Below, piece after piece: positions 1-64,000 of a DNA stretch of 64,000 bases. The stretch lies in the NCBI GenBank assembly GCA_001414345.1, contig LLCB01000268.1, positions 1 to 64,000 of the forward strand. The letters run 5' to 3'. The DNA comes from Hymenoscyphus infarciens (taxonomy: Eukaryota > Ascomycota > Leotiomycetes > Helotiales > Helotiaceae). Numbering within the stretch: the first letter of the stretch is position 1; the number at the start of each line of letters is the position of its first letter. The translations under genes were made by a program, and so were the position numbers. The notes under the pieces were generated by a model. The model worked only from the letters and a program-made list of their open reading frames with translations, searched no databases and was not told the origin of the DNA.

Positions 1-1246
1 TTTTTTTTAGAAGCGAAAGACGGAATGGGGGTGTAGGTCGCGTATCCGAGCATAGGTACGACTCTGTGTCTGTACACTACGTACAGTGAAGACAATCACA
101 TCAGTATGCTAGTTCTCCCCCCCCCCCCAATCCAGATTCCAAAATGTAGCCCAAGGCGGCGAAGTTATATTCCGCCTACTGGGAAAATGTCCTGCATCTC
201 GGGACTATATTCATCTGTGATTCCGCTTTTAAGACCAATCCCACTGCATAGTCCAACTGGGTAAATAAATAATCAACAAGGAGGCAGCTCCCGGCTGCCA
301 CGTTCCGCAATAATGGAGAAGACCATTGACTGGAGATAGTTTGAGGTTTGAGAATTCAACCGCACTTTATTTCAAGCCATGTGCTCATCGGGGCAATCAA
401 AAATGTATTGCCATGGCGCCGAGATCCGGGCAAGAAATGGGAATTTGAAAGTGGTGACCAAAAAACTGATTGGTGTAGAAATTGCACCTCCCATATACAG
501 TGCTAGTGAAAAGAAACTGCGACTGCGTATCTGGTACAGACTTTAACGAAGACACCTATAGCAACAAAAAGGAGAACAAGATTGATTCCGCCGAGCATAT
601 AGGTGAGGCGCTAGCTGGCGCCCATGGACCGTTCTCCCGTGTACTCTTCCCCAGATTATGCACGCACAGGCGCTGAGACCTTGTCCAACTGATGTGAAGT
701 CGTGGAGTTCGAGGTTCCGCTCCCGATTAGGAATCTCGAGTGCTGGGGGGAACCGGCAGAATAGTTAGGACAATCGAGCCCTGGGTTTGTACAGATACAG
801 GACTGGCAATGCTAACGAATGCTTAAGTAGGCAACACAGGCATTGGTATCTTTCCAATCACCCTCCAAAGTTTATCCACAGCGAAACACCGACGAATCGG
901 TATCCGGGCCTCGCAACCTGTATATATGCCGCCATGGTATGCAATTCCCAGTTTAGAATCGGTTTTCAAAAAGAATTTGCCGGCTTATCGGGCAGCTTTG
1001 GGAAAGCGAGCAGGAGGTGGACGAGGCAGCGTAAGAACGAGATTAGCAATGTAGCCTAGAACAGGAGGAATTGTTCGTGAGCTAGGGTTAACATTACCTA
1101 GGTACCCTGTAACCACATCTCGGCCTCCTTGGAATTCGAGAGGCTTTCATAGCAGCAGGTTTGAATAAAATCAAGGTAAGGTTGATTGTTATGCATGTGA
1201 TTGTTCCTGAAGAAAGGAGAGGAAGAAGGCAAGTTTATCTTGCCTG
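1..1246. other. Balanced-GC flank, no gene recognised
   Basis: This stretch has normal base composition and ends abruptly where the AT-rich block begins at 1247. Two short open frames (482-676 and 787-1059) show no motif, no splice pattern and no resemblance to a family I know. There is a run of C at about 117-128. I see no RNA gene. It is probably intergenic host DNA next to the repeat block. Confidence 0.5.
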
Positions 1247-1405
1247 TGTATAGCAGTGGCCTAGTGTCTAGAGATGAGGGTTAAAGTATTATATTATATA
1301 GTAATAATAAAAGAGGAGACTAGCTATAAAAGGCCTTAAACATCTAAGTACAAGCAAAGTGAATTATTAGACTAGATAAGCACTAAAGCGATTATCGCTT
1401 TAATA
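1247..1405 (-). repeat. Gypsy-1 3' LTR (159 bp)
   Basis: This repeat starts TGTATAGCAGTGG and ends TTTAATA, where the other copy ends CTAACA. It keeps more C/G than its partner at 16627-16785, for example GCAGTGGCC where the partner has GTAGTAGCC. The differences are transitions. Confidence 0.88.
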
Positions 1406-1409
1406 ACTA

Positions 1410-4360
1410 TCCCCCCCCCCTTTTAGATAGGTGTCCTTCTACCTATACCTATATCGCTAATATAATTAGTCCTATAAATATTTTAAAGTCCTCCTTATAT
1501 TATAATCTCTTATAAATTAACCTATAACCTTAAATATATACTTATTTATAATATACTAATTCTACTTATTTATCCTCTACTCCTTCTAATTATTCTATTT
1601 TACTTTTATTAGCCTTTTCTTACTTCGCCTTTTTAATTATCTTAACTTCTTTTATCTATTACTTATATTCTATCTTACTATTTAGATTAAAAAACTTAGT
1701 ATTAAACTAAAGAGTAAAAGCCTTTATTATAATAGAGTTTAATATTAAATTTAGGTTTAGATTAAAATTATTAAATACTTTAATACTAGAACGTTATAGT
1801 ATAAGAGTTATACTTAGCTCTTTATTACTAGGTAGACTATTAACTATAGACTAACTTCTTATATTAATAACTCTCTTTTTTAGAGGTACTAGTTTCTTTT
1901 TAGTTTAGTTTTCTAATACCTAATATTATAAAAGAGTAGGTGTTTTCTTAAATATATTCTTAGTTAGTATTCCTTTACTAGCTTTTAGTACTTTTCCTTT
2001 TTCTTCTTAGCTTTTTATCTCTAGTTAAAGAATCTTTACCTACTCTCTTAGCTTAATCTTTAAAGTATAATTAATATTACTTAAGATCTAGTATATATCT
2101 AATTAATTATATATTACTAGATATCCTTTTATAATCACTTTCTAAAAAAGTATCTATTAGGCTTAATCTCTTCTTTTTAACTTAGTTAATCTCTTCTTAA
2201 ATATTAATACTATATTATCTCTTTCTTCTTTATTAGTTAATTATCTAAGAATAACTATATAATCTCTAGCTATACTATTTAATTCCTATTATAATTCTAT
2301 AAGATAGTATATTTAGTCTATATAACTATATTTTAAGTATAATACTAGATCTTAATATAATTTATATATCTTAGTCTCCTTTTCTTAAATTTAATCTTAA
2401 ATATCTTTTAATAACTTCTATTTCTTAAATAATTATTATATCTCTTTTTAAATATTTATCTTTAAAAAGTTAAAAGCCTTTCTTTTTTATATATAAATTA
2501 GTAACTTAAATTACTCTTTTTCTTTATAAGATCTAAAATCCTTTCTATATTTATCTAATAGCTATCCTTTTACTTTAAAGAGGTCTAAATAAAGCTTTAT
2601 AAGCTTTAACTTTAAGAATTCTATTTATAGTTTATTAATCTTCTTACTACTAAGAGTTAGCTAATTATCTCTTTACTATTTAATTATACTCTTTCTATAT
2701 CTCTCTAAATAACATCTCTTCTTATTAAATACTTTACTTATATACTTATATTTCTCTTTACTTATATACTTATATTTCTCTTTACTTAATAATAATATCT
2801 TTATATCTCTTAAAGTAGATATTAGAAGATCCTTTCTAGTCCTTATTCTATATTTTAATACCTTATTCTTCTTAGCTTATACTAATAATTAGACTATAGA
2901 CTTTATTTTCTTCTTTCTATAAGTAATAGTAACCTTTTCTCTACTCTTATCTAGTTTTAGATTATTATTATCTAACTCTCTTTCTTTATTTTCTACCTCT
3001 TCCTCTTATATAAGTTTCTTAAGTTAACTTATATATAGTACTTATAATATATTATAATTTCCTCTTATAACTCTTAGAAAAAGTATATATAGATTTACTT
3101 CTAACGTTTTACTAATTAAGTTATCTAATTTATCTCTTCTCTTTAAAAGAGTTTCTTAACCTTTTATTACTAGCTTTATTTTATACTAAAAGTCCTTTTT
3201 ATCTTTTCTTACTTTAGCTTAAGTCTTTAAGTCTATCTAAATATTCTTAAATAATTATTAACTTATATAGTAGAAAGATATATAGTTATAAAGTCTTTCT
3301 TTTCTTAAATATATTAAATAAAGTATTAGTATATTAAATATTAAATTATTCTTTTTTAAGGCTTTTTAAATCTTTATATTAATTATTTCTAACTAATTTA
3401 AAACTTTCTATTTAATAACGTTTAACTACTTAGAATCTCCTTTTATAATATTAAAAAGATTAAATAGTATATAAAGTTAGTTTAATAGTTAATACTATTT
3501 TACTCTCTTAGTTTCTAGAATAATTTATAAGAGCTAGGTTATTTTAAGATAAATCTCCTCTTTAAGATATATAATTCTAATAGTATTATACTTATTATTA
3601 TCTAATCCTTTATCTTTTATAGTCTATATTAAGAATTCTTTTTTTAGATCTTTCTTATTAAATTAATAGATTATATTAGTTAACTTCTAAGCTATTAGTT
3701 CTTAGTAGAATATATTTATAAACTTAGTATTTTTAAGTATCTTAGTTATATTTTCTTATAATATCTTTAATTCTTTATACTTTTTATCTAATTTAAGTAT
3801 AAATCGTTTTCCTTATAGTAGTAGTATCTTACCTTATATATAGTATATTAAAGGTTTTTATAAAGTTTAGTATTTTATTAATAGATAGATTTTACCTCTC
3901 TTAGTATAATAGAGTAGATATATATTAGGCTTACTAGCTATATTATCTTCTTTCTTTAATTCTTTAAGTTTATATAGACTATTAAAGTCTTTTTTAGACT
4001 AGCTTATTATTTTATCTTCTAATACTATATATTTATATTTCTCTTCCTTCTTTACCTTATCTATCTTTCTAATAACTAGTCCTAACTTATATAAGTTATA
4101 ATTAAAGTCTAAGTTACTATTTATATTATCTTTACTTTCTTCTTCTTCTATTTAACTATTTATTATTAAATAGATATTAATTATATTTCTACCTTTACTT
4201 AATTAGCTTTCTAGCTTAGGCTAGTTACTAAAGCTAGCTTTCTTAGGTTCTAAGTAATAGTTTTTAGTACTTAAAAAATTATCTATTTTATAATCTATCT
4301 CTCTCTTTAAATCTAATTTAATAGAGTAATAGAATAGCTCTTTACTTTACTTTATTAAAA
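1410..4360 (-). pseudogene. Third open reading frame of Gypsy-1, RIP-inactivated
   Basis: This is the minus-strand equivalent of the long frame at 39240-42190 in Gypsy-2. It lies between the integrase region and the 3' LTR. When read on the minus strand it is Lys/Glu/Leu-rich and broken by TAG/TAA codons only. I recognise no domain. Limits are inferred by mirroring Gypsy-2 coordinates. Confidence 0.5.
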
Positions 4361-6963
4361 TATAGTTATTTAGTAATAGTTAATCTTTTATAGTAGTTAT
4401 TTATTTAAATATAGATTTAACTTCTAAAATATTACTTATCTTAGTTATATTAAAGGTTATTAAATTTATAAGTTATTTTTAATTATTATAGGTTTATTTT
4501 TATATTATAATAATATATTTAATCTTAATAATACTTAAGATATTAGTACTTTTACCTTTATCTTTAATCTATAACTAGTTTTTATCTATCTTTAATCTAC
4601 TTAAAAAGTCTTACTTTTTAAGTATTTAATTTAAGTTTAATATTACTTATTATTAAGTAAGAGAAAAGTTATTATACTTAATTTAAAAGTTTTTAATCTA
4701 TTATAGTAAAGAAAAGTTATATTATATTATAAGATCTTAAGCTAAGCTTAAAGAGGATATATATATACTAAGCTCTATTTTAAAGCTCTACTTTTTTTTC
4801 TTTTAACCTTTATTACTTAAAAGTAAAGTTTATCTTTTTACTCTCTATTCTCTTTAAATACCTTATTCTTCTTAACTATTTATAGCTATAATTCTAAAAT
4901 CCTAATACTTAATCTCTTTATTATTCTCTATATATTAATATTTCTTACTTCTAAATATCTCTACTTTCTTTTTTAATTATATTCTATAATCCTTTTATTA
5001 CTTAATAAAGTATATTCTTACTAATATATCTTAATCTCTTCTTCTTCTTTTTAAAGAAGGTTTAGCCTTTTAACTAAACTATATAAGTCTATAGCTTAAT
5101 CTTACTAGTATCTATTACTTATAGCTTCTCCTATTCCTTTATTAGAAGAGTATTTATAAGTATATAGTAGATTAGATAAGTCTATTATTTTTAATCTTTA
5201 CTTTACTAGTATCTTTTCTTTAATAATTATTACTTTTTACTCTTCTTTACTCTATTTTACTATATATATATAATTTACTATAATTAGTTTTAAGTCTTTA
5301 TTAATTTTTATAATAGTTTTCTAATAGCTAATAATTTAATTATTTTCTAACTTCTTAATAAATTTTTTAATATAATTAAAGTAATATTTACTTATTAGTT
5401 TATATATTATAAGATTCTCTAGCTATATAGATATATTATTTATATCTATCTTTCTAACTTAGTATAGCTTTAACTATCTTAGCTCTAGTTTATAAGAGCG
5501 CTAACTATCTTATTATAACTTTTATAATAATACTAGGTTACTAAGTTTTAGTAAAAGGTTTTATATTACTACTACCTCTACTATCTTAGCTTACTTTACT
5601 AACTATCTCTAATTTACTAATTCTTATATTTTATCTAATATAGTAAGCCTTTCTTTAAGCGCTTCTTCTACTAACTAGTCTACTATTATTATAATAAGTA
5701 ACTTAATTCTTTCCTTTTATATTACTACTTCTATTAATACTATCTATAGCTAGGTTTCTACTAGTTAGTTAAATAATAAGTCTTAAGAGTTTTTTCTAAG
5801 TATAAGTTAGACTAGAGTAAATCTATAAATATATATATCTCTTAATTATAATACTATTTTAATTCTTATATAATACTTATTCTATTAGAATATCTTTACT
5901 AGTAAGGCTTATAATTCTACTCTTAAAGCTTCTAAAAACATCTTTATATATACTTCTACTAACTCTATAGATTAAGAGTATAATATAGATATAAAGTATT
6001 AGTATACTCTATTCTTAGCTAACTCTATAAAAAATACCTCTTTAATAAAATAAGTACTATTATTACTATAAGCTACTCTTAGCTACTTAAATAGTCTTAC
6101 TACTTATTATTAAAAACTATATAATATATTTACTAATATTATAGCTTATTATAGTTTAAAAGTTATCTACTTTATTATATAATTAACTATTAATAATATA
6201 AATCTTACTCTTAACTTTACTACTAATAAGATAGAACTAATATAATTAAATCTTATTAAATCTTATAATTATAAATATAAGATTAGTATAAGTCTTTTTA
6301 TTAGCTTAAAAGGTTTTAAGAATTAGTAATTTAAATATAAATAATAGTATATAATAATATTCTTAGTTTTAGTAGATTATTAAAATCTTCTAATAGTTCT
6401 TCTTAGTATAAGTTTTTCTATAAAGTATTTATAAGAATTATATAATTACTAAAGTACTACTACTATTTACTTTAATATAATATAGAATACTAGTTTCCTA
6501 GCTTATTTTTAAAATACTAATTTTAAGTATAATAGTTTATCCTCTTCTAATATTATTAAATTTATAGCTTACTTTTTAGTAACTTTCTTAAATAATTTAG
6601 TTAATATTCTTATATATAGTATAGTACTTATAATTTTATATTCTAAAGTATTAGTATATTATAAGATAAACTACTTTATCTATTATTTTTTCTTTTTTTA
6701 AATTTATTTCTAGATATTATTATAGATTAATTTAGGTTTTAAAGTTTTATCTATCTTTACTTCTCTATTTATAATTTCTAATATTATAGCTAAGAGAGTA
6801 AATTCTTTAAACCTTACTAGATATTAATAAGCTAAGTACTTAATAATTTTAGATAATCTATCTATTATTACTAATAATTTCCTAGATATATTAATAATTT
6901 TAAAGTTATACTTAGTAAGTCTTATTTACTAATAAATAATCTACTCTTTTATATTATTACTTT

Positions 6964-7317
6964 TATAATAGTACGAAATACATATAACTACAGTAGAGGT
7001 ATATAGGAGTGCGTATAGTAGAATAACGTATATAGATACTAGGCACTGATATAGAAGAAAATAATAACTAGCCTTTTCTAACTCTAAGAGAGTAGACTAC
7101 TATATATAAGAGGTTTCAGATAATACAAAGAGGTATAAAACTAAACAATAACATACGTTAGCTAATATAAAAGCCTAAACCTACAAAGTACGTCTAAAAG
7201 TCTAGATAGACGTATAAATATATATAACCTTTCTAAATTAGATAATATAAAATAATAACTACTAAAACACAGTATATACTATATAATCTTAGCTATATAG
7301 AATAGTATACTATTATA
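6964..7317. repeat. LARD-A left LTR (354 bp)
   Basis: Same length as the right LTR but much more mutated to A/T. Many CG or CA/TG sites of the right copy are TA here. Confidence 0.88.
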
Positions 7318-10300
7318 TCTCTCTCTCTTAAAAAAGACTTATCTTAAGTCTATCTATCTTATTATTTAAGGTTAAATTAAGATAATATAAGTATTTTAAT
7401 ATTTATTATATTTTTAATTTTATTATAAGCAAAAAAGTTAAGGTTTAAATTATATCTAACCTAAGTTTATAAATACTTTATTTATTAAAATATTATAAGT
7501 AAGATATTAAGATATTAATACTAAATCGAATTTATAGATACTTATAAAATAGAGACTTTATTTCTAATCTTTTAATATTAAAGTAAGTATTTATATCTAC
7601 TAAAAGAATATAATCTAATCCTATCTAGTAAGTTAGAAAAAGTTTAAAGTTTAAAAAGTTTAAAAAGTTTAAAGTAGAAATAGAGGCGAATTTAGAATAA
7701 AGTTAGAAGCAAATATTAAGAGGTAATATTATTAATAATAGTAATAACTTAATTAAGAGCTTACTTTAAGAGTATACTAATTTATATTTAATTTAAATTT
7801 AAATAAAATATCTAATATACTAGATATAAAAGAAAGTAAGTTTATCTAAACTTAGGTTAGTAAAGACTTAAAGTAAAGTTAGAAACGAAAAGTTAATAAT
7901 ATTATAGATAGTAATAACTTAGCTAAGAGGTTACTATTCTTTTAAGAGTATACTAACCTATATCTAAGTTAAATTTAGATAAAAAAAGAACTTTTAGCTC
8001 TATTAGAAGTAAAAGAAAGTAAGAAAGTAATAACTATAAGACTCTATACTAGAGTTAGTAGCGTTTTAGCTAGTTAAAAGAGTTTATTACTAAATATTAT
8101 AAAAGTTTTATTATCTAAAGTTTAAGATAATAAAAGAGGTATAGTTTTAGATATAATATTTATTAGTACTATTATAAGAACTATATTACTTAGGCTTATA
8201 GGCTACCTTATTCTCTTTAATAATTTAGATCTAAACTAGAGTACTTAAAGACTTATTCGAAATCGTCTTCTAATTCTAATTCTACTTTAGAAGTAGTAGA
8301 GAAAAAGTTTAAAGTAAAATTAGAAAAGATTTAAAGTAGAGTTAGATAATACTTAGTTAAGAAATAGTAATAACTTAGTTAAGAGCTTACTTCTTTATTT
8401 TATCCTAATAAAAAGCGTATTTTAACTAACTTATATTTACTTTAAAAAGTTTAAAATAAAAAAAGGAACTTCTAGCCTAGCTAGAAAAGTAAGAAAGACT
8501 CTATGCTAGAGTTAGTAGGGTTTTAGCTAGTTAAAGGATTTTATTACTAAATATTATCATAATACCTTGTTCCCTTTAAGGTACTTAAACACTTAATCAT
8601 CTTCTGATTTCAAATTCCACTTCTAAAGTAGAGGACGATTAGCTGTTGTATTATAGGGAGTTCAGAGCTAAATTAGATAAAGAGAGAGGTATTTTAGACT
8701 ATAGTGCTAATATCTTATAACTTAGCGTTTTAGCAGGTCTCTTTATCTATAGCTAAAAGATTATTTACTATCTTAGTAAAGTTGTAATTCTAGTGTCTTT
8801 TAAGAGTAGTAGAGGCGTTTTAGAACTAAGGTATAATCTTGTTTTATCCTATATATAAAAGAACCTTTCCGATTCTAGTATCTATCCAAGTATAACTATA
8901 CTTAAAAAGTAACCTTTTAAAGTTAGTAAAAGTTTCTTTAACATATTCTTCTCCTAATTCTACTTCTATCTCTTTTAACTTCTATCTCTTTTAACCTTTA
9001 TACCAGCGGGGACTTGGTCTATAACCGTAGTCTTTTTAATTATTCGCTAGTAGAGGTTCGAGAGAAGTTTAGAGTAGAGTTAGATGATGTTTAGTTAAGA
9101 AACAGCGATAACTTAGCTAAGAGCTTACTTCTAAGTTTCGTCTTAACAGAAAGCGTATTTTAACTAATTTATATCTAATTCGAGGTTTAGGAAGTAGTAG
9201 GAAGTTTATCAGGGGCAGGGGCTCGTAAGCGAAAGAAGTCTAAACGTAGGCTTTGAAAAGCAAAGGAGAGTTCAAACGAAGGTTTAAAAGAGAGGTCGAA
9301 TCAGTAAGGGTTCGAAGACAGAGTGTTTTTAAGTTATTAACTTTATAGTTCGCTTATAAGTATGTCTATCTCGTCTTAACCGATCGTTTTATCCTTTATT
9401 TTCATACTGCTATCTCGTCTATATATCGTCTACATCTAAGAAGTCTCGCTTATCGTTTTGTCAGGATCTTCTAGGTCTTAGTATACAGTTACGAATTAGA
9501 GAGGGTTCAGAGAGTCTTTTAAAAAGGGGAGTAGCCCTAGAAGGGGTTATCGCTTAACGCCATTTAGCAGAACTAGGTTTAATATTTCAAAGATGTTAAT
9601 AAGAGGTATGTCGAAAGGCATCAGAGGCAGCTACCTATAGCTAAAAAGAGTAATTAGGGCTTTAAAGTAAGAGAGAGTTCGATTAAAGGTTCGAAAGAGG
9701 ATCGGATCAGAGAGGGTTTAGAGTAGCGATTTATTAACTTTGAATATTACTTATCCGTCTTTCTAGCTCGGCTAGCCGATTCCTTATTTCTTGATTTTCT
9801 ACTTCTAAAGCTTATATAACTAACCGTATCTAGTCTATATTTAAGAAGTCCTGCTAGTCTCTTCGACTGTTATTATTTCTTCGAGATCTTCTAGATCTTA
9901 GTATACAGGTGCTATTTAGACGGCTTTTAGAAAGAGGGGTAGCCCTAGAAGGTCGTTTAACACCTCGTAGCAGAACTAGGTTTAACATCTTTGTCGATTT
10001 AGAGGGGGGGGGTAAGGTTAGATTCGAAAGCCTTCTAGATAACTATTATAAGTCGACTTATTTACTAAATCTAGGGTTATTAAGACTCTTGGGAATACTT
10101 AGCGTATTCTAATCCCTTAACGTATACCTAAACACGATTTTTACTAGCTGTCTATATAGATAATAAACCCTACTATTACTAGCTATCTAAGTAGTCTCTA
10201 ATTACCTAGCTATATAAGAATATTATTATAATATTCTAAATCAAGAGTGAATTAACTTTTAAATAAAGAGTAGTAATAAGCTTGAAGGAGATATTATTAA

Positions 10301-10334
10301 GGCTATTACTAGCAAAGAAGAGTTATTATTTTTT

Positions 10335-10688
10335 TATAATAGTATAAAATATATATAACTATAGTAGAGGCATATAGGAGTGCGTATAGTAGAATAACGT
10401 ATATAGATACTAGGCACTAATACAGAAGAAAACAATAACTAGCCTTTTCTAACTCTAAGAGAGTAGGCTACTATATATAAGAGGTTTCAGACAATACAAA
10501 GAGGTATAAAACCGAACAACGACATACGTCGGCTAATACAAAAGCCCGAACCTACGAAGTACGTCCGAAAGTCCAGACGGACGTACGGACGTACGTAACC
10601 TTCCTAAATTAGATAATACAAAACAATAACTACCGAAACACGGCATATGCTATGTAATCTCGGCTATATAGAACGGCATACTGTTATA
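10335..10688. repeat. LARD-A right LTR (354 bp)
   Basis: Less RIP-affected copy. Near 10557-10600 it keeps a GC-rich stretch with repeated ACGTACG/GGACG words that is AT-rich in the left LTR. Confidence 0.88.
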
Positions 10689-13600
10689 ACTTTAAATTAC
10701 TATTATTAAAGTAAAGTAGTATATACTTTTACTAAGATGTTTATTTCTTAAATAAAATAATATAATTCTTCTAAGCTTAGAAGTATTATATAAGCTTCTT
10801 ATTTAGTAGTATAGTACTTTTATTATATTAGTATAAGTTAAAAAGATATAAATATAATAATATTTATTTTAAATAGTTTTATAAACTTAGCTTTTATTTT
10901 AATTATACTTCTAAGTAGTTAAAAAAGAATACTTCTATAGCTAGTCTCTAATATATTAGTTACTAAGTAATATTATAGATTACTATTTCTAGCTATAATA
11001 ATATTTATATATACTTTCTTTTTTACTTTCTTAAAAGCCTATATATGTTTTTCTAACTACTTAAAGCTAGTAACCTTCTATTACTATTTTACTACTCCTT
11101 TTAATTAGTAGTCTTTTATAATATAGGTTATTAAACTTTTAATAATTATTAAAAGGTCTATATATCTTAGTATATAATCTTTTAAGAATAGTAGTATAAA
11201 TAAGAATCGTTCTACTTCTTTAGTACTTTTAGAGACTATATAATCTTAAATTATAGCTAGCTTATTAAGTACTAGTTTTAAGCCCCTTCTAGCTAGTTTC
11301 TAATATCTTAGATAGTTTAATTTAGTAACTATAAATTTCGTCTTAAGTAGGCTTAGTATAAGCTTTACCTATACTACTCTTAGGAAGTAGTATTCTCTTA
11401 GAAACTATATTAAAGTAAGAAAGTCTTTTATACCTTCTTAGTTATTATCTATAAAATATAAGAAATAAGTATTCTTACTAATATTTAATAGTACTAGTTT
11501 AGTATTTAGTCTTAGTATTACTAAGTACTCTAAATCTTTTAATTTAGAGTAAGTACTTAGTACTTTTATAAGTCCTTATTTTATTACTTAGTAGTAATAC
11601 TATTCTAACGTAGTTTAAAAAGCTGTTTTATACTAATAATTCTTAAATAGTTTTATAGTCTAATACTTATTACTAGTATTTAATAAAAACATATACTTTA
11701 TATTTAGCTTTATAATTTACTATAAGATAGTTTCTTATTACTTTATTAGATACTATGATTTTATTATAGCTTTATTTACTAAGATATAATTATATATTAT
11801 TCTTATTATATTATTTTTCTTTAGAATTAATTATATTCTTACTAACTAAGAAGATTTATATTAGATAATTACTTTTACTTTTACTAATTTAAATAATAAC
11901 TTCTTCTAATATTCTATCTTTTTTAGTAATTATTTTATAATTAATAACTTCTTTAAAATATAATTATAATAAATAGAAATTCTATATTTAACTAAGTCTA
12001 TTTTAGATATTTTTCTAATATTATTTATAAAGATATTTTTCTATTAAAATAGTAATTTCTATAATATATATCTCTTTTCTTTTATATCTATTAACTCTTT
12101 TATTATCTTATTTATTATATTTTTAATCTTCTCTTATTCTAGCTTATATAGTTCTTATACTTCTATCTACCTTCTCTTATATTAGAAAAGTCTTTTAATA
12201 GTAAAGAATTTATAAGTTATATTAAATATATCTTCTTTTTTATTTACCTCTTCTCTTTATATTAGACTTTTAGTATTAGCTTTAATAATTATTTATTAAC
12301 TTATAAATATTTCTATTTTATCTTATCTAGTCTATTAAGAGTTTAAAATTTATATTTCTTTATTTATTTTAAATTCTAGTATTTTATTATTAAATAAGTT
12401 AAGATTTTCTATAACTTTAACTACTTTTTTAAATCTTACTCTTTTTTTTTATAAGATATACTTTAATACTACTCTAACTCTATTTTAGTATCTTAGCTAT
12501 AAATAGACTATTTTTATAATCTTTACTTTCTACTATTATAGCTTTTTTTAAGAGTTATACTCTAATATTTATTACTTATCTCTAATTTCTCTACTAACTA
12601 CTTAATTTACTTTATAATAGTTTAATACTAGAATAATAAAAAAGGTTATTTTTATTAAAAGTTATAATAATACTTAACTATCTTCTCTTCTCTTATAGAT
12701 ATATATATATAAGTTTAGATTCTAGTAATTTAGATATAAATAGAAGTATACTTTTAACTTCTACTATATTTAAGCTAACTTATTTTTCTTCTCTACTATC
12801 TAATTTCTTATTTTATATAGATTTTAGTATTATAGTAATAAATAGTTATACCTCTTACTAAGACTTTAACCCTTTTATTCTTTTCTTAACTCTTATTCTC
12901 CTCTTTTTATTATATAATTAAGATTAATTTAAAGCTATTTTAATAGGATTTATAAGATAACTCTTTACCTTCTCTTATATATCTACTAACTACTAATTAT
13001 TTAATAATAATTATATTAATAGTATTTTATCTTAGTTTTCTAATTATTCTAAGACATTTTATAAGAGAATTAAATTCTTATATCTTTTTTTAAAATATTA
13101 TATTCTAATAGATAATTATATTTTAGATTCTAATACTTTTCCTTCTAATTCTCTCTCTTTTAGCTAGACTTTATCTTTATAAGTAGAAGCTAAGCTCTTT
13201 ACTTATAGTTAGCTTTTAAACTAAACTATAGTCTTATTATTATAAATCGTCTAATTATTAGTAAATTAGTACTAACTAGAGTACTAGCTTTAAAAAGTTT
13301 ATTTCTATTTTTATATTCTTATTTAATCTTATTTTATAATTCTTTAAATATCTAATTAACTATTTCTTTATTCTTAGAATCTACTTTCTTAGTATATTTT
13401 TTAGTAACTTAGGCTAATACCTATATAGTTATATTATAGATATATTATACTATATTTTAAATTTCTATCTTATATATATAGATAATTTTTCTAGTTATAG
13501 ATAATTTATTATATAAAATATTTAAATTAGTAACTACTTAAAAGACTTTAATCCTCTTAGTTAAGATAGTACTTTTAAGCTTCTTATATTTACTTTCTTT

Positions 13601-16600
13601 TATCTTAATCTAATATTTCCTATTTTTATAATCTCTTATAATTCTATAATCTTATATCTACTATTAACTTAGTAATAATAAATATAAGGTTCTATCTAAG
13701 ATAAGATATATATTAATAACTCTATTAATACTACTAATATATATATTAAAGTAGATAAAGTATTCTAATAGGTAAAGTGTTATATTAGCTACTTTAATTA
13801 TAATTAAATAGTCTAGTTTTAACTTATATCTTAAATTCTATATTACTAATTCTACTATAAGGTTAATAATAGAACCTCTATCTAGTAATACTTAATTTAA
13901 ATTATAGATTCCTTTTTAATTAATATAAGATTATACTACTATTTATATATAAAAGTTATATACTTTCTTAGTTAAGAATAGAGTTAATTTGTTTTTTAGC
14001 TAGTCTAAGTATTTACTATTAGTTATTTTCTATATTCCTTTAATTATTTTAATAAGTATTATAGTTATTATATTAGTATCTTTAACCTAAAAAACGTTAA
14101 TAGTATAGCTATCTTCTAATAGCTTAGCCTTTATAGAGTTAGATTTAAGTTTAAGTTTAAGTAGTCTTATAAGTTTAAATCTATTTTTAGAAGACTAATT
14201 ATAAAGCTAAAGTAAAGATATCTTAAGCTTTACGTTTATTAATATATTAGTTAGAGAAAAGTCCTCTTATCTTATTATATTTATAATAAATTATTTAGCT
14301 TTTTTTATTACTATCTTCTTTTTTAAATTAAGAGTAGAGAGTTAAAGTAATAACTCTTATATAAGTATAGTATCTTTTATAATATTATCTTTATATTCTT
14401 TAACTATAGATACTCTATGTTTTCCTTTCTTAGTTAGTTTATTAAAAGGTTTTATAAAAAAGATACTATTTAAGATTCTTATACTTAACTATTTCTTTAC
14501 TACTAATACTTCGACTTCTTATAATTATATTAGAGTTAATATATTTACTAGTACTTATATTTCTACCTCTATTTTATATATATATTCTCTATTATAGACT
14601 ATATTTAAATCTCTAATATTCTACTTATTAATAGTAGAATTAGATATATTAACTATCTACTTTAATAGTATTTAAGTAACTATAGCACTATCTAATATTA
14701 ATCTACTCTAAATTATCTAAGTTTCTTAGCTAGCTACTAGATTATTACCTATTACTAATTATCTAAAGCTAGCTCTATCTTAATTTATCTACTAAGGTCT
14801 AATACTATAATAATTTCTTATATTATTTAAAAAGGGTTATTTCTTTTAATTCTCTTAGAACTAATAACCTTATAGGTTTTATTAGAAGTATTAGTTTTAA
14901 TTATAGTAAAGCTCTACTATATAAGCTTATATTATATAATTTTAATTCTATTTATCTTATTATTTCTTTTATTTAGCTTTTAATAACTATTTAAATAAAA
15001 AGGTTTTATAGTCTCTAAAACTATAATCTTCTTTTCTATAAATATAGTATATAAATAGCTTTCTTAAGCTAAACTAAGTATTAGGTCTAGAAATAAAAGC
15101 TATATTAATACTAACTAGTACTATATTTCTATTTCCTTTTTAAAAAGAAATTCGATTTTAGCTCTAAAAGGCTAGAGTTTACTTTATAAAAGAGTTAATA
15201 AAAGCTTTTATAATAGCTATATAGTAATTATTCTTTTCTTAATCTATTTTTATAAACTTTTATATCTAACTAAATTCTAGTTATAATCTTAAGTTATCTA
15301 CTTCTAAATATATATAAGCTACCTTTATTATCTTTAGATTATAGTTATCTAATTCTTTAATAATAGCCTTTATATTTTAAATTAAGGATTTAATCTTAAT
15401 AATCCTTAATATTACTCTATTAGAATAAACTACTATTCTTATTAGTCTTTTATTAAGTCTCTTAGTAGCTTACTTATATAGCTAAGCTTTTATAGTATTA
15501 GGTAAATCCTACTTAATATCTTATATTTCTATATAGTACTTATAAAAAGAGCGTCTATTCTAACTTAAAAATGTTATCTTATCTACTACTAATTCTACTT
15601 TATCTTCTTTATTCTTTTAAAGAAATCTATTAATTAATAAAGCTTTTAACTTCTTAAAGTCTCTTTTAATAGCTTATAAAAGGTCTTAAACATATCTAGT
15701 AGCCTCTTTATAATAATTAAATATTATAATTAAGAACTTCCTTTCTTTTAATATAATTAGATTATTATAATTAGCTTTTATAATATATTTTATAAAAGTT
15801 AAGAATATCTCTATATCTTTATATAGTAAACTATAGAATAGTAGAACTAATACTATAAATAATATATTTAACTTAGTAGTAATTTTCTTTTAAAATAATA
15901 ATAGTCTTTTATTTAGTAAAAGAGTATTTCTAACTATAGCTAAGTTTCCTTTCTCTACTAGTAATAAGTCTAATATAATAGATATTTCTATTAAGAATTC
16001 TTAGATAGCTTATTCTAAGAGTATTAACTATACTTTTATACTCTACTTAAGTACTAGTAAACTCTTACTTTTAAAATATATATTAGCTATTAGTCTCTTA
16101 TCTTTAAAATTAAATTATAGTAGTATAAGAGATTCTAAGTTAGACTTTATAAAGTATAAGCTATTATAAGAAGGTTCTTTAAATTTATTAAAAGGAGTTT
16201 CTTTAAATAGTAATCTATCTTTAGTTAATATAAATAAAGTTAAAAGACTATTTATTAAAGAAGAAGATAGCTTTTTAAGAGTATAGTAGTAGATTATTTT
16301 CTTCTTTCTACTTTATATAAAAGTCGTATTTATATATAGTTCTAAGAGCTAAATTAATTACTACTAATAATACTTATAGATTTTAAATATCTTTATTATT
16401 TATAGTATTATAAATATATACTATCTTTTTAGTTCTAATATTCTAATATACCTTATATATACTTTTTCTATAATAGTAGATACCTAATATTATAGGTAGA
16501 TTTAAGAGTTTCTAATACTAATATCTAATTTCTTAATTTAGAGAATAAAATTTCGATTTTAGAGTTAATAAACTAATATATTTATTAGATAATTTAGAGA

Positions 16601-16626
16601 TTCGTTACCTTACTAAGGATACTATT

Positions 16627-16785
16627 TATATAGTAGTAGCCTAGTATCTAGAGATAAAGGTTAAAGTATTATATTATATAGTAATAATAAAAGAGGAGAC
16701 TAGCTATAAAAGGTCTTAAACATCTAAGTATAGATAAAGTAAATTATTAGGCTAGATAAGCGCTAAAGCGATTATCGCTCTAACA
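16627..16785 (-). repeat. Gypsy-1 5' LTR (159 bp)
   Basis: Ends GCTCTAACA at 16785. The start is mutated to TATATAGTAG. On the coding (minus) strand it is the upstream LTR, followed by the internal region that begins at 16626. Confidence 0.88.
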
Positions 16786-16789
16786 CCTA

Positions 16790-16878
16790 TAAAGTTAAGT
16801 ATATAAAGAGGCGCTTTACCGTCGCGTCTCTTAAATAAACAAACGGAGTATAAACAAAGTTAATAAGACTATATCAAA
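16790..16878. other. Short host-like sliver between two transposons
   Basis: About 90 bp with higher GC than its surroundings, including GGCGCTTTACCGTCGCG. It lies between the right duplication of Gypsy-1 and the left inverted terminus at 16879. It probably represents the original locus. Confidence 0.4.
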
Positions 16879-18499
16879 CAGTGTTACTAGTAGTATTATT
16901 ATAGTAAAATACTATAGTATTTTAAATAAATATCTTATTAGAATACTTTAATAATATTAGACTTAGGCGGCGATATTAGAAGTAATATATTAGAGAGATC
17001 TATAATATTTCTTATATTATATTAAGTAATATAATTAATACTAGGTTTCTAAGAATAACTAATAATATATCGATTATTAGTTGAAAAATAGTTAATCTAG
17101 AGAATAATAGTTCTTCTAGCGAAGAGCTAATAGAACACTTAGTCTAAAAATAAAGATAAAGTTATATAATTTAATAATAAGTTTTAATTATTTATAAGTC
17201 TAAGAGACTAAACGTTTTATTATAAGTACTAAATTAAGAGTTATATAATAACTTTCTACTTTTTTAATATAATAAAGTAGATTTTTAAAAAGAAGATATA
17301 AGTTATCTAATATCTATTTAGTATTATAGTACTAGTACTATAAACCTTATATTTTATTAAGTATTATTATTTTTTTAATAATCTTTTATTATATTAGATA
17401 AGAATTCTAATATTTCTTCTATAATATATATTATAATAATCTAATAAATATCGTATTACTATCTAAGTCTAAATAGTATATATTTGTTTTTAAATCTAAT
17501 ATTATTACTATACTCTACTACTTATTTAATATTATATTAGTACTAATTATATACTATTTAATAACTTATATACTAAAATATAAAAATAAAGCTATTTCTA
17601 CTTTCTATATATACTCTTTTATTACTTTATAACTATTTAAAAATTAGACTCTAAACTAGAGAACTAATTAGTTAGTATTATTTATTATATATTAAATTAT
17701 CTAAACTATATATAAAAGACGATTTTATAATAAAGTAATCGTATAATTAATTCTATAGCTAAAAGTTAACTTTTAGTATATTATTTTATAGATATTTAGA
17801 GTATATATTATATATATAATATATTAAGACTTAGGTCTTAGTATATTTTATAAAAAAGTTTATTTAAAGATTATAATATAAAATTAACTAGAATTCTTTT
17901 GAGTTTAATAAGAAGTTTATTAATAATTAATTAGTATTTAATTAAATCTTTCGTTTTAAAAACTTATTTTTAAAAAGTATAGTTATTAAATTATTAGTAA
18001 GTAATAAGTATTATATTCTTATTATCTTTAGAGACTATAATACTAAGATCTTCTCTACTATCTAACTATCTACTTTAAATATTTATAAATTATTAATAAG
18101 AGAAAAATAACTATCTAGATACTAGAAATATAATAATAAATATATACTACTAAGAGTAATAATAATAAGAAGTTTAGTTTATAAACTTTTTAGAACTAGC
18201 TCTAAAACTAGATCTACTATTTATATCTTTATATATTCTTCTTAAAAGTTAAAAGTATTTCTATTACTTTAATATTAACTAATATACTTTAAAAAAGATA
18301 TCTTATACTAGGATCTTAGATCTTTAAGTATTCTTATAATATATATTTTAAAATAGTTCTATCTATTACTATCTACTAATTTTATAAAGAACTAAAGATA
18401 TTATACTAAAACACTTATATAAGAAATAAATAAAACATTTATTACTATTCTATAAAGATCTAGATAAGTCTTCTTTTAAATAGATTAAAGTTATTAATT

Positions 18500-18611
18500 T
18501 GTCACGGAAAAAGGGGGCCTCACGTGACCCCTTTTCCCTATATATATAGCAGAGTTTTCACCTTCTAAATTCAAGCTCCTTAGAGCGTTTTCAACCTAAA
18601 AATACGTTACA
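18500..18611. repeat. TRIM-1 left LTR
   Basis: 112 bp. It contains the hairpin, CACGTG and TATA block described separately. It differs from the right LTR at a few sites, mostly transitions. Confidence 0.85.
18506..18550 (+). promoter_or_regulatory. Promoter-like block in the TRIM-1 LTR
   Basis: A near-palindrome (18506-18537; arms GGAAAAAGGGG and CCCCTTTTCC) is centred on CACGTG (18521-18526), a bHLH-type E-box. A TATATATA run follows at about 18539-18546. The order hairpin, E-box, TATA is repeated in the right LTR with the E-box mutated to TACGTG. This is a plausible LTR promoter; activity is inference. Confidence 0.5.
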
Positions 18612-19341
18612 GTTATAAGCCCGGTTTGCACGTATAGTGTACTCTTATAACTTCTTTATCTTCTACTTACGTATTTAACATTACGATATATTCAGAACGC
18701 TCTCTGCTGTTGGTTAGCGTAACTAACCTCGATGCTCACGTTCGACGAGCACTTAAAAGCCCTACTACGACGACGAGTAAGGCTCTTCTAACTTCGAATA
18801 CAAGACTTTCTCAACAAGCGTGAACAAGGACTCTCCTAATAAGCGTAGACAGGACTCTCCTACGGGACGCTCTCGGCTTCGAATATAGCGAAAGCCCTAC
18901 TCAAGTAGGCACACTTTAATTCGGTAGCTCACTCTCTCGACAAGCTCGTACAAAGCCCTACTACGAGTAGGCATTACGAACCGGAAGCCTAGCAGCGCGC
19001 TGGCTTACCCTAAGGGGTACTTGAAGATATATTCGAATTCAGAAGCCTAGTACTCTATAAAGCTAGCATACAAATATAACACTAACTACAAGCCACTACA
19101 TCTTATGAACGCTACCTGCTGTCTTTACCAAAATAAGAGAGGAAGTTGGATAGAATCTAGGAGTAGGACTTTACCCTTAAGAATATTATCTAGAGAACCG
19201 CTGTTTAGGAGTTTAAAGCAATATATATAGCTCTATAGGTTTCTCTATAGCAGGAATAGGGGGCGATATAGTTAAGGGGTTCTTTTACAATCTAGTTTAA
19301 GTTTATAGGCCTAGGAGACTGTTTTCTAGACCTAAGGGGTA

Positions 19342-19453
19342 TGTTATAGAAAAAGGGGGCCTTACGTGACCCCTTTTCCCTGTATATATAGCAGAGTTTT
19401 TACCTCTTAAATTCAAGCTCCTCAGAGCGTTTTCAACCCAAAAATACGTCATA
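19342..19453. repeat. TRIM-1 right LTR
   Basis: 112 bp, same length as the left LTR. It ends ACGTCATA directly before the TAATT duplication. Confidence 0.85.
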
Positions 19454-20564
19454 TAATTAATAATACTTTTACTAATATATTAAGTATATTTACCTCTTAT
19501 AAGATTAGAAAGCTTAGAATAAATATAGTTAGCTAATTAAAACTAAAAAGAGATTAAAAAAAGATCTAAAATAAGCTTAAAATATATATATATCTTTTAC
19601 TTCTCTTTCTACTTAAATATAACTTAAATTTATTAAATATCTAGTTAAATACTACTATTCTAGAGATACTACTAGGAAATATTAATTAAGAATTAATATT
19701 TAGCTTTATAGTTTCTTTCTAGGAGTATTAGTACTTATTATTCTATAATTTCTCTATAGTAGTATCTAGTTAGTAATCTAAGTCTTTTCTAAGTACTCTT
19801 ATTTATAAGTAAATTAGAGTATTATAGTAGTAGTATATATAAGTATTTTACTTATTAGATTATAATATTTAAAAATCTTTTTCTATTCTATTTAAATAAA
19901 TTAATAAAAGTAAAAGAGTATATAAGAAGTTGTACTTATTATAGTAAAGAGAGTAAATAAGAATTATTTTTATACTTAATCTTAGTTTTCTTAAAAAGAG
20001 AAAGAGTAAAGTCTATAACTATAATCGCTTTATCTAAAGTTCTAGCTATATCTTTAATTACTAAAAGTAAGTATTTAAGAGTACTAAAAAAGAGCTTTAT
20101 CTAAGCGTTTAAATTAGCTAAAATCTTTTACTTTTTAGTAATATACTTAAGTATTTAGCTTTCTAAGTATTTCTACTTCTTCTTAGTAATTATTACTTTT
20201 AAATTAAAGCTATTAATATCTTAAAAGTACTTAAGATTAAGTCTTAATTTATAAGCTCTCTTAATACTCTTAGAGAATTTCTTAACTTCTCTAGATAATA
20301 TAACTAATCTATAAAGCTTATAAATAATACGAAAAAAGTAATCTAAGATATTATTAGTAATAAAACTATAAGATAGATTATTAAATTAATTATCCTCTAT
20401 ATTAATTATCTCTTACTTAAGGTTATTATACTTTTTAGAAGCTATATTATTAATAGTAAAGTAAGCGACGTAGTACTAATATCGAATTTAAGCTTTCTTA
20501 GCTTATAATTATAGATTATCTTTACTTAAAGAAAAGATAAGCTTTTAAACTATAACGTTATTAT

Positions 20565-21040
20565 TATAATAGTACGAAATATATATAACTATAGTAGAGG
20601 TATATAGAAGTATATATAGTAGAATAACATATATAGATACTAGGTACTAATATAGAAGAAAACAATAACTATCTCTCTTCTATACTAAATATAAACGTCT
20701 ATATATAAGAGGTTAGAAGCTTCTAAGTTCTAATAATAATAATAACCGAGCCCTGTCTAATATAGCTAATACTAAATAATAAGAGCTAAAAAGCTAAATA
20801 TATAACCTCTAAACCTTTAGAAAGCTAAATATATAATATCTAACTCTTAATCCCTTTTATATATAAATATCAGATATTAATACCTTTAGCACTTTACTTA
20901 TATAAGTATTAGTTATTCATAATCTCAGCCCTAGGTATATTAGAGGTATTAGTAGTACTTAGAAGTATTAGCAGTTTTATAAATACTAATAGTTTAGAAT
21001 AGTACTATTATATAATAATCTAAGATAGCGTACTATTATA
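20565..21040. repeat. LARD-B left LTR (476 bp)
   Basis: Retains more GC, for example ACCGAGCCCTG near 20742, than the right LTR, which has ACTAAGCCTTA there. Confidence 0.83.
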
Positions 21041-24000
21041 TCCTCTCTCTTTTAAAAAGACTTATCTTAAGTCTTTAGTTATTAATTAGTATAGTATTAG
21101 GTTAATTAGAGTATTATTTATCTCTTTATTATAAAGAATATAACTTATCTTACTATTATAGTATCTAGTAGTCGAGGTAGAGTTAGTAGCTAGTAGTATT
21201 ATTATTTAAGAGCTAATCGCTCTTTGTTTATTACTATATACTATATAATAATAAGATATAAATAGAAGAGAAGCTAATCATTAGCTAGTAGATAGAAAGC
21301 AGTATACTATTATAGAGTTGTCGTATTCTTACTATTATTATATATTATAATAGTAATTATTAAGCGATAAATAACAATTATAAAGTAATAGCTATTATTA
21401 TAAGTAGTATATTAGTAGGCGACTTTTCTCTAATTCTAACTTCTCTTCTTCTTTTCTTTTTATCTAAATAATATAAATAGTAAGAATACCTTCTAATTAG
21501 ATATATTCTTATATACTAACTTATCTCTTAGAATATATATATAAAAGTAAGTTCTTCTCTTCTTAATCGGACCTGATTTAGAGCTAATCTAATATAGTAA
21601 AATACCTCTTCTATATCCTCTTAGTATACTTCTAGCTATCTACCGAGTCTACTACGTTTAGTGCCTTTAGATAAAATCTTAGAATAGAGATTATATATAT
21701 ACTTTTAAGAAGCCAAAGTCGAAGAAGTATAGGTACTATATTAAGTAGAATACTTTATATATCCTAGTAAGTTTAATCCTAAATATATACTAAATTTATT
21801 CTAACTTAAGTAGTTGCTATAGTTTATTAAGAAGGAGTTTAATAAGCTTAAGCTTAAGAAGGAGAAGAGGGAGATTAAGAAGGCTACTAAGGCCTTAGAT
21901 AAGGTATTAGTTATTACTAGTATAAAGGTATTAAAGAATAGTTTAGAGGTATAGTTCGCTCTCCTAGAAGAGACTTAGGCGCTTTACGCTAAAGTTACTA
22001 TAAGTACTCCTTACTTATTAAAGAGGTTTTAATTACTAATATTTAATAGTCTTTATACTATGCTATAGAGAGTAAGACCTCTATCTAAACCTAGGTTCAG
22101 GTCCTCTTTAAGGCCTACTTAAAGAGTTTATAGAGGTCCTCTCTAAAGCCGGTTATAAGAGGTCGCCGAGGTAAGAAGCGTCTCTATAAAGAGGAGGTAG
22201 TAAAGGAAGAGCTAATTTAGGCTCCTTACGCTTAAGAGAGTAAGAAGGAGGATAATAAGTTAGAAGAAGGAGAGGCTATATAGGCTCTATTTTAATAGTA
22301 ACTTAGTCTTAGTTCTTTACTTTATTAATTTCAAACATTTCTACTAGTTAGTATTTTATCTTAGGTTTTTATTATAAGTTCCTTATTAAGAGTAACTAGA
22401 ATTAGAAGGTATTAATAGAGTTTTATAAATTAACTCTTTTATCTAATTCTTATCTGATTTCTATATATTAAGCTATTTAGAGAGGTGTCGGTCTATTAGA
22501 CGATGTAGTAAACTCTGAAAATTGTCTATAGAATACTAAGCGAGATCTGAATCGTAACTAACTTCGTAGATGCTTATAATTTTAACTTCGTTTCTAATCC
22601 TTTAATATTAAAGTACAAGTATTCGCGTTTACTAAAAGAGTATAGTCCGATCCTATCTAGTAGATTAGAAAAAGTTTAAAGCTTAAAAAGTTTAAAAAGT
22701 TTAAAAAGTTTAAAGTAGAGATAGAGGCGAATTTAGAATAGAGTTAGAAGCGAATATTAAGAGGTAACGTTATAAGTAATAGTAATAACTTAATTAAGAG
22801 CTTACTTTAAGAGTATACTAATTTATATCTAATTTAAATTTAAATAAAACATCTAATATACTAGATATAAAAGAAAGTAAGTTCGTCTAAACTTAGGTCG
22901 ACGAGGACTTAGAGTAAAGTCGGAAACAAAAAGTTGATAATATCATAGATAGTAATAACTTAGCTAAGAGGTTACTATTCTTTCAAAAGTATACTAATTT
23001 ATATCTAAGTCGAATTTAGATAAAAAAAGAACTTCTAGCTCTACTAGAAGTAAAAGAAAGTAAGAAAGTAAAGACTATAAGACTCTAATCAGAGTTAGTA
23101 GCGTTTTAGCTAGTTAAAAGAGTTTATTACTAAATATTAAAAACGCTATCTAAAGTATCTAGATAATAAAAAGAGGAGTTTTAAATAGTTAAAGGCAAAG
23201 TTATTTCTAAAGTTATTAAAGTTTTACTATTTAAAGTTTAAGATAATAAAAGAGGTAGTTTTAGCTAGTTAAACAAAGTTAATACTAAAGTTATAAAAGC
23301 TAAAATTATTATCTAATATTTAAGATAATAAAAAAAGAGTATAGTTTTAGATATAATATTTATTAGTACTATTATAGGAACTATATTACTTAGGCCTATA
23401 AGCTACCTTATTCCTTTTAAAGTACTTAAAGACTTATTTATCTTCTAATTCCGATTCTACTTCTAAAGTAGAAGACGATTCACTATTATATCATAAGAAG
23501 TTTAAAGCTAGATAAAGGGGTATTCTAAACTATAGTACTAATATTTCATAACTTAGTATTTTAGTAGGTCTCCTTATCTATAGCTAAAAGATTATTTACT
23601 ATTTTAGTAAAGTTATAATTCTAGTATCTCTTAAAATTAGTAGACATGTTTTAGAGCTAAGGTATAATCTTATTTTATTCTATATATAAAAGAACCTTTT
23701 CGATTCTAGTATCTCTCTAAGTATAGCTATACTCGAAAAGTAACCTTTTAAAGTTAGTAAAAGTTTCTTTAATATATTCTTCTTCTAATTCTACTTCTAT
23801 CTCTTTTAACCTCTATCTCTTTTACCTTTTATACTAGCAAAGACTTAGTTTATAACTATAGTCTTTTTAAATATCTACTAGTAAAGGTTTAAGAGAAGTT
23901 TAAAGTAGAGTTAGATAGTATTTAGTTAGGATTAATAGTAATAACTTAGCTAAGAGCTTACTTCTAAGTTTCGTTCTAATAGAAAGCGTATTTTAACTAA

Positions 24001-25100
24001 TTCGTATCTAATTCAAAGGTTAGGAAGTAGTAGAAAGGCATTATTAAGAGTAGAGGCTTATAAGCGAAAGAAGTCTAAATATAAGCTTTAAAAAGCAAAG
24101 AAGGGTTCGATTAAAGGTTTGAAAGAGAGTTAGATTAGTAAAGGTTTAAAGATAGAGTGTTTTTTAAGTTATTAACTTTATAGTTCACTTATAATTATAT
24201 CTATCTTATCTAACTAATTATTTTATCTTTTATTTTTATACTACTATCTCGTCTATATATTATCTATATTTAAGAAGTCTTACTTATTATTTCGTTGAGA
24301 TCTTCTAAGTCTTAGTATATAGTTATAGATTAGAAAGGGTTTAAAAGGTCTTTTAAAAAGAGAGATAGCCTTAGAAGAGAGTTATTAGAAAGCATTAGAG
24401 GTAACTACTTATAGCTAAAAGAGGTATAAATTCGAGCTTAAAAGTAGAAAAGGGTTAGATTAAGAAGGGTTTAAAGGCAAAGTATTTTATTAACTTTAAA
24501 TTATAAGATTACTTATCTATTTTTCTAGCTTAGCTAGCTAATTTCTTATTTCTTAATTCTCTACTTTTAAAGCTTATATAACTAACTATATCTAGTCTAT
24601 ATTTAAGAAGTCCTACTAGTCTCTTTAACTATTATTTCGTCGAGATCTTCTAGATCTTAGTATATAAGTACTATTTAGGCGGTTTTTAGAAAGAGAGATA
24701 GCTCTAAAAAAGCATTTAACACCTTATAATAGAACTAGGTTTAATATTTTAAAGATGTTAATTTAGAAGAGAAGAGAGTAAGATTAGATTTAGAAGCCTT
24801 CTAGATAACTATTATAAGTTAACTTATTTACTAAACCTAGAGTTATTAAGACTCTTAAAAATACTTAGTATATTCTAATCTCTTAATATATACTAAAACA
24901 CGATTTTTACTAGCTATCTATATAAATACTAAACCCTAGTATTACTAGCTGTCTAGGTAGTCTCTAATTACCTAGCTATTTAAGAATACTATTATAATAT
25001 TCTAAATCAAGAGTAAATCGACTTCTAAATAAAGAGTAATAATAAGCTCGAAGGAGATATTATTAAGGCTATTACTAGCGAAGAAGAGTTATTATTTTTA

Positions 25101-25576
25101 TATAATAGCACGAAATATATATAACTATAGTAGAGGTATATAAGAGTATATATAATAAAATAATATATATAAATACTAAGTACTAATATAAAAGAAAATA
25201 ATAACTATCTCTCTTTTATACTAAATATAAACGTCTATATATAAGAGGTTAGAAGCTTCTAAGTTCTAATAATAATAATAACTAAGCCTTATCTAATATA
25301 GCTAATACTAAATAATAAGAGTTGAAAAGCTAAATATATAACCTCTAAACCTTTAGAAAGCTAAATATATAACATCTAACTCTTAATCCTTTCTATATAT
25401 AAATATTAGATATTAATACCTTTAGTATTTTACTTATATAAGTATTAGTTATTCGTAATCTTAGCCCTAGATATATTAGAGGTATTAGTAGTACTTAAGA
25501 GTATTAGCAGTTTTACGAATACTAATAGTTTAGAATAGTACTATTATATAATAATCTAGGATAGCGTACTATTATA
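25101..25576. repeat. LARD-B right LTR (476 bp)
   Basis: Same length as the left LTR and ends TACTATTATA directly before the ATTAT duplication. Confidence 0.83.
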
Positions 25577-26389
25577 ATTATTAGATATACTATCTACTAA
25601 AAAGTAACTAATCTTATCTTTAATTTCTTAAATAAGTAATTTATAATTAGTATTAATATAAGGTTTTTAAATATAATTTTATATATTATAATCTTTAATT
25701 ATTTTAAGTAAAAAAGAGACTATATTATCACTTATCTAATACTTCTTAAATTACTTTATTTTAAGTACTACTTCTACTAAATCGCTGAACTTATTAATAT
25801 TATAACTTATAAACTCTAGAATAGAAATACTATTATTTGACTTTTATCTATTAATACTAATACTAATCTTAAATTAAAATCTTAATAAATATCTCTTAAC
25901 TCTAATAAAACTATCTTTATATTACTATTTAATCTTTTTAGTTAAAGTAGTATATAATTCTAGAAGAATATCTCTAGTAAAGTTATTATTATATTAGAGC
26001 TTATTTAGTATATATATAGTTTATTTTAGATATATAAGATCTATATATAAGTATAGTATTAGTATAACTTATCTCTTTAGTTACTCTTATACTCTACGTA
26101 ATTTAGTAGAACGCGGTTCTAACTTTATATTTCTAGCTCTAATATAACTAAATATTTAAATTATTATCTTATTCTTTAAGCTCTACTAAAGTATATAGTA
26201 ATATAGAAATTAAACAATGATTTACTTATAATCTTATATTTAAAAAGCTCTACTAAGAAAAGAATCATTTTAGCGTAATTTAGCTTATAATATAAGTATA
26301 TAAGCTAAGTTTCTCTTACTTACTCCTACTACTTCTACTACTTCTACTATCTCTTTTATACTCTTTTATACTTCTTTTTAACTAATATA

Positions 26390-28740
26390 CCTCCTCTAAG
26401 ATAGCGTAAGGCTAATACTACTCCTAGTATAAAAAAGTCTACTAAAAGAGCTTTAAAAGCTACTAAAAAAGTCCTTAAAAAGAAGGTCTCTTAAGTACGT
26501 CTCGTAGACGTGTTTCTTAATAATAAATACGATTCTAAGCTTCTTAAGAAGGATATTAACCTTGTATATATAAATAATATTAATATTAATAATAGTAAAG
26601 AGATAGAGGATATTATAAAGAATAATTTAATATTATTACTTATACTAAATATCGCGTATATAAGAGAGCTTTTGAGGAGTATATTCTATATACTAACTTC
26701 TATATATATATAAGTATATAAAGAACTACTTATAGATAAGGTAGATTAATTATATAAGAATATACTAGTAATAGCGAATGTTCTTAAGTTTATACTATTA
26801 TATTAAGATATTCCTCTATATCTATCTTCTTTACTTTTACCTTTGAATTATATAAAACTAATCGAGTTTTTTAGTCTCTTTTTTACTACTAGGATCCTTT
26901 ATATAATATATAATAATATAAATATATATATAGTAGCATTTATACTAAATCGCTCTAGTATACGTCTCTAGAGAAATATATTAGTTTTAAAGCTTAAAGT
27001 CTTATTTATAATTACGATATACTTTAGTATAAGGAATATATAAAGAGAGCTAGAACTTTAGAAAGAAGAGAGTAGAAGCTCTTATCTACTACTTTAATTT
27101 ATATAAAAGCGTAGATATAAAGAGCTTAAGTCTTATCTTTATATATTCTATTCTTCTACTAATATTCTAAAAGAGAATTAGTATATAAAGCTATTACTAC
27201 TGTTTAAGCACTTTTATACTATATTTAAGTAATAAATCCGCCTACTATAAAACATATCTATTAATAAGATAATTATAAAGTTTAAAGAAAGATCTAAGTA
27301 TATATTAAAGTATAAGTAGAAACTAATTCTAGAGAGATATAAAAACTAGGCTTTATAATTTATAGAATATATATATAACTTCCTCTTTTATTCTTATACT
27401 TATAAGACTATAGAATTAGTCTAAAAGAATAGTCTTATATCTACTAGTAATATATAAAATTTTCTAACTTTACTTTCTCTAGGTTAACTTATTTTTATAT
27501 AACTCTAGTTTAACTTGTTTTAGTATAACTCTAGCTAATATTCTTATCTATAGGTTTAATAGTATATTAACTTACGAAGTTACTTTCTTATCTATCTTAC
27601 TAATTTATAATATATATAGATAATTACTTCTCGTTACTAGAATTGTTTAATAAGCTTCTTAAGCTTAATATTAGCATAGTAGACACTTACTATACCTATA
27701 TTACTAAACCGCTCTTTCTATACCTAATTAAGACCTAAAAGAAGAAGGTTAATAATACTCTCTTATAATCCTAGAGTATATAATCCTAGGAGTTATAGAA
27801 GAAGGTTATTATTATAGTTTCTAGTATATAATAGAGCGATCTTATAAGTAAAATCGTTCTAGTATATTCTTAAACTTTAGCCTTTATATAGTAAGATAAT
27901 ATACTAGTATTAATACTTTCTATAATATATACTAGTAAGAAGTATAACTAGTAAAAGCGATAATAATTATACTAATCTAGTACTATAGTAAATAAGATCG
28001 CTTATAAGCCTTTTATCTACTAATTATCGCCTTCGCTACTACTATTCTTAGAAGTCTAAAAGATATATATACTATAAACTTCTATTAAAATCTACTGATT
28101 CTACGAGTTATTAACGATTATAATAGATAGATAGAAGGAGTAGATATTATAGATTAATTACGTAGGAACTATAAAACCTAGTAAACTTAGTAAAAGATAT
28201 AGTAGCTAAAATTCTATTAGCTTATAAATATTACTATAGTAAACTCTTATTTACTTTAGCTTTAGAATAGAAGTAAGTATACCTAGTTAGATAAGAGATA
28301 TATACTAATATTTAGTATAGATTCTACTCTATAATTCTTATATAAAACCTTCTAATTATCGCTTATATACTCTCTACTTAAAGACTTCTAGCTTATATAC
28401 TAATTTATTTATCTTAATAAAGGAGATAATATTATAAAGGCTTAAAAGTAATACTCTATCTATCTCTATACTTAGTATATAGCTTCTACTAAAAGATTAT
28501 ATTATTAGTATAAGATATAAAGAGATAAACTTTTAAGTAAATTATACTTAGAAAGAGTACGTCTACCTTACTTACGTTAGACTAAGAGCTAGTATAAGTA
28601 GTATAAGATATCTATTTATAGTAGTAATTAGCTATACTAGAAAGAATTCTATAAGATAGAAGTTAGTAAGAATATAAGAGAGTAAGAGAGATTAAATAAA
28701 GAGATAGAAAGAGGCGTATCTCTACTATATATAAAGTAAG
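26390..28740 (+). pseudogene. piggyBac-type transposase relic (RIP-inactivated)
   Basis: Reading the plus strand and ignoring TAG/TAA codons gives features of the piggyBac transposase family (DDE_Tnp_1_7). Near 27255 there is a segment like ISI(D/N)..I.KF..RSKY followed by a KLILE.YK..AL stretch. Near 27605-27640 comes an IYIDNYFS.LELFNKLL motif carrying an aspartate. Near 28110-28180 there is a region in the place of the family's GVD..DQ..R..Y motif, and a C-terminal part with residues in the place of the Cys-rich tail. Unmutated codons give a lysine-rich N terminus. A 68-codon unbroken stretch starts at 26510. Boundaries and TTAA ends were not found. Family assignment rests on pattern, not a search. 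Confidence 0.6.
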
Positions 28741-30581
28741 TATAAATAGCTTTAATTTAGATTTTAATATCTTAGCACTTCTAAACTAGCTTAGTATTAT
28801 TATATTTCGAAGCTATTTAGATTTTAGTCTAAAACTACTCTAAATAAGAGTAGTTTTAAACTAGACTACTAAACGCGTCTATAGATAGAGTATAAGAATA
28901 ACTAAAGAGATAGTTATAAGAGTAATATAAAAAGAGTTATATATTATTATTCGTATATACCGAGTAAAGCTAGCTACGATATCTAGCTAAATAGTTCTTA
29001 AGCGAGAAGGTCACGTGTTCTCACGTATACTAACTAAAGTAGTTACTTACTCTTAAGTATACTACTATATAGAGTTAAAAGAAGCTTATATATATTATAA
29101 GTTTAACTTTGAATATATTCTATATTATTTAGCTAGTAAGCTATATAGTTTAGTATATATTTTATTAACTCTAGTATTAATAGTAGTAATAGTAATAAAA
29201 AAAATATATATATATAAAAGTTAAAAGTTAAGAGATTAAAAGAGTATATTATTTAATTTTAGTAGTATATATCTTTATATATATATTTAAAGATATATAA
29301 GTAAGAATACGTACTATACTACTTATTAGCTAAACGTTAGTATATATTATAATATATTATATATTAGTATATTATTTTTATTAGTATATATATAGAAAAA
29401 GAACTACTATATACGAGCTAAATAGGCTCTTAAGTAAAGTATATAAGAAGATTATCTATAGTAGTTAAAGTAATAAATAATATTTAAAAAATACTAAGAT
29501 TAATAGATAAATAATTATTATTATTAATAGAAGAGAGTACTTAGTAGCGTCTTTTATATAGGTTTTACTATACTATATCTATAGCCTCTCTTATACTAAT
29601 TTACCTTTTCTTAGTTACTATTTAATATAGAGTTTTAAAATTTAAATTTTAAATACTTTTAAAAAATAAACTAAGATAATTTTAATATCTCTATTAATAA
29701 TATATTACTTAGAGTCTCTTTAGCTAGTATATTTTTTAAAATAGTTTAGTATATACTACTACTAAGAAGCGTTATAATAATAACGAATAACTTAATTTCT
29801 TTAATAATTTAATATATACTAATTCGTTTAGCTTATAAATTTTAAAAACTAGATTATTTAATAAAATAATCTAATATTTATATAAAAGGTTAATATTCTA
29901 GTATATCTTTTTATTCTTCTACTTACGCTAGTACTACTATTATTCTAAGATAGAATAATAGCTCTAAAATATTTAAGCTTAACACTTATAGAATATATTA
30001 TTCGAAGAATTAGATACTAAATAAATATATACTATACTACTTTTTAAAAGTTCTCGTATAGTTAATAGATTATTTAAGACTATTCTTAAGCTAGCTAAAT
30101 AGACTCTTAGTATAATACTTATACTACTTCTTAATATTATTAGTAGATTTATTATAATTTAATAATTAGTACTAAGTTAAGAATTAAGTAAGAATATCTA
30201 TATATAAGCTTTCTTATAATTCTTCTTAATTATATAATTCTAGAAATAACTAGTATAAAGAGGTTTTAATACTTGTTTTTAAATATAAAAGATCTCTTAG
30301 AGCTCTAAATAGTAGATAGTATTATATTATTAAAAAGTAAAGAAAGTAAAGTAGTTATCTATAGTATCTAGGCTAGTAAGTATAGAAATAAGTAAAGTTA
30401 GTCGAGATTCTAAAGAAATATAAGACTAAGAGCTAGATACTAGAGAAGATATTATAAAATATAGAAAAGAAAGATATATAAGTAATAATTAAAAAGTAAA
30501 AGATTAAAGTAAGAAGAGTAATTAAAGCTATTAAACTTTTAAAGTATTAGTAGTAGAGAGAGAGTTATAATTCTTAGCTAC
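28741..30581. other. AT-rich spacer, no gene recognised
   Basis: RIP-degraded sequence between the piggyBac relic and TRIM-2. A CACGTG word lies near 29013. Frames are short and broken, and I see no domain. Confidence 0.5.
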
Positions 30582-30594
30582 TAGAGTGTAACAG

Positions 30595-30753
30595 TGTTAG
30601 AGTAATAATCGCTTTAGCGCTTATCTAGTCTAATAATTCACTTTACTTATACTTAGATATTTAAGGCCTTTTATAGCTAGTCTTCTCTTTTATTATTTAT
30701 ATATAATATAATACTTTAACCTCTATCTCTAGATATTAGGCTACTATTATATA
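30595..30753 (+). repeat. Gypsy-2 5' LTR
   Basis: Starts TGTTAGAGTAATAATCGC; the end is mutated to ATTATATA. 159 bp. Confidence 0.88.
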
Positions 30754-32330
30754 AATAGTATTCTTAGTAAAGTAACGAATCTCTAAATTATTTAATAAAC
30801 ATATTAGTCTATTAACTCTAAAATCGAAATTTTATTCTCTAAATTAAGGAATTAGATATTAGTACTAGAAACCCTTAAATCTACTTATAATATTAGGTAT
30901 TTATTATTATAGAAAAAGTATATATAAGGTATATTAGAATATTAGAACTAAAAGGATAGTATATATCTATAATACTATAAATAATAAAGATATTTAAAAT
31001 TTATAAATATTATTAATAGTAATTAATTTAGCTCTTAGAACTATATATAAATACAACTTTTATATAAAGTAGAAAGAAGAAAATAATCTATTATTATACT
31101 TTTAAGAGGCTATCTTCCTTTTTAATAAATAGTCTCTTAACTTTATTTATATTAACTAAAGATAAATTACTATTTAAAGAAACTTCTTTTAATAAATTTA
31201 AAAAACCTTTTTATAATAGCTTATACTTTATAAAGTCTAACTTAGAATCTCTTATACTACTATAATTCGATTCTAAAGATAAGAGACTAATAGCTAATAT
31301 ATATTTTAAAAGTAAGAGTTTACTAATACCTAAGTAGAGTATAAAAGTATAGCTAATACTCTTAGAATAAGCTATCTAAGAATTCTTAATAGAAATATCT
31401 ATTATATTAGACTTATTACTAGTAGAGAAAGAAAACTTAGCTATAGTTAAAAATACTCTCTTACTAAATAAAAAACTATTACTATTTTAGAAGAAAATCG
31501 CTACTAAGTTAAATATATTATCTATAGTATTAGTTCTACTATTTTATAGTTTACTATATAAAGATATAAAAAGGTTCTTAACTTTTATAGAATATACTAT
31601 AAAAGCTAATTATAATAATCTAGTTATACTAAAAAAAGAGAAGTCTTTAATTATAATATCTAATTATTATAAAGAGGCTATTAGATATATTTAAAGCCTC
31701 TTATAAGCTATTAAAAGAGACTTTAAGAAGTTAAAGGTTTTATTAATTAATAGATTTCTTTAAAAGGATAGAGAAGATAAAGTAGAATTAGTAGTAGATA
31801 AGATAATATCCTTAAGTTAGAATAGATACTCTCTTTATAAATATTATATAGAAATATAAGATATTAAGTAGGATTTACCTAATACTATAGAAGCCTAGCT
31901 ATATAAGTAAGCTACTAAGAGACTTAATAAAGAACTAATAAGAATAGTAGTTTATTTTAATAGAGTAATATTAAAGATTATTAAGATTAAATCCTTAATC
32001 TAAAATATAAAGGCTACTATTAAAGGATTAGATAACTATAACTTAAGAATAGTAGAGGTAGCTAATATATATTTAAAAGTAGATAACTTAGAATTATAAC
32101 TAGAATTTAGTTAGATATAAAAGTTTATAAAGATAGATTAAGAAAAGAATAATCGCTATATAGCTACTATAGAAGCTCTTATTAACTCTTTTATAAAGTA
32201 GACTCTAGCCTCTTAGAGCTAAAATCGAATTCCTTCTTAAAGAGGAAATAGAAACATAGTACTAGTTAGTATTAATATAGCTTTTATTCCTAGACCTAAT
32301 ACTTAGTTTAGTCTAAGAAAGCTATTTATA

Positions 32331-32372
32331 TATTATACTTATAAAAAGAAAGATTATAGTTTTAGAGACTAT
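32331..32372 (+). pseudogene. Gag CCHC zinc knuckle with all four ligands mutated to Tyr
   Basis: Codons at 32331, 32340, 32355 and 32370 are all TAT. Their spacing is exactly X2, X4, X4, the CX2CX4HX4C retroviral zinc knuckle. TGT-to-TAT and CAT-to-TAT are both RIP-type changes. Gypsy-1 shows the same four tyrosines on the minus strand near 15010-15050. The knuckle marks the gag nucleocapsid region. Confidence 0.75.
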
Positions 32373-35300
32373 AAAACCCCTTTATTTAAATAGTTATTAA
32401 AAGCTAAATAATAGAAATAATAAGATAAATAAAATTAAAATTATATAATATAAGCTTATATAATAGAGCTTTACTATAATTAAAACTAATACTTCTAATA
32501 GAATCTATAAGGTTATTAGTTTTAAGAGAATTAAAAGGGATAACTCTTTTTAAATAATATAAGAAATTATTATAGTATTAGGTTTTAGTAAATAAATTAA
32601 GATAAAGCTAGCTTTAGATAATTAATAATAAGTAATAATCTAATAGCTAGCTAAGAAACTTAAACAATTTAGAGTAGATTAATATTAGATAGTACTATAG
32701 TTACTTAAGTACTATTAAAGTAGATAGTTAATATATCTAATTCTACTATTAATAAGTAGAATACTAGAGATTTAGATATAGTCTATAATAGAGGATATAT
32801 ATATAAAACAGAGGTAGAAATATAAGTACTAGTAAATATATTAACTCTAGTATAATTATAAGAAGTTAAAGTATTAGTAGTAAAGAAGTAGTTAAGTATA
32901 AGGATCTTAAGTAGTATCTTTTCTATAAAACCTTTTAGTAGACTAACTAAGAAAGGAAAATATAGAATACCTATAGTTTAAAAATATAAAGATAATATTA
33001 TAAAAGATACTATATTTATATAAGAGTTATTACTCTAATCTTCTACTCTTAGTCTAAAAAAGAAAGTAGTAATAAAGAAAGCTAAGTAACTTATTATAAG
33101 TATAATAAGATAAGAGGACTTTTCTTTAGCTAATATATTAGTAAATATAAAGCTTAAGATATCTTTACTTTAGCTTTATAATTAGTCTTCTAGAAATAGA
33201 TTTAAACTTATAAGACTACTTAAACTTAAACCTAAATCTAACCTTATAAAGGCTAAGCTATTAGGAGATAGCTATACTATTAACGTTTTCTAGGTTAAAG
33301 ATACTAATATAATAACTATAATACTTACTAAAATAATTAGAAGAACTTAAAAGATAACTAATAGTAAATACTTAGACTAGCTAGAAAACGAATTAACCTT
33401 ATTCTTAACTAAGAAAGTATATAACTTTTATATATAAGTAGTAGTATAATCTTATATTAATTAGAAAAGAATCTATAATTTAAATTAAGTATTATTAGAT
33501 AGAGGTTCTATTATTAACCTTATACTAGAATTAGTAGTATAGAATTTAGAGTATAAGTTAAGACTAGACTATTTAATTATAATTAAAGTAGCTAATATAA
33601 TATTTTACTTATTAAAATACTTTATCTACTTTAATATATATATTAGTAGTATTAATAGAGTTATTAATATATATCTTGTCTTAAATAGAACCTTATATTT
33701 ACTATTACTAAGTTAATAGTAGATATAAGATTATAGAATTATAAGAGATTATAAGAATAGGAAATATTAGATTAAGATAAAGGAAAGTAAATATAAGAAG
33801 CTTAAAAGTATTATTCTAACTAAGAAGATTAAAGTTTCTTAAGTAGTTACTAATCTAAATATTTTATATAGTAAATTATCTATAACTAGAAAAATCGTTT
33901 ATATATATAAAGTAGAAATTTAAGATATAATATAATATATTTATAATATAACTATATAGGTATTAACCTAAGTTACTAAAGAATATACTAAGGAAGTAAA
34001 TTCTAAGAATAAAGAAATAGTTAATTAGATATTTAAAGAATTATAAGATAAGATTAAATAAGAATATAAAGATAGAAATAAACTTTCTAAAGCTAGTACT
34101 CTAGCTAGTACTAATTTACTAATAATTAGACGATTTATAATAATAGGACTATAGTTTAGTTTAAAAGCTAACTATAAGTAAAAGGCCTAGCTTCTACTTA
34201 TAAAGATAAAGTCTAGCTAGAAGAAGAAGGATTAAAAGGAAAAGTATTAGAACCTAAAATATAATTATCTATTAGAGTATAATATTTTAAAAAAAGGTAT
34301 AAGAATTTAGTCCTCTTATAAGACGTCTTAGGATAATTAGGAAACTAAGATAAAATACTATTAATATAATTATTATTAAATAATTAGTAGTTAGTAGATA
34401 TATAAAAGAAGGTAGAGAGTTACTTTATAAATCCTATTAAAATAGCTTTAAATTAATCTTAGCTATTTAATAGAAAGAGGAGGATAAGAGTTAAGAAGAG
34501 AATAGAAGGGTTAGGGTCTTAGTAGGAGGTATAACTATCTATTACTATAATACTAAAATCTATATAAAATAAGAAATTAGATAGTAAGGAAGGGAAATAG
34601 GTTAGCTTAAATATAGTAGAAGTTAAAGGTATATTCTTATCTATATTTAAATTACTAGAATCTAAACCTATATATATATATCTATAAGAGAAGAGAAGAT
34701 AGTTAGGTATTACTATAGCTTTTAATAAAAATAACCTTTTTTATTATTCTAGTATTAAACTATTATAAAGTAAATTAAGTAGTTAGTAGAGAAATTAGAA
34801 ATAAGTAATAAATATTAGAATATAACTTTTAAAAAAAGTTATAATAGTAGAAAGTAAAGATTATAAGAATAGTTTATCTATAGCTAAGATATTAAAATAG
34901 AGCTAAAGTAGTATTAAAGTATATTTTATAAAAAAAAGAGTAAGATTTAAAGAAGTAGTTAAGGTTATAAGAAATCTTAACCTATCTAATAATAAAATAC
35001 TAGAATTTAAAATAGATAAAAGAATATAAATTTTAAACTCTTAATAAACTAGATAAGATAAAATAAAAATATTTATAAGTTAATAAATAATTACTAAAGC
35101 TAGTATTAAAAGTTTAATATAAAAAGAAAAGGTAGATAAAGAAGAGGATATATTTAATATAACTTATAAATTCTCTATTATTAAAAAACCTTCTTAATAT
35201 AAGAGAAGGTAGATAAAAGTATAAGAACTATATAAACTAAAATAGAAGAAGATTAAGAATATTATAAATAAGATAATAAAAGAGTTAATAGATATAGAGG

Positions 35301-35599
35301 AAAAGAGGTATATATTATAAAAATTACTATTTTAATAGAAGAACATCTTTATAAATAATATTAGAAAAATATCTAAAATAGACCTAGTTAAATATAAAAT
35401 TCCTATTTATTATAATTATACTTTAAAGAAGTTACTAATTATAAAATAGTTATTAAAAGAGATAGAATATTAGAAGAAGTTACTACTTAAATTAGTAGAA
35501 GTAAAGGTAATTATCTAATATAAATCTTCTTAGTTAATAAAAATATAATTAATTTTAAAGAAAAATAATATAATAAGAATAATATATAATTATATCTTA

Positions 35600-38000
35600 G
35601 TAAATAAAGCTATAATAAAATTATAATACTTAATAAAGTAATAGGAAACTATCTTATAGTAAATTATAAAGCTAAATATAAAGTATATATTTTTATTAAA
35701 TACTAGTAATAAGTATTAAGCTATAAAACTATTTAAGAATTATTAGTATAAAACAGCTTTTTAGACTATATTAGAATAGTATTACTACTAAGTAATAGGA
35801 TAAGGACTTATAAAAGTACTAAGTACTTACTCTAAATTAAAAGATTTAGAGTATTTAGTAATACTAGGACTAAATATTAAACTAGTATTATTAGATATTA
35901 ATAAGAATACTTATTTCTTATATTTTATAGATAATAACTAAGGAGGTATAAAGGACTTCTTTACTTTAATATAGTTTTTAAGAGAATACTACTTCTTAAG
36001 AGTAGTATAGGTAAAGCTTATACTAAGCCTACTTAAGATAAAATTTATAGTTACTAAATTAAACTATCTAGGATATTAAAGGCTAGTTAGAGAGAGCTTA
36101 AGGCTAGTACTTAATAAGCTAGCTATAATTTAAGATTATATAGTTCTTAAAAGTATTAAGGAAGTAGAACGATTCCTATTTATACTACTATTCTTAAAAG
36201 ATTATATACTAAGATATATAGACCTTTTAATAATTATTAAAAGTTTAATAACTTATATTATAAAAGACTATTAATTAAGAGAAGTAGTAAAATAATAATA
36301 GAAGGTTATTAGCTTTAAGTAGTTAGAAAAACATATATAGGCTTTTAAGAGAGTAAAAAAGGAGGTATATATAAATATTATTATAGCTAGAGATAGTAAT
36401 CTATAATATTACTTAGTAACTAATATATTAGAGACTAGTTATAGAGGTGTTCTTTTTTAACTACTTAAAAGTATAATTAAGATAGAAGCTAAGTTTATAA
36501 AACTATTTAAAATAAATATTATTATATTTATATCTTTTTAACTTATACTAATATAGTAAAAGTACTATATTACTAAGTAAGAAGCTTATATAGTACTTCT
36601 AGGCTTAAAAGAATTATATTATTTTATTTAAGAAATAAATATTCTAGTAAAAGTATATACTAATTACTTTACTTTAATAATAGTAATTTAAAGTAATAAT
36701 ATAAAAGAGTAGATTATTTATTAGTAAATAAGACTTATTAAGTATAACTTTAAAATTATTAACATACCTAGGAAATTATTAGTAGTAGTAGATAGGTTAT
36801 CTAGAATTATTAAGTATCTAGCTTATTAATATCTAGTAAGGTTTAAAGAATTTACTCTTCTAGCTATAATATTAGAAATTATAAATAGAGAAGTAGAGAT
36901 AGATAAAACCTTAAGACTTAAATTAATTTATAATAATATTTAGAAATAAATTTAAGAAAAGAAGGAATAATAGATAAAGTAGTTTATCTTATAATATACT
37001 AATATTCTAGAATATAAAATTATAAGTACTATATTATATATAGGAATATTAACTAAATTATTTAAGAAAGTTACTAGAAAGTAAGCTATAAATTTAATAA
37101 TATTAGAAAGAGATAAACTATTATATTTAAAATTAGTATTTTAAGAATAAGCTAGGAAACTAGTATTCTATATTATACTAGAGTAGGTAATAGTAGTACT
37201 TTAGTAATTATATAATTCTTATAAGTACTTTATAAAAAAACTTATATTAAGAAGAACTATTAGAAGATTCTAATAGCTTACTAGAACTAAGGATATTACT
37301 ATATACTACTATTTATATCTAAATTACTAATTCTTAAGACCTTTTAAGCTAATAAAAGGACTTATACTAATCTTATATTTATAACTATAAGATTTAGTAG
37401 GATTTAATTATATTAGTTCTATCTTACTAGTAGTAAAGTTAGAAGTAAGATTTATACTATTAATAGTTGATTATATAATAAGATAGATAACTTTTAAACT
37501 ATAATAAGCTATAATATTAGTAAATATATTATATAGTTTTTAATAATAAGTAGTAAGACTATTTAAGTAGCTAAGAGTAGCTTATAGTAATAATAGTACT
37601 TATTTTATTAGAGGGGTATTTCTTATAGAGTTAGCTAAGAATAGAGTATACTAATACTTTATACCTATATTATACTCTTAATCTATAAGGTTAGTAGAAG
37701 TATATATAAAGATGTTCTTAAGAGCTTTAAGAGTAGAATTATAAGCCTTACTAGTAAAGATATTCTAGTAGGATAAGTATTATATAAGAATTAAAGTAGT
37801 ATTATAGTTAAGAGATATATATATTTATAGATTTACTCTAGCCTAACTTATACTTAGAGAAAACCTTTAAGACTTATTATTTAACTAACTAGTAGAAACC
37901 TAGCTATAGATAGTATTAATAGAAGTAGTAGTATAAGAAGAAGGAATTAAGTTACTTATTATAATAATAGTAGGCTAGTTAGTAGAAGAAGTGCTTAAAG
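35600..38000 (+). pseudogene. Gypsy-2 pol relic: RT, RNase H and integrase
   Basis: The plus-strand frame with TAG/TAA ignored shows a reverse transcriptase block near 35900-35960 (a YF.DN-like segment at the place of the catalytic YxDD). The Gypsy connection region follows (KLNYLGY near 36055, then SIKEVERFL near 36155), then an RNase H-like part to about 36700. The integrase core lies at about 37450-37870, with VDY.TRW-like, SDNSTYF-like and RFTLAQLILRE-like segments that match the D, D and TPAQ motifs of the family. Order RT-RH-IN is Ty3/Gypsy. Limits are approximate. Confidence 0.75.
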
Positions 38001-39239
38001 AAAGGCTTATTATATTAGATAAAATATAAGAATTAGTAAATTAGAGATAGTTAGTAGAGGAGGCTAAGATAGTAGAGGTAGTAGTAATATAGAACTCTTT
38101 ATTAAAACTTAGTAACCTAGTATTATTATAAAAGTTATAATAGAATAGTTAATACTTTTATAAACTAGAGCTAAGATAGTTAAAGCTATATTAAGTTAGA
38201 AAAATAAGTATAAATAATATATCTATATAGCTAGAGAACCTTATAATATATAAACTAATAGATAAATATTATCTTAATTATATTAAAAAATTTATTAAAA
38301 GGTTAGAGAATAATTAAATTATTAGTTATTAGAAAACTATTATAAAAATTAATAAAGACTTAAAACTAATTATAATAAATTATATATATATAGTAAAATA
38401 GAGTAAAGAAGAGTAAAAAGTAATAATTATTAAAAGAAAGATACTAATAAAGTAAAGATTAAAAATAATAGACTTACTTAATCTACTATATACTTATAAA
38501 TACTCTTTTAATAAAGAAATAAAAGAAGCTATAAGTAATAGATACTAGTAAGATTAAGCTATAGACTTATATAGTTTAATTAAAAAGCTAAACCTTCTTT
38601 AAAAAAGAGGAGAGGAGATTAAGATATATTAGTAAGGATATACTTTATTAAGTAATAAAAGGATTATAGAATATAATTAGAAGAGAAGGTAGAGATATTT
38701 AGAAGTAAGAAATATTAATATATAAGAAATAATAAAGAGATTAAGTATTAGGATTTTAGAATTATAATTATAAATAGTTAAGAGAAATAAGGTATCTAGA
38801 GAGAATAAAGAGTAAAAAGATAAACTTTACTTTTAAGTAATAAGAGCTAAAAGAAAAAGAAAAGTAAGGCTTTAAAGTAGAGCTTAATATATATATATTC
38901 TTTTTAAGCTTAACTTAAGATCTTATAATATAATATAACTTTTCTTTACTATAATAGATTAAAAACTTTTAAATTAAGTATAATAACCTTTCTCTTATTT
39001 AATAATAAGTAATATTAAACTTAAATTAAATACTTAAGAGATAAGACTTCTTAAATAGATTAGAGATAGATAGAAACTAGCTATAGATTAAAGATAAAAG
39101 TAAAGATATTAATATCTTAAGTATTATTAAGATTAAATATACTATTATAATATAAAAATAAACCTATAATAATTAAGAATAACTTATAAATTTAATAACC
39201 TTTAATATAACTAAGATAAGTAATATTTTAGAAGTTAAA

Positions 39240-42190
39240 TCTATATTTAAATAAATAACTACTATAAAAGATTAACTATTACTAAATAACTATATTTTAG
39301 TAAAGTAAAGTAAAAAGCTATTTTATTACTCTATTAAATTAGATTTAGAAGGAGAGATAGATTATAAAGTAGATGATTTTTTAAGTACTAAAGACTATTA
39401 CTTAGAACCTAAGAAAGCTAGCTCTAGTAACTAGCTTAAGCTAGAAAGCTAATTAAGTAAAAGTAGAAATATAATTAATATCTATCTAATAATAAATAGC
39501 TAAGTAAAAGAAGAAGAAAGTAAAGATAATATAAGTAATAACTTAGACTTTAATTATAACTTATATAAGTTAAAACTAGTTATTAAAAAGATAAATAAAG
39601 TAAAAAAGAAAGAGAAATATAAATATATAGTATTAGAAGATAAGATAATAAGCTAGTTTAAAGAAGACTTTAATAGTTTATATAAACTTAAAGAATTAAA
39701 GAAAGAGAATAATATAGCTAGTAAGCCTAATATATATCTACTCTATTATACTAAGAAGAGTAAAATCTATCTATTAATAAAATACTAAACTTTATAAAGA
39801 CCTTTAGTATACTATATATAAGGTAAGGCACTACTACTATAAGGAAAACGATTTATACTTAAGCTAGATAAAAAGTATAAAGAATTAAAGATATTATAAA
39901 AGGATATAACTAAGATACTTAAGAATACTAAGTTTATAAATATATTCTACTAAGGATTAATAGTTTAAGAGTTAACTAATATAATCTATTAATTTAATAA
40001 GAAAGATTTAAAAGAAGAATTCTTAATATAGACTATAGAAGATAAGAGATTAGGTAATAATAAGTATAATACTATTAAAATTATATATTTTAAAAAGAAG
40101 ATTTATCTTAGAGTAATCTAGCTCTTATAAATTATTCTAGAAACTAAGAAAGTAAGATAGTATTAACTATTAAACTAACTTTATATACTACTTAACCTTT
40201 TTAATATTATAAAAGGAGATTTTAAGTAGTTAAACGTTATTAAATAAAAAGTCTTAAATTAGTTAGAAATAATTAATATAAAGATTTAAGAAGTTTTAAA
40301 AAAGAATAATTTAATATTTAATATACTAATACTTTATCTAATATATTTAAGAAAAGAGAGACCTTATAACTATATACCTTTCTATTATATAAGTTAATAA
40401 TTATTTAAGAATATTTAGATAGACTTAAAAACTTAAGCTAAAGTAAGAAAGGATAAAGAAGACTTTTAATATAAAATAAAGCTAGTAATAAAAGGTTAAA
40501 GAACCTTTTTAGAAAAAACGCTAGAAGTAAATCTATATATACTTCTTTTAAGAGTTATAAGAGGAAATTATAATATATTATAAATACTATATATAAGTTA
40601 ACTTAAGAAACTTATATAAGAAGAAGAGGTAGAAAATAGAAGAGAGGAGTTAGATAATAATAATCTAAAACTAAATAAAGATAGAGAAAAGGTTACTATT
40701 ATTTATAAAAAGAAGAAAATAAAGTTTATAGCTTAATTATTAATATAAGCTAAGAAGAATAAAGTATTAAAATATAAAATAAAGACTAAGAAGAATCTTC
40801 TAATATTTATTTTAAGAGATATAGAGATATTATTATTAAGTTAAAAGAAATATAAGTATATAAATAAAGTATTTAATAAAAAAGAACGTTATTTAAAAAG
40901 GTATAGAAAAAGTATAATTAAATAGTAAAGAGATAATTAGCTAACTTTTAATAGTAAAGAGATTAATAAACTATAAATAGAATTCTTAAAGTTAAAGCTT
41001 ATAAAGCTTTATCTAAACCTCTTTAAAATAAAAGAATAGTTATTAAATAAATATAAAAAGGATCTTAGATCTTATAAAGAAAAAGAGTAATTTAAGTTAT
41101 TAATCTATATATAAAAAAGAAAGGCTTCTAACCTTCTAAAAACGAATATTTAAGAAGAGATATAGTAATTATTTAAGGAATAGAAGTTATTAAAAGATAC
41201 TTAAGATTAAATTTAAAAAAAGAAGACTAAAATATATAAATTATATTAAGATCTAGTATTATACTTAAAACATAGTTATATAAACTAAATATACTATTTT
41301 ATAGAATTATAATAGGAATTAAATAGTATAGCTAGAGATTATATAGCTACTCTTAAATAATTAACTAATAAAGAAGAAAGAGATAGTATAATATTAATAT
41401 TTAAGAAGAGATTAACTAAGTTAGAAGAAAGAGATTAAGCCTAATAAGTACTTTTTTAAGAAGCGATTATAAGAGGATATTTAGTAATATATAATTAATT
41501 AGACGTATATTAGACTTTAAATAATATTAATTATACTTTAAAGATTAAGCTAGAAAAGTAAGTAAAGATTTCTTAACTAGAGATAAAAAGCTAAAAAGAA
41601 AAAGGAAAAGTACTAAAAGCTAGTAAGAGAATATAAAATAAAGATACGTCTAAGAAGATATCTACTTCTTTATAATATTAAGTATTAAGAAACTAAACTA
41701 AAAAGAAACTAGTACCTCTAAAGAAAAGAGTTATTAATATAAGAAGCTAGTTTATAGTTAATAGTTTACCTAGTAATAAAGAGCTAAGTATAACTCTTAT
41801 ACTATAACACTCTAGTATTAAAGTATTTAATAATTTTAACCTAAATCTAAATCTAATATTAAACTCTATTATAATAGAGGCTTCTACTTCTTAGTTTAAT
41901 ACTAAGTTCTTTAATCTAAATAGTAAGATAGAATATAAGTAATAGATAGAAGAAGTTAAGATAATTAAGAAAGTAAAGTAAAAAAAGACTAATAAAAGTA
42001 AAATAGAATAATTAAGAGGAGTAAAGAATAGATAAGTAGAATTAGTATATTATAAATAAGTATATATTTAAGATTATAGGTTAATTTATAAAGGATTATA
42101 ATATAAAGAGGACTTTAAAATATTTATAAGACTAATTATATTAGTAATATAAGTATAAATAAAAGAATACCTACTTAAAAGAGAGAAGAA
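39240..42190 (+). pseudogene. Third long reading frame of Gypsy-2, unknown function
   Basis: A single plus-strand frame of about 980 codons runs from roughly 39240 to the purine tract before the 3' LTR, interrupted by TAG/TAA only. The inferred product is highly charged, rich in Lys, Glu, Leu and Asn, with long heptad-like stretches (for example near 40600-41450). I recognise no env, chromodomain or enzymatic motif. The same frame exists in Gypsy-1, so it belongs to the family. It could be a second gag-like protein, an envelope-position protein or a captured host gene. Confidence 0.6.
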
Positions 42191-42194
42191 TAGT

Positions 42195-42353
42195 TATTAA
42201 GGTAATAATCGCTTTAGCACTTATCTAGCTTAATAATTTACTTTACTTATACTTAGATATTCAAGGCCTTTTATAGCTAGTCTCCTCTTTTATCATCTAT
42301 ATATAATATAATACTTTAACTTCTATCTCCAGATATTAGGCCACTGCTATACA
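42195..42353 (+). repeat. Gypsy-2 3' LTR
   Basis: 159 bp, ends GGCCACTGCTATACA. Follows directly on the purine tract. Confidence 0.88.
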
Positions 42354-43267
42354 ACGGTTTCAGACCTGTCACGTGACTCCTCACCGCCTGGCAGAATCCT
42401 ATATATTAGCATCGTTTAGAGCTATCTTCGCTCTTTACCTTTAGTTTTCGTATTAATAACTACGAATAGACTACTTCTCTACTCTACTTCTATCTTATTA
42501 TTATATTAAACTAAAGATTACTCTTCTTATTAGGCTCTTAACCTTACTTCTATTCTAGCCTCTCTACTACTAACTTTATAAACTCTTTTAAATAGCTTTC
42601 TAGACCTCTTACTAGTAACCTCTTAATCGATACTAAGCTTAAGACCCTTCTCTAGTATCTTTAGATCCTCTCCTTCTAGTATCTTTAGATCCTCTCTCTC
42701 TAGCGTCTACGAGCTCTCTTCTCTCTCTCTTTAAATAGCTAGTATCTAACTATAAACCAATAATAGACTCTAATATTATATACTAGGTATATAACTTTAA
42801 CTCTCTTATTAAGAAGAAGTATTAATATACTCGTATAATCGACGCTTTAATAAGATAGCTTATCTAGCTCGTTATTAGTTAATCTAAGCCTTCTACTAAT
42901 AACTATAAGAAGAAGCCTCTCTACGCCTTAACAAAAGAAGTCTTTTAAGTAGACCTTCTTACTTTTAGCTATATCGTTTTCTAATAACTCTCGAAGCCTC
43001 CTTCTTCTCTTAATATTACGAAAGCTCTTAAAGCCTATACTTTAGTAATCGACAAAATCGTAGGAGTATACGCTAGTTACTTAGCAGATTATATAGAGAG
43101 TTTTAAGTAACTTAGCGTATAGCTAGTATCTTACTACTCTTATAGAGCTAGTATCTTATAGCTGCCTTAGTAGAAGGAAGAGTATAAGCTTAGACTAGTA
43201 GATATATAGATAGATAAGTATACAGGTTTCTAGAGCTTAAGAGCGAGCTCTACTAAAGAGAGGGAAA

Positions 43268-43423
43268 TGTAACAGTTTTAGACCTATTATATAACTTCTT
43301 ACTACTTAGTAGAATCTTATATATTAGTATTATTTAGAGCTGTCTTCGCTCTTTATCTTTAGTTTTCGTATTAATAACTATGAATAGACTACTTCTCTAC
43401 TCTACTCCTACCTTATTATTATA
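43268..43423. repeat. TRIM-2 right LTR
   Basis: 156 bp, begins TGTAACAG, the same eight bases found at 30587-30594, and ends TTATTATTATA before TAGAG. Confidence 0.83.
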
Positions 43424-44884
43424 TAGAGTTAAAAAAGAGATAAAAGTAATAAATAGATAAATAATTAAATATTTAAAATAGAAGCTAATATTAAAGATAG
43501 AACTTTTTAAATAGAATTAAATAGCTTTTAATATACTTTTTTAGTACTAAAAGTATATATAATTACTATTCTAAGTTAATACTATAGTTCTAGCTATTAT
43601 TTTAATATAAAAGTATTATATTATTTAAAGCTAAACTAAGTATCTAAAGTCTAATAGCTTTAAAATATAATTAAAAATTATATATACTATAGATTTAGGT
43701 TTTTATTATATTATTAGAAAGCTTTAATTTAGAGCTTTCTTTTAAGTATATTTATATAAATTAGTTTAAAATTAAGTATATAAAAGTTTATTTAAATAAA
43801 TATAAGTATTTTGAGAATTATATATAAATATCTCATATAGTAGTAGCTAAACTAAAACTATTTATTATTAATCTAGTTAATCTTTATACTAAATTTAAAA
43901 GATAAAATTTAATATATTTAATAAACTAGTTTATATTATAATAGCTCTTAAATCTATAGTATTATTACTAGATTTATTTATAGTATTATTAAATTTTAAT
44001 ATATTATATAAGTTACCTTTATTAATATAAGCTATATTAGACTTTTTAAGACTCTTTTACGAGCTATTAATATAATTACTTTTTTAAAGTACTTTATTTA
44101 ATTAGATCTATAATCTAGCTATTTAGATATATACTTTTTATATTATATATTATATTATATAATTCTAAAGTATAAGACTAAGAGTAAGTAGGTTTAAAAT
44201 CTAGTATAAAAAGCTTAAAGCTAATAGGCTTAGTAGTACTATAGTATTATTATAATATTAATTAAAATACTAATAATATTAATAGTAATAGAATTAAATA
44301 TTATTACGATTATATAGTATAAATAGTATATATTAATCTCTATTTTCAATAACATATTATAGTAGTATAATATTCTAGATACTACTGGCAACACTGTTTC
44401 AAACTAAGGCTAAGGAACTTCTCCCATTTCTTTCCTCCGTCCTTTCGTTGGCTTTGCGCTACTATCATGCCCTTCAAAAGATCAACTCGCCATCACATTC
44501 TAGTGTTAGCTGCGATTGCACAGAAGGATGCCAGATAGGGGACGCTTCCTGCTCCTGCACGCTCTACGGTTGTGGTTTCTCCCAGAAATGATCATTCATG
44601 GAAGAACTCACCTCCTCGAGATTTCATGCCGGTCGTCTGGCTGATATTTGAGCTCTTGCTGTTACTGTAAGTGTCCCCATTCCCTACGCCCTTCTCTGGG
44701 CCTTTTTGTCCCCTCCTTGTTTTCCACCTCGACTATACCCACTAGACCTTCAATGTTATCACTTACTCCCCCCTCCAATATTTGCCTTAAACGTACCCAA
44801 CTCACATTCTCGGATCTTCGAGTTTCTCTCCACCCCCAAGGAAACGCTCTACCATCCTCTCGAGACAACAGGACCGCTCTCCAA

Positions 44885-45162
44885 AACATAATAACCCAGC
44901 TGGATTCTCAACAAAACTCACTTCCCGAATCTTGGTCGGAAGCTCTTTCGGCCGCAAATACTCCCATCAAAGAACCTCCAATCCCACCAAAAGAAGTAAA
45001 TGGGCTTTCACTCTCCTTCGAGGAAACGCGAGGAGGTTGTATATGAAATTTCTGAACGATATATTCAAGATTGATCCCAAGGAGCGACCGAGTTGTGAGG
45101 AGGTGGGTTTGTGGTTGGGTAAGATTGATGAGGCAGGTGAGAGGATTCCGAGGAGGGAGTAG
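44885..45162 (+). pseudogene. Kinase C-lobe-like fragment
   Basis: In one frame 45043-45162 encodes FLNDIFKIDPKERPSCEEV followed by a WLGKI segment. This has the shape of the end of a protein kinase C-lobe (hydrophobic run, DP.ERPS, then a tryptophan helix). A second frame just upstream (about 44885-45046) has a LPESWSEAL segment, like the region before it in some fungal kinases. The two are in different frames and no catalytic core (HRD, DFG) lies upstream. It reads as a truncated, frame-broken remnant beside the transposon block. It could also be a spurious frame. Confidence 0.35.
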
Positions 45163-45360
45163 GTGGAGTGGGAAAACTTAAGGCTTGTTTTCTGTTGGAG
45201 TAGGATAGGAATTGGAATATTGGTTTGCGTTAGGACTACAGGCATGACAACAGATTAAGACCGAATAAGTATGTAACAGAAATAGGAATTAAAACCTCCT
45301 TTGGGAAAAAACTCGGCTATCTGTAGAAAACCCTTGAAAATCCATTCTTTCAGTCCACGT

Positions 45361-45915
45361 ACTATTTGCGGGTTACCTGGGAGTAGAGGTTTCTTCCTCT
45401 CGAGCTATTTCTAGGCAACCCAGGATTTACAGCCGGGCTCTTATTAGACTCCCGATATTCCTGAGTAACACTTGAATAACTGTCATTTCAGTCCGCATAC
45501 TATTCCTGGTCTACCCAGAAATAGTAGGTGTTTTATTTTTAAGGCTATTTCCGGGTAACCCGATAATGCCGTCGCAGGATTTTGAATCCTGGGCCAAAGT
45601 CTACTATTCCTAGGTAACTGTTAACAGGATGTGGGACGAGTTTCTTTTTCTTTACTACTAATTGTAGGCTACCTACCAAATCTTATCTTTTTTCCCCCCA
45701 GTGCTATTTATAGGTGACCTACCATTATTCGGCCTTTTGTTTCCGGTGTAATTAAAAGGTTACCTACAAACAGTAAGCGTTTTATTCCTAGTGATATTTG
45801 CAGGCTACCTACCAATTGTTGGCTTTTTATTTCCAGTGCATTTAGTGTGTCACCTACCGATAGCCCCGAAAAGTGGTAGATATCCCATGTTATATATGCA
45901 GGTGCTACTTTCACA
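45361..45915. repeat. Degenerate minisatellite, about 12 units of 41-58 bp
   Basis: A core of the form (G/A)CTATTTNNAGGNNACCTACC recurs at about 45361, 45404, 45454, 45499, 45544, 45603, 45657, 45703, 45748, 45792, 45839 and 45893. Units 45703-45839 are the best conserved, with a 44-47-bp period. The cores before 45620 tend to end ACCCxG and the later ones ACCTACC, suggesting two sub-families. No gene covers it. Confidence 0.65.
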
Positions 45916-46254
45916 CTACGCACCAATATAATACCCTTCTTTCTCTTTCCATAGAGATTAGAGATGGAAATTTAATTAAGGGTAGTAGAAAGAATGATGA
46001 ATCTCGTGTGTATCATCATCTCATTATGCTACCAAAGCAAATCAAAGGCATGAAATTATATACAGCTCACGCTCTTCAGTGTACCAGTCCACTGGAAAAT
46101 TAGACTAGCCATGAACAAAAATCTGGGTTTCTGAAATAGAGTGCAAAGCAAAGGCTGTAGCATTCTCACAACGCCAAAGCAAAAGTGCGAAATCCCGTTT
46201 CCATTCATGATATGTCTGTTTATACCATCTCCATTAACTCGTCGGGTTGTGATC

Positions 46255-46909
46255 TCAATCAGAGGGGTTCGGTGGTTGATATGGTGCTAAAGGATAGGCT
46301 GTGGTTTCATCGGTTTGGTGAAAGCGGGGGTAGTTTTGACAGTACATTGCCAGGTTCAAGAGAGTTGGAACGATCTAGCCATCCGTTGGAATTTTGAAGA
46401 TTCATTGAGGGGTGGTAGATTGGAGACGGAAGGAACTGACCTTGGGGAAAGAATCCACTTGACAGCATAGATCCGTACCTACAACACATTCTTCATCCTT
46501 CTTACCTACGCAAAGAAGTATCAGCAAATGCAACCGAATGGAATTCGCAAGTACAACTTCAAAGCAGCACAAGAACAAGAACACAATCATGTCAAGGGAA
46601 GAAGGAGAACCCACAATAAATCCCATTGACACTATTCCCATTCAACTTGAACCCAATAACTGGTGCCAACTCCTGGAGAAGCGGAACATCGCCGTTAAAA
46701 GTACTCTCACAACATAATCGTGTGCCTCCATTGACACTCTCACACTCCGGTGATGGATTCTTCGTGACCATTTCTGGCATGGGGTAGTCGACAACAGGAA
46801 GTCCTTGGATGAGATAACCGATGAGTGTGAGTGGTGTGAGAGAAGCCGCGTGGGCGGGAAGAAACGTTGCAAGGAGGATGACGAGGAGAGACTTGGGGAT
46901 GAGAGACAT
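46255..46909 (-). CDS. Hydrophobin-type secreted protein, 3 exons
   Basis: Predicted 159-residue small secreted surface-active protein. The signal peptide is about residues 1-21 (hydrophobic LLVILLATFLPAHA). Eight cysteines follow the hydrophobin order C-CC-C-C-CC-C at 56, 66, 67, 99, 105, 112, 113 and 132. Exons are 46615-46909, 46441-46505 and 46255-46374; introns are 46506-46614 (GTGGGT...GCGTAG, branch GCTGAT) and 46375-46440 (GTCAGT...GGCTAG). The first intron splits the codon of Cys99. Exon lengths sum to 480 nt. Cys spacing is X9-CC-X31-C-X5-C-X6-CC-X18-C. Most gaps fit class I, but the X5 between Cys4 and Cys5 is short for either class, and a 27-residue tail follows Cys8. An upstream in-frame extension is possible, but the Met with the signal peptide is the natural start. 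Confidence 0.72.
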
Positions 46910-49408
46910 TGTTTGAGAGGAATTGAGTGGAAACCTGGGGAAAAGGAGAACAGGGCAAGAGAGCTGAAATGCAAGACAGCAATTTTCCGATGGAGGGCAA
47001 GGAAGGAGCGAGTAGGACGTCTTCGTTAGAGAAGCAAGAGGACGCGGTGGGGTGACAAAAGAGAGATGTGCGAGAAACAGCGAGATGAAGAGGGAAGGGA
47101 AGGGAAGAATAGTAATCAAAGAAAATGGAAAGAAACTAGAGTCGTGTTCAATATTCCAACAGGAAGGAGCCCCGAGGTCTCACTTCCATCTCAGTACCTA
47201 CCTAGGTACCTTATTATACTGACGGGCAGAGGGGGGCAGAACGGGGCAGAGAGGGTACGGTGCGGTACGGTACCTCTTTGGGGAGGGAAAGAGCAAGCGT
47301 ACCCAAACACTTTTAGTACACTAAACGGGCCGCTCATAGAAGGTGTCACCAGATTCATACCTGCCTGCCTAAACTTTCTTGGTGGTCGAAAAGTCATTTC
47401 CATGTTTGTCAACAATGGAGGCAAAACCCCGCGCATAGCCGTTGGGACTATTGACTTGGTAGGGAAGTAGAAGCGATCGAGCTTGCCCTCTTAATTCATC
47501 TTGGTAGAGATTCTGTAGTTGACAGAATCCATCCATATTCATCGTCACCTCTCTAATTTTCTTGTGGAATTGCGAGGTTGCCGTTGGGAAAATATAGGGG
47601 TCGCTCGGTACGGGGAATACCCAGGACATCGGTAAATCCCCAATTTGATATCAACTCCTTCGCTCAACCCGACCCAACCTCCCCTCGCTCCCCTCCTTCA
47701 CTCCACCAACGTCCAACATCAACGAAACGCCCATATGAAGCCATCTCGGCGCTCCGAGTATAGTATACCTTCATGCCGCGGATGCCTCCTCCTGGACGCG
47801 TGCGATTCGAATCTCCTCACAAGTCAAGTCGGGCCACGGCCTGGCGTAACCTGCCACCAACATCCAGCCCTCATTCGGTCTTCTTGTGTCGCCAGCAGAC
47901 CAACTTTGACCCCATCTCGATCGCTCGACCGAGCACCAGTACTCTATCGTCGTGGCACCATATCCTACTCGAAGAAAGACATACTGTTGGGTTCCTGCTT
48001 GGGAGGATGGATGTGCGACGGCGACGGCGAGTGGGACGGACCTTGCCCCATCGGCCTCCTGCGATGCCTTTCTTCCCTTCTTCCCTTCTTCCCTTCTTCC
48101 CCGGACCCTTCGAAGCTTCTCCCCCTCTCCTCCTCCTCTCCCACGTTGGACGCACAAAGAACAACGGGCATCTGCGGTGAGGCTGCGAACGCAAAGCCGG
48201 ATCGTCGGTCCTCTGCATCCTCGTTTCAAGAATACGACCAACCCTCTTGGGTAGTATATATTGTATTGTGCCCTTGTTTGCTTCCAGAGTGCAGTCAACG
48301 TCCGTGATGCCACTCCACTCACTTGGTTCCCCGGTACGTACAGTACAGCACAGTACAGCACAGTCCCTGCGTGCCTCCAGATCGGTGCTGGACGTGGTCA
48401 CGTCTTACTCGGTTTCATCGCCGAGGGCCTGTGGCGGAATGTTGCAGATCACAATTACTGGAGAGTCGACCCAGAAACATCAGCTCTGCCTATGTCCGTG
48501 GCCTCTGCTCATGGACCGAGAATCTGGTCCATGGCGAAAAGTCGGTAGTCGTCGCTGAAGGCTGATGTCGAATCCTGGTATGTCGGTTGTCCCACCTCGA
48601 GTCGTTCTTGCAGAATCGCCGTCATGCGTTGCTCAACGGTGCAGCTGCAGCTGCAGCCGTTTTTGGATGCTGGTTAACCCCAGAATGTGGTGAAATCTCT
48701 CCGCAAACCGAGTCTCAAACCCATCGGAAAATAGCAACCGTTGAAGGTTGCGGTGCTTCGGAGTATTCCAGTGTTCCAGCACTGTCATTGAGTCAACTGG
48801 CAGGTCGCATGTATCCCAAGCCACCTGCTATGCAAGACCCGGCATGAACACCTTCGTAGCGGACCTTTTACCCAAGGAGGCGTGTTGATGTACAGGTGTC
48901 CAAATGCACATCTTCATCAGCGCATACGTGATGGTCGCCAAAAGCTTCCTCTCATTGAGGGTTTGTTGACTCGGATCAGAAATCCCCGTCGGCTACTTAC
49001 TTTTCAAGCTTACCGGCTTAAGAGTCAAGCCCGTCTTGCCATCGATGGGCTGAAGACCTTTTCTGCCTCTCCTCTCTCTCTGTTCTGGCAGGTACGATCC
49101 TGGCCCCCGGGCTAATGCCCAGTTTGGACTGCAAGTTCGGCTAAACGTTCCCTTGCTCACTTATAATCCTCTCACAAAACACTAACCCCCCCCCATCTAT
49201 TGGACCTTGATTAGAGGATACCAAAAAGAAGACTGTGCGCCCCTCGCCATGCCCCAAGTTCTATGAAAGGCCACAACTCTCCTTGACATTCAATCTCTCC
49301 TTGACATTCAATCTCTCCTTGACATTCAATCTCTCCTTTTACATCTCCCTCATCTTCCCGAGTTCACCACGCCTCGCTCTACATCGGTCCGCTACTCTCG
49401 CGAGACCA
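46910..49408. other. Balanced-GC region without a convincing gene
   Basis: Open frames of 60-220 codons occur on both strands and overlap heavily at 47645-48401. They are Ser/Pro/Arg-rich, lack recognisable motifs and look like chance frames in GC-rich DNA. A TTCTTCCC tetramer array lies at about 48070-48101, a GCAGCT triplet array near 48643-48660, and short GTACAGCACA repeats near 48337-48361. The left end serves as upstream region of the hydrophobin gene and the right end as upstream region of the P450 gene. A fragmented gene cannot be excluded. Confidence 0.4.
49277..49330 (+). repeat. Three perfect 18-bp tandem repeats
   Basis: The unit CTCTCCTTGACATTCAAT occurs three times in a row, followed by a partial fourth (CTCTCCTT). 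It lies 152 bp upstream of the P450 start codon. Confidence 0.9.
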
Positions 49409-49414
49409 TATAAA
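49409..49414 (+). promoter_or_regulatory. TATA box of the P450 gene
   Basis: TATAAA, 68 bp upstream of the ATG at 49482, with a pyrimidine-rich stretch between (CTCTCCTGATTCCCC and similar), as in many fungal promoters. Confidence 0.5.
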
Positions 49415-49481
49415 TTCTCAGAACTCTCCTGATTCCCCTTCCTAAACTTCCAAACATACTCGCTTTCAACCCAGCGAAAGG

Positions 49482-51329
49482 ATGTTAATCACCAACGACG
49501 CACTCTCGTTACTCCTTCCCATCGCTGTCGTTGTGTCCTTTGCCCACTGGGTTTTCTCTCGATTCTTCTGGCGTCATGCCATTCCATCGACGATCCCATG
49601 GGCAGGCGTCAACAGTCCTAGCTCCTTCTCTCGAGCTCGGGCAACCCTCCGAAGCTTGTTAGACACTCGCAGTCTCCTAGTCGAATCCTACACCAAGGTT
49701 CCTCCCACTGTTGTGGTTTCAAAGCAGTAACTAACCGATTACAGTACTCCCAAAATGGCCTGCCCTATGTTTTACCAAATGTCATCTCCGGTCCAGAGGT
49801 GGTTTTGCCTCAACCTATGATGGATTGGTTATTACAACAACCCGATAGCGTGCTTGATCAGAACGAGGTCAATCGAGATTTCCTTCAAGCCGATTACACC
49901 ATGCTTCATCCAAAGGTGGTCACAGACGCAGTCCATGCTGAGGTCATCCGAAAGGTTCTGACGAGACGACTGGGTGAATTTACTGGTGATGTGCTCGAAG
50001 AGGTGGATTTTGCCTTCAGAAAGGCGTGGGGAGTTGACACAAACAATTGGAAGACCGTCACTGCCTATGATACCATGTCCGAAGTCATTACCAGAATTTC
50101 CAATCGAGTCTTGGTTGGCTTGCCACTATGTAAGCATAATTATATCCAACTCCGCTCAACCGCTAATTGTATTCAAGGTCGAAACGAAGACTATCTTTAC
50201 TATTCCTCCAGGTTCGCCCGATTTGTGATTCTGGAGTCTGCTGCAATCCACCTGTTCCCACACTTTTTGAGATCGTAAGTTTGGTCATATTAGATTTCAG
50301 ACCCATGACTGACCATCTCAGGATTGTTGCACCGATTGTAACCATGTTCGACTATCGACGTTACCTCCGCATGGCGAAGCATATCATCCCCATTTGGAAG
50401 CGCCGAGCCTCTGCTCCAATTCAAGATGATAAGCAAAAGGTGATTATATTTTGCCCCTCCAGAAATCGTGACCAGTCAGTTAATTTGTATCAGAGCGACT
50501 ATGTTCAATGGTCTCTCGATCTCGCAGATGACGAACGTGACCCAGAGGAACGCTCCTGTAATATGATTTCGAGAAGACTTGCGGCTCTGACTTTTGCCGC
50601 AATTCAATCCTCGGTCATTACCTCTTGCAACCTCCTCCTGGATCTGGCCCACAGCGACCGCACCCCTGACCTTTTCAAGCTCATTCAAGAAGAGGTGAGT
50701 ATGGAACTCGAGAATGAGAATGGTGCTTGGAACAAGATTTCTCTCTCCCGTATGGTAATTCTGGACAGTACACTTCGCGAAAGCATGCGACTGGGTGGGT
50801 TTGTCAGTCGTGGAGTATTGAAGACAGTATCTGCGAAGGATGGCATTAAACTCCCTGGTCCTCACGGCGTACATCTGCCATTTGGTACCAAGGTGGGTAT
50901 TCATGCTTATCCCGTACACTACGATGAAGCTATATATCCTCGAGCAAAGCAATTTGAACCATTGCGATTTTGCGAGATCGATACAGCCGAGGAGGATACT
51001 GAGGGAAAGACTGGAGCATCCGGAAATAGAGGCACACCCTTGGTCAGCACTTCTCCAACTTTCATGGGATTCTCTCATGGTCGACATGCTTGGTATGTTT
51101 CCCCTCCAAGCTCTTATAATAGGATGCCATTTTACTAACTGTTCCACTTCACAGTCCCGGTCGCTTCTTCGCAACCCAGCAACTCAAGCTAGTCCTCGCC
51201 TACATCGCCCTCAATTACGAAATCTTCCCCATCGCCGAGCGCCCTCAAAACAACTGGTTCATCGGAAGTTCTGGTCCTCCTCTCGATGCAAAGATTACGA
51301 TTCGTCGTCGGCCCGGAACAGTGGCATGA
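49482..51329 (+). CDS. Cytochrome P450 monooxygenase, 6 exons
   Basis: Predicted 529-residue microsomal P450. Exons are 49482-49697, 49745-50129, 50178-50274, 50322-50439, 50494-51092 and 51155-51329. All five introns are GT-AG, 47-62 nt, most with CTAAC/CTGAC branch sites. Residues 8-25 form an N-terminal membrane anchor. The I-helix segment is near 295-320 (FAAIQSS, lacking the usual AGxxT threonine pair in standard form). ExxR is E368-S-M-R371. The heme loop FSHGRHACPGRFFA carries Cys472, whose codon is rebuilt across intron 5. FAAI(Q/H)(S/T)(S/T) in place of AGxxTT is seen in some fungal P450s of secondary metabolism; the substrate cannot be told. Intron 4 is 54 nt and open, so an isoform retaining it would stay in frame. 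No pathway partners are adjacent. Confidence 0.88.
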
Positions 51330-51955
51330 TTCTTTCTACAGAGAAAGTCACGACTTCTCCACTCGACTCTCTCACTTACGAAATCTGTACTTGTACCTCT
51401 CTTTACTCTCTCTCGACATTGCGAAAATGATACCCCCGAACTCATTACATTCTTACCATTCGACCCATTCTTTCTGGCTGGATTTGATTCTCTCTCTTTT
51501 GTTTTTCTTTCGATACATGATGGAGGATTTTCTAGATTTTGGTAGCAAACGTAACCTCACTAGCGGCATTTTCTACATTTTGGTAGTAGGGTAGGGAGAT
51601 TATAATATGGTTTGATATTGGTGGGGGAATATTATTAGATATTGACTTTTGCTTGTGCTTGCTCTCATTTGCTGTTTGTCATGGATTCTCGAAAGTCTCT
51701 TTGTTGTTGTGCTGGGTGGGTTTCATGGGCCGGGTTGAGGGGTTGTGGTTTAATGTGGTTTAATGTGCACCTTTTCTTTTTGCTTTCAAAATAAAAGATG
51801 CTATTACGGTGTGGTGATTGTTTTGTGGAGCGAGTTGGTGGTGGTTGGTAATGAAATCTTTTGCGTTTTTTGTGCTCCGAGCTCACCGTTCTTTGTCTTA
51901 CGTAATATGTTAAGAGGTGAGTGGGTGGTCTTCAATTCTCTCATTTAACTTCTCA
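51330..51955. other. Convergent intergenic region
   Basis: Lies between the ends of the P450 gene (plus) and the minus-strand gene whose stop is at 51956. It is T-rich, with short frames only. It should hold both 3' untranslated regions. No repeat was recognised. Confidence 0.5.
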
Positions 51956-54009
51956 TCAGGATTCTAAAAATTCTTTCAAAATTATTTCCCTCTGCGCCTT
52001 CGATAACACGCCTGTGAACCAATACTTGGCGAAGAAATCGAGAACAAAGTAAATAAGGACGAGCACCCCAAGTGTAGCATCCGCTACAGTTTCACCGCCA
52101 AGTCAGTTGGTGATTGGTCCAGTTTGTTTATTTAAGTTGATGTATACTTTCATTCATGGTCTATAGCTGTCTAAATATACATAGAAAACCCAGCTATGCA
52201 CCCTTTTGGTTACCCTTCACAGCCTCATTAGTCTGTCTCATTCCATACCAGCCTGCTATGAAAAGGGCTGCCAAAACCAGATGACTAAGATATGTAAGTG
52301 AAATACACAATTCTTTTATGAAAAGACTTACTTCTGAACAAAATATCTAGCCACAGGACTCCCCCTAACATCGCGAAACTTCCCCTTCCACCAACCCCAA
52401 CCAGTGTTTTGGCTTTCCCCGCCTTGGTCAGCCTAGCACTCTAGAGAGGATAGGCTACCCCTCTCTATTAGGAAAGGAGAGGATAGGCTAATTTCACTTA
52501 CAGGCTAGGCTGAATTAGGTAGGAGAGATACTAAATTTAGATAGGAGAGGTAAGGAAGACTAAAAGATAGGGCTAGGTAAGGAGAGGTGCTAGGGAGGAT
52601 AGGATAGGATAGGAAGTATATAAGTAAAAAGCATTAAAACAAGTAAAAAGTAATAAAAAGTACTAATATTATAGACTAATTTAAGAAGTATTAAAAACAA
52701 TAATATTATTAAAGCTACTAAAAGACGAGATATTATACCTAAATTACGTATTTCCTAGTAGATTAGTAACGACCTAATTCTCTTTATCCTACCACTTGCC
52801 TTTCAAGTCCTTTTAAACGGCACTAAATTAAGTGCTCTACCAGGTACTTGATTTACTTAGTCCCAGGCGTAATAGTCTATAACAGGGCCTCCTAAATAAA
52901 CCCTGCTTTACTGGGTCTCGCTATGGACTAATTCGCCTAGGACGAAGTACTATAGTAAAACCCCTGTTTTTAGGTACCGATTAGAGACTAATATTATATG
53001 CTTTTCTTAGGTAGCACCACTCCTGCTAAATCTACTAATAACACTATAAATAATATATCTGAGGCTGGTATATACCCTGCCTAGCCTCCTCTGTAGGCTA
53101 GGAAAGGCCACCCCGATACCTTGGATAGGAAAGGATAGGCGGAACAAATTTCGGAATAGGATCGGAGTGGCTAGGAGAAGTGATATATTAGGATAGGATT
53201 AGGCGGGATAGCCTCAAAATAGAGGTAGGAAGGAGAAGGATCGTTAAGGTAGGATAGGATAATAGATTAGGCGGGGAAACCCAAAACACTGACCCTAACC
53301 CACTCTTCTTTAAACCTTGTTAGTAATGGTACCAATATTAAAGTTTGGTCAACTTACCCCCTCCTATCCTCCTCCTCCCCCTTCTTCTTCTCCTCCGCTG
53401 CCTGCGTCTTCTCCTTCACTCTCTCTCGCAGCCTTCAATCGCGTTAGGGCTCTTGTCAGATGTAACACAGTAGCATGATACGTACTCATTGAGCTCCAGT
53501 TGCACCCTATTACAAGACAAAATTAGTTCTGTGGTGATGCCACGGAGTTCAAGCTCACTTACATCTCCTTAATGTTTGATTCGCTTAGAAGTTCATTGAT
53601 ATTAGCCATGCCTCCCTGCTTCTGCTGTGAAGCTGGATACACTTACAAGAGTGTTGTTGAGTCGATTCTGAGTACGGAAAATAGGGACGGTTGTCAGCGG
53701 AAAGTGATGAATACTTGATCGGAGGTGAAATGACTGACGCGTCTTGGATTTTCTTCTCCCTAGAAAGAATTAGAAATGTTCAAGAATGCTATTGTCATAC
53801 TATACGTACAATGACTTAATACTTGTCTTCCTGGAAGAGGGAGAGAGAGAGAAATTAGCAAGTCACTTGATAACAGCGATTCAGCTAAGTTACTAACGAT
53901 TCTTTGAGGGAAGATTCTCTGCGGTACACAGTCAGCAAAAACTAGATGAATGAAGGATCTCATAGGGAAGCCGCGCAGATCCGCCCAACCTCAACTTCCC
54001 CGTCCGCAT
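51956..54009 (-). pseudogene. Heptad-microexon coiled-coil membrane gene, broken by a MITE
   Basis: Model on the minus strand: 53990-54009, then six 21-nt exons (53898-53918, 53810-53830, 53739-53759, 53647-53667, 53563-53583, 53486-53506), then 53358-53432, 53292-53307 joined to 52332-52401 (split by the MITE), 52214-52284 and 51956-52083. Every intron is GT-AG, 47-130 nt, most with a branch motif (for example TACTAAC before 53308). Exons 2-9 all run 1+3n+2, so each 21-nt exon adds one heptad: ESSLKES, KTSIKSL, EKKIQDA, IDSTTLF, ESNIKEM, VQLELNE. Hydrophobics favour heptad positions 4 and 7. A charged Lys/Glu helix follows, then GWGWWKGKF and two membrane segments (HLVLAALFIAGWY and TLGVLVLIYFVLDFF). 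The unbroken product would be 165 residues. Family unknown. Skipping the last intron gives a shorter end at 52194. Confidence 0.55.
52402..53291. mobile_element. hAT-type MITE (890 bp) inside an exon
   Basis: Terminal inverted repeats begin CAGTGTTTTGGCTTTCCCCG at the left and CAGTGTTTTGGGTTTCCCCG at the right (reverse strand). The 8-bp target duplication is ACCCCAAC (52394-52401) and ACCCTAAC (53292-53299), differing by one C-to-T. No transposase frame is present. Many AGGATAGG/GGCTAGG words occur near both ends. It interrupts the GWGWW-coding exon of the minus-strand gene. Confidence 0.82.
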
Positions 54010-54602
54010 CACGAAAGTCCGCTCTACAGCAGAAAATAGATCGAATGAATTGACAGCTTTGAGAAAACTTGCCTCTACAGGAAGTTTCCAAGGAACTCTT
54101 CGTTTGCATCAGGTATTTTCAATGGTTTCTCATTCTTTGATTTTACAGTCCACTGTCGCATTGTTCCTCACAAACAGTTTCAGCATTATGAGAACTTGCA
54201 AGTATCATCCTTTCCCCCTGTATTCTGCATTCATAATAATATTCATTTCGGGCATTGAATTAACTGTTTCCTGGGCCATGGTCTCGTGAAGAACGTGCAC
54301 CCAATTTGGGCTTCTCTTGAATGGCTTGATTCATACAAGTTTTTGTATATTTGCCCACACAAAACTTTGGGTCACTGAGGTATTTGGATCTCCTCATATT
54401 CAATTATTCTTTTTTTTTGGACATTGGACAAAAGCGAGGAGTATCCCATCGATAACCAATTTTCGTACGATAAGCACCACCTCAATTCGAAAGCATCAAA
54501 TCTTTATGCCTTCCCCCAGTTTTGAGAGTAGCAACGGTCACACATTGGAAAATACTGACTTAACCAGCCAAATACCCAAGATTCTCGTCCACTTTTTTCT
54601 CT
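54010..54602. other. Spacer upstream of the microexon gene
   Basis: Lies between two minus-strand genes. Plus-strand open frames (54050-54289 and 54317-54661) carry no motif and are probably chance. Further 5' exons of the microexon gene could lie here: the segment just above 54009 stays open and has an acceptor-like CTGCTGTAG near 54025-54033. Confidence 0.4.
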
Positions 54603-55186
54603 CTATATTCCATGCTTCAAAGACACCTTGTCATCTTTCTTGGTTTCTTCTTGCTCTTTAGGGCTTCCCTCCGCTTTGGTGATATGTTCATAAAGCATAA
54701 CAAAAGGCATGGCTACAGCCAAAATTACTCCACAGACTAAGCGAGAGTAATTAGTTAGTAATAGGCTCATGAATTCGTAGGCGATGAAGTGGTGAATTTG
54801 GGTTGGGAATACGTACTTGCTAGAGGAACTCCGAATAGTGTCAAAAGGAACCTTGTAAAGAATCGTACACAGTTGAAAACATCGTGAAACCATATTTCTC
54901 TACCAGCCGCATCACTGAAGAAAAACTCAAACACGCAACATATTACAGACCATAACCACGACAATGGTGTTGGGGGGGAGATTTGCGTTGGCAGTGCGGC
55001 TAAAGTGGGAGACGTTGCATTTAGTGTGGAAGTTGGAAGTAGAGACGATGTTACGCTTATGAGTGTCGAGTTTGTTGAGTTCATGGCGTAGGAAGGGCTG
55101 TCGATAATTACGTCTACGGCGAAAGATATGCTGATGGAAATTGTACGTTGGAATATCCTTCCGTGGAGGATGGTTCCTAGATTCAT
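54603..55186 (-). CDS. Small membrane protein, unknown function
   Basis: Exon 1 is 54817-55186 and exon 2 is 54603-54736. The 80-nt intron (GTACGT...CGCTTAG, branch CTAAC) splits an Ile codon. The product is 167 residues. It has a Ser/Thr/Pro-rich, N-glycosylation-like segment (NST sites near residues 36-60), a hydrophobic stretch (LSWLWSVICCVFEFFF), a second long one spanning the splice (FLLTLFGVPLA to ICGVILAVAMPFVMLY), and a charged Lys/Glu tail. The second half is secure from frame and splice. The first half is less so: a TTTTTCTTCAG acceptor near 54918 and an alternative open frame suggest another intron and a different N terminus. I do not recognise the family. Confidence 0.5.
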
Positions 55187-55679
55187 CTTTGCGTCGGGAG
55201 TTGAGGTTGAATTTCCTGTTTGACATGGGAATCATCGGGTCAAATACCTGTGCTTGAAGAGTTAGTGTTGAGCTACGGGGTTCTTAGCGGCGAGTTCTTG
55301 TGTCATTTTAGCGATCTTCAATTAGTGTAATTCTGAAATTTAGGCCATGAAAACACTGCCTCATGGTCAAATACTTAGGTATCCTGAGGTGGCTCGGGAG
55401 ATGCCACCAGATGCTCACTAGAAACATTATTTCCAAGAATAACTTCGCTTACAGGGTTGAAGTACGAGCGGTTAAGTACCCTAATTGGGAATAGCCGTGA
55501 AACTAGCGGTATGGGTCGGTCGGATTGTTACTCCGACGCCGTCTTTGGACCTAAATAAGCGTACCCCGGAACTTGGGTCAAATCCTTCTGCACTGCCCAC
55601 TGCATCCATGATATAAGTCCGTAAAAGTAGAATTCTAAGTCAAAAATCGCCAGAACACTTGAACACCAACAATCTCATC
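55187..55679. other. Divergent promoter region
   Basis: Lies between the minus-strand membrane gene and the plus-strand gene at 55680. A TATAAG box is at 55612-55617, 63 bp before that ATG, followed by an A/C-rich leader. No other element was recognised. Confidence 0.45.
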
Positions 55680-56345
55680 ATGGCTCCAATAAACTACCAA
55701 GTCAAGCTCTCAAACTTTGCACGCAGCAAAGCTACCATAACACCTTCCAACCCCTCCTTTCCTTCCTATACAGCCGACTTCACCTGGCTATTCAGCAAAA
55801 AACCAACTCCCAGCATCCTCCTCCACCATGTTCCGCAGAGTTCCCAAGAATTTTCGTCTGGGGCGCCTGCACCTGATAAACCAACCACAGTAGGGGCTAT
55901 TGACCTTGACCTTTTCTCCCTCTCAAAACCAATATATATATCATTCCAAGACCCCAAAACAGCTCCCTACAGCGCACCACCCTGGATCCCCTTTGAAGTA
56001 AACAACAAATGGACAACCAACGGCTTCGTGGTCACTCTTCCTAGAGAAGATGGAGAAGCAGGAGAGGGAAAGAAGTACTGCTGGAAAAGGACAGCCAATC
56101 TAAATAACGGAAAGAAACAGAACCCTGTTATGAGAAAGATTGAATGGCTGCACCTCAAGTTAATGGACGACGAGGGAAATACTATTGCGACTTTTATTCA
56201 CGATTGGGCGCCGGGATGGAATCGTGGGGAGTTTGTTTTTGAGGAGAACCAGAAAGGAACGGCCGTGGGGTTTGAGAAGTTGGTTATTCTTAGTGGGCTG
56301 GGGGTTGTGGAGTATGTTCGGAAGGTTTCTGGGTGGAGTTGGTAA
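55680..56345 (+). CDS. Intron-less fungal protein, unknown function
   Basis: The product is 221 residues. The start ATG (55680) has a good context (CATCATGGC) and follows the TATAAG box. There is no signal peptide and no membrane segment, so it is probably cytosolic. The sequence is rich in aromatics, with YCWKRT near residue 126, an IEWLHLKLMD segment near 147, FIHDWAPGWNRGEF near 164 and a C-terminal LVILSGLGVVEYVRK strand. The run of alternating strands, with W/YK, a DxxGN turn and a hydrophobic last strand, recalls tubby-like/LURP barrel proteins found widely in fungi, but this is only a pattern impression. A complete, undamaged gene. Confidence 0.6.
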   Translation: MAPINYQVKLSNFARSKATITPSNPSFPSYTADFTWLFSKKPTPSILLHHVPQSSQEFSSGAPAPDKPTTVGAIDLDLFSLSKPIYISFQDPKTAPYSAPPWIPFEVNNKWTTNGFVVTLPREDGEAGEGKKYCWKRTANLNNGKKQNPVMRKIEWLHLKLMDDEGNTIATFIHDWAPGWNRGEFVFEENQKGTAVGFEKLVILSGLGVVEYVRKVSGWSW

Positions 56346-56371
56346 GGCGTGATGAGGTATTTCACTTCAAC

Positions 56372-57611
56372 TTACATGACAGAATCTCGATAAGCATCAA
56401 AATCTGCAACCACAAAAATCCCACCCTTAGACTGGAACTCGATCCCATACTTCTGTTTCCGTTTATGCGTGATAACCAGTAAGTTCTGAAAGTTGACAAG
56501 TTAAATACAGGGAATCGCCGCAATCCCACCAGCCTGCAACCCAGTGAAAATATTTGAGTTCGTCTCCTTCAGTGGCTCAAAAGCATCTTTAATTTTCGTA
56601 ATAGTTTGCGCACCAAAGTCCCCATTATAACAAGATCCATAAGGAACAAGAACACAAATTGCACGTTCTTCCCCCTTAACTTGACAAATCCCCCTACAAG
56701 AATCGAGATGGGTTTCTTCCTCGGGAGTTAGGGCGTCCTAGATATACCAAAAAGTCGGAATCGACTAAATCACAAATCGTAAATCGTAAATCGTAAATTA
56801 CAAAAATAAACTATTTATAGCTAGATTAACTAAGGCCTTTAAGAGCTATATCAAATCTTAAATTATATTATACTATCTACTTACTTACTCTCTTACTTCT
56901 TCTCTTATTCTTCTATATTTTACGTATACTAAGAGAGTATAGGTTAGAGTAGAGGTTGAAGGGGTAGAGGAAGAGGGTAAGAGGGTAAGTAAACATTTTA
57001 AGGGAAAGTTTTTCCTAGCGTAGGTAAGAGGAGTTAAGGAAGTAAACATACTCTTGCTCTTCCTCTCTTCCTCTCTCTCCTCTCTTCTTCTCTCTATTAT
57101 TTATCTAGAAATAATAGTAGGAATACAAAGCAACGGTAATACTAAGGAAAGAGACGAGGGGCGATTTTACTACTATATACGTAATATATATTATCTTTCT
57201 CTATTCTCTAATTAGTTACTATAGTTAAGACTATCTAGTCTTAATGTAGAGAGGGAGGGAGAAGGAAGGAGAGGGAACTTAAATTAAAAAATATTATATT
57301 TTATACTTATAAAAACTAACACTTTGCGATTTGTGATTTCCTATTTACGATTTAGTTAATCCGGCTTTTTGGTGCGTTTAGGATGCCGTAGGAGTAGGGT
57401 TGTCTAGTAATGTCTGTGGCTTGGAAATAACGATTTCTATAGACTTCAATTCTTCGTAATCTGGATGATTAGTTTCCAAGCTAAGCAGCGAGAAGTGACA
57501 AATTTCCACAGCTTTGTCTATGTTTTCAAGTTTTCCGACCCGGCCGGCTAGTTCCTAAAGGAGTTTAAGCACCAGATGTTCAGTTAGTATTAACGCCTCG
57601 GAGAGTGGCAT
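56372..57611 (-). pseudogene. Broken gene, TPR-like part, cut by MITE-A
   Basis: Upstream piece (57400-57611, minus): starts MPLSEALILTEHL, has one in-frame TAG, then an ELAGRVGKLENIDKAVEI helix-turn-helix segment. That segment resembles the tetratricopeptide units of fungal TPR/CHAT proteins. Downstream piece (56372-56728): ICVLVPYGSCYNGDFGAQTI, a Gly/Ala segment, one in-frame TAA, then KGGIFVVADFDAYRDSV and a stop. Both nonsense codons fit C-to-T change of CAG and CAA. MITE-A separates the pieces. Restored across the TA, they differ by one in frame, so an intron or a frameshift also lies there. Function unknown; the two pieces may not be one gene. Confidence 0.45.
56731..57388. mobile_element. 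MITE-A, TA-flanked (658 bp)
   Basis: Ends are inverted repeats, GGGCGTCCTAGATATACCAA at the left and CGGCATCCTAAACGCACCAA on the reverse strand at the right. ACCAAAAAGYCGG and repeated AAATCG(T/C)AAATCG words follow in both arms. TA flanks both ends (56729-56730 and 57389-57390). The interior is purine/pyrimidine-rich and has no coding frame. TA duplication and structure suit a Tc1/mariner-type MITE. The sequence is related, in reverse orientation, to MITE-B. Confidence 0.78.
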
Positions 57612-57664
57612 ATTGGTTACTTGGTTTTTATTTAGTTAACATTGCGAGGATGGGGAGAGACAGC

Positions 57665-58167
57665 GTAAGAAATGATTAGATTAGCTTAGATTAATAACCG
57701 ATGATTAATCTAATCATAGATTAACAAGGTCCTAATCATTATAATTAATTGATTAATTTGATTAATATAGCACGTGACCGGTAAGGCGGTATCGGGGGCC
57801 GGGCCGTTGCTCGGAGTGGCGTCGGAGTGGCGTCGGAGTGGCGCTCCGGCACTGCCGAGAGCTTAAGCGAGACCTCCTAAGCAGTCTTTTTACGACATAA
57901 CTTCTGTATTTTAAGCCTTAATAAACTAGCTATTGATTATTTATTAATAAGGATATATTGACAAGATCTCAATTACTAACTTTTAGCTTTATAAGCTTTG
58001 TATATACTAATACTATATATAGTATATTAATCATATTAATCAATTAATTAATAATTGAAATAGATTAATTAATCTAATCTAATCAACACACGTGCTAATC
58101 ATTAATCAGATTAATCCAAAGTCATTAATCAGTTTAATAATTGATTAACTGATTAATATGTGCTTAC
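57665..58167. repeat. GATTAAT-rich inverted-repeat unit
   Basis: About 500 bp bounded by GTAAG and CTTAC. Both arms are packed with GATTAAT/ATTAATC words, and each arm has a CACGTG or CACGTGC word (near 57772 and 58089). The middle holds a GC-rich stretch with TCGGAGTGGCG three times (57811-57843). It could be another MITE. No target duplication is clear. Confidence 0.45.
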
Positions 58168-58857
58168 ACTGGAGAGAGAGCCGAGTGGAAGAAATGTTAG
58201 GTGAGGCTGTTCAGATTACCAGCTAAATTGTCCATCCTTGCACAGGTAAACACAGCCTACCTAGGTAGTACAAATTACAGGATATCAGAGAAAAGACAAG
58301 AACTATCCTTCGGTGTCCCCGTTTTCATTAAGCCCCTAGAAACGTCAAGGATATCTGAGCTCTAACTCTCGAAAGAGAGAATTTACGTGACCATGACCCC
58401 TTTGAAGGAAGATTAAGTCTAAACTTTGCCAAGGAAAGTGAACATCTACACGGTAGACATTAAGTACAAACCTCAGGTTCGTATATAATTACCCATCTCT
58501 CGTTGTTCCAACCTTATATTATTTTTCAAAGTATTTACTCTAGAGGCTTGGCATAATTTCAATTACCAACAGAGGTGGTTTAGGACTATCAAGTTCCCGA
58601 AAGTTATACTCACAGGCTAGAAGAAACAACTGGGGACTTCATTTGCGTACGGCGGTTGAATATCTCCAAAATGAGACTCACCGCAACTTTTGAGATTACA
58701 CTCTGGAATACGTTTCGACGTGATGGGTAGCCTCTTCACCAACTGGAACTGTCTAAGATCTCCTTCTTGAAATTTGAGAGACGTTACTTGAGAAATTAAA
58801 TTTACCTAGGATTGAGCGTGAAGAAGTAGTATTAGTAGGGCGTCGGGTACAATGTTA
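58168..58857. other. Intergenic, nothing recognised
   Basis: Balanced GC. No long frame, RNA gene or repeat was found between the GATTAAT unit and MITE-B. Confidence 0.45.
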
Positions 58858-59600
58858 CGGCATCCCGTACGTACCAAAAGTCGGAAACGACTAAATCGAA
58901 AATCGTAAATCGTAATTCGCAAAGTGTTACTTTTTATAAGTATAAAATGTAATATTTTTGAATTTTAACTTCTCTCTCCCTCCTTCTCCCCTCTCCCCCC
59001 CCTCTCCTTCTCTCCTCGTCTCTCTATATTAAGACTAGACAGTCTTAACTATAGTAACTAATTAGAGGATAGAGAGAGAGGACGAGTATTATATATATAG
59101 CAGTAACATCGCCTCCTCACTATCGCCTCCTTACTCCCTATTACCTAACTCCTATATCGTATTCTTCCTATAATTTTTAGATAAATAAGAGAGAAAGAGA
59201 GGAAGAGGGAAGAGGGAAGAGGGGAAGAGGGAAGAGGGTGGGGGGAATGTTTGCTTTAAACTCCCCTTACCCACGCTAGGAAAAACCTTCCCCTAGAATG
59301 TTTGCTACCTCCCACTCTCTCCTTTGCTTACCCCCTTACCTTACCCTCATTCTTCTCCTACTCTCTCCTACACTCTCTTAGTATAAGTAATATATACCTA
59401 GGTAGAAGAATAGGATAGAAGAGTAAGAGAGCAAGAGAGTAAGAGAGCAAGAGAGCAAGAGAGTAAGAGAGCAAGAGTAAGAGAATAGGATAATATGATT
59501 TAAGATTTACTCTATCTATTAACTTTTGTAATTTGCGATTTGCGATTTGCGATTTGCGATTTAGTCGTCGTTTCCGACTTTTGGTATATACGGGACGCCC
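58858..59600. mobile_element. MITE-B, TA-flanked (743 bp)
   Basis: Ends are CGGCATCCCGTACGTACCAA at the left and GGGCGTCCCGTATATACCAA on the reverse strand at the right, each followed by AAGTCGGAAACGAC. TA flanks both ends (58856-58857 and 59601-59602). The interior is the reverse complement of MITE-A with extra AAGAGGG and AGAGAGC simple repeats. It lies in the intergenic region downstream of the GH35 gene. Confidence 0.8.
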
Positions 59601-59602
59601 TA

Positions 59603-59996
59603 AATGTACAGTTTCTATGAGATCTTTCCATTTTTCTTAATTCTTCGCTATATATTTTGATCTAAAGTTCTTATTCTCCCAAGTGGATGTGCTGCACTCG
59701 TTTATCGCTCATCGTACCTCGTTCATCTGAACTATATCGGTTTAAAGATGTATTCCAAACCATACGGGGAAATTGAGTCAATCGCATATTCATCTTCCTT
59801 ACAGGGAACTTGGGCAATTTGGAATTGTTGTCAACTTCTTTGAATTATATTGGCTACTCTAGATAGTTTTGAATAATATTGTTCGACAAAAGGTATACTG
59901 TACTTTGCACTTATGGAATTCGCTACGGATTTCTTTTTGCATTTCCTCTTTGCTTGACTCTAGTATCGTGTCCCAGACCTTCCACATACGTATCAC
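59603..59996. other. 3' flank of the GH35 gene
   Basis: AT-rich intergenic sequence after the GH35 stop codon (minus strand). It should contain the 3' untranslated region. Nothing else was recognised. Confidence 0.5.
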
Positions 59997-62900
59997 TTAA
60001 TAGGCTCCCTTCCTAAAACTCCACCCGGGACTGTCAACAAGTACAACCGGAGATCTTCCTGATAAAACCGGCGTCCCAGACTCCAGCGAAAACCCCTCAA
60101 CCTTCGCCCCTTCTTTCCCATAAGCCCACAACATCAATCCAACCCAATTAGTCCCCTTATAATTCAGAATTCCTTCAGGAACAGGGAAGCGTGTCTGCGG
60201 GCCAATATTAGCTATATATTTGCCGAATTGCCAACCGTTGACGTATAGGAGGGCACGATATCCTGTAGCAGCAGTCGAATTCTTAAACACGAAAGAGAGT
60301 GGGATATCCCATTTCTCGCTCGGGAGAGCAAGAGAAAATTTTGCTGTGTAGTAGTTTACTCCCGCCGCTTTGAGACCGGCGTAGGGACTCCCAGAAGTAA
60401 GAACTTCAGCAGGTGGGTTGGGAGCGGTGAAACCCTGACGTTCAGCTGAGAAACCGCCTTCATTTAGTGGTCCACGGATTTGATCCACGTAATCTTCACC
60501 TCCCAGGTTTCCGGTGAGTTTCCAGTATATGGGCGTTTTACCGGTGCTGTTTGAGCCAGTGAGTGCATAGTCAATGATGCCGCGGGGAGATTTCATGTCG
60601 TCAGCGCCAGGGGTGTCTTCTTCAAGACCCATGTTGTCTACTATGACGGTGAGGATATAAGTGCTATCTGTGGTGATTGATGGTATGCTGTATGTCGCAT
60701 TGCTCCATTCGCTTTCCATTTCGCCAGGAAATGATCCAATAAGGGTGCCGTTGAGAAACACCGAAGATGCGAATGCCCAGCCACCACGGGTCGAGATGTA
60801 TAGAGAACTCTCTTGCCCAGTTGAAGTGAAAGCACCGCGGTAGATGAGAGCACCGACGTGAAAACCATAATCGCTTCCGTAGAGCGATACGGGTGTCAAA
60901 AGAGGCATTCCAGCTGGGTTTGTTGTCTTAATATGATCGGCAACGACCCAGAGACTGTCATCGTAATCGGACTTGATTTCGGGCAATGAATCAACATAGC
61001 TCCATTCAAGCCCCGAGAGATTGGGAAGATCTAGATCAAGTGCTGGCAATCGTATCTCCGTTTCTGGGTAAGCCTTTTCTTCCCCATTGATGAAAAGCTT
61101 TGTTATGTCTGCCGGTGCCCCAATCACTTCAATTGTTGTAGAGGTGTTGAAATCTGCAGATACGTAAAGGGACCCATCTGATATAGAAGCATTTCTGACA
61201 AGATATCCCGCTTTGAGAATTACGGATTCTGGGTTAAGATGCGAAGTCCCATATGCTGCGCCAATATCCGGAACCCAATAGTCGTATGCTGAGTCTCGGT
61301 CTGTTGACATTAGTATGCTAGGAAGAAACCTGCCCACTGCAAACTCACCAAGGATATAAACTGTGAACGATCCTATTTGAATCACCTTTCGTGTCGTGTC
61401 AGTGATGCATTGAACAACCCAATTCCCTCCTATTAATTTGGTCACAACTCCAGCACCCTCAACAACCACCGGTTCCGATGCTAAATTGAAGGCCATCTCG
61501 TGCCTTTCTCCGGTATCCCCATAAACCAAAAGGACCGTCTTATCGATATACTGTTTCCAGGTAAAAATTTCAGCGGTGGAGTAAAGCACATTGAGGCCTG
61601 CAAAATAGTCGCTGACATGCACTTTTGAATCTCGACCCTTTAAGATCAAAGATCCACCGAGTTGAGGAACAAGAAGCTGCCCCACCGATGTTGAAAACTC
61701 AATTGTGTAGTTTGTTATTGCCTGAGAAGCATAGTCAAGGTGTCTTACAACATAGAAATTTCCATGCGTACCGTTTCCAACGAGTAGAGTGACGGCGATT
61801 TCTTTGGTAGTGCTGTATACAAGATTCGTGTAGTTGATATTCGGTGTGGCGGTAATATATCCCGGAGAGACTTTCAGCATTTGAGCTTGAAGTTTCAACT
61901 CGCTATACTTTTCTCTGTTCAAGGCACGCCCGTCTTCCTCGATGGCGGAGCCGTAGTCGTAAGAAGTATATCCTTCTGGTTGACTAATGCCACCCCAATT
62001 TGTTCCTCCAAAGATCTTAGAATTTTCTTAGTACTGCATTCTCATCCAAGTTCTTCGTGTCAAACTTACCATATACTATAAGAACTTCTGATTAGTGGGT
62101 GCTACAGTCAAAAGTTATGGCTCATACCTTTACAGAAGACTTACAAGATTCAAGAAAGTAGTTCCAGCAGAAAATAAATTCTTGTAGAAAACCCGTTGAA
62201 ACTCATATCCCAACAGCTCTGAGCATTTCTCAAACCCAGGCCCACCCCAAGCATCAAATGACCCCGCTTGAAACTTTGGAAAATTAGTTTTGATATTCAA
62301 AGAACTTTGCTAAGGGACCAACCTCGACAACCGCATTAGGTGTGTTTGGGGATTGCTTCAGATGCAGTGCACGCCAGGTGGTTGGTAAGAAATTCGCTGG
62401 CCATACTGTGGGGTTCGACTAGAAAGCTTGTCAGATTCAAACATTCGATTCTCAACTTTGATAATTGCACCTACACAGTCGAATCTCAGTGGGTAGCCAT
62501 CATATCCCTACACAAAAATCAGCAAATAACACCAATTCTCGTGGTTATCTTGATGTCTCACGTAAATATCAACATCTCCCTGCCCAGTTCCTGGAGCAAA
62601 GTAGCCCAAGGGATTCACATCATTAGAAATGAAAGGAACCACTATTCCAGCATTCCTGGCTTGATCTTCCACATACTGCATGTAATCTGTTTGAGGAAAA
62701 GGTTTGATGTAGCCAGACCGGCTGTATTCATTTTCTGGCTGCCATAGTATGATAGGCCCTCCTTCTGTGATTTGATATTTGGCGATAATCTCGCCGATTT
62801 TGGCCATGTAACTTGAGAAGATGTTAGTTGGGTGCGCGTTTTGGATTTCTTTGAGGATTTTACTTGTCCGTGGCTGCCAAATAATCCGGGTCTGAGGTCC

Positions 62901-63419
62901 GTAACCGTCCAGTAATTCGTTGCAACCAACCCGGGAACCCACCACCTGTCACCTCAGCATTAATATAAGGTCCTGGCCTCTGGAAATAGTCAGCTTTGAA
63001 ATGGAAGGATTTCATGGGATTTGGCGTACGGCAAGAAGGTAAATTCCAGCTTCAGAAGCAGCTTCGATGAAAGGCACCAGATCAAATACGCCGTCGGCCT
63101 TGAACTCTCCCTGTTTATGTTCAAGCAAAGCCCACATTGTGTAAAAGCTCACACAATTGAAACCCATAGCTTTTATCTTTTGAAAGACATCCAAATAAAG
63201 GGAGGCTACCGGTAGTCGGAATGGATGAACTTCACCACTGAAAAACATGATTCGCTCTCCATGGATAAACAGCGAATGTTGATCCCACGTTACTATGTTT
63301 TGCAGCAATGCTCGTTTTGCTGGGTCATTTGGCATTTGAATTGAAAGGCGGGACGGTTGTTGACTAAAAGACAGCGCATGGCCCGAAAGGGCCCACGCCA
63401 ATAGACTGGAAAATTTCAT
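59997..63419 (-). CDS. Secreted beta-galactosidase, GH35, 8 exons
   Basis: Hydrolyses terminal beta-galactosyl residues of lactose and plant galactans outside the cell. 1012 residues, near the usual length of fungal LacA enzymes. Exons (minus): 63030-63419, 62864-62979, 62562-62811, 62475-62507, 62323-62418, 62145-62273, 62070-62075 and 59997-62015. Introns are 49-69 nt, all GT-AG, most with CTAAC/CTGAC. Signal peptide about residues 1-18. RPGPYINAE near 131. Acid/base E197 in WQPENEYS. Nucleophile E295 is the last residue of exon 5 and FQAG starts exon 6. [13 protein letters not shown] is assembled across the 6-nt exon 7. Exon 8 encodes the end of the barrel and the long beta-sandwich part. 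No damage was seen. Gene symbol is left open because several LacA paralogues exist in such fungi. Confidence 0.9.
62070..62075 (-). other. 6-nt microexon of the GH35 gene
   Basis: TATATG (minus strand) between an acceptor TTATAG and a donor GTAAGT. It supplies Tyr-Met between NL (end of exon 6) and IFGGTNWGG (exon 8), completing the NLYM(I/T)FGGTNWG motif of the family. Flanking introns are 69 nt (62076-62144) and 54 nt (62016-62069). Confidence 0.72.
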
Positions 63420-64000
63420 CGCGATTGATGCTCAAGAGTACCTATGAAGACAATTTCGAAGACCCAGATTGAAATAGCGAGATGTTGGAGGAGGGAGAGA
63501 ATTCCCTCTATATGACATGTTGTTGCTCACTGTCATCCCATCGTGGGTTTCTTTCCCCGCCATCCGCGACGTGCGGGGTCATGTTTATACCGATACCTAC
63601 CTATCTGGTGATCTTCCCATGAAGGACGTGATAAGATTGCTGAAGATAGGAGAACCTTGAATCAATCCAAAGGTTCCAATTGTCCAATGATATCATGGAC
63701 ATAATTGAGGAGAACCAGGTACGGATGATGTTTCGGAAGATAGATCGTGCCATGATTGGGGCGGCTAGTAAACAAAAAATAGCGTATGCCAGGAGCAGGC
63801 TCTACCGGGACGGAAAAAAGTTCCTTATTTACACCTCTTAAAACAATGCGGAATTGTAGGAGAACTGTATATTTAAAAACTCAGAGAGTGCCTATAACTA
63901 TTAATAAGTTAGATTAGAATCGTTCTATATTTTTTTATACATTTTTCTCACCTCACGCATGCTGCTGACATAATAATCGGCCCGGAGTAAGAGACGCGCG
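63420..64000. other. Upstream region of the GH35 gene
   Basis: Contains the candidate repressor sites noted separately and a GGCTAG word (63763-63768) that fits the XlnR-type GGCTAR consensus. No gene was recognised in this stretch, which runs to the window end. Confidence 0.4.
63555..63578. promoter_or_regulatory. Paired CreA/Cre1-like sites
   Basis: CCCCGC (63555-63560) and GCGGGG (63573-63578) form an inverted pair about 140-160 bp upstream of the GH35 start. Both match SYGGRG, the binding consensus of the carbon-catabolite repressor CreA, in opposite orientations. Repression of this gene by glucose is inference. Confidence 0.4.

Follow-up and report, generated by a model that had tools for sequence, protein, structure and literature searches.

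In animals, fibrillar collagen genes are divided into 54-bp exons of Gly-X-Y triplets, and arrays of micro-exons are known. Schistosome MEGs carry runs of very short exons, which are mostly multiples of three and hard for automatic annotation; the excerpted account gives exons of 3–81 bp (6–81 in its text), most of them 15 bp, with introns of 0.1–5 kb and secreted proteins as products (PMC10526429). The aphid bicycle genes form a large insect family of putative effectors with CYC motifs and ~17 exons on average, and the excerpted sections describe numerous internal exons of unusually small size, nearly always in phase 2, and a structure more recognisable than the sequence (PMC9168663). Among filamentous fungi, Trichoderma virens Xlr2 contains a single regulated 20-nt micro-exon that was overlooked by annotation; according to the excerpt, its authors state that no functional micro-exon had previously been described in filamentous fungi, earlier fungal micro-exons having been predicted, with tests only in fission yeast (PMC11121469). 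Micro-exons are furthermore mentioned in the abstract on P450 genes of the white-rot fungus Phanerochaete chrysosporium (PMC1184071), and fibrillar collagen genes were compared for the relation of exon to repeat from an excerpt of PMC4450265.

We analysed 64,000 nucleotides of the Hymenoscyphus infarciens genome (positions 1 to 64,000 of contig LLCB01000268.1, assembly GCA_001414345.1; hereafter the window). A sequence-only reading of this DNA had placed an array of 21-nt exons on the minus strand. All six intervals were found where it had put them, each exactly 21 nt between AG and GT:

53898..53918, minus strand: 21-nt exon 1, ESSLKES; AG/GTTAGT, upstream branch CTGAC
53810..53830, minus strand: 21-nt exon 2, KTSIKSL; AG/GTACGT, branch CTAAT
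53739..53759, minus strand: 21-nt exon 3, EKKIQDA; AG/GTCAGT, branch CTAAT
53647..53667, minus strand: 21-nt exon 4, IDSTTLF; AG/GTAAGT, branch CTGAC
53563..53583, minus strand: 21-nt exon 5, ESNIKEM; AG/GTAAGT, branch CTAAT
53486..53506, minus strand: 21-nt exon 6, VQLELNE; AG/GTACGT, branch CTAAT; the heptad register shifts here

By its splice signals the locus thus contains six consecutive exons of ≤30 nt, in multiples of three and of uniform phase. The closest precedents are the schistosome MEGs and the phase-2 aphid bicycle genes, as far as the excerpts characterise them. Consecutive very short exons in multiples of three are shared with the MEGs; unlike those, all six exons here are 21 nt long and the introns between them measure 50–71 nt, outside the MEG range of 0.1–5 kb. 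Small exons and phase-2 uniformity are shared with the bicycle genes, from which the fungal locus differs in being single copy, in its strictly equal 21-nt exons and in its coil-like product; the CYC motif of that family was not found, the predicted peptides being without cysteine. Exon length appears tied to a structural repeat of the protein, as in fibrillar collagen, but the unit would be a coil heptad in 21 nt rather than a 54-bp Gly-X-Y exon. The P. chrysosporium P450 genes and Xlr2, in the parts excerpted, resemble the locus in that micro-exons occur in a fungus, while an array of six and a repeat unit set it apart from Xlr2. Among the open-licence papers listed we found neither an array of 21-nt exons nor a gene in heptad-per-exon form, in agreement with the earlier statement that no fungal gene of this design is known to have been described.

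We consider it rather probable that the locus is a genuine single-copy gene, whose product would form a coiled coil encoded partly by phase-2 21-nt micro-exons, one heptad each, that arose by old serial duplication. As DNA signals the array is genuine; since no relative was found, we infer its splicing, coding use and origin from the anatomy and statistics of the DNA, which were observed directly. The introns between the six exons are 67, 50, 71, 63 and 56 nt long, and the intron ahead of exon 1 (53995-53919, 77 nt) has a weaker donor, GTTGAG. GTNNGT follows all six 21-nt exons. Seven GTNNGT motifs lie in the stretch 53918 to 53340, each of which closes either a 21-nt exon or a downstream 75-nt exon. 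Donors alternate with branch motifs from 53918 to 53486, a single CTRAY lying between adjacent donors, the exception being two CTRAY between 53485 and 53357. The acceptor is the first AG past CTRAY in all six introns that precede 21-nt exons. Hence, the splice signals of the array leave little choice. Intron definition is the rule for short fungal introns, and with introns this short, carrying strong donors and branch sites, the spliceosome would define introns, not exons; 21-nt exons would be tolerated for that reason.

The sequence-only reading had itself warned that, with short introns, freedom in choosing splice sites could create part of the pattern. As a rival explanation, the constant length would come from choosing among many GT and AG. 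Judged by AG alone, one to four alternative acceptors (giving exons of 9–60 nt) are in reach for five of the six exons, exon 4 having a single AG that yields an exon in that range at its donor. The warning is fair for the plain dinucleotides: when any GT and any AG were accepted, with introns of 40–110 nt, frame ignored and 15 lengths tried, the same window gave constant-length chains of 6 at 15 and 24 nt, of 7 at 20 and 22 nt, and of 8 at 22 and 45 nt. It does not hold with GTNNGT donors, for which the chain of six is unmatched, the best at any other length from 6 to 90 nt in the window being 3. In 60 simulated windows (first-order Markov chain, 2-kb blocks; maximum over lengths 6–90, both strands), the longest GTNNGT chain reached 2 exons in 39 windows and 3 exons in 21. 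The looser GTNNG donor gave a maximum of 3 in 29 windows and 4 in 30, and a chain of 6 in 1 of the 60. A combined rule (GTNNGT donor, CTRAY motif, nearest following AG as acceptor) was then applied to the window and 20 ten-kilobase genome stretches (264 kb, or 528 kb when both strands are counted). The sole chain of at least 3 exons was 21-21-21-21-21-75, which is the present gene, with 12 further exons of ≤90 nt outside the six of the chain. This low-choice rule finds 21-nt exons 2 to 6 and misses exon 1 because its upstream donor is GTTGAG; branch motif and first AG fit every intron of the array. On the GTNNGT simulations and the 264-kb scan we reject splice-site freedom as the cause, and we regard an artefact of this kind as highly improbable.

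Across the whole genome, YAG-N(L)-GTAAGT occurs 2004, 1674, 1428 and 1643 times for L = 20, 21, 22 and 24, compared with 849, 680, 834 and 717 for reversed-pattern controls, i.e. ~1.7–2.5 times the reversed pattern; many of the matches listed are near-identical repeats. There is no sign of a genome-wide habit of 21-nt exons. A pair of matches to this type of pattern lying 245 bp apart (C14) has no CTRAY within 400 bp downstream.

The gene is larger than first noted, with a 75-nt exon, an 890-bp hAT-like MITE and hydrophobic-tail exons beyond the array, and possible exons ahead of it:

54176..54186, minus strand: possible first coding exon, 11 nt, with ATG and a phase 2 end; donor GTTTGT at 54175, in-frame join
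53996..54097, minus strand: possible second exon, 102 nt, holding the ATG at 54009; open in the frame of the array, donor GTTGAG
53358..53432, minus strand: 75-nt exon LRERVKEKTQAAEEKKKGEEEDRR, highly charged; GTAAGT donor at 53357, phase 2
53292..53307, minus strand: left part of the next exon, with the left target-site copy of the MITE (in-frame stop); TACTAAC branch at 53323, AG at 53308
52402..53291, minus strand: hAT-like MITE, 890 bp, ends CAGTGTTTTGG..CCAAAACACTG; 8-bp target copies alike at 7/8
52332..52401, minus strand: right-hand portion of the MITE-interrupted exon, open in the frame of the gene; donor GTAAGT at 52331
52194..52284, minus strand: final coding exon, which carries hydrophobic segment HLVLAALFIAGWYGM and a short tail and ends at a TAG stop; preceded by a 47-nt intron GTAAGT..TTAG

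Translation may start at 54186 rather than 54009, because the 11-nt and 102-nt exons keep the frame and the 78-nt intron between them has the same signals (a CTGAT branch, with the first AG past it at 54098). The intron between exon 6 and the 75-nt exon measures 53 nt. Here the second of the two motifs, CTAAC, was taken as the branch site, since the AGs a few bases past the first CTRAY would give an intron of <40 nt. The last intron joins in phase 2 and has CTTAC as its branch motif in place of CTRAY. For a 19-residue segment the usual hydropathy cut-off is about 1.6; the tail scores 1.31 over 19 residues and peaks at 1.65 over 15, a stretch that spans the splice junction. The predicted hydrophobic tail is possibly membrane-anchoring.

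The reading frame is kept from the ATG at 54009 through the array and the 75-nt exon, and nine of nine modelled exon ends fall after codon base 2, both as the sequence-only reading had it for the array. Joining the 14-nt start, the array and the 75-nt exon left one frame open, with 1 stop and 4 stops in the other two frames of the same strand; on the reverse strand of the joined sequence, one frame in three is likewise open. An open frame is weak coding evidence, because it arises in about 10% of composition-matched sequences of the joined kind (20% for the array by itself). GC content does not differ clearly between exons and introns. Coding is nevertheless judged probable, mainly because every length is divisible by three and the phase never changes. 

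The preference for hydrophobic residues at positions 4 and 7, reported earlier as the a/d pattern of a coiled coil, is significant over the six exons (P 0.012, corrected for the choice of register) and stronger in the first five (P 0.0002, also register-corrected, the five being a post hoc subset whose choice is uncorrected). Exon 6 departs from the register. Hence, the proposal that exon unit and structural unit coincide survives for five or more of the exons, each supplying one heptad of the predicted coil.

We reject a recent tandem duplication of units comprising exon and intron, as the introns are unlike, the best exon pairs agree at 11/21 bases and the spacing of units is variable. An old duplication of the phase-2 unit would instead have produced the array serially from one unit, with intron similarity since lost; this is the weakest step of the proposed mechanism. 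The four best exon peptides (ESSLKES, KTSIKSL, EKKIQDA and ESNIKEM) are more similar to one another than in 5000/5000 core-preserving shuffles, and the best three give P 0.0002. Part of this likeness may be convergence, given the preference of coils for K and E at particular positions. On the other side, the six exons taken together show no significant similarity (P 0.30 for peptides against core-preserving shuffles, P 0.31 for nucleotides), and z values for the 15 intron pairs range from -1.6 to 2.4, the introns being mutually unlike. Furthermore, when the peptide was divided into heptads in all seven registers, that of the exons ranked fifth (score -5, compared with 5 for the best), and the internal repeat therefore does not point to the exon borders. 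Exon duplication, as the sequence-only reading had suggested, is thus weakly supported.

A different history would have the coil encoded at first by one long exon or a small number of them, with later introns entering one heptad after another at an identical codon position, so that 21 nt would be the spacing between insertion sites and not the length of a duplicated unit. Introns without residual similarity, six exons no more alike than core-preserving shuffles, an exon register that is not the best, and phase 2 in modelled introns outside the 21-nt exons too would all fit. Against it, the exon ends have no visible insertion-site consensus, the introns lack the mutual likeness that recent introner copies would show, and four of the exon peptides are alike. 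We consider intron gain unlikely, and old duplication of a phase-2 unit is preferred over gain at equivalent sites by a modest margin.

Under the preferred reading of duplicated units, gain, loss or skipping of a unit would keep both the reading frame and the register of the coil, because each unit is seven codons with phase 2 at both ends. It is conceivable, and compatible with that reading, that the cell makes use of this by skipping some of the 21-nt exons, giving coils that differ in length without a shift of register, the length-tunable coil that the sequence-only reading had also put forward. Whichever of the six exons were kept, frame and register would be preserved, and a micro-exon switch has been reported in Trichoderma Xlr2, according to the excerpted text (PMC11121469). 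The six donors are uniformly GTNNGT, which speaks against regulation of this kind, and we think it improbable.

The MITE bears on what the gene makes today. We take it to be a hAT-like element from its CAGTG end and 8-bp target site, features of that superfamily. At least 103 aligned pieces of the family, including the present copy, were found in the genome of the fungus itself (from the best 40 of 418 candidates); the nearest other near-full-length copy among the matches listed is 93% identical, some partial pieces being closer. The insertion looks fairly recent, given this identity and target copies alike at 7/8. Two products can be drawn. Splicing of the short intron (53357-53308) would lead to the stop in the left target copy of the MITE, with loss of the hydrophobic tail. 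Alternatively, a 945-nt intron starting at 53357 would use an AG at 52413, which falls within the end of the MITE, 18 nt beyond CTGAC at 52431; this would keep the frame to the tail. In either case, an AG roughly four bases or less from the branch motif is skipped as too close. The near acceptor at 53308 has a perfect branch site and looks stronger than that at 52413.

The protein may once have ended in a membrane-anchoring helix, with the MITE now preceding the tail, such that the product of today would either be truncated or depend on the long intron ending in the terminal repeat of the MITE. A decaying gene, in which the array is real and spliced while the C-terminal part has been cut off and the product does not work, is a possibility we take seriously without favouring it. 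The in-frame stop reached through acceptor 53308 ahead of the hydrophobic tail and the fairly recent look of the insertion are what decay would leave; splice signals and frame look intact on both sides of the MITE, however, and the 945-nt intron keeps the frame to the tail. More tentatively than for the gene itself, we propose that the heptad-per-exon modules tune the length of the coil and that the MITE is read as an intron with the acceptor in its own terminal repeat, a combination that seems somewhat doubtful.

The left end of the MITE and the target copy ending in GT create a GTCAGT donor at 53293. Copies of this MITE might act as introns, because GTCAGT lies at the left end and CTGAC (52431) with AG (52413) at the right.

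Relatives were sought in several collections. Neither the 72-residue spliced peptide (1 candidate) nor the same peptide joined to the tail with X between (5 candidates) had a homologue among 5.8 billion proteins. In the control, a neighbouring 224-residue ORF (143 candidates) matched a single protein, from Hymenoscyphus fraxineus, with 66% identity, hence fungal proteins of at least Hymenoscyphus are present in the collection. Absence from protein collections says little, as gene finders likely miss genes of 7-codon exons. In Pfam, none of three pieces scored above the gathering score (best E 0.026, Resolvase), one of the pieces being the tail in another frame. No relative was found in the PDB, the best matches being ZapB and haemagglutinin chains (E 0.27), or elsewhere in the genome of the fungus, the window itself being the sole match.

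If transcripts confirm the model, the gene would be a clear non-animal case in which an exon equals a structural unit, at a scale of 21 nt, and comparing the number of units between relatives would allow the old question of exon unit and protein module to be tested in a fungus. The case would further suggest that fungal genome annotation can miss micro-exon genes, because a collection that holds the H. fraxineus match to the neighbouring ORF gave no relative here.

That neighbour, a long open frame at 55617-56345 on the plus strand, is the one with the 66% match in H. fraxineus and can serve as a marker of synteny and kinship; this single match suggests a helotialean fungus, related to the genus that causes ash dieback. 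By ORF reading, several pieces at 49622-51430 on the plus strand look like cytochrome P450, and ORFs at 59997-63431 on the minus strand look like a multi-exon beta-galactosidase.
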